From an uncultured Oscillospiraceae bacterium (GTDB lineage Bacteria; Bacillota; Clostridia; Oscillospirales; Oscillospiraceae), in the NCBI GenBank assembly GCA_947623745.1, contig CANQHN010000023.1, forward strand, positions 1-46,338: 46,338 nucleotides of DNA. Direction: 5' to 3'. The notes under the pieces were generated by a model. That model was not told where the DNA came from, did not search any database, and worked only from the letters and a program-made list of their open reading frames with translations. Positions 1-46,338 of this stretch are shown piece after piece. The position numbers and the translations under genes were made by a program. How positions within the stretch are numbered: the stretch's first letter is position 1; every line of letters begins with the position of its first letter.

Positions 1-72
1 GATTGGCGATTTTCATCCGGCCAAAATTGGCGATTTTCGCCCGGCCCGGAATGGCGATTTTCGCCCGGCGCT
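1..72. repeat. 24-bp tandem direct repeats at window edge
   Basis: Three consecutive 24-bp units (starting near 2, 26 and 50) share the core TGGCGATTTTC followed by R-Y-CCGGC. On the minus strand the second and third units encode the last residues of the relaxase, each giving an AGRKSP-type octapeptide, and the stop codon at 13-15 lies in the first unit. The array begins at or before the window edge, so its full copy number is unknown. The 24-bp period keeps the reading frame, so copy number can change without breaking the protein. Confidence 0.8.
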
Positions 73-1437
73 AACATTGGTTTTCTTCCTTCTTTCCCCG
101 ATTTCCTGCTCGTCCAGGAACCGCTCCAGTTCCTCCCGCGTCCGGACGGAGCGTTCTGCGATGCTGCCGCACAGGCGGAGGTCCTTTCGCAGTTCCTTGA
201 GTTGTGCGGAAATCTCATTTCTCTTGGTTTTCTGCTCAATAGGGTCCTCTCCCGCACGAGCGATGCGGCGTATCTCGTTATAGAGGCCCTGGCGCTCTGT
301 CGTCAGGGCCTCCATCCGCTTTTGGATGTCGGCGCTTTTAGCGGCCAGCTGCTCTCCGCTCTCAATGCCGTTTGCGGCCAGAAAGCGGGTCTGGGCGTCC
401 AGCCGGTCCAACTTTGCCAGATCCTCGCGCATAAAAATAGACACCCGCTTGGCGGATGTCGGATGGCGTTCTATGATGTGCAGTTCGTAGCAGTAGCGGT
501 GATACAGGGATTGCAGACCTGACTGTTGCCGTACATAGGGCGGCTGGCTCTCCGCCCGGAGCTGTCTGACCTCCGCCCGTTCCCCCGGGGGATACGGGTC
601 GGCAATCTCCCATTTGCCCAGGATACGGGCATCAATATCGGAGAGCGAGTACCCTCGGCCCAGCTTGTGGAACCGAAAGAACCCCTTGGCCCCCGGCGGC
701 TTCAGGCTTGGGTATTTCAGCGGCCTGCCGTCCTCGCCGGTGAACCGGAACTCATAGCCCTTTGCGGACAGAAACTGCACAAACCCTTTTGGAGAAATGG
801 TCGTGAGGATCGCGGCGTCGATGTCCGCCCGGATAGTCCCCCGGATGGTGGGGCGGCCCTCCCGCTCCGCGATCCGCTCGGTATAGGACTTGGTCATGTT
901 CTGGGGCTGCTCCACCACGGAGATACGGTACTCCCGACACAGCCGGTCCGACACCTCCCGCATCCTGGCGTAGTCCGCCGGGGAGTTGTAGAACTTCTTG
1001 CCGTCCATGAGGGACACGGAGTTCAGCACAAAATGGTTGTGATAATGGCCGGTATTGCAGTGGGTGGCCACCAGCACCTCAAAGCGGTCGCCCCACAGCT
1101 CCTTTGCCAGCTTCACGCCGATCTCATGGGCCGTCTCTGCCGTGACCTCGTCCGCCTTGAAGGACTGATAGCCGTGGTAGCACATCCGCCCCTCGGTCTT
1201 GCCCCATAATCTCTTTGTGCAGATGAACTGCTCGGCGGCGTGGCGCTCGTCGCAGTTTATGCCGGTGACATAGGCCCGCCGCTCTGTCTTGATCTCGTCG
1301 GCGGCGTACTCGATCACGTCCCCGACGGCGTGGAGGGCGGACAGCTCACTGTATTCGGTGGTCTTTTCGGGGTTCCGGGCGTATTCGATGACCTTGCTCA
1401 CACGCCCCTTGATGGGCCAGATAGAGGTGACGGCCAT
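13..1437 (-). CDS. MobP-type relaxase/mobilization nuclease
   Basis: A 474-residue relaxase that would nick the transfer origin of a mobilizable element and stay covalently attached to the 5' end through a tyrosine. The N-terminal third carries the family features: an early tyrosine in VIEYARNPEKT and the metal-binding histidine cluster HCNTGHYHNHFVLNS near residue 130. The middle and C-terminal parts are charged and helical, as in MobP relaxases of clostridial elements. The last ~20 residues (AGRKSPFRAGRKSPILAG) are encoded by 24-bp repeats and are lysine/arginine-rich. The start ATG overlaps the mobC stop by one base (TGATG), which indicates translational coupling. It appears full length and intact, although the rest of the element is decayed or outside the window. 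Confidence 0.9.
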   Translation of the reverse strand: MAVTSIWPIKGRVSKVIEYARNPEKTTEYSELSALHAVGDVIEYAADEIKTERRAYVTGINCDERHAAEQFICTKRLWGKTEGRMCYHGYQSFKADEVTAETAHEIGVKLAKELWGDRFEVLVATHCNTGHYHNHFVLNSVSLMDGKKFYNSPADYARMREVSDRLCREYRISVVEQPQNMTKSYTERIAEREGRPTIRGTIRADIDAAILTTISPKGFVQFLSAKGYEFRFTGEDGRPLKYPSLKPPGAKGFFRFHKLGRGYSLSDIDARILGKWEIADPYPPGERAEVRQLRAESQPPYVRQQSGLQSLYHRYCYELHIIERHPTSAKRVSIFMREDLAKLDRLDAQTRFLAANGIESGEQLAAKSADIQKRMEALTTERQGLYNEIRRIARAGEDPIEQKTKRNEISAQLKELRKDLRLCGSIAERSVRTREELERFLDEQEIGERRKKTNVSAGRKSPFRAGRKSPILAG

Positions 1438-1760
1438 CAGTCCACCCCCGTATTGTAGGCGTCCATGACGGTGCCGGCCACGGTGTTGATCTGGTCCACG
1501 GCGCGCCGCAGCTCCGGTACGTCCAGAAGACCGATGGCGTTGGCTTTGGCCAGGATCTGGTCCAGATTGCTGCCCACCCGGCGCACCTCACGGATGAGCA
1601 CTCGCACATCGGCGGGCAGGGCCTCCCGGACCTCCGAGCCGTTCAGCACCTGGCGGCAGTACCGTTCCCGGGACAGGCCGGACTTGCGGACTTGCTCCTT
1701 GAGGCGGGCCAGCTCGTCGTCGTTGAAATAGATTTCTACTCTGTGATCACGTTTTCTCAA
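1437..1760 (-). CDS. mobC: MobC-like relaxosome accessory protein
   Basis: A 107-residue protein of the MobC type, which helps the relaxase bind and melt oriT DNA. The N-terminus (RKRDHRVEIYFNDDELARL) resembles a ribbon-helix-helix DNA-binding segment, and the C-terminal half (EVRRVGSNLDQILAKAN) is the typical MobC segment. The frame is open to 1835, but I chose the TTG at 1760 because GGAG lies eight bases upstream and the conserved part begins there; a GTG at 1769 is an alternative. It is directly upstream of and coupled to the relaxase gene, the usual order for mobilization modules. Confidence 0.85.
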   Translation of the reverse strand: MRKRDHRVEIYFNDDELARLKEQVRKSGLSRERYCRQVLNGSEVREALPADVRVLIREVRRVGSNLDQILAKANAIGLLDVPELRRAVDQINTVAGTVMDAYNTGVD

Positions 1761-1823
1761 TGATTTCACTCCATTCTTTGTGTTTGGGACCGGGGTCATA
1801 GGGGCGGTGGCCCCTGTCCGGCT

Positions 1824-1843
1824 GAATTTGCACAAGCAAATTC
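1824..1843. other. Candidate oriT inverted repeat upstream of mobC
   Basis: A perfect inverted repeat, GAATTTGC-ACAA-GCAAATTC, lies 64 bp upstream of the chosen mobC start. Transfer origins of MobC/MobP systems usually sit just upstream of mobC and contain such an arm pair next to the nick site. No nick-site consensus was identified, so oriT is inferred from position and symmetry only. Confidence 0.4.
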
Positions 1844-1962
1844 GTTGCTGGCTAAGACATAACCACTTCGTTTTCCCTGTGACAGAGGGTCATGCACGGC
1901 CTTGGGTCCAAGGTTGATTTACAGCGTTCTGCGGTTTGAAAAATCCTCTCGCTCCCGGAATT

Positions 1963-2267
1963 TGACGGCAGATTTGCCGTCATGAAACAACTTTTGGGCA
2001 AAAAAATTGACGGCAGATTTGCCGTCATCTGCTTGGGCTGACCTTGGTTCTGCTTTGGCATCCCTGTGATGCCGCCCATCAGCGGGGAGATTCCCAGCAG
2101 CCTTTGAATTACGCAACAAGATGTCTTCGGATTTGGCATCAAAAATGATGCCGCGGTGCGTTGTAGGTTTGCGGCTTTGCTCCACTTTTGATGCCAACAA
2201 CTTTTGACGGCATTTTGCCGTCACGGATAAATTTCAAGCTTAATTAGATGACGGCATTTTGCCGTCA
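1963..2267. repeat. Array of two inverted-repeat families in a gene-free stretch
   Basis: The stretch 1844-2339 has no convincing gene. It holds four copies of repeat A, TGACGGCA-N3/4-TGCCGTCA (1963-1982, 2008-2027, 2205-2223, 2249-2267), and two copies of repeat B, GGCATC-N5/6-GATGCC (2057-2073, 2135-2152), plus a half B site at 2190-2195. Order is A A B B half-B A A. Arms are identical while loops differ (GATT in the first A pair, TTT in the second). This suggests binding sites or cruciforms of a mobile-element protein, such as replication iterons or relaxosome sites. Short translated frames across it have no family features. Confidence 0.75.
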
Positions 2268-2339
2268 CAGACTGGGTTGAACCCCGCAAGGCCGCAAGAA
2301 ATACAACAGACTCAGGGATATCAACACCGCAAAAGCCAG

Positions 2340-2461
2340 TCACGCGGATTTATTGCGCTCGTCCGGCTTGGCCTTGTCTGTCCTGGCAATCAGCAGGGCG
2401 CTCCGGGCCGCGCCTACGATGTCGATGGAACCGATGGCGCGGTACAGTGCCTTCGTAGGTT
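2340..2461 (-). pseudogene. Fragment of RepA-like AAA-family ATPase
   Basis: Reading the minus strand from about 2461 to a TGA at 2340-2342 gives about 40 residues including KALYRAIGSIDIVGAARSAL followed by LIARTDKAKPDERNKSA. This resembles the RecA/DnaB-like AAA ATPases (RepA-like, AAA_25) of phages and integrative elements, where a Y-R-G-x-G-S-I-D segment precedes the LLV-x-R-T strand. No Walker A motif precedes it and no start codon with a ribosome site is present, so it is a remnant. It marks the region as the decayed edge of a mobile element. Assignment is from memory of the family motif, not from a search. Confidence 0.45.
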
Positions 2462-2513
2462 CCTTCCTTGGTAGCACTTCTTACTTGCGCAGTAACCCAG
2501 GTCAATAAACTTA

Positions 2514-2544
2514 CAAGGCTGGCCCTTTTGAAGGGCCAGCCTTG
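2514..2544 (-). terminator. Intrinsic terminator after lacI-type gene
   Basis: A perfect 14-bp stem (CAAGGCTGGCCCTT and its complement) with a 3-base loop lies about 70 bp past the stop of the repressor gene. On the minus strand it is followed by a T-rich segment (TAAGTTTATT). It separates the metabolic cluster from the mobile-element remnant and may also stop plus-strand transcription. Confidence 0.75.
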
Positions 2545-2616
2545 TTATCCCCAGATCTATAATGAGGGCGGCTTCTTTTTTAAGATACTGCAACCCGGGC
2601 CCGGTCAAGTTTGGGC

Positions 2617-3678
2617 TTACGTGCTCTGCCCCGCCAGGGCGGTGGAACCCTTGATGACCAGGCTGACGTCGATCTTCACGTCGTGGGCGGGGCGGCCGTG
2701 GAGCAGCTCGTTGAGCTGCTGCGCCGAATGGACGCCCACGTCGTAATTGTTCTGCTGGATCATAGTCAGGGAGGGGATGACCACATTGGACATCAGGCCG
2801 CCATTGAAGCAGATAATGGACACCTGATCCGGGACATTGATCCCCTGTTCCCGGAACAGGCGCAGCACTCCAGTGGCACAGCGGTCGTTGGAGACCAGCA
2901 CTGCATCGCACTCCCGGGGGCGGGAGAGCAGCTCCTGCGCGCTGGCATAACCGGCCTCATGGGTGAAGCCGCTGAACAGGATCAGTTCGGGGTCCACCTC
3001 CAGCCCCTCCTCCGCCAGGGCCTGGCAGTAGCCGGTGTAGCGGTCGAAGGCGGTACAGGCACCCTGGGCGGGGGAATTGTACACCTTCAGGAAGGTCTCA
3101 TAGTCCCGGATGTCGTTGGTCCAGAAGTTGACCATCAGGGCGATCTTCCGACGGCGCAGCCGCAGCAGGTACTTAGTAGCCATATAGCCCGTACTCACGT
3201 TGTCAGAGTAGACATGGGGCACACCGGGGAGCACCTGGCGACGTACCGCCACCACAATAGGCAGGCAGGTCAGAGCGGGAAAGCGCTCCAGCAGATCGCT
3301 GCCGTCGTTGCCGGCGAAGATGATGCCGTCAAAATCGGAGTTGAGGAGGCGCTCCACATAGCCAGCTTCAGTGTCCCGGTCGGCATTTGTCTGCATGACC
3401 ACCACGTTCTGGCCGTTTTGATGGGCCGTGTCGATGACGCCGGCGGCAATGGAGGTGTAGTAGGAATCCCGCAGTTCGGGCAGGATCAGCGCAATCTGGC
3501 CCGGCCGTTGGGCTGCGGTGTGAGACGCTCCTGCCCGGTAGCCCAGTTCCCGAGCCGCTGACAGCACCTTTTCCGCCAGGGCCGCATCCACATTGGGGTT
3601 GCGATTGAGTACCCTGGACACGGTGGACAGGGAGACCCCCGCCCGTTTCGCCACGTCTTTAATCGTTACCTTTACCAT
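2617..3678 (-). CDS. LacI/GalR-family transcriptional repressor
   Basis: A 353-residue regulator. The first ~50 residues are the canonical LacI helix-turn-helix and hinge (IKDVAKRAGVSLSTVSRVLN), followed by a periplasmic-binding-protein-like sensor domain to the C-terminus (segments such as GIIFAGNDGSD, SNDRCATGVLRLF and SLTMIQQNNYDVG). The frame is open to 3837, but the ATG at 3678 begins the conserved domain and has AGAGGTGG seven bases upstream. It is transcribed divergently from tctCBA, and the shared gap holds four matching palindromes, so it probably represses the transporter and Aro genes and perhaps itself. The inducer is unknown; quinate, shikimate or a downstream intermediate are the natural candidates from context. 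Confidence 0.92.
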   Translation of the reverse strand: MVKVTIKDVAKRAGVSLSTVSRVLNRNPNVDAALAEKVLSAARELGYRAGASHTAAQRPGQIALILPELRDSYYTSIAAGVIDTAHQNGQNVVVMQTNADRDTEAGYVERLLNSDFDGIIFAGNDGSDLLERFPALTCLPIVVAVRRQVLPGVPHVYSDNVSTGYMATKYLLRLRRRKIALMVNFWTNDIRDYETFLKVYNSPAQGACTAFDRYTGYCQALAEEGLEVDPELILFSGFTHEAGYASAQELLSRPRECDAVLVSNDRCATGVLRLFREQGINVPDQVSIICFNGGLMSNVVIPSLTMIQQNNYDVGVHSAQQLNELLHGRPAHDVKIDVSLVIKGSTALAGQST

Positions 3679-3758
3679 AGATCCACCTCTCTTGCTGCAT
3701 GGCGGCACGTTCCAACTGTTTTCTGAAACTAGTATAGCAGATTGTTTTCTCGTTTTCA

Positions 3759-3956
3759 AGAAAAATTTTCTCAAAACCAGTATGTAGAGAAAATAATTTC
3801 CACAAAAACATGTCTTGAAAATTGTTGATTCCTCCAAATTTCACTGTTGAGCGTTAAAACGTGAAATTTTCTATTGACAGAGAAAATTTTCTGGATTAAG
3901 ATAGGGACGAAAAGAAAAAGTTTTCTAATTTTCCGGCTAACAAGAAAATGTTTTCT
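3759..3956. promoter_or_regulatory. Four candidate LacI-family operators
   Basis: The palindrome AGAAAA-N0-2-TTTTCT occurs four times between lacI and tctC: 3759-3771, 3881-3892 (perfect, no spacer), 3913-3926 and 3943-3956. The last three are spaced about 33 and 30 bp centre to centre, close to whole helical turns, so bound dimers would lie on one face. The first is nearer the repressor gene and could serve autoregulation or looping. The centre lacks the CG step common in LacI operators, so the site type is inferred from symmetry and position. Confidence 0.6.
3874..3902 (+). promoter_or_regulatory. Sigma-70 promoter of the tctCBA operon
   Basis: TTGACA at 3874-3879 and TAAGAT at 3897-3902 are separated by 17 bp. 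The perfect AGAAAATTTTCT palindrome fills most of the spacer (3881-3892), so a repressor bound there would block RNA polymerase directly. Transcription would start near 3909, about 120 bp upstream of tctC, with two more palindromes in the early transcribed region. Confidence 0.65.
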
Positions 3957-4031
3957 GAAAAACCTGATGAGAAAGCTTTTTCTGCTCGCAAGAAACGAAA
4001 AGAAGAGGTTATGAAAGGACGGAATCTAAAA

Positions 4032-5117
4032 ATGAAGAAAGTTATCTCCGCGATCCTGGCTCTGGCTATGGCCATGAGCATCACCGCCTGCGGCGGCAGC
4101 TCCAATACTCCGGCTGCCAGTGCTCCCGCCTCCAGCGCCGGTTCCCCCGCCGCCTCCACTCCCGCTGCCCCCACCACTGACTACCCCACCGGTCCCATCA
4201 CCATGATCATCCCCTATGGCGCCGGCGGTACCACCGACCTGGCCGGCCGCCAGCTGGCCATCGCCATGGAGAAGCAGCTGGGCCAGTCCATTATCGTCAG
4301 TAACCAGGCCGGCGCCTCCGGCACCCTGGGCCTTCAGTCCACACTGGACGCCCCCGCCGACGGTTACACCATCGTGCTGGCCGCCGAGTCCCTGGGCTCC
4401 TGCCGCGTGATGGGCGTCAGCGAGCTGAGCTATGATGACTTTGCCCCCATCTCTACCATTTCCAGTGACCCCAAGGTGCTGGTAGTCGCCTCCCACTCCA
4501 AGTATGAGACTCTCCAGGATCTGCTGGATGAGATCAAGGCCAACCCCGGCAAGGTGCAGATGAGCTACACCGGCCCTGGCGGCTCCGGCCACATCCAGGC
4601 TCTGATCATGAACCGCTATGGCTATGAGCCCGCCCTGACCGCCTACTCCTCCGGCGCCGAAGGCATCACCGCCGTGCTGGGTGACCAGGTCCAGTTCACC
4701 AACTCCAACTACTCCACCGTAGTCCCCTATCTGGAGAGCGGCGACCTGCGCCTGCTGGCCGTCTGCGCCACCGAGCGTATGGAGGCCTATCCCGATGTGC
4801 CCGCTCTGTCCGAGTACATGGAGGGCAGCGATGAACTGCTGAGCATCCCCTATAGCCCCCTGAGCCTGCTGGTGAGCAAGGATGTGCCTGAGGACGTGCA
4901 GGAAGTGCTGCGCACCGCCACTAAGGCCGCCTGCCAGGATCCCGACTTCAACAAGTGGCTGGATGACAACTGCATCGACAAGCTGTTTGAGATGTACCCC
5001 ACCGTGGACGACGCCAAGGCCTTCTTCAATCAGTGGGAGTCCGTGGTCTCCTGGATGCTGTACGACGCCGGTGCCACGGTCAACAGCCCCGAGGACTACA
5101 ACATCCCCAAGCCCTGA
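4032..5117 (+). CDS. tctC: TctC-type substrate-binding lipoprotein of a TTT transporter
   Basis: A 361-residue extracytoplasmic binding protein of the tripartite tricarboxylate transporter family. It opens with a lipoprotein signal peptide (MKKVISAILALAMAMSITAC) whose lipobox cysteine is at residue 20, then an Ala/Ser/Pro/Thr linker to about residue 50. The mature domain begins YPTGPITMIIPYGAGGTTD, the family's typical first strand and ligand loop, and continues with SNQAGASGTLG. The ATG at 4011 is an alternative start that would add seven residues, but its ribosome site is only two bases away. TctC proteins bind carboxylates such as tricarboxylates, dicarboxylates and aromatic acids; the Aro genes downstream suggest quinate/shikimate-like ligands, which is inference. 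It is followed by tctB and tctA. Confidence 0.92.
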   Translation: MKKVISAILALAMAMSITACGGSSNTPAASAPASSAGSPAASTPAAPTTDYPTGPITMIIPYGAGGTTDLAGRQLAIAMEKQLGQSIIVSNQAGASGTLGLQSTLDAPADGYTIVLAAESLGSCRVMGVSELSYDDFAPISTISSDPKVLVVASHSKYETLQDLLDEIKANPGKVQMSYTGPGGSGHIQALIMNRYGYEPALTAYSSGAEGITAVLGDQVQFTNSNYSTVVPYLESGDLRLLAVCATERMEAYPDVPALSEYMEGSDELLSIPYSPLSLLVSKDVPEDVQEVLRTATKAACQDPDFNKWLDDNCIDKLFEMYPTVDDAKAFFNQWESVVSWMLYDAGATVNSPEDYNIPKP

Positions 5118-5150
5118 CAGTTAATCCCAATCTCCGCTCCGACTGACACC

Positions 5151-5181
5151 GCGGCGGGCGAGGCCCAGCCTTGCCCGCCGC
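5151..5181 (+). promoter_or_regulatory. Intercistronic hairpin between tctC and tctB
   Basis: A GC-rich 14-bp stem with one mismatch (GCGGCGGGCGAGGC and GCCTTGCCCGCCGC, 3-base loop) lies between the tctC stop and the tctB ribosome site, with no T-run. Such hairpins downstream of binding-protein genes commonly protect the upstream mRNA from 3' decay, giving more binding protein than membrane subunit. That role is inferred here. Confidence 0.55.
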
Positions 5182-5205
5182 GAAACCCGAAAGGATGCTG
5201 ACATC

Positions 5206-5688
5206 ATGGAAAAGAAAGAGAAGCGGAGTTTGCTGCACACCGCCAGTTTCCAGGACTCCATCTTTGTTGGCCTGTGCGCCGCGGGGCTGCTGGCATACTC
5301 CCTGTATCACCACTATTTTGATAAGAACACTTCCGACTGGAAGACTTCTCCCTATCTGTTCCCCACGCTGATCTCCGTATTCGGCCTTCTGCTCACCGTC
5401 TCCCTCGTTATGGACGCGCTTCAGGAGCTGCGCTCCGGCGAGGCGGTAAAGAAGGATACCGGAAGCAAAAGGAACCTGGTTGGAGTGCTGGTCCTCATCG
5501 GCGCGTCCCTGGCCTACTACTTCCTGCTGCCTATCCTGCACTTCATCCCCGCTACTATCATTTTCCTGGCCGCTCTGTTCCTCTACCTGGGGGAGCGGAA
5601 ATGGTGGAAGATTGCTCTGCTGTCGGTGATCGCCGCCGTCGCCATCTACTTGCTGTTCGGTGTTGCACTGAACGTGCGTCTGCCTTAA
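5206..5688 (+). CDS. tctB: TctB-type small membrane subunit of a TTT transporter
   Basis: A 160-residue protein of the TctB family, the small membrane component of tripartite tricarboxylate transporters. It has four predicted membrane segments, around residues 22-37, 52-68, 93-115 and 122-158, including GVLVLIGASLAYYFLLPIL and a final hydrophobic hairpin. The ATG at 5206 follows AAAGGA. It lies between tctC and tctA, only 13 bases from the latter, in the standard operon order. Sequence conservation in TctB is weak, so the call rests on size, topology and neighbours together. Confidence 0.88.
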   Translation: MEKKEKRSLLHTASFQDSIFVGLCAAGLLAYSLYHHYFDKNTSDWKTSPYLFPTLISVFGLLLTVSLVMDALQELRSGEAVKKDTGSKRNLVGVLVLIGASLAYYFLLPILHFIPATIIFLAALFLYLGERKWWKIALLSVIAAVAIYLLFGVALNVRLP

Positions 5689-5701
5689 GGAGGGTGTCTG
5701 T

Positions 5702-7207
5702 ATGAGTGCAATTATCGCCAGCCTGTCCTTCTTTACGGATATCCGCTTCATCCTGCTGTGTGGTCTAGGCAGCGTGGCCGGCCTGTTTGTGGGCTCCATC
5801 CCCGGTCTGTCCGTATCTATGGCCACCGCCCTGTTGGTGTCTATCACCTACACTTGGTCTACCCACGACGCTCTGGCCACTGTTATGGGTGTGTACGTGG
5901 TAGGTGTGTTCTCCGGCGCCTTGTCCGCCATCCTGCTGAACATCCCCGGCGCCCCCTCATCGGTGGTCACTACCTTGGACGGCTACCCCCTGGCCAAACG
6001 GGGCGAGGCCTTCAAGGCCCTGAAATACGCTACCGTCTACTCCTTCGTGGGCTCGGTTTTCGGCCTGGTGGCCCTGGCCCTGCTGGCCCAGCCCATTACC
6101 TCCATCGCCCTGAAGTTCCAGCCCATGGACTACTTCCTGCTGGCCCTGTTCGGCCTGGCCACCGTGGGCGGCCTGACCACCGACAGCTTCTCCAAGGGCC
6201 TGATCAGCGCCGTGTTCGGCCTATTCTTCGCCATGATCGGCATGGATGCCGTTCTGGGCACTCCCCGGCTCACCTTTGGCATCACCAACTTGAACGCCGG
6301 CATCAACACCGTCCCCGCTCTGGTGGGCCTGTTCGGCTTTGCCGAGGTGCTCAGCGTCATCTTTGACGGCCATATGGACGCCGAGGTCAACGGCATCGTG
6401 AAGCAGGTCGTGAAGATGAAGGATATCCTCAAGCACTTCTGGCACAGCCTGTACTACAGCCTGCTGGGCACTGTGGTGGGCGCTCTGCCCGGCGCCGGCG
6501 GTCCCGTGGCCGCTTTCCTGGCTTACAGCCAGGCCAAGACCATCGTGAAGAATCCCTCCCGTCCCTTCGGCGAGGGCGCAGTAGAGGGTATCGTGGCCTC
6601 CGAAAGCTCTAACAACGCCTGCATCGGCGGCGCTCTGATCCCCATGCTGACTCTGGCGGTCCCCGGCGACGCCGTCACCGCTATCATCCTCTCTGTGTTC
6701 TACGTCCACGGCCTGCAGCCCGGGCCAATGTTCCTGGCCACCAGCGCCGACAGCTTCCACGCCATCCTGGCCGGCGGCTTCATTGGCTGCGTGTTCCTGC
6801 TCCTGCTGGGCCTGCTGGTCGCCCCCCACCTGTCCAAGATCATCGCCGTGCCCAAGACCATCCTTATGCCCATCGTCACCCTGCTGTGCGTCATCGGCGC
6901 CTACGCCTGCAACAACCGGCTGTTCGATGTGGGCCTGATGTTCTTCTTCGGAATCCTGGGCTTCCTGATGCGCAGCCGCGGCTACTCCGTGGCTCCCATG
7001 ACCCTGGGCATTGTGCTGGGCAACATGATGGATTCCAACTTCCGTCGCGCCGTGTCCCTGGCGGTGTCTGCCGACAACGTGGTGGTTGCCCTGTTCGGCC
7101 GCCCCATCACTATGGTACTGCTGGTGTGCACGCTGGTCTCCATCATCACCAACATTCCCGCCGTGAAGCGGGCCTGGGCCAACCGGAAATCCGGCAAGGC
7201 CAAGTAA
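5702..7207 (+). CDS. tctA: TctA-type large membrane subunit of a TTT transporter
   Basis: A 501-residue, multi-spanning permease of the TctA family (about 10-12 membrane segments). It shows the two family signature loops: GLFVGSIPGLSVSMATALL near residue 24 and GALPGAGGPVAAFLAY near residue 260, plus VEGIVASESSNNACIGGALI around residue 295, the highly conserved core of TctA. The start has an ideal AAGGAGGGTGTCTGT ribosome site. Full length for the family. With TctB and TctC it would carry out secondary, ion-driven uptake of an organic acid captured by the lipoprotein. A strong terminator follows. Confidence 0.95.
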   Translation: MSAIIASLSFFTDIRFILLCGLGSVAGLFVGSIPGLSVSMATALLVSITYTWSTHDALATVMGVYVVGVFSGALSAILLNIPGAPSSVVTTLDGYPLAKRGEAFKALKYATVYSFVGSVFGLVALALLAQPITSIALKFQPMDYFLLALFGLATVGGLTTDSFSKGLISAVFGLFFAMIGMDAVLGTPRLTFGITNLNAGINTVPALVGLFGFAEVLSVIFDGHMDAEVNGIVKQVVKMKDILKHFWHSLYYSLLGTVVGALPGAGGPVAAFLAYSQAKTIVKNPSRPFGEGAVEGIVASESSNNACIGGALIPMLTLAVPGDAVTAIILSVFYVHGLQPGPMFLATSADSFHAILAGGFIGCVFLLLLGLLVAPHLSKIIAVPKTILMPIVTLLCVIGAYACNNRLFDVGLMFFFGILGFLMRSRGYSVAPMTLGIVLGNMMDSNFRRAVSLAVSADNVVVALFGRPITMVLLVCTLVSIITNIPAVKRAWANRKSGKAK

Positions 7208-7237
7208 AAACTGATTGGTTCATTGTCCTCCTCAAAG

Positions 7238-7285
7238 CAGCGGCCGCCCACTGAAAAATGGACGGTGGGCGGCCGCTGGTTTTTT
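7238..7285 (+). terminator. Intrinsic terminator after tctA
   Basis: A perfect 14-bp stem (CAGCGGCCGCCCAC and complement) with a 13-base loop is followed by GGTTTTTT. It lies 30 bp past tctA and 60 bp before the aroA-like start, so the Aro genes either use their own promoter or are expressed by partial read-through. No strong promoter was found between the terminator and 7348. Confidence 0.8.
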
Positions 7286-7347
7286 ACGCCCTTTTTTGCC
7301 GAGAAAACCCCATAATTTGGCTGTTTTGTTAGAAAGGAGCGCCATTT

Positions 7348-8652
7348 ATGTACGCATATTCCCACCGGGGAACCCTGTCCGGAGAACTCGCCGTCCCCGG
7401 CTCCAAGAGCCACACCATCCGCGCCGTCCTGTTCGGGATGCTGGCCGACGGCACCACCGTCATCCACAATCCCCTGCCCTCCAAGGACGGTCTGGCCGCC
7501 TTGGCCGCGGCCCGGGCCTTCGGCGCCGAGGTAGTGGTGGACGAGGCCGCCAACACCTGGACCGTCACCGGCCTGAACGGCAAGCCTAAGGTCCCCGAAA
7601 ACGTCATCGACACTATGAACTCCGGCACCACCACCAGCTTCGTCACCGGCATCTGCGCCCTGCTCACCGACGGGTATGCTGTCATTACCGGCGACGAACA
7701 GATCCGCCGCCGCCCCTGGCGCCACGAGACCGACGCCCTCAAGGAGCTGGGCGCCACCTGCATCCACACCCGCCCCAACTGCGACTGCCCGCCCCTAGTC
7801 ATCCAGGGCCCTCTCCACGGCGGCGTGTGTCACCTGCCCGGCTTCAACAGCCAGCACATCTCCGGTATCCTTGCCCCCGCCGCCCTGCTACCCGTGGGTG
7901 AGTGCGTGGAGATCGTGGTAGAGAATCCCCTTGAGGCCTCCTACGTCCAGCTCACCCTGGACTGGCTCAAGCGCTTCGGTGTGGAGGTGGACAGCACCCC
8001 CGACTACAAGCACTACTATGTTCGGGGCGGCCAGAAGCTCACTGCCTGCGACTGCCTGGTGGCATCCGACTGGTCCAGCGTGGCCTTCCCCCTGGTGGCC
8101 GCCGTGTGCACCCCCTCGGAGTTGACCATCTCCGGGTTGAACTTTGAGGACAGCCAGGGCGACAAGGCCGTGGCGGACATCCTCATCTCCATGGGCGCGG
8201 ACATCACCAAGGATCCCGCCAACCACAAAATGACCATCCGGGGCGGCAAGCCCCTCCATGGGGTGGAGATTGACATGAACCCCATCCCCGACAGCCTGCC
8301 CGCTCTGGCCGTGGCCGCCGCCTATGCCCAGGGGGACACCCACTTCATCAACCTGGCCCACGTCCGTGTGAAGGAGACCGACCGGGTTGCCGTGATGCAG
8401 GAGGTGCTCACCGCCTGCGGAGCCAGCGTGGACATCACCTCCGACTCCATGACCGTCCACGGCGGTCGGCCCCTTACCGGTGCCAGCGTCAGCAGCCACG
8501 ACGACCACCGGGTGGCCATGGCCATGGCCGTGTGCGGCCTGTTCTCCGACGGCGAGATGAAGATCAGCAACCCCGAGTGCGCCGCTGTGTCCTTCCCCGG
8601 CTTCTTCGAGATCATGAACCGGGCCGGCGCGGGCTTTGAGCTGCGGGAATGA
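7348..8652 (+). CDS. aroA: EPSP synthase-like protein with altered PEP site
   Basis: A 434-residue member of the enolpyruvate transferase family (3-phosphoshikimate 1-carboxyvinyltransferase). Conserved elements are visible: VPGSKSHTIR near residue 13 (Lys, Ser and Arg of the phosphoshikimate site), NSQ near residue 170, IPD near residue 312 (catalytic Asp), VKETDR near residue 342 (catalytic Glu and PEP-binding Arg) and HDDHR near residue 383. Two PEP/glyphosate-site residues differ from the E. coli enzyme by manual alignment: Arg100 of NAGTAMR is Ser here (NSGTTTS) and Lys411 of TAKTFP is Val here (AAVSFP). It starts with GAAAGGAGC upstream and precedes aroD by 15 bp. It may be a genuine but divergent AroA or a paralogue with another substrate. 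Confidence 0.75.
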   Translation: MYAYSHRGTLSGELAVPGSKSHTIRAVLFGMLADGTTVIHNPLPSKDGLAALAAARAFGAEVVVDEAANTWTVTGLNGKPKVPENVIDTMNSGTTTSFVTGICALLTDGYAVITGDEQIRRRPWRHETDALKELGATCIHTRPNCDCPPLVIQGPLHGGVCHLPGFNSQHISGILAPAALLPVGECVEIVVENPLEASYVQLTLDWLKRFGVEVDSTPDYKHYYVRGGQKLTACDCLVASDWSSVAFPLVAAVCTPSELTISGLNFEDSQGDKAVADILISMGADITKDPANHKMTIRGGKPLHGVEIDMNPIPDSLPALAVAAAYAQGDTHFINLAHVRVKETDRVAVMQEVLTACGASVDITSDSMTVHGGRPLTGASVSSHDDHRVAMAMAVCGLFSDGEMKISNPECAAVSFPGFFEIMNRAGAGFELRE

Positions 8653-8667
8653 GAGGAGAGTTTAAAG

Positions 8668-9432
8668 ATGAAAACAGTCATGCTGCGCGGCCTGGAGGTT
8701 GGCTCCGGCTCCCCCAAGGTCATCGTCCCCATCGTGGCCGCCACCGCTGAGGGCATCCTGGCCAAGGCGGCGGAGTTTGCCAACTACACCATGGACGTGG
8801 TGGAATGGCGGGTGGATTTCTACGAGGACGTGTTCCACACGGACAAGGTACTCTCCACCCTGAATGCCCTGCGTGCCGCCTTGGGAGACACCCCTATTCT
8901 GTTCACCTTCCGCACCAAGAAGGAGGGCGGCGAGAAGGATATCGCCCCGGAGGACTATCTTGCCCTCATCACCGCTGTGGCCAACTCCGGCGACGCTGAC
9001 GCGGTGGATGTGGAGATCTTCTCCGGGGACGATCTGGTCCGCAAGGCCATCGATGCCGTCCACGCCGCCGGCAAGGCGGTGGTGGGCTCCAACCACGACT
9101 TTGGCGGCACTCCCAAAAAGGCCGACCTTATCTACCGCCTGCGCAAGATGCAGGACATGGGCGCCGACATCCCCAAGATCGCCGTCATGCCCAAGGGCAC
9201 GGCGGACGTGATCACCCTGCTGGACGCCACCCAGGAGATGGCCAACTGTTATGCCGACCGGCCTATCATCACCATGTCCATGGGCAGCGGCGTCATCACC
9301 CGCCTGTGCGGGGAGTACTTCGGCTCCGCCATGACCTTCGGCGCGGTGGGCCAAGTGTCCGCCCCCGGCCAGATTCCCGTGGAGCAGCTCAAAACCGCCA
9401 TGGATATCCTCCACCGCGGCCTGGCGGGCTGA
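8668..9432 (+). CDS. aroD: Type I 3-dehydroquinate dehydratase
   Basis: A 254-residue class I dehydroquinase, converting 3-dehydroquinate to 3-dehydroshikimate through a Schiff base. Active-site segments are all present: EWRVDF (Glu and Arg binding substrate) near residue 48, SNHDF with the catalytic His near residue 148, KIAVMP with the Schiff-base Lys near residue 170, and the C-terminal ITRLCGEYFGSAMTF segment. Length is normal for the family. GAGAGGAG precedes the ATG, and the stop is 14 bp before the dehydrogenase gene. Type I enzymes serve either biosynthesis or quinate breakdown; pairing with a YdiB-like dehydrogenase, as in the E. coli ydiB-aroD arrangement, favours quinate/shikimate use. 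Confidence 0.95.
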   Translation: MKTVMLRGLEVGSGSPKVIVPIVAATAEGILAKAAEFANYTMDVVEWRVDFYEDVFHTDKVLSTLNALRAALGDTPILFTFRTKKEGGEKDIAPEDYLALITAVANSGDADAVDVEIFSGDDLVRKAIDAVHAAGKAVVGSNHDFGGTPKKADLIYRLRKMQDMGADIPKIAVMPKGTADVITLLDATQEMANCYADRPIITMSMGSGVITRLCGEYFGSAMTFGAVGQVSAPGQIPVEQLKTAMDILHRGLAG

Positions 9433-9446
9433 CAGGGAGGCGCACC

Positions 9447-10313
9447 ATGAGTGAGCATGTGACCGGCCACACCGGCCTGCTGTGCCTGCTGGGCAGCCCC
9501 GTGGCCCACAGCATCTCCCCGGAGATGCACAACGAGGCTTGCCGCCTGCTGGACTTGGACTATGAGTACCTGGCCTTCGATGTAGACTCGGACCATCTGG
9601 AGGCGGCGGTGAGCGGCCTGAAGGCAATGGGCGTGAAGGGCTTTAACATCACCATGCCCGACAAGAACAAAATGGCTGAGCTGTGCGATCAGCTCTCCCC
9701 TGCCGCCAAGATCTGCGGTGCGGTGAACACCGTGGTCAATGACAACGGCACCTTCATCGGCCACACCACCGACGGCATCGGCTACATGATGAGCGCCAGA
9801 GACGCCGGGTGCGACCCGGTGGGAAAACGGATGGTACAGCTGGGCGCCGGCGGCGCCGGCACCGCCATCCTGGTCCAGGCCGCCTTCGACGGCGTCGCCG
9901 CCATCGACGTGTTCAACACCCGCGACGCCTTCTGGCCCCGGGTGGAGCACATCGTGGAGCAGCTCAACCAGCAGACCAGCTGCAAGGTCGTCCTCCACGA
10001 CCTGGCCGACCTGGACGGCCTGCGGGCCTCCATCGCCCAGGCGGACCTGCTGCTGAACACCACCCCCGTGGGCATGAACCGCATCCCCGGCTGCCTGATC
10101 CCCGACCCCAGTTATTTCCACCCCGGACTGACGGTTTCCGATGTGATCTACGAGCCCCAGGAGACCCAGCTGCTGAAAATAGCCCGGGAGGCGGGGCTGA
10201 AAACCTTTAACGGTATGTATATGCTGCTGTATCAGGGGGCGGCGTCTTTCAGGCTGTGGACTGGACAGGAGATGCCGGTGCAGGCCATCAAGGAGAAGTA
10301 TTTCACCAAATAA
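9447..10313 (+). CDS. YdiB-like quinate/shikimate dehydrogenase
   Basis: A 288-residue shikimate dehydrogenase-family enzyme, interconverting shikimate and 3-dehydroshikimate and, in YdiB-type members, quinate and 3-dehydroquinate. The substrate domain has GSPVAHSISPEMHN, NITMPDKNKM (catalytic Lys) and GHTTDGIGYM (catalytic Asp; the usual NTD is TTD). The nucleotide domain has LGAGGAGTAI, followed by FNTRDAFWPR rather than the NRT-x-x-R of NADP-specific AroE. The C-terminus MLLYQGAASFRLWTGQEMP closely follows the YdiB pattern. These features point to the YdiB branch, which accepts NAD and quinate. The ATG at 9447 has GGGAGG seven bases upstream; upstream in-frame codons belong to aroD sequence in another frame. 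Confidence 0.9.
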   Translation: MSEHVTGHTGLLCLLGSPVAHSISPEMHNEACRLLDLDYEYLAFDVDSDHLEAAVSGLKAMGVKGFNITMPDKNKMAELCDQLSPAAKICGAVNTVVNDNGTFIGHTTDGIGYMMSARDAGCDPVGKRMVQLGAGGAGTAILVQAAFDGVAAIDVFNTRDAFWPRVEHIVEQLNQQTSCKVVLHDLADLDGLRASIAQADLLLNTTPVGMNRIPGCLIPDPSYFHPGLTVSDVIYEPQETQLLKIAREAGLKTFNGMYMLLYQGAASFRLWTGQEMPVQAIKEKYFTK

Positions 10314-10337
10314 AATAGGAAAGGACGCGAGTGAATC

Positions 10338-11177
10338 ATGGCAAAGAAGTTCTCCCTGGCATACCTTACCATCCCCGGCGTCAATCCAATGGAACAGATC
10401 CGCATCGCTAAGGAGTGCGGATACGACTATGTGAGCCTGCGCACCATCCCCATGCACCTGCCCGGCGAGCCGGAATTCCTGCTGGACAAGGACCCCGAGC
10501 TGTTCGAGGCCACGAAGAAGGCCCTGAAAGAGTATGACATGAAGCTGATGGACATCGAGCTTGCCCGCGTGCGGCCCGACCTGAACATCGACGAGTACGA
10601 GCCCGCCTTCGAGAAGGCCGCCGAGCTGGGCGGCACCGATGTGCTGGGCAGTGTGTGGACCCGGGACAAGGCCTACTACACCGAGCAGGTGGGCCGCATC
10701 GCGGAGATGGCCAAGAAGTACGGCCTGTGCTACAACGTGGAATTCCTGCCCTGGGCGGGGGTGCGCAACCTGCAGGCGGACATCACTCTGGTGGACGACG
10801 TGGGCGCGGACAACCTGTTCGTGATGGTGGACACCCTCCACGCCGGCCGGGCCGGCGTGACGGGCCCGGAGCTGGCCCGCACCGACCCCAAGTATTTCCG
10901 GTTCATTCACCTGTGCGACGGCCCCGCCGGCCCCGACGGGGACCCGGTGCTGGACAACATCAAGGACGACCTGATGCTGTACACCGCCCGTGAGGGGCGG
11001 CTGTACCCGGGCGAGGGCGTGATGGACATCGCCGGGATGGTGAAAGCCATGCCCGACATCCCCCTGTCCATCGAGCTGCCCAACCTGAAGCGCATCCAGG
11101 AGCTGGGGCCCCAGGGCCACGCCCAGCGCTGCCTGGACACCGCCAAGGCCTACTTCAAGGCCAACGGTATCCAGTGA
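10338..11177 (+). CDS. TIM-barrel isomerase/epimerase-like protein, possible 3-dehydroshikimate dehydratase
   Basis: A 279-residue protein of the xylose isomerase-like TIM barrel family (AP endonuclease family 2 fold). Candidate metal ligands fall at strand ends in the expected order: Glu in YNVEFLPW (~residue 137), Asp/His in VMVDTLHAGR (~165), His in RFIHLCDG (~190) and Glu in SIELPN (~241). This Glu-Asp-His-Glu pattern is shared by sugar isomerases/epimerases and by AsbF/QuiC-type 3-dehydroshikimate dehydratases that make protocatechuate. Placed last in the cluster after aroD and the YdiB-like gene, a role on 3-dehydroshikimate or a related cyclic polyol is plausible but unproven. A strong terminator follows. 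Confidence 0.8.
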   Translation: MAKKFSLAYLTIPGVNPMEQIRIAKECGYDYVSLRTIPMHLPGEPEFLLDKDPELFEATKKALKEYDMKLMDIELARVRPDLNIDEYEPAFEKAAELGGTDVLGSVWTRDKAYYTEQVGRIAEMAKKYGLCYNVEFLPWAGVRNLQADITLVDDVGADNLFVMVDTLHAGRAGVTGPELARTDPKYFRFIHLCDGPAGPDGDPVLDNIKDDLMLYTAREGRLYPGEGVMDIAGMVKAMPDIPLSIELPNLKRIQELGPQGHAQRCLDTAKAYFKANGIQ

Positions 11178-11242
11178 CCGGCTCACAGTCTTTCTGATAT
11201 CTGCTGCCGCTTGCCCGGCAGTCGATATACCTCTTCTTCAAA

Positions 11243-11278
11243 GGAAAACGGACCGCCTCTCTGGGCGGTCCGTTTTCC
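11243..11278. terminator. Terminator of the Aro gene cluster
   Basis: A perfect 15-bp stem (GGAAAACGGACCGCC and complement) with a 6-base loop, whose arms end in an A-run and a T-run, lies about 65 bp past the last cluster gene. It should work mainly on the plus strand. Confidence 0.85.
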
Positions 11279-11409
11279 GCGTCTGGTAGCGGTCGAAAAA
11301 AGATGTGGAGCATATTTACAGCGCAGCTTGAGCGAATAGTAAAATAATTCCCACCGTACGGCTTAATTTTCTCTGATGCCGATATGCGCCTGAGAACCTA
11401 AGTTCCGGC

Positions 11410-11523
11410 ATGGAGACATGGAAGAAAGCTGCCATTGGTATCGACATAGCTATGGGCGTCGCACTGGTGGTCTTGGAAGTGGTTGCCGTAAAGAAGTGTT
11501 CTGCCCGTAAAAAGGCCGCTTAA
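11410..11523 (+). CDS. Small hydrophobic ORF, possible gene remnant
   Basis: A 37-residue frame with one membrane helix, METWKKAAIGIDIAMGVALV followed by VLEVVAVKKCSARKKAA. It resembles the C-terminal membrane tail found on some clostridial surface glycoside hydrolases, which end with a WKKxxIGIDIxLG-type helix and a basic tail. There is no clear ribosome site and the 130 bp upstream are AT-rich with several stops, so this may be the surviving end of a deleted gene. The remaining parts of 11178-11668 hold only a terminator and a weak hairpin (11568-11609, 11-bp stem, no T-run). Confidence 0.35.
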   Translation: METWKKAAIGIDIAMGVALVVLEVVAVKKCSARKKAA

Positions 11524-11668
11524 CAAATTAAAACCACAGCATTTGTGCGTTTCTTCTACTTTTCCATATGGCAAGGGCTACTTTCCCAAGGGAGGACGGC
11601 CCTTGCCATCTCATTATGTATTTGAAATAGCAAACAACCTCTGCATGTTGTAGTGTTGTGTGGCTTGC

Positions 11669-12019
11669 TTAGGAATATATTAGTTCGTTCAGAATCACCT
11701 CCTCCACAGCATTGCGGATGTTGTTCATGGCGCCCACCCAGGCCATCTGGTCCTGGGCCTTGAGTTGCTCTGTGACACCCTGCTCCGCTGCCATCTGTCG
11801 GGTCAACTGCTCAAACATCTCCGTTGCCTGTCGATCGATCTCCGCGAGGTGGGCACTGAGCTTGCCTGAAAGAAGCAACCCGGTATAGATCCCGTTGCGG
11901 TGCTGCCGAAGGAATTCTTTTCTTCTCATGCCCCAGATGCCCGTCGGGATGTCCTCCGGAGCAGCCAGGTCCGGAATCAAATAGTCACCTTCCTGATGGT
12001 ACGTCAGATTCACGCTCAT
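11669..12019 (-). CDS. tnpV: TnpV family transposon-encoded protein
   Basis: A 116-residue TnpV-type protein, found in Tn4451-like and related elements of Firmicutes and of unknown molecular role. Family features are LTYHQEGDYLIPDL at the N-terminus, the central GIYTGLLLSGKLSAHLAEID and the C-terminal AQDQMAWVGAMNNIRNAVEE ending NELIYS. The ATG has GGAGG eight bases upstream. No transposase or recombinase is adjacent, so it is a solitary copy, either the remains of an element or a stand-alone passenger. It lies convergent to the decayed stretch after the Aro cluster and downstream of lepA. Confidence 0.85.
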   Translation of the reverse strand: MSVNLTYHQEGDYLIPDLAAPEDIPTGIWGMRRKEFLRQHRNGIYTGLLLSGKLSAHLAEIDRQATEMFEQLTRQMAAEQGVTEQLKAQDQMAWVGAMNNIRNAVEEVILNELIYS

Positions 12020-12083
12020 TTTTTTGGCCTCCTTTCAGTGATGGCAGTATTGTAGCAGTCACCGCTTCAAAATACGAATGTGC

Positions 12084-12129
12084 AAAAAAAGAAACGCCCA
12101 GGAAAGCATTTCTGCCTTTCTGAGCGTTT
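12084..12129 (-). terminator. Terminator downstream of lepA
   Basis: A long imperfect stem (arms 12092-12108 and 12113-12129, about 14 pairs including G-U, 4-base loop) is followed on the minus strand by a T-run (A-run at 12084-12090 on the plus strand). It would end the lepA transcript about 80 bp past its stop. Confidence 0.7.
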
Positions 12130-12208
12130 TTGCCTTTACAATTCCGGAAATTCAGTTTGCCGAAATTACTTCCTTACTGTGCCGCCCCGACCCGCGGGGA
12201 GGCCTTTT

Positions 12209-14017
12209 TTATTCCTCATCCAGTTTCAGTACGGCCATGAACGCCTCGGTGGGTAGTTGGACGGTGCCTAGGGTGCGCATCTTCTTCTTGCCCTCCTTCT
12301 GCTTCTCCAGCAGCTTCTTCTTCCGGGTGATGTCGCCGCCGTAGCACTTGGCCAGCACGTCCTTGCGCAGGGCCTTCACCGTCTCCCGGGCGATGATCTT
12401 GCCGCCAATGGCCGCCTGGATCGGCACCTCGAACAGCTGGCGGGGGATGTTCTCCTTCAGCTTTTCGCAGATGCGCCGGGCCCGGCCGTAGGCCTTGTCC
12501 TTGTGGGCGATGAAGGACAGGGCGTCCACCTGGTCGCCGTTCAAGAGCAGGTCCACCTTCACCAGCTGGCTGGTCTGGTAGCCCTCCAGCTCGTAGTCCA
12601 GGGAGGCGTAGCCCTTGGTGCGGGCCTTCAGCGCGTCGAAGAAGTCGTAGATGATCTCGCCGATGGGCATGGAGTAGTGCAGCTCCACCAGGTTGGTGTC
12701 CAGGTACTGCATGTCCTTGAACACCCCCCGCCGGTCCTGGCACATGGGCATGATGTTGCCCACGAAGTCCGGAGGGGTGATGATGGTCACCTTGGCGTAG
12801 GGCTCCTTGGCCTCGGTGATGGAGCCGGGGTCGGGGTAGTTGTGGGGGTTGTCCACCCGGACCACGGTGCCGTCGGTCTTTGTGACCTCGTAGATCACGG
12901 AGGGCAGGGTGGTCACCAGGTCCAGGTCGAACTCCCGCTCCAGCCGCTCCTGGATGATCTCCATGTGGAGCATCCCCAGGAAGCCGCAGCGGAACCCGAA
13001 CCCCAGGGCCGCGGAGGACTCGGGCTCAAAGGACAGGGAGGCGTCGTTGAGCTGGAGCTTCTCCAGGGCGTCCCGCAGGTCGGGGTATTTGGAGCCGTCC
13101 TCGGTGTAGATGCCGCAGTAGACCATGGGCTGGGCGGGCCGGTAGCCGGGCAGGGCCTCAGCGGCGGGGAGCTCCGCCCCGGTGATGGTGTCGCCCACCC
13201 GGGTGTCCTTCACGTTTTTGATGGAGGCGGTGAACCAGCCCACCTCCCCGGCGGTGAGCTCGGCGCAGGAGTCCATCCCCAGGGGCCGCAGGTAGCCGCA
13301 GTCCAGCACCTGGTACTGCCCGCCGGAGGCCATCAGCCGCACCTGCATCCCCTTTTTCAGCGTCCCCTCCATCACCCGGAACAGCACGATGACGCCCAGA
13401 TAGGGGTCGTACTGGCTGTCGAAGATGAGGGCCTTCAGCGGGGCGTCCGGGTCCCCCTTGGGGGCGGGGATGTTCTGCACGATGTCCTCCAGCACGGCGG
13501 GGATGTTGACACCCATCTTGGCGGAGATCTCCGGGGCGTCCTCGGCGGGGAGGGCCAGGATGTTCTCGATCTCCTCCTTCACCCGTTTGGGGTCGGCGGC
13601 GGGCAGGTCGATCTTGTTGACCACCGGGCGGATCTCCAGGTCGTGCTCCATGGCCAGGTAGGTGTTGGCCAGGGTCTGTGCCTCGATGCCCTGGGAGGCG
13701 TCCACGATGAGCACCGCCCCCTCGCAGGCGGCCAGGGAGCGGGAGACCTCGTAGTTGAAGTCCACGTGGCCCGGGGTGTCGATGAGGTTGAGGGCATAGA
13801 CCTCCCCGTCGGCAGCCTTGTAGTCCAGGCGCACCGCCCGGGCCTTGATGGTGATGCCCCGCTCCCGCTCCAGGTCCATGTTGTCCAGGAGCTGGGCCTC
13901 CATCTGGCGCTGCTCCACCGCCCCGCACAGCTCGATGAGCCGGTCGGACAGGGTGGATTTTCCGTGATCAATATGCGCAATGATGGAAAAGTTGCGGATC
14001 TTGGACTGGTCTGTCAT
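12209..14017 (-). CDS. lepA: Elongation factor 4 (LepA) GTPase
   Basis: A 602-residue translational GTPase that acts on stalled ribosomes and promotes back-translocation. G motifs are at the N-terminus: [14 protein letters not shown] (G1, ~residue 14), [14 protein letters not shown] (G3, ~80) and [10 protein letters not shown] (G4, ~135). Domain II, the EF-G-like domains and the LepA-specific C-terminal domain ([20 protein letters not shown], then [18 protein letters not shown]) follow; the latter is diagnostic. Full length. I chose the ATG at 14017, where [10 protein letters not shown] begins and GGAGG lies upstream, over the longer frame to 14053. It is last of a minus-strand series with the cell-wall genes upstream. 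Confidence 0.97.
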
Positions 14018-14046
14018 AGAAAATAACCTCCGTGGGAAAATCCACC

Positions 14047-14087
14047 GCCCCATCGGAGATGGGGCCGCGCCGAACGGCGCGTTTTTT
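14047..14087. promoter_or_regulatory. Two adjacent hairpins between mrdA and lepA
   Basis: GCCCCATC-GGA-GATGGGGC (14047-14065) abuts CGCGCCG-AA-CGGCGCG (14066-14081), the second followed by TTTTTT on the plus strand. The flanking genes are on the minus strand, so the T-run is on the wrong side to terminate mrdA. It may shape the lepA leader or end an antisense transcript. Confidence 0.45.
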
Positions 14088-14101
14088 AATCAAAACAGGG
14101 T

Positions 14102-16222
14102 TCACCGGATCAGGGCGTTCTCCGTCAGAATCTCCTCCCGGGTCTCCTCGGCGGAGAAGTAGTAGTCCAGCACGTCCGCGGCGATGCCCGCGATCTCGGA
14201 GCCGCCGCCGCCGTGCTCCACGGCCAGGGCCACGGCCACCTGGGGGTTGTCAAAGGGGGCGAAGCAGACGAAGATGGCGTTGGACTGGGCGTCCAGGTCC
14301 ACCTGGGCCGAGCCGGTCTTGGCGCCGGCGGTGACCTTCAAATTCTGGAAGTAGGAGCGCACCGAGCCCTCGGTGACCAGCAGGCGCATCCCCTCCAGCA
14401 CCGCGTTCAGGTTCTCCGGGTCGATCTCCACGGTGTTGAGCACCTCCGGCTGCTGGGTGAACACCACCTGGGAGAAATCGTTGGACTTGATCTCTTTCAG
14501 GATGTGGGCGGCGTAGTGGGTGCCGCCGTTGACCAGGGTGGCCACGTAGTTGGCCAGCTGCAGGGGGGTGAACTGGCTGTTCTCCTGGCCGATGGCCACG
14601 GACAGGGTGCTGCCCGCCTTCCACTTCTGAGCCTCCTCCTCGGTCTTGGGGCCGGCCATGGTGCCGGTGCTCTCGGGCAGCTCGATGCCGGTGGGCTCGC
14701 CCAGGCCAAAGTAGGAGGCGTACTCCTGGAGCCCCTGGATGGTCACCTGGCGGCCCACGTCGTAGAAGAACACGTTGCAGGAGTCCCTCAAGGCCTCGCT
14801 GACGTTCTCATAGCCGTGGGTGCTGCCGTACTGGCGGTAGAGCCAGCACATGGGGCCGTTGTCGTTGTAGTAGGTGTACCGGCCGGTGTCCTGGATCTCG
14901 GTCCAGGGCTCGATGACGCCCATCTCCAGCCCGGCGATGGCGGTGACCATCTTGAAGGTGGAGCCGGGGGCGTACAGGCCGGAGAAGGCCCGGTTGTTGA
15001 AGGGGCGCAGGGGGTTGGCGGCGTTCTCGCTGAAATCCTGGAAGTAGGTGGACGGGTTGTAGGTGGGGTAGTTGGCGGCGGCCAGCACCTCGGCGCTGTT
15101 CACGTCCAGCACCACGCAGGCCGCGCCCTCCACCTCCTCGCTGGGCAGCTCAGCCACGCCGGAGGCCAAGATCTCCTCCACTGCCTGCTGCAGGTCGATG
15201 TCGATGGTGAGCACCACGTTGCCGCCCGGCTCCGGCTCGGAGATCCACCGCTCCTCGATGATCTTGCCGTCGGTGTTCCGGTTGATCTCCCGCCTGCCGG
15301 GGGTACCCCGCAGGTAGGACTCAAAGGCCAGCTCCACGCCGTCCTTGCCCACGTAGTCGCTCATCCGGTAGCCCTGGTCCAGGTCCCGGTAGTAGTTCCA
15401 CTCCTCGGGGGACATCAGCCCCACCTGGCCCAGCAGGTGGGCGGCGTAATCGGTGCCGTAGTCCCGGACGGGGACGGCCTCGATGTTCACGCCCTTCAGC
15501 TTCAGCTCCTTCACCCGGGAAATAAAGTCGATGTCCACATCCCTGGTAAAGACGTAGGTGGTCTGGTTGACCTCGTAGGAGCGCAGGTACAGCTCGTAGA
15601 GCACCCCGGCCAGCGCCCTGGCCCGGGTCTGGGACATCCCCTCCGCCTCCAGGTCGATGCCGAAGGTGTCGTACATCCGCTCCATCAGCTCCTGGACGGT
15701 GAGCATCCGCCAGCCCTGCTTGTGGAGCTTGTCGGCGGTGGGGTCGCCGGGCAGCCAGCCTAGCTTTACCCCCAGCCGGCCCAGGTAGGTCAGGGTCCGG
15801 GTGGTGACGGTCTCCCCGTCCTGCTCCTCGGTGGACACGGCGTAGAACGGGGGCTCCCGGGTAAAGGTGTAGGGGGCGAGGGTGGAGATGGTCAGGGTGT
15901 CCGTCCACTCCACGCCGGCCTCCCGGCAGATATCCAGCAGGATGAGGACGGTCTGGTTGCGCTCCTCCCCCATGGCGGAGGGGTCCAGGGTCACCTGGTA
16001 GGTCACCCGGTTGGACACCAGCACCCGTCCGTAGCGGTCCAGAATGGAGCCCCGGTCGGGGGAGATGGTCTCGGTCTCCACGGCCTTGACCTGGGAGCGC
16101 TCCAGCCAGTAGGCCCCGTTGACGACCTGGGCGTCGTACAGAGCGGCACCCTGTCCGAACAGCAGGATAGCCAGCAGCAGAACCAGCGTCCAGCTGCGCC
16201 GGGAGAATTGTTTGGGGTCCAA
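14102..16222 (-). CDS. mrdA: Penicillin-binding protein 2, peptidoglycan transpeptidase
   Basis: A 706-residue class B penicillin-binding protein that cross-links peptidoglycan during elongation. After a short cytoplasmic segment there is one membrane helix (WTLVLLLAILLFGQGAALYD, residues ~11-30), then the PBP dimerisation domain with DRGSILDRYGRVL. The transpeptidase domain has the active-site tetrad STFK (~420), SCN (~479) and KTG (~634). The start is a TTG with AAAGGAGG ten bases upstream; no ATG fits better. The gene follows mreC and mreD, the standard elongasome arrangement, so PBP2 (RodA partner) is preferred over a division PBP. Confidence 0.95.
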   Translation of the reverse strand: MDPKQFSRRSWTLVLLLAILLFGQGAALYDAQVVNGAYWLERSQVKAVETETISPDRGSILDRYGRVLVSNRVTYQVTLDPSAMGEERNQTVLILLDICREAGVEWTDTLTISTLAPYTFTREPPFYAVSTEEQDGETVTTRTLTYLGRLGVKLGWLPGDPTADKLHKQGWRMLTVQELMERMYDTFGIDLEAEGMSQTRARALAGVLYELYLRSYEVNQTTYVFTRDVDIDFISRVKELKLKGVNIEAVPVRDYGTDYAAHLLGQVGLMSPEEWNYYRDLDQGYRMSDYVGKDGVELAFESYLRGTPGRREINRNTDGKIIEERWISEPEPGGNVVLTIDIDLQQAVEEILASGVAELPSEEVEGAACVVLDVNSAEVLAAANYPTYNPSTYFQDFSENAANPLRPFNNRAFSGLYAPGSTFKMVTAIAGLEMGVIEPWTEIQDTGRYTYYNDNGPMCWLYRQYGSTHGYENVSEALRDSCNVFFYDVGRQVTIQGLQEYASYFGLGEPTGIELPESTGTMAGPKTEEEAQKWKAGSTLSVAIGQENSQFTPLQLANYVATLVNGGTHYAAHILKEIKSNDFSQVVFTQQPEVLNTVEIDPENLNAVLEGMRLLVTEGSVRSYFQNLKVTAGAKTGSAQVDLDAQSNAIFVCFAPFDNPQVAVALAVEHGGGGSEIAGIAADVLDYYFSAEETREEILTENALIR

Positions 16223-16253
16223 GAGGGCGCCGCCTCCTTTCTGAAAAACTCTG

Positions 16254-16769
16254 TCAGTTGGCCAGCCTGTCCCGGCCCACCCGGCGGAAGATGGCCCGGA
16301 AGATCAGGTAGACCGCCGGCGCCCACACCAGGCTCCAGACCAGCTCCTTCACCGCCACCTCCACCAGCAGGGCCGGAGGGGCCAGCTGGGTGAACAGCCC
16401 CACCAGCAGGTGGATGCACTCCAGCGCGGCCATCACCGCCGCGGAGCAGATCATGCAGCCGATGAAGCCCTGGGTCAGAGCGAACTGGGCCGCCGAGCCG
16501 CACAGCAGGCCGCACACGGCCAGGAAGATCACCGCCCAGCCGCCGCTGTCCAGGGCGCTGATCTCCCACAGCAGGCCGGTGCCCAGGCCGAAGCCGGCCC
16601 CGGCGGCGCCCCCCTCCAGCACCGCCACCGTGGCCGCTGCTACCGGCAGCAGCACAGGGACGGTGCTCAGGACGGGCAGACGGCCCAGGATATGCACGTC
16701 CAGCACCCAGACCAGCAGCAGGCCCAGGGTGTAGACCAGCCATTTGAAAACTTGATTCCGACGGGTCAT
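16254..16769 (-). CDS. mreD: Rod shape-determining membrane protein MreD
   Basis: A 171-residue, five-helix membrane protein of the MreD family. It is hydrophobic almost throughout, from WLVYTLGLLLVWVLDVHIL at the N-terminus to VWAPAVYLIFRAIFRRV near the end. MreD is part of the elongasome with MreC, PBP2 and RodA. Sequence identity is low within the family; size, topology and the position between mreC and mrdA support the call. The gap to mrdA is about 30 bp. Confidence 0.88.
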   Translation of the reverse strand: MTRRNQVFKWLVYTLGLLLVWVLDVHILGRLPVLSTVPVLLPVAAATVAVLEGGAAGAGFGLGTGLLWEISALDSGGWAVIFLAVCGLLCGSAAQFALTQGFIGCMICSAAVMAALECIHLLVGLFTQLAPPALLVEVAVKELVWSLVWAPAVYLIFRAIFRRVGRDRLAN

Positions 16770-16825
16770 GCCATTCTCCTCTTACGGGCCGCGCCGGCGG
16801 TCCCGCCCGGAGCGGGGGGTTGCCC

Positions 16826-17668
16826 TCACTCCACGATATCGAAATCCAGGATCACGAACACCTGGAACAGACTGTCCAGATCCGCCGCCGGGTTTACCAC
16901 GGCGTAGCGGGTGGCGCCGGAGGGGTCGTCGAACACGCCCTCCACCTGGCCCACCACCAGCCCGGAGGGATACACCCCGCCCCGGCCGGAGGTGAGCACC
17001 TCGTCCCCGGCGATGAGCTGGGCACCGTCGGGCAGGTAGTTCAGCCGCAGCTTGCCCTGCTCCATCAGGGCGAAATCCCCCTCCAGCACCCCGGCGCTGT
17101 AGGTCCGGGCCACCATGCCGCCGATGTCGGTGTCCAGGTCGATGAGGGTGGCCACCTCGGCGGAGTTGGTGCCCACCGTGGACACCACCCCCACCAGCTC
17201 GCCCCTGGCGTTGATGACGCAGTCGCCGGCCTCCACGCCGGAGCTGCTGCCCTTGCTGATGGTCAGGGTGGAGTGCCAGTTGGAGGTCTCGGGCGCGGTC
17301 ACCCGGGCGGAGGCGAAGGTGAAGTCCCGCCGCTTCTCCTGCAGGTTCAGCAGCTCCCGCAGCTCCTCGTTCTCCCGCAGGGCGTCCTGGGCCTGGCGCA
17401 CCTGCTCCTCCATCTCGGCCACCTGGGTGTGCAGGTCGTCCAGCTCCTGGTAGAGGTCGTCGTAATTGACCACGTAGTTGTAGACCCCCTCCCCCCAGTG
17501 GGCCACGGCGCTGGCGGCCGTGCGCACGGGGGTGGTGAGGATGCTGAAAAAGTCGGACAGGGGGTCGGCGCTGCCCCCCAGGAAGGTGCCCACCACGGCC
17601 AGCAGGATGGACAGCAGCACCGCAATGAGCAGCAGGAGCAGCCCGTTTTGCCGGAAAAAGTCCTTCAT
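16826..17668 (-). CDS. mreC: Rod shape-determining protein MreC
   Basis: A 280-residue protein with a single N-terminal membrane helix (LLLLLIAVLLSILLAVVGTF, residues ~8-28), a coiled-coil region around residues 68-105 (YQELDDLHTQVAEMEEQVRQ and following) and a beta-rich periplasm-facing domain with NWHSTLTISKGSSSGV and GVVSTVGTNSAEVATLID, typical of MreC. It organises PBP2 and MreD on the outer face of the membrane. The ATG at 17668 overlaps the maf stop (ATGA), which argues against the longer frame to 17734. No mreB precedes it here; maf is directly upstream. Confidence 0.93.
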   Translation of the reverse strand: MKDFFRQNGLLLLLIAVLLSILLAVVGTFLGGSADPLSDFFSILTTPVRTAASAVAHWGEGVYNYVVNYDDLYQELDDLHTQVAEMEEQVRQAQDALRENEELRELLNLQEKRRDFTFASARVTAPETSNWHSTLTISKGSSSGVEAGDCVINARGELVGVVSTVGTNSAEVATLIDLDTDIGGMVARTYSAGVLEGDFALMEQGKLRLNYLPDGAQLIAGDEVLTSGRGGVYPSGLVVGQVEGVFDDPSGATRYAVVNPAADLDSLFQVFVILDFDIVE

Positions 17669-18255
17669 CGCTCCACTCCTTCCCCGGTCAGGGGGTCCAC
17701 GCCGAACCGGGAGAGCATCCCGGCCAGGCGGCACACGGGCAGGCCCATCACGTTGTAGTAGTCCCCCCGGATGCCCTCCACCAGCACGCAGCCTCGGCCC
17801 TGGATGCCGTAGGCCCCGGCCTTGTCCATGGGCTCGCCGGTGGCGGCGTAGGCGGCGATCTCCGCCCCGGTGAGGGGGCGGAAGCGCACGGCGGTCTCCT
17901 CATGCTCGGTGAGGGCGCGCTCCCCCAGCCGGACGGTGACCCCGGTACATACCTGATGCTCCCGGCCGGAGAGCAGGGAGAGCATCTCCTCCGCCTCCTG
18001 GACCGAGCGGGGCTTGCCCAGCACCCGGTCCCCGGCGGCCACCACCGTGTCGGCGGCGATGACCAGCGCGTCCGGGTGGGCGGCGGACACCTCCGCGGCC
18101 TTGTGCCGGGACAGCTCCTCCACCAGCCGGGCGGGGGACAGGCCGGCCTCGGCCCGCTCCTCCCCCCGGGCGGGGATGATCTCAAATTTTGTCAGTCCCA
18201 TCCGCTCCAGCAGCTCGCGCCGCCGGGGGGACTGGGAGGCCAGAATGATGTGCAT
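17665..18255 (-). CDS. maf: Maf-family nucleotide pyrophosphatase
   Basis: A 196-residue Maf protein, a house-cleaning nucleoside triphosphate pyrophosphatase that hydrolyses dTTP, UTP or modified nucleotides. The signature SQSPRRRELLERMG starts at residue 7, and the catalytic ADTVV segment is at about residue 70 with LGKPRSVQEAEEML after it. The C-terminal GAYGIQGRG and YYNVMGLPV are conserved. The ATG at 18255 starts directly with MHIILAS; the longer open frame has no homology. Maf next to mreCD is a common Gram-positive arrangement. Confidence 0.95.
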   Translation of the reverse strand: MHIILASQSPRRRELLERMGLTKFEIIPARGEERAEAGLSPARLVEELSRHKAAEVSAAHPDALVIAADTVVAAGDRVLGKPRSVQEAEEMLSLLSGREHQVCTGVTVRLGERALTEHEETAVRFRPLTGAEIAAYAATGEPMDKAGAYGIQGRGCVLVEGIRGDYYNVMGLPVCRLAGMLSRFGVDPLTGEGVER

Positions 18256-18292
18256 AAGCGGTATCCTTCTAAACTGTGTAGTGGCGGGAGGG

Positions 18293-19147
18293 TCAGCCCT
18301 CCATCTCGGCGTCCGTCGGCCCATCCTCCAGGCTGCCGGAGACGTGGATGGAGTGGCCCCAGAACAGGTCGCCGTCGTTGAACCAGAACGCAAAGGAGCC
18401 ATCCGCGTAGACCTGGATGGACTCCAGCTCCATGCGCCGGGCGAACTGCTCGGCGGTGATCTCCTCCGGCTCCTCCCCGCCCTCGGCGCCGTCGGCGGCC
18501 CACTGGTTGGCCAGCTCCAGCAGCTCCCCGGCGGCGAACTGGCGCACCCGGGCGTCCCAGCCGTCCTGATCGGCCATCAGGGTCCTGGCGGCGTCGGCGC
18601 AGGCGGACAGATTTTCGTCCTGGTCGAAGGTGAGCTGGATGGATGTGCCAAGCCAGTCCACGTCGGCCTGGAACCAGCCCACGGAGCGGTTGAGGGCGAA
18701 GGTGCCCAGGCCCTCCAGGTAGTGGCTGACGGGCTTTTTCTGCTCCTCCAGGATGGCCTTCAGCTCCGGGTCGAAGGCGGGCTCGGGCGCCCCCAGCATC
18801 TGGAAGGTGTCGTCCTCCTTGGATTGGCGCACCTTCACCTTCAGGATGAAGTCGCCGGGTACCCGGTGCCGCAGGTACTCCCGCAGGGCGTCGTCGGCCA
18901 GGATGACCAGCCTGGCGGGGCCCTGATGGACCTCGTCGTCCCCCTCGTCCATCCAGGCGGTGACCTCCGCATAGCAGTTCCACAGGGGGTCGTCCCCCTC
19001 CTTCCCGGCGGCGATGCCGTTGGGGCCGGTGACGGCCAGGATGGTGAACTCCTCCGGGTCGAACTGCTGGGCGAACCGGCGCACCTGCTCCTCCTCCGGG
19101 GTGAGGGCGGTCTCCTCCCTCTCCTTCTTCTTGCCAAAGGGCCACAT
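18293..19147 (-). CDS. DUF2262 domain-containing protein
   Basis: A 284-residue soluble protein of unknown function. The C-terminal half, from GLGTFALNRSVGWFQADVDW through LFWGHSIHVSGSLEDG, fits the DUF2262 pattern. The N-terminal half (ILAVTGPNGIAAGKEGDDPL, then AEVTAWMDEGDDEVHQGPAR) resembles a second, related domain seen before DUF2262 in some Firmicutes. The protein is very acidic and has no membrane segment or signal peptide. It lies between dut and maf on the same strand, with short gaps, and is probably cotranscribed. Family name is recalled from motif pattern only. Confidence 0.7.
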   Translation of the reverse strand: MWPFGKKKEREETALTPEEEQVRRFAQQFDPEEFTILAVTGPNGIAAGKEGDDPLWNCYAEVTAWMDEGDDEVHQGPARLVILADDALREYLRHRVPGDFILKVKVRQSKEDDTFQMLGAPEPAFDPELKAILEEQKKPVSHYLEGLGTFALNRSVGWFQADVDWLGTSIQLTFDQDENLSACADAARTLMADQDGWDARVRQFAAGELLELANQWAADGAEGGEEPEEITAEQFARRMELESIQVYADGSFAFWFNDGDLFWGHSIHVSGSLEDGPTDAEMEG

Positions 19148-19162
19148 AGCGGCGTCCTCCTT

Positions 19163-19612
19163 TTATTTGCCTGTTGAGCCGAATCCCCCGGCGCCCCGGG
19201 CGGTCTGGTCCAGATCGTCCACCATCTGGATACGGGCCTGGACCACGGGGGCGATCATCAGCTGGGCGATGCGGTCCCCGGGCTGAACGGTGTAGTCCTC
19301 CCCCCCGGAATTCTGCAAACCCACCAGGATCTCCCCCCGGTAGTCGCTGTCGATGACCCCCACGCAGTTGGCCGGGGCCACCCCGTGCTTGATGCCCAGG
19401 CCGCTGCGGGCGTACACCAGGGCCACATAGTCCGCCGAGGGCAGGGCGATGGCGATGCCGGTGGGGATGACGGCCCGCCCCCCGGCGGGGATGGTCACCG
19501 CCCCGTCCAGGCAGGCGTGCAGGTCCATGGCGGCGGAGCCGGGGGTGGCGTAAAAGGGGGCGGGGATCTCCCGGCCGATCTTGGGGGAGAGGGCTTTGAC
19601 CTTCAGTTCCAT
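19163..19612 (-). CDS. dut: dUTP diphosphatase
   Basis: A 149-residue trimeric dUTPase that hydrolyses dUTP to dUMP, keeping uracil out of DNA. The five family motifs are visible: GSAAMDLHA (~27), ARSGLGIKHG (~69), GVIDSDYRGEI (~86), GDRIAQLMI (~112) and the C-terminal RGAGGFGSTGK that closes over the active site. The ATG at 19612 has GAGG nine bases upstream; the codon before it is GTG and could also start. A promoter sits at the end of the luxC-like gene upstream. Confidence 0.96.
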   Translation of the reverse strand: MELKVKALSPKIGREIPAPFYATPGSAAMDLHACLDGAVTIPAGGRAVIPTGIAIALPSADYVALVYARSGLGIKHGVAPANCVGVIDSDYRGEILVGLQNSGGEDYTVQPGDRIAQLMIAPVVQARIQMVDDLDQTARGAGGFGSTGK

Positions 19613-19651
19613 CACAGGTTACCTCGCGTCTCTAAAAATGGGATGAATAGC

Positions 19652-19680
19652 ATTATAATGCAAGATCCACCACTCTGCAA
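19652..19680 (-). promoter_or_regulatory. Promoter upstream of dut
   Basis: On the minus strand TTGCAG (19675-19680) and TATAAT (19652-19657) are 17 bp apart, about 40 bp upstream of the dut start. The -10 box lies in a perfect 12-bp palindrome (GCATTATAATGC, 19650-19661) and overlaps the last codons of the luxC-like gene. Confidence 0.6.
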
Positions 19681-20915
19681 TACCGGCGCAGAGGATATTC
19701 CCCGTCGTGTCCCTCCCCGGGGAAGGAGGCGGACATCTGTCCGGCGGGGGTGATCCGGGTGACGCCGGCGCGGGAGAGCAGGCGGACCAGCTCCTCCCGG
19801 CGCTCCGGGGGGCAGAGGAGCCCCACCGTCTGGAGCCGGCCCCGGGCCCGGCGCAGGACGGGGATGATCTGGCTGCGGGGCAGGCACTTCACCAGCGCGT
19901 TGCCGTACAGGGGGGACAGCTCCAACGCCCGGTCCCGGCGCAGGGTCAGGGAGCAGCCCGTCCCCCGGAACATGACCTCGTCCAAACCGTCCCGGTCGGC
20001 GATATGCTCCAAAAACGTCTCGTAGGCGTACAGCGTGGCCTGGGCAGCCGCGCCGGGGGCGGCGTTCCGGACCGCGGAGGCCCGCTCCAGGATGGGGAGG
20101 AAGCCGTTGCAGAACCGCTTCCCCTCCCCGAAGTCCTCCGTGTCCAGGTAGATCACCTGGCAGGAGGAGCACAGCAGGCCGTTGGTGGTCACGATGTGCT
20201 CCGCCAGGGCCTCCAGCTCGCCCGTCCGGCCCTCCCAGCCGGACAGGTACGCGAACCCCAGCCGGTGGCCCCACTCGATGAGCTTGCACCCGGGGCCGGC
20301 CAGCTCCCGCATGGCGGAGACGGCCCCGTCCCCGCCCCAGGTGACCACCCCGTCGGCCAGGGCGGCCAGTTTTTTCAGGGTGTCCCTGTCCCCGGAGGGC
20401 ACGTCGAAGGCGTACAGGAAGGGGGTCAGGGCGGGCTCGGTCTCCACCAGGAGGGACAGGACGGCGAAGGTCAGCCCCCGGTCCCCCCGGGGCAGCTTCA
20501 GCAGGTTGATGTTCCCGGTGAGCAGCCCCTCCAGGGCGGTGAAGGCGGGCAGGCCCTCCATGTTGCCGGGGGCCACGTGGAGCAGAACCCCCAGGGGGCA
20601 GCGCTCCGCGCGGCCAAAGGGCCGCGCGGGGGAGGCGTCCCCCAGCTCGATGGCCAGCTTCTGCCGTAGCAGCTCCGGGCGGAGCATCCAGCGCACCTCG
20701 TCCAGCCACTCCCGCGCCCCAGCGGGGGCGTATTGGGCGATGAGCCCATCCAATTCTCCCCGGTCCAGCCGCTCCCCTAAACGTGCCAGGGCGGAGATCA
20801 CCGTCTCCGCCTCCAGGGGCGGGCCGGCCAAGGTGTCGGTCAGTTTGTCCTCCAGGCTGTCCAGCAGAGCGGGCAGCTGGCTGTCGGGGCGCAGGGCGCC
20901 CTCCGCGAAGATCAC
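19653..20915 (-). CDS. LuxC-like acyl-CoA/acyl-protein reductase
   Basis: A 420-residue protein of the LuxC acyl-CoA reductase family, aldehyde dehydrogenase-related enzymes that reduce an activated fatty acid to aldehyde with NADPH. Supporting segments: GVLLHVAPGNMEGLPAF (~residue 113), NINLLKLPRGD (~135), and TTNGLLCSSCQVIYLD (~250), which contains the likely catalytic cysteine. The start is a GTG at 20915 overlapping the stop of the LuxE-like gene in GTGA, so the two are translationally coupled. The long open frame upstream to 22205 is not part of it. No luxAB or luxD genes are present, so the aldehyde product is used for something other than light. Confidence 0.85.
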   Translation of the reverse strand: MIFAEGALRPDSQLPALLDSLEDKLTDTLAGPPLEAETVISALARLGERLDRGELDGLIAQYAPAGAREWLDEVRWMLRPELLRQKLAIELGDASPARPFGRAERCPLGVLLHVAPGNMEGLPAFTALEGLLTGNINLLKLPRGDRGLTFAVLSLLVETEPALTPFLYAFDVPSGDRDTLKKLAALADGVVTWGGDGAVSAMRELAGPGCKLIEWGHRLGFAYLSGWEGRTGELEALAEHIVTTNGLLCSSCQVIYLDTEDFGEGKRFCNGFLPILERASAVRNAAPGAAAQATLYAYETFLEHIADRDGLDEVMFRGTGCSLTLRRDRALELSPLYGNALVKCLPRSQIIPVLRRARGRLQTVGLLCPPERREELVRLLSRAGVTRITPAGQMSASFPGEGHDGEYPLRRYCRVVDLAL

Positions 20916-22036
20916 AGGCCCTCCCCCTCTCCCAGCAGCTCCGCCGCGCCGGCGGCGCAGGTGGTGATATCCCGCAGGCCCACCCGGCCCAAAATGGTCA
21001 GGTAGGGGGCCTTGCAGCCGCAGGGGCACTTCTCCCCCGGCTCCAGCACCCCCAGGTCGTCGGTGGCCACGCTGAGGGTGGGGGTGGCGTTCATCAGCGG
21101 GGAGATGAGGTTGACCAGCCCCGCCTGCCCCATGGGCAGGGGCTCCAGGGTGTTCACGTCCCGGATGAGCACCCGGGCGTAGGCGGGGACGTGGAAATGG
21201 TGGCATTTGCAGGTGTTGTAAAAGATGGGGTGCTCCACCGCGCCGAACAGCTCGTGGATGTTCTCCTCCCCGATGCCCAGCACCCGCTCCGCCAGGGCGT
21301 ACAGCCGGGGCTTCTCCACCTCCTGGGCGTAGTGCTGCTTCCAGCCCCCGGCCAGGATGATTTTGGAGTCGGGGCGCAGCTTCACCGATAGGCCCAGCTC
21401 CTCCATGCGCCGCAGGCCGAACCACAGGTAGGAGGGGAAGGCGATGATCCGGGTGGGGAAGGGGGAGCGGGCGAACCGCTCCAGGGCCTTCGCCGTCCCG
21501 TCCAGATCGGGCACGTAGGCCCCGTCCCGGTAGTGCAGGGCGTAGGCCCGGCGCAGAGGCGGGGCAAACCAGGTCAAGCCATACATGGTCCGGGTGACGC
21601 CGGTGCGGTTGTTTTTGTTGGGCCTGTACCCCAGCACCGCGTAGTTGGCGGGCACCGGGGACACCAGGCCGTGGAGGAACCCCAGCTTCAGGATCATGGG
21701 GACCTCGGCCAAAATGCAGCCCCAGTCGAAGCCCACCTGGCTGAAGCTGCCGCTGGTGCCCGAGGAAGTCACATACATGGCCATGCGCCATTTGGGCATG
21801 GAGGACAGGGCGTGGCGCTTGAAAAACAGGGTGGGCAGCATGGGGAGCCTTTTCAGGTCGCCGATGGTCTCCAGCTGGGACAGGTCGAACCCCAGGCCCC
21901 GGGCCAGCGCCCGGTACTCCGGGCAGTGGTCCAGGTGGTAGGCGCAGTTGTCCCGCACGGCCCGCAGGAACCGCGCGTCCGAGCCGGGCAGGTCGTAGGG
22001 CTTGCTGAGCCAGAACAGGCGCTGGCGGGCGAGCAT
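20912..22036 (-). CDS. LuxE-like acyl-protein synthetase
   Basis: A 374-residue protein of the LuxE acyl-protein synthetase family, adenylate-forming enzymes that activate a fatty acid with ATP and pass it to the LuxC partner. The nucleotide-binding loop is YVTSSGTSGSFSQV near residue 88, followed by NRTGVTRTMYGL, ILAGGWKQH (~238) and a cysteine-containing KCPCGCKAPYLTILGR segment (~338), typical of LuxE. The start has AAAGGGGGCCCC upstream. It is coupled to the LuxC-like gene and probably forms a fatty-acid reductase complex with it. Substrate chain length and pathway cannot be read from sequence. Confidence 0.88.
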   Translation of the reverse strand: MLARQRLFWLSKPYDLPGSDARFLRAVRDNCAYHLDHCPEYRALARGLGFDLSQLETIGDLKRLPMLPTLFFKRHALSSMPKWRMAMYVTSSGTSGSFSQVGFDWGCILAEVPMILKLGFLHGLVSPVPANYAVLGYRPNKNNRTGVTRTMYGLTWFAPPLRRAYALHYRDGAYVPDLDGTAKALERFARSPFPTRIIAFPSYLWFGLRRMEELGLSVKLRPDSKIILAGGWKQHYAQEVEKPRLYALAERVLGIGEENIHELFGAVEHPIFYNTCKCHHFHVPAYARVLIRDVNTLEPLPMGQAGLVNLISPLMNATPTLSVATDDLGVLEPGEKCPCGCKAPYLTILGRVGLRDITTCAAGAAELLGEGEGL

Positions 22037-22072
22037 GGCGGGGCCCCCTTTCTTTCGGGCGGGAAGGGCGGA

Positions 22073-24160
22073 CTATTCGACGCCGCGGTAGTACAAACCG
22101 CGGGTGAGGTCGTTGGGCTGATAGGGTCCCCTGTCCAGGTAGCGCTCCAGCACCTGGGCGCACTCCAGGGGATTCTCGGTGGTGAAGCACAGGCGCACCG
22201 CCCACAGGCCCAGCCGGCGCAGGTCGTCCAGCTTGTCCCCCAGGAACAGCTTTTTGGAGTTCAGGATCTCGTTGCGGCAGCCGTAGGCCTTCACCACCGG
22301 GAACCGCTCCCCCCTGCGGTCGGTGAGCAGATTCACGTTGGCGCAGGTGTGCTGGCCGGAGTGGTTGTGGATGATGCAGTTCTCGGTGATCATCAGGGGC
22401 AGGCGGCCGTAGCCGATGAGCTCGGTGTCCAGGGCCTTGGACAGGTCCCGAATCTGGGCCAGCTGCATCTCGAAGGAGGCGGTGACCGAGACGAGGCCCA
22501 TGCGCTTAAGCTCCTTGACGGCCTGGCTGTTGTATACCCCCAGGCCGAAGTCCCCCCGGACCTGGAACCCCAGCTCCTGGGCCCGGCGGACCAGCCCCAG
22601 GTTCCCGGCCAGCACCTGGTCCACGCCCATCCGGCGCAGGGCCTCCAGGTCCTGCTCCAAGGCCGGCATCTCCCGGTCCCAGCACACCCGGGGCAGCAGG
22701 GCGGCCACGGCCACCTCCTGCTTCTGGCAGCGCTCCACCGCCTCGGGGGCGGCGGCCGCCTCCCAGGCGGGGATGTACACCAGCTCGGGCCGGAGCTTGA
22801 GCAGCTCCAGGCTCAGCTGGGAGGCGGTGCGCACCTGGACGGTGAACGCCGGGGGCTCCCGCCGGTTGGCGTAGCGCACGCCGGGGTGGAATTGGCCGGC
22901 GCGGCGCCTGGGGACGGCGGCGCGCTGGGCGCTGAGCTCCTCCAGGGCCCGGCGGCGCAGGTCGTTGAGGGCGGACAGGGGGAGGGACAGACCGGGCTCC
23001 ACCTTGGCGATTACCCGGCCGCACTGGTAGGGGGTGCCGCCGGTGCGCACCAGCTGGGCCTCCACCTTCTCGGCGGTGAGGGGGACGTTGACGGCCTTTT
23101 CCGGCACCGGCCCGGCCACGGTGGCCAGGCGGCCCTGGGTGTCCATGGCCCCCACCTGGGCGGGCTCGCCGACGCGGATCATGGCGAAGATGCCCACCGT
23201 CTCCTTGCGCTGCTCCCCGCTCTCGTAGGTGGAGCGGGCCTGGGCAAAGAGCTCCCTGGGCTCCGGGGCGGCCTCCGGGCGGGTGCCGAACATCTCCGGG
23301 CCCTTGCAGCCCTGGAAGTAGCCGTCGGTAAAGCCCTGGCGGGAGAAGGCCTGCTCCAGCTGCTGCAGGTCCCCGGCGGAGGGGTCCCGGCCCTCCCGGA
23401 TCGCCTGGGCGTAGATGCGGGTGGCGATGGCCACGTACTCCGGGCGCTTCATGCGCCCCTCGATCTTCAAACAGGCGACCCCCATCTTCCGCAGCTCCCG
23501 CAGGTGCCCGGCCAGGGACAGGTCCTTCAGGGAAAGGGGGTTCTCGTCGGCCTTGCCGCTCCAGCCGTATTTCAGCCGGCAGGGCTGGGCGCACACGCCC
23601 CGGTTGCCGCTGCGGCCGCCGATGACGCTGGAGAAGAAGCACTGACCGGAGTAGCACATGCACAGCGCCCCGTGGGCGAACACCTCCACCCCGATGGGGG
23701 AGTTGAGGCAGATGTGCTCCAGGGCGTCCCGGCTCAGCTCCCGGGCCAGCACCACACGCTCCATCCCCAGCTCGGCGCAGGCCTTCACCCCGTCCAGGGT
23801 GTGGATGGTCATCTGGGTGGAGCCGTGGACGGGCAGGTCGGGGGCCGCCTGGCGCAGCATCCGCACCACGCCCAGGTCCTGGACGATGACAGCGTCGGCC
23901 CCCATGCGGCTGGCCTGGGCGGCCAGCTCGGCGGCCTTGACCAGCTCCCGGTCGGTGAGCAGGGTGTTCAGGGTCAGGTAGACCTTGACTCCCCGCAGGT
24001 GGCAATAAGAAACCGCCGCCGCAGCTTCATCCAGGGTGAAGTTTTTCGCGTTGCGGCGGGCGTTGAAATCTCCGTATCCAAAATAGACGGCGTCCGCCCC
24101 GTTCTGAACGGCGGCGGTGACCGACTCCATCGAGCCGGCGGGGGAGAGCAGCTCCAGCAT
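22073..24160 (-). CDS. U32 family peptidase with C-terminal DUF3656-like part
   Basis: A 695-residue U32-family protein. The N-terminal barrel starts MLELLSPAGSMESVTAAVQN and includes GADAVYFGYGDFNAR. The U32 signature is at about residues 165-200: VEVFAHGALCMCYSGQCFFS then GRSGNRGVCAQPC, with the cysteines that bind a cofactor in RlhA/TrhP-type members. U32 proteins of this type act in RNA hydroxylation (rRNA or tRNA) as well as being called collagenase-like peptidases. The ~350-residue C-terminal part ends with another U32-like barrel segment (CANVNLLTDRRGERFPVVKA). The ATG at 24160 has AGGAGG upstream; the longer frame is not needed. zapA lies just upstream, a common clostridial pairing. 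Confidence 0.9.
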   Translation of the reverse strand: MLELLSPAGSMESVTAAVQNGADAVYFGYGDFNARRNAKNFTLDEAAAAVSYCHLRGVKVYLTLNTLLTDRELVKAAELAAQASRMGADAVIVQDLGVVRMLRQAAPDLPVHGSTQMTIHTLDGVKACAELGMERVVLARELSRDALEHICLNSPIGVEVFAHGALCMCYSGQCFFSSVIGGRSGNRGVCAQPCRLKYGWSGKADENPLSLKDLSLAGHLRELRKMGVACLKIEGRMKRPEYVAIATRIYAQAIREGRDPSAGDLQQLEQAFSRQGFTDGYFQGCKGPEMFGTRPEAAPEPRELFAQARSTYESGEQRKETVGIFAMIRVGEPAQVGAMDTQGRLATVAGPVPEKAVNVPLTAEKVEAQLVRTGGTPYQCGRVIAKVEPGLSLPLSALNDLRRRALEELSAQRAAVPRRRAGQFHPGVRYANRREPPAFTVQVRTASQLSLELLKLRPELVYIPAWEAAAAPEAVERCQKQEVAVAALLPRVCWDREMPALEQDLEALRRMGVDQVLAGNLGLVRRAQELGFQVRGDFGLGVYNSQAVKELKRMGLVSVTASFEMQLAQIRDLSKALDTELIGYGRLPLMITENCIIHNHSGQHTCANVNLLTDRRGERFPVVKAYGCRNEILNSKKLFLGDKLDDLRRLGLWAVRLCFTTENPLECAQVLERYLDRGPYQPNDLTRGLYYRGVE

Positions 24161-24219
24161 GGCGGACCTCCTATGGGCGGACGTGAAGCGCGCCATGCGC
24201 GCTCCACGCCGCAGCTTGA

Positions 24220-24534
24220 TTACTTTCGGCTCTGCAGGCGGAAGATCTCCCGTTTGCTCTCGGACAGCTCGTTTTTCAGCTTGGCGCTCTCATCCATGCA
24301 GTCCTTGATCTGGCGGCGGAGGTTCTCGGAAGAGCTCTGCTCCCGGAAATACTGGTCGGCGATGTTCATCGCGGCCAGCACCGCGCCGTTGGCCAGCGAC
24401 AGCCGGCCCTGGTCCATGACCTCCCGCAGCTGCCCGTCCACATAGGCGGCCACCTTGCGCACATACTCCTCGTCCTCAACGGCCACCATGGTGTACTCCT
24501 GCCCGGCGATGGACACGACCACTTTATTCTTCAT
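24220..24534 (-). CDS. zapA: Cell division protein ZapA
   Basis: A 104-residue ZapA-type protein that promotes FtsZ bundling at midcell. The N-terminal head (VVVSIAGQEYTMVAVEDEEY) and the helix VRKVAAYVDGQL match the family, and the remainder is a coiled coil (NLRRQIKDCMDESAKLKNEL) used for tetramerisation. Length is typical for Gram-positive ZapA. The gene precedes the U32 gene by 60 bp on the same strand, probably in one transcript, and is divergent from the GreA-type gene. Confidence 0.9.
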   Translation of the reverse strand: MKNKVVVSIAGQEYTMVAVEDEEYVRKVAAYVDGQLREVMDQGRLSLANGAVLAAMNIADQYFREQSSSENLRRQIKDCMDESAKLKNELSESKREIFRLQSRK

Positions 24535-24714
24535 GAGATCCTCCCCTTTACCAAAATATAGTCTCTCTAATATTTCATTATATCACAGGTGTGTCGAATG
24601 AAAAATAGATTTCCTATGAATTTTTTTCAGGCTCCCCCACTTTTTTCCCGGCAAAAAAATGGGGGACAGGCGGAGGATTTTCTGCTATACTTGGGACAGA
24701 AGGAGTGACCGGCT

Positions 24715-25218
24715 ATGCACAACGAACTGACCCAGAAGGACATCAAACTGATGCAGGAGGAGCTGGACCACCGGCGCATCCACCTGCGCCCCCAGCTGCT
24801 GGAGGCGGTGAAGGAGGCCCGGGCCTTCGGGGACCTGAGCGAAAACTTTGAGTACAAGGCGGCCAAGCAGGAGAAAAACCGCAACGAGAGCCGCATCCGC
24901 TTCCTGGAGAACATGATCCGTACCGCCGTGGTCATCCCCGAGTCCTCCGCCGCCGGGGCGGTGGGGCTGTATGACAGGGTGACGGTCTATCTGGAGGAGG
25001 ACGAGGAGACGGAGGTCTACCAGATCGTCACCACCGTCCGCCAGGACGCCCTCCACGGCCGGATCAGCAAGGAGTCCCCCATGGGCAAGGCCCTGCTGGG
25101 GAAAAAGGAGGGGGACCGGGTGTATGTCCAGGTCAACCCCGACTACGGCTACTACGTGGTAGTCAAGGGCATTGAGAAGGGGGAGGACGACGGCAGCGCC
25201 CCCCTGAACCGGTTCTGA
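24715..25218 (+). CDS. greA: GreA/GreB-family transcription elongation factor
   Basis: A 167-residue Gre-type factor that enters the RNA polymerase secondary channel and stimulates cleavage of backtracked RNA. The N-terminal coiled coil carries the tip acidic motif ARAFGDLSENFEYKAAK (Asp and Glu, ~residues 37-45), and the C-terminal FKBP-like domain has ISKESPMGKALLGKKEGDRV, the conserved Gre segment. A -10-like TATACT at 24686-24691 and an AAGGAG ribosome site precede the ATG. It stands alone, divergent from zapA. Confidence 0.92.
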   Translation: MHNELTQKDIKLMQEELDHRRIHLRPQLLEAVKEARAFGDLSENFEYKAAKQEKNRNESRIRFLENMIRTAVVIPESSAAGAVGLYDRVTVYLEEDEETEVYQIVTTVRQDALHGRISKESPMGKALLGKKEGDRVYVQVNPDYGYYVVVKGIEKGEDDGSAPLNRF

Positions 25219-25270
25219 CCGCCGGGCCTGCCCGCCCCGGGCGGGGATGAGCAGCATTCGATCCGCGCCT

Positions 25271-25341
25271 GCGGGCGCGGACCCTGAGCGTTTTTCGGTG
25301 CGCCGGCCTGTCCGCCCGTCCGGGCGGACAGGCGGTTTTTT
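25271..25341 (+). terminator. Terminator after greA, with shared 3' element
   Basis: A perfect 12-bp stem (GCCTGTCCGCCC, 25306-25317, and its complement 25322-25333, 4-base loop) followed by GGTTTTTTG. Just before it, 25271-25296 carries the GCGGGCGCGGACCCTG...TTTTTC element also found after the M23 and ABC genes. Confidence 0.85.
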
Positions 25342-25433
25342 GTCTGAAATATTGTGGTGTATCCGGAACTGGCCGGCCAGAGGGGAAGATTTCGGAAAAA
25401 TTGTGAACTTTTTTGGCCCGGACCGGAAGGGGG

Positions 25434-25462
25434 TTGACGAACGGGGCAAATGCGTGTATCAT
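25434..25462 (+). promoter_or_regulatory. Promoter of the M23 peptidase gene
   Basis: TTGACG (25434-25439) and TATCAT (25457-25462) are 17 bp apart, 80 bp upstream of the ATG. The leader that follows contains two TTTTGTAAC copies. The rest of the 325-bp gap is the greA terminator. Confidence 0.6.
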
Positions 25463-25542
25463 ACATTTTGTAACCGTTTTGTAACTTTTTCGTTTTCGCC
25501 GCCTTCGGGGCGGCGGAAATCGTTTGAACTACGAGGTAGACC

Positions 25543-27033
25543 ATGGATGGAGTTTTGAACCGGCGCCGCGGCGCCGGGGAGGAGAAGCGGGAGCACGCGC
25601 CCCTCACCGCCGCCCAGCGGTGGCGCCGCTTCCGGCATTTGAGCTATATATACAGCCGCCGGTTCGCCTACGCGGTCCACGGCATGGCCTTCGACCGCCG
25701 GACGGTGGGGCCCGTGTCCTTCCTGGCCGTGGCCGCCGCCCTGGGCCTGGCGCTGACCCTGAACACCCTCTACACCCCCAGCTACACCGTCAGCGTGGGG
25801 GGCGAGGAGCTGGGCGTGGTGCAGGACCAGCGGGTGGTCACCAACGCCATCGCCCAGGTGGAGCGCCGGGGCACCCAGCTGCTGGGCTACCCCTACCACA
25901 TCGACAGCACGGTGGACTACCAGTTCGCCCTCACCTTAAAAACCGAGCTGGACGATCAGAGCACCATTGAAAACTTCTTCTACCGCCAGCTGGATCAGGC
26001 CAGCGTGGAGCTGCGCAAGTACCAGGTCAGCATCAACGGCGCCCCGGTGGGCGAGGTCACCGACCGGGAGGCCCTGGACGAGCTGCTGGAGGAGATCAAG
26101 AACCAGTACGTCAACGAGAACACCATCTCCGCGGAATTTTTAGACAACGTGGGGATCGAGAGCGTATATACCGCCAACACCCTCCGGACCATCGACGAGA
26201 TGCGGGGGGTGCTCACCGCCAACAAGACCGGCGAGACCACCTACACCGTGGTGGCCGGGGACACGTTCAGCGGCATCGCCTACGCCAACGACATGTCCAT
26301 CAGCGATTTGAAGGCGCTCAACCCGGACATGGACATCAACCGGCTGATGATCGGCGACGTGCTCAACGTCAAGCAGATCATCCCCCTGCTGTCCGTCACC
26401 ACGGTGGATGACGTGACCTACAACGAGGAGGTCCCCTGCCCGGTGGAGACGGTGGACGACAGCTCCATGTACATCGGCGACTCCAAGATCATCTCCGAGG
26501 GCACGCCGGGCGAGGCGGAGGTCAACGCCCATATCACCTACGTCAACGGCTATGAGACGCAGCGGGAGGTCCTCTCCAGCACCACCCTCCGGGAGCCCAC
26601 GGTGACCACCAAGGCGGTGGGCACCAAGGAGAAGCCCAGGACGGCCTCCACCGGCACCTACGCCTGGCCCACCGCCAGCCACCACATCAACTCCTACTTC
26701 GGCGGGCGGTATATCTTCGGCGGCTACAGCTACCACTCCGGCCTGGACATCCGGGCCAGCTACGGCTCCACCATCTCGGCGGCCGACGGCGGCACCGTCA
26801 CCTTCGCCGGCTCCAAGGGCACCTACGGCAACCTGGTCATCATCACCCACGACAACGGGGTGCAGACCTACTACGCCCACAACTCCTCCCTGCTGGTGTC
26901 TGTGGGACAGAAGGTCTACAAGGGCCAGGCCATCGCCCGGGCCGGCTCCACCGGCCGGTCCACCGCGCCCCACTGCCACTTCGAGATCCGGGTCAACGGC
27001 ACCGCCGTCAACCCCCTGTCCTACCTGAGATAA
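25543..27033 (+). CDS. M23 metallopeptidase with LysM and G5 domains
   Basis: A 496-residue membrane-anchored cell-wall hydrolase. A basic cytoplasmic N-terminus is followed by one membrane helix (~residues 59-78). Outside are a variable helical region, a LysM peptidoglycan-binding domain (TYTVVAGDTFSGIAYANDMS, ~232-280), a G5 domain (~285-370, ending with the LREPTVTTKAVGTKE stretch) and a C-terminal M23 domain with zinc ligands in YHSGLDIR (~403) and HCHFEIR (~482). M23 enzymes cut peptide cross-bridges; LysM-G5-M23 proteins act in growth or sporulation-related wall remodelling. It has its own promoter and terminator and is monocistronic. Confidence 0.93.
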   Translation: MDGVLNRRRGAGEEKREHAPLTAAQRWRRFRHLSYIYSRRFAYAVHGMAFDRRTVGPVSFLAVAAALGLALTLNTLYTPSYTVSVGGEELGVVQDQRVVTNAIAQVERRGTQLLGYPYHIDSTVDYQFALTLKTELDDQSTIENFFYRQLDQASVELRKYQVSINGAPVGEVTDREALDELLEEIKNQYVNENTISAEFLDNVGIESVYTANTLRTIDEMRGVLTANKTGETTYTVVAGDTFSGIAYANDMSISDLKALNPDMDINRLMIGDVLNVKQIIPLLSVTTVDDVTYNEEVPCPVETVDDSSMYIGDSKIISEGTPGEAEVNAHITYVNGYETQREVLSSTTLREPTVTTKAVGTKEKPRTASTGTYAWPTASHHINSYFGGRYIFGGYSYHSGLDIRASYGSTISAADGGTVTFAGSKGTYGNLVIITHDNGVQTYYAHNSSLLVSVGQKVYKGQAIARAGSTGRSTAPHCHFEIRVNGTAVNPLSYLR

Positions 27034-27043
27034 GAGCGCGCCC

Positions 27044-27113
27044 GCGGGCGCGGACCCTGCGAGGCCTTTTCAAAGACCGGCCGGCGGCACGGATGTGCCG
27101 CCGGCCGGTTTTG
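27044..27113 (+). terminator. Terminator after the M23 gene, with shared 3' element
   Basis: A perfect 15-bp stem (27076-27090 and 27095-27109, loop GGAT) followed by TTTTG. The preceding 27044-27071 is a second copy of the GCGGGCGCGGACCCTGCGAGGC-TTTTC element. Confidence 0.85.
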
Positions 27114-27150
27114 CGCTCTGTAAATAAATTTTGAACAGTGGGGAAACTGG

Positions 27151-27178
27151 TTGACATCCCCATACAGGGCGCTATAAT
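27151..27178 (+). promoter_or_regulatory. Promoter of the marR-ABC exporter operon
   Basis: TTGACA (27151-27156) and TATAAT (27173-27178) with 16 bp between them, both perfect consensus boxes. The start point would fall at about 27185, on the edge of the palindrome at 27188-27200. Confidence 0.8.
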
Positions 27179-27187
27179 AGTCAAGGT

Positions 27188-27211
27188 GTTGATTATCAAC
27201 CGGTTAATCAA
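27188..27211. promoter_or_regulatory. Candidate MarR operator
   Basis: A perfect palindrome GTTGAT-T-ATCAAC (27188-27200) is followed directly by a partial second copy (GGTTAATCAA, 27202-27211). It covers the predicted transcription start of the operon. MarR-family sites of the type TTGAT-N-ATCAA are common, so autoregulation by the first gene is likely. Confidence 0.65.
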
Positions 27212-27231
27212 ATGGAAAGGGAGGGCCGTCT

Positions 27232-27702
27232 ATGGACCCAAACACCGGGCAGCTGGCGCTGCTGAGCCAGCAGCTCCACCAGGCCCACCGGAACGCCGTA
27301 GCCGCGGAACTGGCCGCCCGGGGCCTGAGCGAGGTGGGCCACCCCATGCTGCTCACCATCCTGGAGGCGTATGAGGAGACGCCCCACCGCCGCCCCTGCC
27401 TGGCCCAGCGGGATCTGGCCGAGCTGCTGCACATCTCCCCCGCCGCCGTGTCCAGCTCCCTGAAATCTCTGGAGCGGGGGGGCTATATCCGCCGGGAGCC
27501 GGGCCAGACCGACGCCCGGTGCAGCCAGGCGCTGCTCACCGACAAGGGCCGCGCCGCCGTGGAGGGCTGTGAGGCGGCCATCGAGGCGGTGACCGTCAAG
27601 ATGCTGGCCGGGATCTCCGACGAGGAGCGGGCCATGCTCATCGCCCTGCGCCGGCGGATGCTGGCCAATCTCCAAAAATCTCCCGAAAAGGAGGTCACCT
27701 GA
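27232..27702 (+). CDS. MarR-family transcriptional regulator
   Basis: A 156-residue winged-helix regulator. The helix-turn-helix is LAQRDLAELLHISPAAVSSS followed by LKSLERGGYIRREP (~residues 63-96), and the wing has TDARCSQALLTDKGR. The C-terminal helix (EERAMLIALRRRMLANL) serves dimerisation. It is the first gene of an operon with two ABC exporter halves, whose first start lies one base past its stop, so it most likely represses the exporter and responds to an exported toxic compound. The ATG has GGGAGG upstream. Confidence 0.92.
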   Translation: MDPNTGQLALLSQQLHQAHRNAVAAELAARGLSEVGHPMLLTILEAYEETPHRRPCLAQRDLAELLHISPAAVSSSLKSLERGGYIRREPGQTDARCSQALLTDKGRAAVEGCEAAIEAVTVKMLAGISDEERAMLIALRRRMLANLQKSPEKEVT

Positions 27703-27703
27703 T

Positions 27704-29443
27704 TTGATCAAACTGTTCCTTACCCATCTGGAGGGATATAAGAAGGAGGCCGTCAAGTCCCCGCTCTACATCATCCTGGAGGTGGTCTGCGAGATGCTGC
27801 TCCCCCTGGTGATGGCTGAGATCGTGGACGTGGCCATCCCCGCCGGGGACACCGCCTACATCTTCAAGCTGGGCGGCCTGATGCTGGTGCTCTCCGCCGC
27901 CGCCATGACCGGCGGCGTCCTGGCCTCCAAATACGCCGCCTACGCCAGCCAGGGCTTCGGCGGCAATCTGCGCCAGTGCCTGTTCGACAAGGTGCAGGAG
28001 TTCTCCTTCGCCGACATCGACCGGTTCTCCTCCGCCTCCCTCATCACCCGCATGACCAACGACGTCAACGCCATGACCATGATGCTGGCCATGGGCCTGC
28101 GGATGCTGGTGCGCTCCCCCATGCTGCTGCTGGTGTCGCTGATCATCTGCGTACGGCTCAGCCCCAGGCTGGCCGTCATCCTGCTGATCGTCATCCCGGT
28201 GATGATCGTGGGCATCGCCCTGCTGATGAAGATGTGCTCCCGCCTGTTCGAGCTGCTGCAGAAGAAGATCGACACGGTGAACAGCACCCTCCAGGAGAAC
28301 CTGGTGGCCATCCGGGTGGTGAAGGCCTTCGTCCGGGAGGACCACGAGCGCAAAAAGTTCGGCGAGGCCAACGAGGAGCTGATGAACGCCGGCCTGACGG
28401 TGGGGATGCGCATCATCGCCATGACCCCGCTGATGATGATTGCCCTCAACGGCGCCACCGTGGCGGTGCTGTACTTCGGGGGCCACATGGTCATGGTGGG
28501 GGACTTCCTGCTGGGCGACCTGCAGGCCTTCTTCACCTACCTGCTGCAGATTTTGATGAGCGTGATGATGGTGTCCATGTCCCTGCTCCAGCTCTCCCGG
28601 GCCCAGGCCTGCGCCCGGCGCATCAACGAGGTGCTGGACACCGTCCCCTCCGTCCAGGACGGGACCCGGGCCGGCGAGGCCGGCCTGCCCGCCCCCAGGG
28701 GGAAGGTGGAGTTCCAGGACGTGTCCTTCCGGTATATCGCCACCGGCACCGGGGACGACGTGCTCTCCCACATCTCCTTCACCGTGGAGCCGGGCCAGTT
28801 CGTGGCCATCGTGGGCGGCACCGGCACCGGCAAGTCCTCCCTGGTCAACCTGATCCCCCGGTTCTACGACGTCACCGGCGGCTCCATCCTGCTGGACGGC
28901 GTGGACGTGCGGGACTACCCCCTGGAGGAGCTCCGGGGCCGCATCGGCATGGTGCTCCAGACCAACGTGCTGTTCACCGGCACCATCCGGGAGAACCTAA
29001 TGTGGGGCGACCCCGGCGCCTCGGAGGAGGCCATGATCCAGGCCGCCAAGGACGCCCAGGCCTATGACTTCATCATGTCCTTCCCCGACGGGTTCGACAC
29101 CTGGCTGGACCAGGGGGGCGTGAACGTCTCCGGCGGCCAGAAGCAGCGGCTGTGCATCGCCCGGGCCATGCTGAGAAAGCCGGCGGTGCTCATCCTGGAC
29201 GACTCCACCTCCGCCGTGGACTCCGCCACCGAGGCCGCCATCCGGGAGTCCTTCGCCAAGAACCTGAAGGGCACCACCGTCATCATCATCGCCCAGCGCA
29301 TCTCCTCCGTGCGGTACGCCGACGAGATCCTGGTGCTGGACGACGACCACATCGCCGCCCGGGGCACCCACGAGGAGCTGCTGAAAACCAGTCCCATCTA
29401 CCAGGAGATCTACCAGTCTCAACAAGAGGGGGTGCAGGAGTAA
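27704..29443 (+). CDS. ABC exporter half with non-catalytic Walker B (subunit A)
   Basis: A 579-residue exporter half: six-helix membrane domain (~residues 15-310) fused to an ATPase domain. Walker A is GGTGTGKSS (~370), the signature is VSGGQKQRL (~474), and Walker B ends ILDDSTSAVD (~500), with Asp in place of the catalytic Glu. That replacement is typical of one half of heterodimeric exporters such as BmrCD or TM287/288, where one ATP site is degenerate. It starts with TTG, GGAGG nine bases upstream, one base past marR. It overlaps the next gene (TAATG) and must pair with it. Substrate unknown; multidrug or peptide export is usual. Confidence 0.93.
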   Translation: MIKLFLTHLEGYKKEAVKSPLYIILEVVCEMLLPLVMAEIVDVAIPAGDTAYIFKLGGLMLVLSAAAMTGGVLASKYAAYASQGFGGNLRQCLFDKVQEFSFADIDRFSSASLITRMTNDVNAMTMMLAMGLRMLVRSPMLLLVSLIICVRLSPRLAVILLIVIPVMIVGIALLMKMCSRLFELLQKKIDTVNSTLQENLVAIRVVKAFVREDHERKKFGEANEELMNAGLTVGMRIIAMTPLMMIALNGATVAVLYFGGHMVMVGDFLLGDLQAFFTYLLQILMSVMMVSMSLLQLSRAQACARRINEVLDTVPSVQDGTRAGEAGLPAPRGKVEFQDVSFRYIATGTGDDVLSHISFTVEPGQFVAIVGGTGTGKSSLVNLIPRFYDVTGGSILLDGVDVRDYPLEELRGRIGMVLQTNVLFTGTIRENLMWGDPGASEEAMIQAAKDAQAYDFIMSFPDGFDTWLDQGGVNVSGGQKQRLCIARAMLRKPAVLILDDSTSAVDSATEAAIRESFAKNLKGTTVIIIAQRISSVRYADEILVLDDDHIAARGTHEELLKTSPIYQEIYQSQQEGVQE

Positions 29444-31599
29444 TGCCGGGACCCGGAAGCCGTCCGCCCCGCGGGGCGGGCCCAAAGCCCAAAAACATCA
29501 AAAAGACCCTGATGCGTCTGATGGGCTACCTGACCAAGAGCTGGCTGCCCCTGCTCTTTGTGCTGCTGTGCCTGCTGGCCTCGGTGGGCACCAACCTGGG
29601 CGGCACCCTGATGCTGCGCGGGATCATCAACGATTTCATCTGGTCGGGCTGCACCGACTTCTCCGGCCTGGCCCGGTCCATCGCGGCGCTGATCGCCGTC
29701 TACCTGCTGGGCAGCGCGGCCACCTACTGCCAGTCGGCCACCATGGTCCAGCTGGCCGAGCGGGGCGTCAGCCGCCTGCGCCGCGACCTGTTCGACAGGC
29801 TCCAGGACCTGCCCCTGAGCTACTTCGACAAGCACCCCCACGGGGAGCTGATGAGCCGCTTCACCAACGACGCGGACAACGTGCTCATGGCCATGGAGCA
29901 GAGTATGGTGTCCCTGCTGTCCAGCTGCCTGATGTTCGTGGGGCTGATTGTGGTGATGGTGGTCATCAACTGGGTGCTGTTCCTGGTCACCCTGGCCATC
30001 CTTGTCATCACCATGTTCATGTTCCGCATCTTCGGCGGGCGCAGCCGCAGGTACTACCAGGAGCAGCAGGCCAACCTGGGTAAGGTCAACGGCGAGATCC
30101 AGGAGGTCATCGAGGGCCTGAAGGTGGTCAAGGCCTTCACCCACGAGGACGAGGCCAAGGCCAAGTTCAAGCAGCTCAACGACGCATACCGGGACTCCGC
30201 CCAGAAGGCCAACTACTACTCCACCATGATCATGCCCCTGTCCCACAACCTGTCCAACATCAGCTACGCCCTCACCGCCGCCCTGGGCGGGGCGCTGGCG
30301 CTGCTGCAGGGGTTCGATCTGGGCGGGCTGGTGATCTACCTCAACCTCTCCCGCCAGGTGAGCCAGCCCCTGAACCAGATCTCCCAGCAGATGACCATGC
30401 TGCTCTCCGCCCTGGCCGGTGCCGAGCGCATCTTCGAGGTGATGGACACCCAGCCCGAGGTGGACCAGGGCACCGTCACTCTCATCCCGGCGGAGAAGGA
30501 CGCCAACGGCACCCTGTCCCCCTTCACCGGGACCGGCCGGCCCCGCACCTGGGCCTGGAGGACCCCCCGGGGCAACGGCATGTTCCTGGTGCCGGTGCTG
30601 GTGGAAGAGAAGGAGGCCCTCTTTGAACTGGGCCAGGCGGAGCGGGAGAACGGCGGATTGAAGCTGCTGCCCCCCAATGTGGACTCCGAGGAGGGCATCT
30701 GGGTGAAGATCGGCCCCGACGGGGCCCTCACCCAGATGGACCCCGCCCAGCTGGCCGGCCACGGCTGGGCCTGGAAGTACCCCGGCCCCGACGGGAAGAG
30801 CGCCCTGCACCTGATCCGGGGCGCGGTGCGCAACGTGCCCGGCGAGGACTTCTGCCTCACCGAGCTGCGGGGCGCGGTGCGCTTCAGCCACGTGGACTTC
30901 TCCTATATCCCCGGCAAGCGGGTGCTCAAGGACGTGTCCGTCTACGCCAACCCCGGCGAGAAGATCGCCTTCGTGGGCTCCACCGGCGCGGGCAAGACCA
31001 CCATCACCAACCTGATCAACCGGTTCTACGAGATCGAGGGCGGGCTCATCACCTACGACGGCATCGACGTGAAGGCCATCTGCAAGGACGACCTGCGCCG
31101 CTCCCTGGGGGCGGTGCTCCAGGACACCCACCTGTTCACCGGCACCATCATGGACAACATCCGCTACGGCCGGCTGGATGCCACCGACGAGGAGTGCATC
31201 GCCGCGGCCAAGAGCGCCAACGCCCACTCCTTCATCCGCCGCCTGCCCAACGGCTACCAGACCATGGTCACCGGGGACGGGGCCAACCTGTCCCAGGGCC
31301 AGCGGCAGCTGCTGGCTATCGCCCGGGCCGCCGTGGCCGACCCGCCGGTGATGATCCTGGACGAGGCCACCTCCTCCATCGACACCCGCACCGAGGCCCT
31401 CATCCAGAAGGGCATGGACACCCTCATGGAGGGCCGAACCGTCTTTGTTATCGCCCACCGGCTGTCCACGGTGCGCAACTCCAACTGCATCGTGGTCATC
31501 GAGCACGGGCAGATCGAGGAGAAGGGCAGCCACGCCCAGCTGCTGGAGAACCAGGGGCGGTACTACCGGCTCTATACCGGACAGTTCCAGCTCTCCTGA
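29443..31599 (+). CDS. ABC exporter half with catalytic site and inserted domain (subunit B)
   Basis: A 718-residue partner exporter half. After a basic N-terminus come the six-helix membrane domain (~residues 25-330) and an ATPase domain (~471-718) with Walker A GSTGAGKTT (~511), signature LSQGQRQLL (~615) and Walker B MILDEATSSID with the catalytic Glu (~641). Between them is an extra segment of ~125 residues (~345-470) rich in Gly, Pro, Trp and charged residues (for example PRTWAWRTPRGNGMFLV); most exporter halves go straight from one domain to the other. Start ATG overlaps the previous stop by one base. A terminator follows. Confidence 0.93.
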   Translation: MPGPGSRPPRGAGPKPKNIKKTLMRLMGYLTKSWLPLLFVLLCLLASVGTNLGGTLMLRGIINDFIWSGCTDFSGLARSIAALIAVYLLGSAATYCQSATMVQLAERGVSRLRRDLFDRLQDLPLSYFDKHPHGELMSRFTNDADNVLMAMEQSMVSLLSSCLMFVGLIVVMVVINWVLFLVTLAILVITMFMFRIFGGRSRRYYQEQQANLGKVNGEIQEVIEGLKVVKAFTHEDEAKAKFKQLNDAYRDSAQKANYYSTMIMPLSHNLSNISYALTAALGGALALLQGFDLGGLVIYLNLSRQVSQPLNQISQQMTMLLSALAGAERIFEVMDTQPEVDQGTVTLIPAEKDANGTLSPFTGTGRPRTWAWRTPRGNGMFLVPVLVEEKEALFELGQAERENGGLKLLPPNVDSEEGIWVKIGPDGALTQMDPAQLAGHGWAWKYPGPDGKSALHLIRGAVRNVPGEDFCLTELRGAVRFSHVDFSYIPGKRVLKDVSVYANPGEKIAFVGSTGAGKTTITNLINRFYEIEGGLITYDGIDVKAICKDDLRRSLGAVLQDTHLFTGTIMDNIRYGRLDATDEECIAAAKSANAHSFIRRLPNGYQTMVTGDGANLSQGQRQLLAIARAAVADPPVMILDEATSSIDTRTEALIQKGMDTLMEGRTVFVIAHRLSTVRNSNCIVVIEHGQIEEKGSHAQLLENQGRYYRLYTGQFQLS

Positions 31600-31641
31600 G
31601 ACGACAGACCGGCCAGCGCGCCGCCGCAGGCGCTATGTCCT

Positions 31642-31720
31642 GCGGGCGCGAGCTCCGCGAGGCTTTTTCACAAGCAGAAACCGGCCCCGCCGCAATAAGC
31701 GGCGGGGCCGGTCTTTCATT
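31642..31720. terminator. Bidirectional terminator between exporter and rluD-type gene
   Basis: A perfect 14-bp stem (ACCGGCCCCGCCGC, 31680-31693, and complement 31699-31712, loop AATAA) with T-rich sequence on the plus side (TCTTTCATTT) and TTT on the minus side. It separates convergent genes. The third copy of the GCGGGCGCG...GCGAGGCTTTTTC element precedes it at 31642-31669. Confidence 0.8.
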
Positions 31721-32624
31721 TGTCGAGCTTTCGCAGGACCGCCTGGAACCAGTCCGGCAGGGGGCACTCCAGCTCCACCAGCTCCCCGGTGGAGGGGTGG
31801 AGGAACCTCAGCCGGCGGGCGTGGAGGCACTGCCCGGCCAGGCCGGGCCAGGGCTTTTTCGCCCCGTACGCCGTGTCTCCCAGCAGGGGGTGGCCGATGG
31901 AGGCCATGTGGACCCGGATCTGGTGGGTGCGCCCGGTCTCCAGCTCGCACTGGATGTGGGTGTATCCGGGGAAGCGCTCCAGCACCCGCCAGTGGGTGAC
32001 GGCGGCCCGGCCGTTTTTGTAGTCCACGGCCATCTTTTTCCGGTCCACGGGGTGCCGGCTGATGGGGGCGTCCACCGTCCCGGCGTCCTCCCGGAGGGCG
32101 CCGACGGCCACCGCCTCGTACTCCCGGGCCAGGGTGTGGTCCTGGAGCTGGGCGGCCAGGGCCAGGTGGGCCCGGTCGTTCTTGGCGGCGATGATCAGGC
32201 CGCTGGTGTCCCGGTCGATGCGGTGGACGATGCCGGGGCGGAGCTGGCCGTTGATTCCAGAGAGTGATTTTCCACAGTGATATAACAGCGCGTTGACCAA
32301 AGTGCCGTCCGGATGCCCCGGCGCGGGGTGGACCACCAGGCCCACCGGCTTGTTGACCACGATGACGTCGGCGTCCTCGTACACCACGTCCAGCGGGATG
32401 TCCTGGGGCACCACGTCCACCGGCTCCGGGTCCGGGAGGGCCACCTCCAGCACGTCGCCGGGGGCGGTCCGGTAGTTTTTCCTCACCGGCGCGCCACCAA
32501 GGGTCACCGCCCCCTCCTCCAGCAGGCGCTGGGCGGCGGAGCGGGTCAGCCCCTCCACGCTCCGGGCCAGAAAGGCGTCCGCCCGCTCCCCGGGGCGGTC
32601 AGCCGTCCTGCTCAGGCGGGTCAT
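31716..32624 (-). CDS. rluD: RluA/RluD-family pseudouridine synthase
   Basis: A 302-residue RNA pseudouridine synthase. The N-terminal S4 RNA-binding domain (~1-70) contains SAAQRLLEEGAVTLGGAPV. The catalytic domain has VNKPVGLVVHPAPGH and the active-site aspartate in HRIDRDTSGLIIAAKN (~residue 137), then ETGRTHQIRVHM, all diagnostic for RluA-type enzymes. RluD modifies helix 69 of 23S rRNA; the exact paralogue cannot be told by eye. The ATG at 32624 lies inside the 3' end of lspA (26-base overlap), the usual lspA-rluD order in Firmicutes. Confidence 0.92.
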   Translation of the reverse strand: MTRLSRTADRPGERADAFLARSVEGLTRSAAQRLLEEGAVTLGGAPVRKNYRTAPGDVLEVALPDPEPVDVVPQDIPLDVVYEDADVIVVNKPVGLVVHPAPGHPDGTLVNALLYHCGKSLSGINGQLRPGIVHRIDRDTSGLIIAAKNDRAHLALAAQLQDHTLAREYEAVAVGALREDAGTVDAPISRHPVDRKKMAVDYKNGRAAVTHWRVLERFPGYTHIQCELETGRTHQIRVHMASIGHPLLGDTAYGAKKPWPGLAGQCLHARRLRFLHPSTGELVELECPLPDWFQAVLRKLDK

Positions 32625-33096
32625 CGCGCTGCTCCTTCGGGGGTTTCCCCTCCAACTTGTCATAGAGGAACACGTAGTACAGCGCCACCGCGAAGCCGCC
32701 CGCCACCACGCAGATGTCCGCCACATTGAACACGGCGAAGTTGATGAACAGGGGGCGGAACATGTCCACCACGTACCCCCGCAGGGCCCGGTCGATGAGG
32801 TTGCCCAGGGCGCCGGCCAAAATCAGGGTCAGGGCCGTGCGGCCCAGGGGGTGGCGGAAAAACTTCTTCCACACCGCCAGAGCCAGCACCGCCGACATCA
32901 CCAGGGAGCTGAGAGTCAGCAGCCAGGTGTACTCGGAGAGGATGGAAAAGGCGGCGCCGGTGTTCTCCACGTGGGTGAAGTCCAGGATGCCGGGCAGGAA
33001 GGGGACGCTGCCGTACAGGGGGATGTAAGCCGTCACCAGGTATTTCACAAGCTGGTCCAGGGCGACCAGGGCGATGGTCAGCAGGATATAGGGCAT
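32599..33096 (-). CDS. lspA: Lipoprotein signal peptidase II
   Basis: A 165-residue aspartic membrane peptidase that removes signal peptides from diacylglyceryl-modified prolipoproteins, such as the TctC and parvulin-like lipoproteins in this window. It has four membrane helices, with HVENTGAAFSI after the first, GALGNLIDRALRGYVVDM containing the first catalytic Asp, and FNVADICVV with the second. The hydrophilic C-terminal tail (KPPKEQRDDPPEQDG) overlaps the rluD start. GAGAGTGCC precedes the ATG. Confidence 0.95.
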   Translation of the reverse strand: MPYILLTIALVALDQLVKYLVTAYIPLYGSVPFLPGILDFTHVENTGAAFSILSEYTWLLTLSSLVMSAVLALAVWKKFFRHPLGRTALTLILAGALGNLIDRALRGYVVDMFRPLFINFAVFNVADICVVAGGFAVALYYVFLYDKLEGKPPKEQRDDPPEQDG

Positions 33097-33159
33097 GGGG
33101 CACTCTCCTCTGTGGGATGGTCTGTTTCTCGGGGGCCGGGCGGCGCGCCCGGCAGACGG

Positions 33160-34098
33160 TCAGTGGTAGGTGTAGCTCCCGCCGCCGATGAACTCCCGCA
33201 GCAGGGAGTTTTTGGCCACCAGCTGGGGGTCGATGGGCTCGAACCACCGGAAGGCGTCCACCAGCGCCAGCATCTCGTCGTGGCGCTCGTTGTCCTCGGG
33301 GACGCTCTGGAGGATGGGGACGGCGTAGTTCTTCATCACTGACACCTCGTAGGGCAGGGAGGAGTCGAACATCACGTCGGCCCGGTTCTTAAAGGGGGAG
33401 ATATACAGCTTCTCCCCCCGGCGCACATTGGCCCACATATCCAGGGTCTCGGCCACGCCGGTGCCCCGGAAGTTGTAGTCCCGCACCGCCCGGCGGGTCA
33501 GGCGCATCCAGGTGCCCTTGAAGCGCAGGGCGGAGCCCTCGTTGACGTTGGAGCGGGCGGAGATATACAGCTTTGCGGCCTCCGGGTGGCGGCCGGCGAT
33601 GTCGTCGTTCAGGGCGTGGATGCCCTCGAAGATGGCGATCTCGTTTTTCCGCAGGCGCAGGGGCTGACCCAGGGTGTCGTTGCGCATCTGCCGGGCGAAC
33701 TCGAACTTGGGCACCACGATCTCCCCCCCCTTGGACAGGGCGGTGAAGTGGTCGCTGAGCAGCTCCATGTCCAGGCACAGGGGGGACTCGTAGTCGATGT
33801 CCCCCTCGGGGGTGCGGGGCGCGGTCCTGCGGTTGATGGTCTTGAAGTAGTTGTCCATGGCCACCGCGTGGGTATTCACCCCCCGGCGGCTGAGCTCCTC
33901 GGCGATCTTCAGGGCCGTGGTGGTCTTGCCCGAGCCGGAGGGGCCGGAGAGGAGCACGATGGGGCTGCGCTCCAGATTGGCGATGATCTTGTCCGCCGCC
34001 AGGGACACCCGCTGGGCGTAATTGGCGTCGCACTCGGCCAGAAATTCCGCCACGTCGGCGCGGATGCGGCGATTGATCTCCTGCAGTTGGTAGGCCAT
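33160..34098 (-). CDS. Uridine kinase-like nucleoside kinase
   Basis: A 312-residue P-loop kinase of the uridine kinase/phosphoribulokinase family. The P-loop is GPSGSGKTTT (~residue 51) and the substrate segment is AVAMDNYFKT (~80), with FEGIHALND (~160) as the Walker B-like strand. An N-terminal helical extension of ~45 residues precedes the kinase domain, and a C-terminal ~100 residues follow it. Clostridia often have a longer version with a TGS domain in front; that is absent here. Nucleoside specificity is not visible. It sits between lspA and hemZ with ribosome site AAAGGAG. Confidence 0.85.
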   Translation of the reverse strand: MAYQLQEINRRIRADVAEFLAECDANYAQRVSLAADKIIANLERSPIVLLSGPSGSGKTTTALKIAEELSRRGVNTHAVAMDNYFKTINRRTAPRTPEGDIDYESPLCLDMELLSDHFTALSKGGEIVVPKFEFARQMRNDTLGQPLRLRKNEIAIFEGIHALNDDIAGRHPEAAKLYISARSNVNEGSALRFKGTWMRLTRRAVRDYNFRGTGVAETLDMWANVRRGEKLYISPFKNRADVMFDSSLPYEVSVMKNYAVPILQSVPEDNERHDEMLALVDAFRWFEPIDPQLVAKNSLLREFIGGGSYTYH

Positions 34099-34141
34099 AG
34101 CTCGCTCCTTTCATGTGCGGCGTGAGGGCGCTGTGCGCCCC

Positions 34142-35650
34142 TCACAGGGATGGGCGGTAGAAATCCGCGATATCCTCTTTCCGGGCCAGGACCTTGTCCA
34201 GGCCGGACAGGTACTCGTGGGGGTACTTGGGGTTGGGCAGGCGAAGGATCCTCCCGGCCGCCGGGTCCACCAGCTTGGTCACGCCGCCGGCGCCCAGGGA
34301 GACCACGGTCTGCAGCTCCTCCATCATCACGATGTTGTACAGGCTCTCCCGGCCCGGCTTTGCCCAGCCCACGTTCTCCAGGGAGCCGGACATGTACTTC
34401 TGCCGGTAGAGGTAGTAGGGCAGGTAGCCCCGCCCCCGCAGGGCGTCCAGGGAGAAATCCAGCATCCGGGCCGTCTCCTCCCCCGGGGGGAGCGGCCCGC
34501 CCTCCTCCATGAGCCGGGAGCCCTTTTTCAGGGCCAGGGTGTGGACGGTGACATTCTCCGGGTCCAGGGCCAGCACCCCCTCCAGGGAGCGGCGGAACCC
34601 GTCGAAGCTGTCCCGGGGCAGCCCGGCGATCAGGTCCATGTTGATGCAGTCGAACCCCGCCTCCCGGGCCAGGGCGTAGGCGGCGGGGATATCCCCGGGG
34701 GCGTGCTTCCGGCCGATGGCGGCGAGCACCTCCCCCTCCAGGGTCTGGGGGTTGATGGAGATGCGCGCCACGCCGTGCTTTTTCAGCACCTCCAGCTTTT
34801 CCCGGGTGATGGTGTCGGGCCGGCCGGCCTCCACTGTGTACTCCAGGCAGTCCTCCAGGGGCAGCTCGGAGCGGATGCGGGAGAGCAGAGTGTCCATCTG
34901 GGGGGCGGTCAGGGTGGTGGGGGTGCCGCCGCCCATGTAGAAGGAGCGCACCCCCAGCCCCAGGCGGCGCAGCAGCGCCCCGGTGCGCTCCACCTCCTCC
35001 AGCAGAGCCTCCAGGTAGGGCCCGATGAGCCCGGCGGCCCGGGCGGTGTCGGCGGAGACGAAGGAGCAGTAGGCGCAGCGGGTGGGGCAGAAGGGGATGC
35101 CCACGTAGACGGACACCTGCCGCGGCCCCAGCCTGTCCCCGGCGGCCAGGCTGGCCCGGGCGCAGTCCACGGCCAGGGCGGCCCGGACGGGGGAGACGCG
35201 GTATTCCCGCTCCAGTTCGGTCTGGGCCTGCTCCGGGGTCAGGCCCCGCCTCATGGCCCGGGTGGGCAGCTTCACCGGGCGCACCCCGGTCAGAGCCCCC
35301 CAGGGGGGCTCAGCGCCCAGAATCGCCGTGCCGGCCCGGTAGAAGGCCAGCTTCAGCGCGTGCTGGACGGCGTGGTAGACCCGCTCCGGCGCCTCGTCCA
35401 GGGCGGCGGCGGGGAAGCTGGCCGTCCCCTCCCGCGTCTGGCCGCCCCAGGCGACTGTGGCGGTGAGGACGGCGGTATCGCCGGATACCGTCAGGGCGAA
35501 CCGGGCGGCGGCCCCCTCCAGGGTATGGGGGAGCTCCTCCGGGTATTCCGGCCGCTCCCCGGGGAAGAGGGTGAGCATCATCTGCTCGGCGGAGTACTTG
35601 TACCGCTCCCCCTGCCAGGGGCGGGCGGTCTGATCAAAGTAGAGCTTGAT
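34142..35650 (-). CDS. hemZ: HemZ-type radical SAM coproporphyrinogen dehydrogenase, apparent AUC start
   Basis: A 502-residue radical SAM protein of the HemZ type, related to oxygen-independent coproporphyrinogen III oxidase. The cluster motif is CPTRCAYCSF (~residue 192), followed by YMGGGTPTTL (~235) and EAGRPDTI (~274). The first ATG pair is at 35581, but conserved-looking sequence continues upstream for 23 codons (IKLYFDQTARPWQGERYKYS then AEQ) to ATC at 35650, where AAGGAGGG lies eight bases before. Upstream of that only Pro, Gly, Glu, Lys and Ala codons separate it from the in-frame stop of the previous gene at 35678-35680. So translation appears to start at AUC, or an ATG has mutated. 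No other hem genes are nearby. Confidence 0.85.
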   Translation of the reverse strand: MKLYFDQTARPWQGERYKYSAEQMMLTLFPGERPEYPEELPHTLEGAAARFALTVSGDTAVLTATVAWGGQTREGTASFPAAALDEAPERVYHAVQHALKLAFYRAGTAILGAEPPWGALTGVRPVKLPTRAMRRGLTPEQAQTELEREYRVSPVRAALAVDCARASLAAGDRLGPRQVSVYVGIPFCPTRCAYCSFVSADTARAAGLIGPYLEALLEEVERTGALLRRLGLGVRSFYMGGGTPTTLTAPQMDTLLSRIRSELPLEDCLEYTVEAGRPDTITREKLEVLKKHGVARISINPQTLEGEVLAAIGRKHAPGDIPAAYALAREAGFDCINMDLIAGLPRDSFDGFRRSLEGVLALDPENVTVHTLALKKGSRLMEEGGPLPPGEETARMLDFSLDALRGRGYLPYYLYRQKYMSGSLENVGWAKPGRESLYNIVMMEELQTVVSLGAGGVTKLVDPAAGRILRLPNPKYPHEYLSGLDKVLARKEDIADFYRPSL

Positions 35651-35677
35651 GGGGGCTCCCTCCTTTTCGGGCGGGGG

Positions 35678-36292
35678 TCACGGACGCATGGCCTCCAGCA
35701 AAAACGGGTTGGTCTTTCGCTCCCGCTCCAGCGTGGAGGGGCGGTCGTGGCCGGGGCAGACGTGGAAGTTGCCCTCCAGCTCCCCCAGCCGTTTGAGAGA
35801 GGCCATGATCTGCTCATAGCTGCCCCCCCGCAGGTCGGTACGGCCGCAGGAGCCGCAGAACAGGGTGTCCCCGGTGAACAGCACGTCGTCCACCTGGAGG
35901 GTGACGGAGCCGGGGGAGTGGCCGGGGGTGTGCATCACGTGGATGGGGTGCCCGGCCAGGTCCAGGGTGTCCCCCTCGTCGTAGTAGTTCAGGTCCTCCA
36001 CTTCCCCGGCCAGGGGGAACAGGTGAGAGCCGGCCCCCTGGGCGTCGGCCCTGTGGATATAGATTTGAGCCTCCGGGTAGATCCGGTGCAGGGGGGGCAC
36101 GGCGGTGGTGTGGTCGTAGTGCCCGTGGGTGAGCAGGATGTATTTCACCTGCGCCCCCGTCTCCTGGATGGCCTGCTGGATCAGCTCCGGCTCGTCGCCG
36201 GGGTCGATGACGGCCATCTGGTTGCTCTGGGTGTCGATGAGGAAGTAGCAGTTGGTGCCGATGGGGCCCACCTGCATGATCTTGACCTTCAT
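35678..36292 (-). CDS. Metallo-beta-lactamase-fold hydrolase, glyoxalase II-like
   Basis: A 204-residue MBL-fold hydrolase of the YcbL/glyoxalase II-like group. The metal-binding motif is THGHYDH (~residue 55), with additional ligands in HTPGHSPGSV (~122), TGDTLF (~140) and CPGHDRPST (~184). These proteins hydrolyse thioesters such as S-lactoylglutathione or analogues; physiological substrate here is unknown. The ATG at 36292 starts MKVKIMQVGPIGTNCYFL, the conserved first strand, with AGGGAAACC upstream. It sits 20 bp after dtd on the minus strand, an order seen in Firmicutes rel-dtd-MBL-hemZ operons. Confidence 0.93.
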   Translation of the reverse strand: MKVKIMQVGPIGTNCYFLIDTQSNQMAVIDPGDEPELIQQAIQETGAQVKYILLTHGHYDHTTAVPPLHRIYPEAQIYIHRADAQGAGSHLFPLAGEVEDLNYYDEGDTLDLAGHPIHVMHTPGHSPGSVTLQVDDVLFTGDTLFCGSCGRTDLRGGSYEQIMASLKRLGELEGNFHVCPGHDRPSTLERERKTNPFLLEAMRP

Positions 36293-36312
36293 AGCGGTTT
36301 CCCTCCTTGCCG

Positions 36313-36756
36313 TTACGCTTTGTCGATGTCGAACAGGATGGTCACCGGCCCGTCGTTGACCGAGGCCACCTGCATGTCCGCGCCGAACTCCCCGTGCTCC
36401 ACGTGAAAGCCCCGCTCCCGGCACTGGGCCATGAAGCGCTCGTACATGGGCACGGCCAGGCCGGGCTTGGCCGCGTAGGAGAAGCCGGGCCGGCGGGAGG
36501 AGGTGTCGGCGTACAGGGTGAACTGGGACACCACCAGGATCTCGCCCCCCACCTGCTCCAGATTTCGGTTCATCTTGCCGTTCTCATCCTCGAAGATGCG
36601 CAGGTTGCACACCTTCTCGGCCAGCTTGTCGCAGATTGCCTCGGTGTCGTCGGGGCCCACCCCCAGCAGGACCAGGTAGCCCCGGCCGATGGCGCCGTTG
36701 ACCCTCCCCTCGATGGTGACGCTGGCGGAGGTGACTCTGGTGACGACCGCGCGCAT
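36313..36756 (-). CDS. dtd: D-aminoacyl-tRNA deacylase
   Basis: A 147-residue Dtd protein that removes D-amino acids (and glycine from tRNA-Ala) from charged tRNA. It starts MRAVVTRVTSASVTIEG, has the active-site SQFTLYAD (~residue 78) and ends with the conserved NDGPVTILFD segment. Normal length. It lies between rel and the MBL hydrolase, in the common rel-dtd arrangement, about 40 bp from the rel stop. Confidence 0.96.
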   Translation of the reverse strand: MRAVVTRVTSASVTIEGRVNGAIGRGYLVLLGVGPDDTEAICDKLAEKVCNLRIFEDENGKMNRNLEQVGGEILVVSQFTLYADTSSRRPGFSYAAKPGLAVPMYERFMAQCRERGFHVEHGEFGADMQVASVNDGPVTILFDIDKA

Positions 36757-36798
36757 ATCCTCACATCCTTAGTAATTTAGTAATCTTGACAGGGCCGC

Positions 36799-39030
36799 CT
36801 ATTTCCCGCCGGAGCGGGCCACGGAGTAGACCCCCTGGATGTTGTTCAGGCGGTTGATGACGGCTGTGAGCTCCGACTTGTCCCGGACCTCCAGCACGAT
36901 GTTGACGGTGGCGTAGCCGTCGGGCAGGCCCCGGGCGGACAGGGCGTTCACCCGGACCTTGGCGGAGGACAGGGCCATGGCCACGTCCAGGGTCAGGCCG
37001 TCCCGGTCCCGGGCGGACAGCTCCAGGGCGGTCTTGTAGTTGGGCAGCTTGCCCTCCACCCAGGAGACCTTGATCCACCGGTCGGCCTCCTCCGGCTTTC
37101 GCCGCTCGGGGGCGGCGTTGGGGCAGTCCTTCCGGTGGACGGACACGCCGTACCCCCGGGTGATGAACCCCACCACCGGGTCGCCTGGGACGGGGGTGCA
37201 GCACTTGGCAAACTTCACCAGGCAGTTGCCCAGCCCCTCCACGATGATGCCCGAGTCGGAGTGCTTGTTGGAGCCGTGCAGCTCCTGGAGGGGGTTGGAG
37301 CCGGGGTAGATGGTGCTCTCGGCGGTGGATTTGGCCGCGGCGGCGGCCTTCTCGGCCTGGAGACGGCCCAGCCGGAGCATCTCGTCCCGGATGCGGGCCA
37401 CGCACTTGGCGGCGGTGGTGCCGCCGTAGCCGATGGAGGCGTACATCTCGTCCAGGGTGCCGAAGCGCACTTTGTGCAGGATATTGGGCAGTACCTCCTC
37501 CGCGGTGATGGCCTCCAGCTTCATCCCGGCGTGTTTCAGCTCCGACTCGAACTGAGCCCGGCCGGTGACGATGTTCTCCTCCCGGCGCTCCTTCTTGAAC
37601 CACTGGCGGATCTTGTTGCGGGCCTCGTTGCTCTTGGCGATGTTCAGCCAGTCCCGGCTGGGGCCCTTGGCGCTCTTGGAGGTGATGACCTCCACGATGT
37701 CGCCGTTGTTCAGCGGGGTGTCGTAGGGGACCATGCGGCCGTTGACCCGGGCCCCCACCATGCGGTTGCCCACGGCGGAGTGGATGGCGTAGGCGAAGTC
37801 GATGGGGGTGGCGCCGGCGGGCAGGCTCTTCACGTCGCCGTTGGGGGTGAACACGAACACCTCGTCGGCGAACATGTCCACCTTCAGGTTGTGGACGAAC
37901 TCCTCCGCGTCGGTGTCCTGCTGGGTCTCCAGCAGCTTGCGCACCCACTCGAACTGCTCCTCGGTGCCCAGGGTTTTGTTGGCCATGCCCTGCTTGTACT
38001 TCCAGTGGGCGGCGATGCCGTACTCGGCAGTCTGGTGCATCTCCCAGGTGCGGATCTGTACCTCGAAGGGGATGCCCGCCCGGCCGATGACGGTGGTGTG
38101 CAGGGACTGGTACATATTGGGCTTTGGGGTGCCGATATAGTCCTTGAACCGGCCCAGCACCGGCTTGAACATGTCGTGGATGCAGCCCAGCACGTTGTAG
38201 CACTCCGGGATGTCGTCCACGATGACCCGGAAGGCGTACAGGTCGAAGATCTCGTTGAGGGTCTTGTCCTGGGCGTACATCTTGCGGTAGATGGAGTAGA
38301 TGTGCTTTACCCGGCCGTAGACGGAGCAGTGGATGCCCTCCTGGCCCAGACGCTGCTGGATGCTGTGCTGGATGGAGGCCAGGAACTCCTCGTGGGCGGA
38401 GGAGCGCTCGTCCAGCTGGGTGATGATCTCCCGGTAGCCCACCGGGTCCAGGTAGCGCAGGGACAGGTCCTCCAGCTCCCATTTCAGCTTCTGCATCCCC
38501 AGGCGGTGGGCGATGGGGGCGTAGATCTCCATGGTCTCCAGGCTCTTCTCCCGCTGCTTCATGGGGGACTGGTACTCCATGGTGCGCATGTTGTGCAGCC
38601 GGTCGCAGATTTTGATAAGGATCACCCGGATGTCATGGGCCATGGCCATGAGCATCTTGCGCAGGTTCTCCATCTGCTCCTCTTCCTTGGTGACATACTG
38701 CACCCGGGTCAGCTTGGTGACCCCCTCCACCAGCTCGGCCACCGGCTCGCCGAAGCGCTTGGCCACCTCCTCGTGGGTGGCGTCGGTGTCCTCGATGGTG
38801 TCGTGGAGCAGGGCGGCGATGACGCTGTCCACGTCCAGGCCCAGATCGGCCACGATGTCGGCCACCGCCAGGGGGTGGATGATATAGGGCTCGCCGCTCT
38901 TGCGCAGCTGCCCGTGGTGCTCCGTGTCGGCGAAGGTGAACGCGTCAAACAGCCGCCTGGCGTCCAGGTTGGGCGTGTAGGAGCGCACCTTGTCCTCCAG
39001 GGCCTGATATCGTTCCAGAATTGGGTCCAT
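36799..39030 (-). CDS. rel: Bifunctional (p)ppGpp synthetase/hydrolase Rel
   Basis: A 743-residue RelA/SpoT homologue controlling the stringent response. Domains in order: HD hydrolase (~25-150) with HDTIEDTDATHEEV, synthetase (~230-345) with YAFRVIVDDIPECYNVLG and RFKDYIGTPKPNMYQSLHTT, TGS (~390-450) with PNGDVKSLPAGATPIDFAYA, a helical/zinc-finger region with CCTPVPGDPVVGFITRG, and a C-terminal ACT domain. The intact HD site and the RFKD (RxKD) synthetase motif indicate both activities. The gap to recJ is 65 bp, and dtd follows. Confidence 0.97.
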   Translation of the reverse strand: MDPILERYQALEDKVRSYTPNLDARRLFDAFTFADTEHHGQLRKSGEPYIIHPLAVADIVADLGLDVDSVIAALLHDTIEDTDATHEEVAKRFGEPVAELVEGVTKLTRVQYVTKEEEQMENLRKMLMAMAHDIRVILIKICDRLHNMRTMEYQSPMKQREKSLETMEIYAPIAHRLGMQKLKWELEDLSLRYLDPVGYREIITQLDERSSAHEEFLASIQHSIQQRLGQEGIHCSVYGRVKHIYSIYRKMYAQDKTLNEIFDLYAFRVIVDDIPECYNVLGCIHDMFKPVLGRFKDYIGTPKPNMYQSLHTTVIGRAGIPFEVQIRTWEMHQTAEYGIAAHWKYKQGMANKTLGTEEQFEWVRKLLETQQDTDAEEFVHNLKVDMFADEVFVFTPNGDVKSLPAGATPIDFAYAIHSAVGNRMVGARVNGRMVPYDTPLNNGDIVEVITSKSAKGPSRDWLNIAKSNEARNKIRQWFKKERREENIVTGRAQFESELKHAGMKLEAITAEEVLPNILHKVRFGTLDEMYASIGYGGTTAAKCVARIRDEMLRLGRLQAEKAAAAAKSTAESTIYPGSNPLQELHGSNKHSDSGIIVEGLGNCLVKFAKCCTPVPGDPVVGFITRGYGVSVHRKDCPNAAPERRKPEEADRWIKVSWVEGKLPNYKTALELSARDRDGLTLDVAMALSSAKVRVNALSARGLPDGYATVNIVLEVRDKSELTAVINRLNNIQGVYSVARSGGK

Positions 39031-39096
39031 AGAATCACCTTGATCTTAGAATGAGCGAATGGCTGTCCGGCCGGCGGGGCTGTTTCGGGAGGGCCG

Positions 39097-41157
39097 TCAC
39101 TCCCCCGCCATCCTGCGCAGCCGGAGCAGGATGTGGGACGCGTCCAGGTCCACCTTCCCCTCCACGGGGTTGAGGGAGATGGTCAGGCTGTCCTGCCTGC
39201 GCTGGACCTGGATGAGCCCACGCTCGGCGAACACGTCCAGGCACAGCTGGGTGCGCACCACGGCCTCCCGCCGGCCGGAGGCCCGGGCCATCCCCCGGGC
39301 GATGCGGGCGGCGGTGTCCTCCAGGGCGCACTGACCGGCGCACTGGCGCTTGAGGTAGCGCCACAGGGCCACGAACTCCGCCCGCTCGGGCAGCAGGGCC
39401 CTGGCTTCGTCGGCGGACAGGGGCTGTCCCGCCTGATATTTCTCATAGACGGCCCGCTCCGCCTGGGCCCGGGTCAGGGCCGGACGCAGGTCCACCACCT
39501 GGATCTGCACGGAGCGCAGGCCGCGGAACTCGTTGATCTGTGGATAGAAGGCCACGTCGATCCGGCAGCCGGGGGTGAGCCCCAGCTCGGCGCCGTCGGC
39601 GGAGAAGAAGATGGCGTCCAGTACGCTCCCCCTCACCTCCAGCCGCAGCTTCAGGTGCCGGCCCCGGCCCACCTGGGCGACGGTCTGCACCACCGCGCCC
39701 GGGAGCACCAGCAGCGGCCTGGGGTTGCCCGTGCCGCAGGGCTCCAGGCGGTCCAGGGCCTCCACGGCCTCCACCGTCAGGTCCTGGGGACGGACCACCG
39801 CGTCCGCCTCCAGCACGGCCTGGGCCTCCCCCTCCCCGGCGGCCTCCGCCGCGGCGGAGCGCAGGCGGCGGCTCAGCTCCGGCACCCGCTCGGCCCGGAC
39901 GGTGAACCCGGCGGCCAGAGCGTGGCCGCCGAAGCCCTCCAGCAGATCGGAGCAGCCGGACAGCAGCCGGAACAGGTTGATATTTCCCCAGGAGCGGCAG
40001 GAGCCCTTGCCCATGCCGTCCTCGGACAGGCAGACCATGAAGGTGGGGCAGCCGTACCGCTCGGCCAGGCGGGAGGCCACGATGCCCACCACGCCCTGGT
40101 GCCAGCCCTGGTCGGCCAGCAGCACCGCGCCGGGCTGGGGCTCCCGCTCCAGCCGGTCCACACACTGCTGGAAGATCTCCCCCTCGATGTTCTGGCGCTC
40201 CCGGTTCAGGTCGCACAGCTGCTGGGCCAGCTGGGCGCCACGGACGCTGTCCCGGGTCAGCAGCAGCTCCAGCGCCAGGTGGGCCCGGCCCATCCGGCCG
40301 GCGGCGTTGATCCGGGGGGCGAGGGTGTACCCCACGGAGACGGAGGTGACCGGCCGGTCCGCCAGCCCGGCCTCCCGCATGAGCAGCTCCAGGCCCAGGC
40401 GCTTGGGGTGGGCCAGCTGCTCCAGGCCCAGGTGGACGATGGCCCGGTTCTCCCCCACCATGGGCATCACGTCGGCCACGGTGCCCACCGCGGCCAGATC
40501 GGCGTATTCATTCAGGACGGCCTGGACCGCGCCGGACACGGCCATGGCCAGCTTCAGGGCCACACCCACCCCGGCCAGCCCCTTGAAGGGGTAGGGGCAG
40601 TCGGGCCGGTGGGGGTCCACCACCGCGAGGGCGGCGGGCAGACGCTCCACGCACTCGTGGTGGTCGGTGATCACCACGTCCACCCCCAGCCGGGCGGCCC
40701 AGGCCACCTCCTCCACGGCGGTGATGCCGCAGTCCACCGTGATGATCAGGGACACGCCCCGCTCCTTCAGCGCGGACACCGCCTCCCGGTTCAGGCCGTA
40801 GCCCTCCTCCAGGCGGTCGGGGATGTAGGGGACGGCCTGCCCGCCCCGGCTGGTGAGAAAGTCGGTGAGCAGGCAGGTGGCGGTGATGCCGTCCACGTCG
40901 TAGTCGCCGTAGACGGCCACGGTCTCCCCCCGCTCCAGGGCCAGCCGCACCCGCCGGGCGGCCTTGTCCATATCCTTCATCAGCAGGGGGTCCAGCAGCG
41001 GCTCCCGCCCCGGGTCCAGCAGGCGCCGGGCCTGCTCCGGGGTGGACACCCCCCGGGCGGCCAGCACGGCGGAGAGCAGGGCGGGCAGCCCCGCCCCCTC
41101 CAGAGCGGCCCGGTCCTCGGGGCGGAAGGGGGCCACGCTCCACCGGCTGTATTTCAC
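39097..41157 (-). CDS. recJ: Single-stranded-DNA-specific exonuclease RecJ
   Basis: A 686-residue DHH-superfamily 5'-3' exonuclease for recombination and base-excision repair. The DHH domain has YGDYDVDGITATCLL (~residue 75), the signature ITDHHECVERLP (~150) and HRPDCPYPFKGLAGVGVALK. The DHHA1 domain has GGHALAAGFTV (~405), and the OB fold follows (to ~540). A C-terminal extension of ~140 residues is an extra RecJ domain seen in clostridial proteins. I prefer the GTG at 41157, which has AGGAAGGGGG nine bases upstream; the ATG at 41181 lacks a ribosome site. Confidence 0.95.
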   Translation of the reverse strand: MKYSRWSVAPFRPEDRAALEGAGLPALLSAVLAARGVSTPEQARRLLDPGREPLLDPLLMKDMDKAARRVRLALERGETVAVYGDYDVDGITATCLLTDFLTSRGGQAVPYIPDRLEEGYGLNREAVSALKERGVSLIITVDCGITAVEEVAWAARLGVDVVITDHHECVERLPAALAVVDPHRPDCPYPFKGLAGVGVALKLAMAVSGAVQAVLNEYADLAAVGTVADVMPMVGENRAIVHLGLEQLAHPKRLGLELLMREAGLADRPVTSVSVGYTLAPRINAAGRMGRAHLALELLLTRDSVRGAQLAQQLCDLNRERQNIEGEIFQQCVDRLEREPQPGAVLLADQGWHQGVVGIVASRLAERYGCPTFMVCLSEDGMGKGSCRSWGNINLFRLLSGCSDLLEGFGGHALAAGFTVRAERVPELSRRLRSAAAEAAGEGEAQAVLEADAVVRPQDLTVEAVEALDRLEPCGTGNPRPLLVLPGAVVQTVAQVGRGRHLKLRLEVRGSVLDAIFFSADGAELGLTPGCRIDVAFYPQINEFRGLRSVQIQVVDLRPALTRAQAERAVYEKYQAGQPLSADEARALLPERAEFVALWRYLKRQCAGQCALEDTAARIARGMARASGRREAVVRTQLCLDVFAERGLIQVQRRQDSLTISLNPVEGKVDLDASHILLRLRRMAGE

Positions 41158-41199
41158 GTCGCTGCGCCCCCTTCCTCGCATTCATCAGGTCAGAAAATC

Positions 41200-41229
41200 A
41201 TTATAACACACTTTCCCCCCTCCAGGCAA
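41200..41229 (-). promoter_or_regulatory. Promoter of recJ
   Basis: On the minus strand TTGCCT (41224-41229) and TATAAT (41200-41205) are 18 bp apart, 43 bp upstream of the recJ GTG. It probably drives recJ-rel-dtd-MBL-hemZ and possibly genes beyond. Confidence 0.55.
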
Positions 41230-41272
41230 GGGAAATCAAACAGAGCAGCCTGTTTTGGACCCGGACAGGGGA

Positions 41273-41303
41273 CAAAAACGGGGCCGCCCCAGGCGGCCCC
41301 GTT
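41273..41303 (-). terminator. Terminator of the PTS IIC-like gene
   Basis: A perfect 12-bp stem (AACGGGGCCGCC, 41277-41288, and complement 41292-41303, loop CCA) followed on the minus strand by TTTTTG. It lies 12 bp past the stop. Confidence 0.85.
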
Positions 41304-41315
41304 CCAAAAAGCGGT

Positions 41316-42380
41316 TCAGTACAGCTTCAGATCCCCCTCTTTGATCCAGCCCAGCTTCCGGCAGACCTGACAGAAGACCCAGGACAGCACCGCGGGCAGG
41401 AGGAAGCACACCAGGACCAGCCCCAGCCAGTCGAAGCCGGTGATGGCGGCCTTGGCGCCGGAGGCCACGTCGTTGACCCAGCCGGTCCACACGCCGATCT
41501 GTCCCACGAAGCCGCAGGTGCCCATGCCGGAGGCCAGCCCGCCCGCCGGGTCGTTCATCTCCAGGCGGAAGATGCAGGTGGCCACAGGCCCGGTGATTGC
41601 GGCGGCCAGGGTGGGCGGTATCCAGATGCGGGGGTTCTTGATGATGTTGGGCATTTGCAGCATGGAGGTGCCCACCCCCTGGCTCACCAGCCCGCCCCAG
41701 CGGTTCTCCCGGAAGGACATGACGGCGAAGCCCACCATCTGGGCGCAGCAGCCCGCCACGGCGGCCCCCCCGGCCAGCCCGGTGAGGGCGAAGGAGGCAC
41801 AGATGGCCGCCGAGGAGATGGGCAGGGTCAGGGCCATCCCCACCAGCACCGACACCACGATGCCCATCCAGAAGGGCTGGAGGACGGTGGCGTCCTTGAT
41901 GAGCTGGCCGAAGGCCTTGGCCGCCGCCCCGATGGGGGGCGCGATGAGCATGGCCAGCCCCGCGCCCACAAATACGGTGACGGCGGGGGTGACCAGCAGG
42001 TCTATTTTCGTCTCCTTGGATACCAGCTTGCCGCACTCGGCGGCGATAATGGCCACGAACAGCACCGACAGCGGCCCGCCGGCCCCGCCCAGGGCGTTGG
42101 CGGCCCAGCCCACACCGGTGAGGGAGAACAGCACCATGGAGTCGGCCTTCAGCGCGTAGCCGATGGCCACGGCCATGGCCGGGCCCGCCATGTCGAAGGC
42201 GTACTGGCCGATCTGCACCAGCACGTCCAGCCCGGCCTGCTGGCCCAGGGTCTTGATGATGGTGCCAATGAGCAGGGAGCAGAACAGGCCCTGGGCCATG
42301 GCGCCCAGCGCGTCGATGCCGTAGCGCCTGGCGGAGATCTCAATATTTTTCCGCTTGCAGAACTCCTTGAAGGAGGCCAT
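41316..42380 (-). CDS. PTS_EIIC_2-type orphan membrane protein
   Basis: A 354-residue, roughly 10-helix membrane protein of the PTS transporter subunit IIC-like family (PTS_EIIC_2). Features: NIEISARRYGIDALGAMAQG at the N-terminus, NALGGAGGPLSVLFVAIIAA (~95), QPFWMGIVVSVLVGMALTLP (~165) and GMGTCGFVGQIGVWTG (~290). No IIA, IIB, HPr or sugar-metabolism gene is nearby, so it may transport without phosphorylation or have another role. I chose the ATG at 42380 because AGAGG is nine bases upstream; the ATG three codons earlier abuts that site. Its promoter contains a 40-bp palindrome, and it is monocistronic. Confidence 0.8.
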   Translation of the reverse strand: MASFKEFCKRKNIEISARRYGIDALGAMAQGLFCSLLIGTIIKTLGQQAGLDVLVQIGQYAFDMAGPAMAVAIGYALKADSMVLFSLTGVGWAANALGGAGGPLSVLFVAIIAAECGKLVSKETKIDLLVTPAVTVFVGAGLAMLIAPPIGAAAKAFGQLIKDATVLQPFWMGIVVSVLVGMALTLPISSAAICASFALTGLAGGAAVAGCCAQMVGFAVMSFRENRWGGLVSQGVGTSMLQMPNIIKNPRIWIPPTLAAAITGPVATCIFRLEMNDPAGGLASGMGTCGFVGQIGVWTGWVNDVASGAKAAITGFDWLGLVLVCFLLPAVLSWVFCQVCRKLGWIKEGDLKLY

Positions 42381-42410
42381 AGGGATCATCCTCTCTACAT
42401 GGGACTAAAA

Positions 42411-42450
42411 AATGTGCTATACAGGTGTCAAGACACTTGTATAGCACATT
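42411..42450. promoter_or_regulatory. 40-bp palindrome at the PTS IIC-like promoter
   Basis: Two 19-base arms (5' arm AATGTGCTATACAGGTGTC) flank AA, with one mismatch. Position is just downstream of the -10 box, covering the predicted start point, so it can act as an operator or fold as a long hairpin in the 5' leader. Confidence 0.8.
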
Positions 42451-42475
42451 ATAGCGATTCGTCGGCGTTTGTCAA
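42448..42475 (-). promoter_or_regulatory. Promoter of the PTS IIC-like gene
   Basis: On the minus strand TTGACA (42470-42475) and TATAAT (42448-42453), both perfect, are 16 bp apart. The -35 box overlaps the stop codon of the upstream gene; the -10 box touches the palindrome. Confidence 0.8.
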
Positions 42476-43191
42476 TCCCTTTTTATGGGCATCCGCCAGG
42501 TGGTCACCGCCCGCTGGGCGGCCTTGGCCAGTTCAATCAGGGCGTCCAGCCTGGGGGCGAAGCTGGTGCGGATCCGGGCATCGACCCACTTCTGCTGTTC
42601 CTCCCGGGACATCAGCAGCACGTCCGGCTCGCCGCCCAGGTCCCAGTCGTCGTTTACCCCGCCCAGCTCGGTCCGGGCAGTGACCACATGGATGCCGGTG
42701 GAGAAGAAACTGGGGGCGTTTTTGTACACCCGGAGGGCGTACTTGGGGTGCTCCAGCAGGCAGGTGCGCAGGTCCAGGTCCCGCAGCACCATCCCAGTGA
42801 ACTCCGGGTCGTCCGTCTTGATCCTCCGGCCCCCGGTCACCTCGGGGAACCCGTAGTCCCGGTGGAGGTCCACGTCCTGCCCCAGCCGCTCCGCGCCCCG
42901 GTCCAGCTGGCTCAGCACGGTGTTCAGCCCCTGGCGCACAGCCGTCTTGGGGCCAATCTCCAGGGTGTAGTCCCGCTCCAGCTCACAGCTCAGCTGTACC
43001 TGGGCGGCGTAGATTGCGTTGTAGCGCCCGGCGTCGGTGACCACACAGCTCACCGGCATAGGTCTGCCCTGGTGCTCCAGCAGCAGCGTGGCGTCCCAGC
43101 CGCAGACGGTGCTCCAGCCAGAGGCGGCGCCGTGGAAGTATGTCCCGCCCCGGTCCTGGGCGTAGGCGTACAGGTTGTTGTTCCAGCTCAT
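42472..43191 (-). CDS. Conserved-looking protein of unknown function
   Basis: A 239-residue soluble protein that I do not recognise. It starts MSWNNNLYAYAQDRGGTYFH with GGAGGTCCCC upstream. It is rich in aromatic and charged residues, has no signal peptide or membrane helix, and no motif of a known enzyme. The segment DYTLEIGPKTAVRQGLNTVL followed by an Asp/Arg-rich region suggests an alpha/beta fold. Its third-position GC and codon pattern match the neighbours, so it is a real gene. It lies 40 bp after the parvulin-like lipoprotein gene on the same strand, and its stop lies inside the next promoter. Confidence 0.7.
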   Translation of the reverse strand: MSWNNNLYAYAQDRGGTYFHGAASGWSTVCGWDATLLLEHQGRPMPVSCVVTDAGRYNAIYAAQVQLSCELERDYTLEIGPKTAVRQGLNTVLSQLDRGAERLGQDVDLHRDYGFPEVTGGRRIKTDDPEFTGMVLRDLDLRTCLLEHPKYALRVYKNAPSFFSTGIHVVTARTELGGVNDDWDLGGEPDVLLMSREEQQKWVDARIRTSFAPRLDALIELAKAAQRAVTTWRMPIKRD

Positions 43192-43230
43192 GGGGACCTC
43201 CTTTCCGGCGCGGTGCGGGCCCCGGGCAAA

Positions 43231-44520
43231 TCAGCCCGCGCTGGAGGAGGACGCCGGGGAGGAGGCGGAGCTGTCCGCCGCGTCCAGGGCGGTGAACTCG
43301 TCGTTCACGGCGGTGCGCAGGGCGTTCAGGGTGGCGTAGAACGCGCCGGGGTCGATGCTGTCATAGGCCTCGGTGGTGGTGACGGGGTACTCCTCCAGCC
43401 ACTTGGCCTGGCGCTGGCTCATCAGGTAGGAGATGTAGGTGTCCCGGTACTCAGCGGGGTCGGCGTTGCCCTCCACGGGCAGGCGCATGACGATGTGATA
43501 GCCGTGGTAGCTGCCGTCGTTCTCCAGCACGTCGCTGATCTCATAGTCCTCCATCTCCAGGCAGGCCTCCTCCACCGCGGGGACCATGACGCTGCCGGCG
43601 ACGGCGTCGTCCTTGGGGGTGCCCAGGTAGCCCTCGGGGAAGGTGGCCAAGCCAGGGTCCTCGCTGTACTCGTTCATCAGCTCGTCGAACAGGGCCACGG
43701 GGTCGGAGCTGCTGCGCAGCTGGGAGAGGACCTCCACCGCCTTGGCCTTCTGCTCCTCGTCGTTGCTGGTGACGGTGCCGTCCTCGGCGGTGGTCTCGGT
43801 GACCTGGAACAGGATGTGCTTGAAGAAGTAGCACTCCTGGTCGTCCACCAGGAAGGAGATGATCTCGGCGTCGTCCGGGTAATCGGCGCTGTCCTTGCCG
43901 TAGAACTTCTCCCGCAGCAGCTCGTTGTAGGACTCGGCGGAGTACAGGCTGCGGTAGATCTCCGGGGTCAGGGGGAGCTGCCACAGGTAGTGGTCCCGCA
44001 GCTCCTCGCTGCCCAGCTCAGAGGACATATTGTCCATCACGGAGTCAAACTCCTCGTGGAACTCGTCGGACAGCTCCAGCTCCTCGCCGGCGGCCACCAC
44101 GGGCAGGATGGAGTAGAGCACAGAGGTGTTCAGGGCACTCTCCTTCAGGCTGCCGGCCAGGGTGCGGCCCTCCACCTCGGTGTCCCAGGGCAGGTCGCTG
44201 ATGCCGTAGTAGCTGGACAGGCTGTCGGCGTTGGCGGCCACCCAGTACAGCAGCGCCCCGGCGGTGATCTCCACGTCCCCGGCGGTGGCCACCACGGTGT
44301 CGGCGTCCACGCCGGCGCAGGCCAGGTAGGGATCGGTCACAGAGGCCAGGTCCACCTCCGGGGCGGAGGCGGCGCTGGACGAGCTGGCCGAGCTGGAGGA
44401 AGCGGAGGAAGAGGCGCTGGAGGAGCTGGAGGCGCCGGCCTTCTGGCCGCAGCCGGACAGGCACCCCAGAGCGAGGGTCAGGGCCAGCGCAAGGGCGCCG
44501 GTACGTTTCAAAGCATTCAT
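43231..44520 (-). CDS. Parvulin-like peptidylprolyl isomerase lipoprotein
   Basis: A 429-residue lipoprotein. The signal peptide ALALALTLALGCLSGC gives a lipobox Cys at residue ~24, followed by a ~35-residue Ser/Ala-only linker. The body resembles SurA/PrsA-type foldases: an N-terminal helical part (ITAGALLYWVAANADSLSSY) and a parvulin-like domain around ~210-350 with FFKHILFQVTE, where K-H-I-L is the parvulin first-strand motif, and HGYHIVMRLPVE at its end. It would help fold exported proteins at the outer membrane face. Start ATG at 44520 has AAAGGAA upstream. Confidence 0.82.
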   Translation of the reverse strand: MNALKRTGALALALTLALGCLSGCGQKAGASSSSSASSSASSSSASSSSAASAPEVDLASVTDPYLACAGVDADTVVATAGDVEITAGALLYWVAANADSLSSYYGISDLPWDTEVEGRTLAGSLKESALNTSVLYSILPVVAAGEELELSDEFHEEFDSVMDNMSSELGSEELRDHYLWQLPLTPEIYRSLYSAESYNELLREKFYGKDSADYPDDAEIISFLVDDQECYFFKHILFQVTETTAEDGTVTSNDEEQKAKAVEVLSQLRSSSDPVALFDELMNEYSEDPGLATFPEGYLGTPKDDAVAGSVMVPAVEEACLEMEDYEISDVLENDGSYHGYHIVMRLPVEGNADPAEYRDTYISYLMSQRQAKWLEEYPVTTTEAYDSIDPGAFYATLNALRTAVNDEFTALDAADSSASSPASSSSAG

Positions 44521-44555
44521 GTGCAGGGTTCCTTTCTGTAGCAAAGTTGCACTTT

Positions 44556-44584
44556 ACTATAGCACAATCTCCGGGGCGATTCAA
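44556..44584 (-). promoter_or_regulatory. Promoter of the parvulin-like gene
   Basis: On the minus strand TTGAAT (44579-44584) and TATAGT (44556-44561) are 17 bp apart, 36 bp upstream of the start codon. Confidence 0.6.
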
Positions 44585-44716
44585 CGGCTTTTGTAAAGAT
44601 TTGGCTGAGGGGGCGCCGGATCTTCGCCTTTTTTTCACAAATTTCCTCTGGCGCGGCGGGGCGGAATGTGTTATCATACCGTCGGTAAGACCGATCTCAC
44701 AAGGGGGAACCGCGCG

Positions 44717-45208
44717 TTGAATGACTATTTGGAGGAATTTTCCAGCCTGACCCGGGAGCTGCTGGACTCAGACCCGGTGCGGCGGATGGGCACCTGGCGC
44801 CACCACGGGCCGGTCACCACCCTGGACCACTCCCTGTTCGTGGCCTACTGCTCCTACCGGGCGGCCCGGATGCTGCGCCTGGATGTCCATGCGGCGGCCA
44901 GGGGGGCGCTGCTCCACGACCTGTACCTGTACGACCCCAGGGACAAGTCTGCCCACCCGGGCAATCAGTGCCTGGACCACCCCAGGGCCGCGGCGCGCAA
45001 CGCCGGCCGGCTCACCCGGCTGACGGACAAGGAGCGCAATATCATCCTCTCCCACATGTGGCCCCTGGGGGGCGCCCTTCCCCGCTCCCGGGAGGCATGG
45101 CTGGTGGACCTGGTGGACACCGTGTGCGCCGGCCTGGAGCTGACGAGGGTGTACCGCCCCGAGCGCCTGCGCAGGAAGCTGGGGGTGGAGCCGCTGATCG
45201 CGGCGTAA
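44717..45208 (+). CDS. HD-domain phosphohydrolase-like protein
   Basis: A 163-residue HD-superfamily protein. Metal ligands are plausible at DHSLFVAYCSYRAAR (first His, ~residue 37), GALLHDLYLYDP (the HD pair, ~69), and HMWPLGG plus LVDLVDTVCAG for the later His/Asp. The group includes small phosphohydrolases acting on nucleotides. The frame is open to an ATG at 44666, but that lies in the likely -10 region (TATCAT at 44671-44676); the TTG at 44717 has AAGGGGG nine bases upstream. A palindromic TCGGT-AAG-ACCGA lies in the leader (44682-44694). Substrate unknown. Confidence 0.8.
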   Translation: MNDYLEEFSSLTRELLDSDPVRRMGTWRHHGPVTTLDHSLFVAYCSYRAARMLRLDVHAAARGALLHDLYLYDPRDKSAHPGNQCLDHPRAAARNAGRLTRLTDKERNIILSHMWPLGGALPRSREAWLVDLVDTVCAGLELTRVYRPERLRRKLGVEPLIAA

Positions 45209-45224
45209 AAACGACGTTTTAACA

Positions 45225-45266
45225 GGCCCGGCCCGCTCTTTTGGAGCGGGCCGGGCCATTTTGTTT
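45225..45266 (+). terminator. Terminator after the HD-domain gene
   Basis: A perfect 14-bp stem (GGCCCGGCCCGCTC, 45225-45238, and complement 45244-45257, loop TTTTG) followed by ATTTTGTTT. Confidence 0.9.
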
Positions 45267-45352
45267 ACAATTCTTTTACAGGTTGGACGGGATTTCTTCA
45301 AAGATCGCCCGGTAAAATAGGGCATGATTTTTGACGCGGGAGGCGAGAGAAC

Positions 45353-46024
45353 GTGGACTACCGGCACGAGTGGAAATATCAGCTCAACGCCGCCGACCTA
45401 CTGGTCCTCCGCCAGCGGCTGCGGGCGGTGATGAGGCCCGACCCCCACGCCGCGGACGGGCGGTATACCGTGCGCAGCCTCTACTTCGACGACCCCTCCG
45501 ACCGGGCCCTGCGGGACAAGCTGGACGGCGTCAGCCGCCGGGAGAAGTTCCGCCTGCGGTACTACAACGGGGACCCGTCGGTGATCCGGCTGGAGAAAAA
45601 GAGCAAGCTGGCGGGCCTGGGAAACAAGCAGACTGTGATCCTGACCGCCGCAGAGGCCCAGGCCATCGTGGACGGGGACACGGGCTGGATGCTCTCCCAC
45701 CCCCACCCGCTGATCCGGGAGCTGTACGCCAAAATGGGCGCCCGGCTCCTGCGGCCCCGCACCATCGTGGACTACACCCGGGAGCCCTTCGTGTACGCCC
45801 CGGGGAACGTCCGGGTGACCCTGGACTACGATATCCGCACCGGCCTGGGGAGCATGGATTTCCTGGACCCCGGCTGTGTCACTGTCCCCGTCCCGGGCGC
45901 GCCCATCCTTATGGAGGTGAAGTGGGACAGCTTTCTGCCGGACGCCGTCCGGGACGCGGTGCGCCTGCCGGGCCGCAGGGCCGCCGCCTTCTCCAAATAC
46001 GCACAATGCCGCATCTACGGCTGA
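45353..46024 (+). CDS. VTC-domain polyphosphate polymerase
   Basis: A 223-residue protein of the VTC family (CYTH-like tunnel fold), related to the catalytic domain of yeast Vtc4, which makes polyphosphate from ATP. Basic and acidic tunnel residues are visible: RHEWKYQL at the start, VRSLYFDD (~41), REKFRLRYYN (~63), RLEKKSK (~81) and ILMEVKWD (~186). The start is GTG with GGGAGG upstream. The next gene, 15 bp on, is a DUF4956 membrane protein; the two commonly occur together, often with CotH-like kinases, beyond this window here. Confidence 0.9.
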   Translation: MDYRHEWKYQLNAADLLVLRQRLRAVMRPDPHAADGRYTVRSLYFDDPSDRALRDKLDGVSRREKFRLRYYNGDPSVIRLEKKSKLAGLGNKQTVILTAAEAQAIVDGDTGWMLSHPHPLIRELYAKMGARLLRPRTIVDYTREPFVYAPGNVRVTLDYDIRTGLGSMDFLDPGCVTVPVPGAPILMEVKWDSFLPDAVRDAVRLPGRRAAAFSKYAQCRIYG

Positions 46025-46039
46025 AAAGGAGGACCAAAT

Positions 46040-46338
46040 ATGAGCTTCAACGACATCTTCAAATCCAGTTTCCTGGAAAACGTCACCTCGGTGAGCCTGC
46101 TGGACATGGCCCTGGCCCTGGCGCTGGCCTTCTGCCTGGGGCTGTTCATCTTCCTGGTGTATAAAAAGACCTACACCGGGGTGATGTACTCCTCCAGCTT
46201 CGGGGTCACCCTGCTGGCCCTGACCATGATCACCACCCTGGTTATTTTGGCCGTCACCTCCAATGTGGTGCTGTCCCTGGGCATGGTGGGCGCCCTGTCC
46301 ATCGTCCGGTTCCGCACCGCCATCAAGGAGCCGCTGGA
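46040..46338 (+). CDS. DUF4956 membrane protein, cut by window end
   Basis: The first ~99 residues of a DUF4956 protein. Three hydrophobic segments are visible (~20-41, ~52-70, ~72-85), followed by GMVGALSIVRFRTAIKEPL, the family's most conserved stretch. An ideal AAAGGAGG ribosome site precedes the ATG, and the upstream neighbour is the VTC-type polymerase. It probably anchors or gates polyphosphate synthesis at the membrane, which is inference from gene pairing. Confidence 0.88.
   Translation, partial: MSFNDIFKSSFLENVTSVSLLDMALALALAFCLGLFIFLVYKKTYTGVMYSSSFGVTLLALTMITTLVILAVTSNVVLSLGMVGALSIVRFRTAIKEPL

Follow-up and report, generated by a model that had tools for sequence, protein, structure and literature searches.

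Among the closest described systems is the stretch ydiN-ydiB-aroD of Escherichia coli K-12, in which a transporter, a quinate/shikimate dehydrogenase and a type I dehydroquinase adjoin; the annotation of YdiN is that of a single putative transporter. The Listeria qui genes with QuiC2 form a quinate/shikimate route to protocatechuate in a genus of Bacillota; to our knowledge, they include neither TctCBA nor an extra AroA. Plasmid loci of Sagittula, Thioclava, Marinovum and Paracoccus, known from their annotated genes, carry TctA, AroE and a TIM barrel together with an FAD-dependent oxidoreductase and LysR or IclR regulators. The genus Ilyobacter is known for quinate fermentation, and the EPSP synthase family (AroA) is the target of glyphosate. 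Neither a TTT transporter for shikimate or quinate nor an importer-linked EPSP synthase was reported in the titles and opening lines of abstracts searched, which included few subscription journals.

Layout and likely regulation of the cluster

We analysed a stretch of 46,338 nucleotides (the window) from an uncultured Oscillospiraceae bacterium. Its cluster and flanking genes are as follows.

13-1437, minus strand: MobA-type relaxase, left flank (PF03432/PF21983 matches; mobility context, outside the pathway)
1437-1835, minus strand: NikA-like protein, left flank (PF03432/PF21983 matches; mobility context, outside the pathway)
2617-3837, minus strand: LacI-family regulator, open frame (PF00356 and PF00532 over cut-off)
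3758-3983, no strand: six operator-like palindromes of the type AGAAAANNTTTTCT, ahead of tctC
3948-5117, plus strand: TctC substrate-binding protein (PF03401, 153 bits; ATG at 4011 the likelier start)
5206-5688, plus strand: TctB small membrane protein (PF07331, 78.5 bits)
5702-7207, plus strand: TctA large membrane protein (PF01970, 455 bits)
7348-8652, plus strand: AroA-type (EPSP synthase family) protein, second and divergent copy (TIGR01356)
8668-9432, plus strand: type I 3-dehydroquinate dehydratase AroD, second copy (TIGR01093)
9447-10313, plus strand: YdiB-like AroE, a shikimate/quinate dehydrogenase with two further copies in the genome (TIGR00507)
10338-11177, plus strand: xylose-isomerase-like TIM barrel, predicted 3-dehydroshikimate dehydratase (PF01261, 66 bits)
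11669-12019, minus strand: TnpV transposon protein, right flank (PF14198; mobility context)

The cluster thus unites LacI, TctCBA, the AroA-type protein, AroD, a YdiB-like AroE and a PF01261 TIM barrel, and the family-model scores bore out this gene reading and its coordinates, both given in an earlier note on this DNA. TctA, TctB and TctC are all present and adjacent, with PF01970, PF07331 and PF03401 over cut-off, which places the importer among the TTT systems. AroD scored 234.2 bits with the type I 3-dehydroquinate dehydratase model TIGR01093 (cut-off 139.3). AroE scored 201.7 bits with the general aroE model TIGR00507 (cut-off 200.2) and 265.8 bits with the NCBIfam quinate/shikimate dehydrogenase model NF009390, below its cut-off of 349; the solved structures nearest to this AroE include YdiB. 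Gaps of 14-24 bases separate the last four cluster genes. The recognised LacI domain begins only at residue 58 of the open frame, so the true start probably lies near 3678. In contrast to the window, with its TctCBA system, the E. coli ydiN-ydiB-aroD stretch that was seen has no AroA, TIM barrel or LacI gene.

The operator-like repeats claimed earlier proved real: allowing up to two mismatches, AGAAAANNTTTTCT gave six matches in 3758-3983 and nine across the whole window, where 0.21 would be expected by chance. A promoter-like TTGACA-17-TAAGAT lies at 3874-3902; such matches occur at chance level (3 found, 2.5 expected). The LacI-type regulator encoded in the cluster is likely to control it.

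An accessory cluster in a genome with other aro genes

The genome search proposed earlier for a second aro set turned up another aroA, adjacent to aroC, along with a further aroD and two additional aroE genes. DAHP synthase, aroB, aroD, aroK-aroE and aroA-aroC are present on other contigs of the same genome, so the cluster is not the sole biosynthetic set, but an accessory one. The canonical AroA copy, on contig C10, scored 285.6 bits with TIGR01356, just under the cut-off of 287.25. As the earlier description of an incomplete biosynthetic operon had it, aroB, aroK and aroC are not in the cluster; all three were found elsewhere in the genome. The LacI-headed cluster is accessory, with relaxase and TnpV genes on its flanks, and its AroA-type gene was found in none of the five other genomes of the genus that were checked.

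The importer and its relatives

We compared the 12 best TctA matches in 72,556 plasmid records with eight control TctA loci. A shikimate dehydrogenase gene lay within 8 kb of TctA in 11 of the 12 matches and in 0 of the 8 controls, and a TIM barrel homologous to that of the window was nearby in 9 of the 12 and again in no control. The best plasmid match, H26, had no shikimate gene nearby, which counts against this reading of the ligand. In the TctA tree, proteins encoded beside an AroA-type gene and those beside a shikimate dehydrogenase join at 97/95, and the window TctA is sister to the shikimate-dehydrogenase-linked TctAs of proteobacterial plasmids. This kinship supports uptake of shikimate/quinate-type acids, and the import of quinate or shikimate suggested in the earlier note gains from it. 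The importer likely takes up shikimate/quinate-type plant acids, a specificity of TctC that we infer from its neighbours only. The plasmid loci of Sagittula, Thioclava, Marinovum and Paracoccus resemble the window in TctA (41-42% identity), AroE and the TIM barrel, and differ from it in their FAD-dependent oxidoreductase; no AroA-type gene (tblastn) and no AroD homologue were found in them.

The AroA-type protein as partner of the importer

The nearest related cluster, L017, shares the order LacI-TctCBA-AroA-AroD-AroE at 61-87% identity. TctA lies within 6 kb of the AroA-type gene in 9 of 23 loci of the clade, spread over Bacillota, Thermotogota and Spirochaetota, and the divergence of one protein goes along with that of the other (r 0.83, eight loci). 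In seven of these nine loci, the 6 kb neighbourhood contains no AroD and no AroE. What stays constant beside the transporter in the nine loci is the AroA-type protein rather than the barrel, and the role of the AroA-like protein, singled out earlier as the novel question, keeps that place. The AroA-type protein beside an importer is the new element of the cluster. Ilyobacter polytropus, considered as another possible carrier of this cluster, was rejected, as its aroA sits in an ordinary aromatic operon.

With TIGR01356, the curated aroA model, the window protein scored 381.4 bits (cut-off 287.25), and five of five scanned relatives also passed. K22, R124, D313, K340, E341, R344 and R386, which we take to be catalytic and PEP-site residues of EPSP synthase, are conserved in the window protein and, wherever the alignment has no gap, in its 120 best homologues. 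Changed in the window protein are the E. coli positions S169, S197, R100, N336 and K411, presumably functional in E. coli AroA. K411 is replaced by Val in 120 of the 120 best homologues, where S197 and R100 are lost too, and similar changes occur in an actinobacterial AroA-like group encoded beside acyl-CoA dehydrogenase and reductase genes. The changes at S197, R100, N336 and K411 leave room for another substrate.

In 14 spirochaete genomes, which also hold AroB, DAHP synthase, AroC, AroE and AroK, the sole AroA belongs to this wider clade, and in some spirochaetes AroA of this type adjoins a chorismate mutase gene. Being the only AroA there, the AroA-type protein is probably a working EPSP synthase. 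The changes at S169, S197, R100, N336 and K411 occur in these spirochaete proteins as well and are therefore compatible with EPSP synthase activity; the residues were not taken to prove a loss of that function, on account of the same 14 genomes. The window protein shares with EPSP synthase the TIGR01356 match and the wider clade of the spirochaetes' only AroA, whereas it stands apart as a second copy that adjoins an importer and has S197, R100, N336 and K411 changed.

The TIM barrel

The Glu-Asp-His-Glu pattern claimed earlier for the barrel is present as E135, D165, H191 and E246, with the spacing of AsbF (30, 26, 55), a pattern that other PF01261 enzymes may share. In AsbF, the residues are Glu142, Asp172, His198 and Glu253, of which the three acids bind metal and His binds the product (PMC9324987). 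The barrel profile matched the solved structures IolI (57 bits), Lmo2234 (40), D-tagatose 3-epimerase (32) and 5hmq (23.6). We take 5hmq to be the dehydroshikimate dehydratase QuiC1; the barrel is no nearer in sequence to known dehydroshikimate dehydratases than to other members of PF01261, and no AsbF entry is named among the profile matches listed. The best solved match with phmmer was Lmo2234, a likeness to Listeria beyond the shared setting of a quinate/shikimate route in Bacillota, and a search of NCBIfam gave no match at 0.001. The barrel is predicted to give a side branch from 3-dehydroshikimate to protocatechuate. Such a barrel was not seen in the 435 bases after aroE in L017 and lies within 6 kb of the AroA-type gene only in the window and L020 among the 23 clade loci, so the barrel was rejected as a constant part of the cluster. 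TPP enzymes near L020 and L028, and others on contig C58, had suggested a ring cleavage of the inositol type (IolE/IolD); this idea was dropped because the best matches of these enzymes are acetolactate-synthase-like and that of the L020 aldehyde dehydrogenase is sulfoacetaldehyde-dehydrogenase-like, all below cut-off.

Discussion

We give a probability of about 0.5 to the reading that the cluster imports shikimate/quinate-type plant acids and salvages them into chorismate via an extra EPSP-synthase-type enzyme. LacI would repress the cluster until an effector appears; TctC would bind the acid and TctAB carry it into the cell, where AroE and AroD would interconvert quinate, 3-dehydroquinate, 3-dehydroshikimate and shikimate. 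Phosphorylation of shikimate would then fall to the cell's own AroK, transfer of the enolpyruvyl group of PEP to the cluster AroA-type enzyme, and the last step to chorismate to the AroC encoded elsewhere in the genome. The TIM barrel would open another way out, from 3-dehydroshikimate to protocatechuate. The AroK and AroC that this requires exist in the window's genome; another AroA is there already, so the cluster copy is not needed for chorismate. Counting against salvage, no PF01202 kinase was found in the genomes G001, G004 and G012. Of the function proposed earlier, the uptake part is supported, and the purely catabolic routing gives way to chorismate as the route judged most likely.

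That purely catabolic routing, in which AroE and AroD lead imported quinate or shikimate to 3-dehydroshikimate and the barrel leads on to protocatechuate, with the AroA-type protein a passenger or an unknown step, we consider rather unlikely. It draws on the related proteobacterial importers that sit with shikimate dehydrogenase and a TIM-barrel homologue, on two plasmid records with a 4-hydroxyphenylpyruvate dioxygenase-type protein of QuiC1-like length or domain naming, and on the AsbF-like spacing; against these stand the missing barrel after aroE in L017, the barrel's higher scores with IolI and Lmo2234 than with 5hmq, and an AroA-type gene constant in nine loci, seven of them without nearby AroD or AroE. 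That unrelated genes came together recently or by chance on a mobile element, with no joint pathway, would fit the flanking relaxase, NikA-like and TnpV genes and the absence of the AroA-type gene from the five other genomes of the genus, but it is very improbable given the conserved order in L017, the short gaps between the last four genes and the joint divergence of TctA and the AroA-type protein.

Quite unlikely, too, is an AroA-type enzyme outside chorismate synthesis, acting on the imported, unphosphorylated hydroaromatic acid, perhaps with PEP, in a novel step of breakdown or activation. Two genomes that hold the TctCBA-AroA-type pair suggest it: G003 gave no match for AroB, DAHP synthase, AroC or AroE, although its assembly is a draft and AroK-like genes are retained in it, and G036 none for DAHP synthase, AroC, AroE or AroK, although it is a MAG. 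With no AroC match in either, salvage to chorismate would not work there. That the 120 best homologues have lost S197, R100 and K411, and that the actinobacterial proteins show similar changes, points the same way, but the same residue pattern marks the only AroA of the 14 spirochaete genomes with the other pathway enzymes. A broader and doubtful proposal is a mobile TctCBA-AroA branch of the EPSP synthase family that would take imported hydroaromatic acids as direct substrates in bacteria no longer making chorismate, the EPSP synthase fold being used for plant-acid breakdown rather than aromatic biosynthesis; the window would hold a version extended by AroD, AroE and the TIM barrel.

If uptake and salvage into chorismate is the true reading, one clade of TTT transporters would gain a testable ligand class, shikimate/quinate-type acids, and the shikimate pathway a salvage entry that bypasses its first steps. 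The cluster also makes one ask which task an EPSP synthase performs next to an importer in bacteria that lack chorismate synthase. Since the enzyme family is the target of glyphosate, a divergent second copy may alter the glyphosate response of such bacteria.

The cluster and its genomic setting

The eight genes of the cluster (LacI, TctCBA, AroA-type protein, AroD, YdiB-like AroE and PF01261 TIM barrel) were all recovered where an earlier note had placed them, and each matched its family; the parts of the cluster are known families. The LacI frame is overlong at its 5' end, because the DNA-binding domain begins only at residue 58 in the domain search. Six copies of a AGAAAANNTTTTCT-type palindrome were located at 3758-3983, between lacI and tctC, and the whole window held 9 matches against 0.21 expected. 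The AroA-type, aroD, aroE and TIM-barrel genes are consecutive, with spacings of 14-24 bases.

The cluster is accessory; relaxase and NikA-like genes flank it on the left and TnpV on the right. At E 1e-120 or better, the AroA-type protein was present in 2 of 300 same-family genomes, the window's own and G175 (55% identity), and absent from five other genomes listed as the same genus. The nearest related cluster, L017, from a MAG named Oscillospiraceae, displayed the identical order LacI, TctCBA, AroA-type, AroD and AroE at 61-87% identity, with one match to the AGAAAANNTTTTCT pattern; the TIM barrel was not found in the 435 bases examined downstream of its aroE.

A second aro set in the same genome

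The window's genome (3.05 Mb, 76 contigs, 97.9% complete) encodes four proteins of PF00275, the family covering AroA and MurA, two of which passed the murA model. A further one, on contig C10, adjoins aroC, the only AroC gene of the genome; it scored 285.6 bits against the aroA model, slightly below the 287.25 cut-off, compared with 381 for the window AroA-type protein, to which it is 32% identical. AroB and DAHP synthase are adjacent on contig C29, and there are two shikimate-kinase matches, two type I AroD copies (65% identity) and no match to type II dehydroquinase in this genome. AroE occurs three times: in the window, on C6 as a kinase-dehydrogenase fusion, and on C58 next to a TRAP transporter. 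The search for a second aro set proposed in the earlier note thereby yielded aroA with aroC, aroB with DAHP synthase, AroK, AroD and AroE outside the cluster. Since a second aroA, aroD and aroE lie there, ordinary biosynthesis from a single aro set is refuted.

The C6 protein (L011 6910-8364; 484 residues) fuses shikimate kinase with shikimate dehydrogenase. On C58 (L012 140-8426), the third AroE adjoins the TRAP transporter and a TPP enzyme, with DMT and LysR genes seen by eye between the AroE, TRAP and TPP genes.

Kinship of the importer

A tblastn search with TctA against 72,556 plasmid records returned 810 records. Among the 12 best matches, an annotated shikimate dehydrogenase lay within 8 kb of TctA in nine (H27, H28, H31-H37), and the unannotated H29 and H30 carried an AroE homologue immediately downstream of tctA, giving 11/12, directly after tctA in all except H35; none was found near TctA in H26. 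A homologue of the window TIM barrel was near TctA in 9/12. The 12 contain close pairs (H27/H28, Thioclava; H31/H33, Sagittula; H29/H30), so that independent cases are fewer. As controls we used 8 of 12 rows spread along the whole TctA ranking (H39, H40, H43-H48), leaving out H38 (the same place as H26), H41/H42 (match region without features) and H49 (15% query coverage); AroE and the TIM barrel were each near TctA in 0/8.

In a midpoint-rooted TctA tree of 28 rows, importers beside an AroA-type gene grouped at 100/100 for eight of nine, L029 being uncertain, and joined the shikimate-dehydrogenase-linked rows at 97/95. H26 fell with the latter rows, and the eight other controls fell outside, several on long branches. 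The Marinovum plasmid locus also encodes a dehydroquinase of type II and a product annotated as 4-hydroxyphenylpyruvate dioxygenase, and the Paracoccus locus encodes a protein with TIM-barrel and 4-hydroxyphenylpyruvate domains, a make-up shared with the dehydroshikimate dehydratases QuiC1 and QsuB as described in PMC7442255. From the TctA neighbours, the tree and these Marinovum and Paracoccus genes, we infer that the importer would carry a shikimate/quinate-type acid.

Partnership of TctA with the AroA-type protein

From the clade of the AroA-type protein in its tree (node support 83), 23 loci were chosen, including the window. TctA lay within 6 kb of the AroA-type gene in at least 9/23, a lower bound given the short flanks of several of the other 14 (e.g., L024, 389 bases upstream): the window, L017, COT-073, Geosporobacter, two Thermotogota, two Sphaerochaeta and one further spirochaete. 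In seven of these nine, TctA precedes the AroA-type gene by 6-191 bases and shares its strand. Distances of the two proteins correlated over eight loci (r 0.83; L025 omitted, its TctA being partial), with 7/20,000 permutations as high, and 18/5,040 without L029. Given this co-divergence, the pair seems to travel together.

Several other arrangements were observed. In L026, L027 and L030, a gene of the AroH-type chorismate mutase cluster (Pfam match for L030) precedes the AroA-type gene or, in Sphaerochaeta, tctCBA. A 483-residue frame without Pfam match (L029 6066-7514) overlaps the AroA-type gene end. Oligopeptide-type ABC importer gene sets, some of which include MmgE/PrpD genes, also have AroA-type genes at their ends or close to them, and in genomes G004 and G012 chorismate synthase genes take up such positions too.

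Oligopeptide-type ABC importer sets (importers of L145 and L173 named by eye)
L145, 1554-12289
L028, 9118-18819
L173, 1390-8106
L140, 32-5309

Residues and pathway context of the AroA-type protein

We aligned 120 homologues, among at least 6,788 matches, with E. coli AroA. K22, R27, G96, R124, S170, D313, K340, E341, R344, H385 and R386 were conserved wherever ungapped, K411 was replaced by Val in 120/120 and N336 by His in 117 of 120. R100 was missing from the residues counted at its position, and S197 aligned to a gap in all 120, with Glu there in a second alignment. Five relatives scanned, including COT-073, passed the aroA model. On these alignments, Lys at position 411 alone is not diagnostic, because Val or Thr stands there as well in AroA-family proteins of archaeal and of Geobacter/Heliorestis type (L055, L057, L058, L068, L074, L075, L077, L079, L082, L085, L090).

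A separate actinobacterial and Eremiobacterota AroA-like group has S23 replaced by Tyr and a conserved locus (L069, L070, L076, L078, L081, L084, L091, L093, L094), whose three scanned neighbours are acyl-CoA dehydrogenase, short-chain dehydrogenase and old-yellow-enzyme-type reductase; it is reminiscent of cyclohexanecarboxyl-CoA biosynthesis from shikimate. A Lentzea genome encodes three PF00275 proteins.

AroB, DAHP synthase, AroC and AroE were searched for in 26 genomes and AroK in 27, AroD standing outside this set of five; other PF00275 proteins were classed by BLAST. Fourteen spirochaete genomes (G006, G008-G011, G013-G015, G017, G020, G021, G029, G034, G035) hold all five enzymes, with a weak AroK in G021 and a partial AroC in G029; each has a protein of the AroA type as its sole AroA, and its remaining PF00275 protein resembles MurA. 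Eleven of the 14 AroA-type proteins belong to the narrower clade, those of G021, G029 and G034 to a neighbouring branch; G002 is similar except for having no DAHP synthase match. Such sole AroA proteins are presumably working EPSP synthases, and the residue changes therefore do not by themselves mean a new function.

Other holders vary. All five enzymes and a separate AroA occur in G000, G005 and G007. Three Lentisphaerota genomes (G022, G026, G032) have AroB, a DAHP-family match, AroC and AroE, with AroK in G026 only. In G001 (one 49-residue fragment left out), G003, G004, G012 and G036, classing of the PF00275 proteins gave no AroA besides the AroA-type protein. Of these, the small MAG G001 carries two AroE and a partial AroC; G004 has AroC alone of the five, separated from the nearby AroA-type gene by a LacI gene; G012 gave matches for AroC, AroE and the DAHP-synthase family, and none for AroB or a PF01202 kinase. 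G003 (COT-073, a record not labelled MAG) gave no AroB, DAHP synthase, AroC or AroE match and three PF01202 matches, two above 100 bits, and G036 gave a 38-bit AroB match and none for the other four.

Proposed role of the cluster

By profile, the TIM barrel matches IolI and Lmo2234 better than it matches 5hmq, and its relatives at 80-91% identity are spread across Clostridia; we therefore do not class it as a dehydroshikimate dehydratase. Its key residues have the spacing of those given for AsbF in PMC9324987. Our literature search, with most subscription journals outside its scope, found no report of these known families in the combination seen in the cluster.

Salvage of an imported acid leaves G003 and G036 unexplained; these two are the ground for a less likely alternative, in which the AroA-type protein would act outside chorismate synthesis. 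Under salvage, the best reading for the window, TctCBA would import a shikimate/quinate-type acid, AroE and AroD would convert it, and the TIM barrel would be a predicted side exit to protocatechuate. The organism would salvage the acid through the cluster's EPSP-synthase-type enzyme, using the cell's own AroK and AroC.
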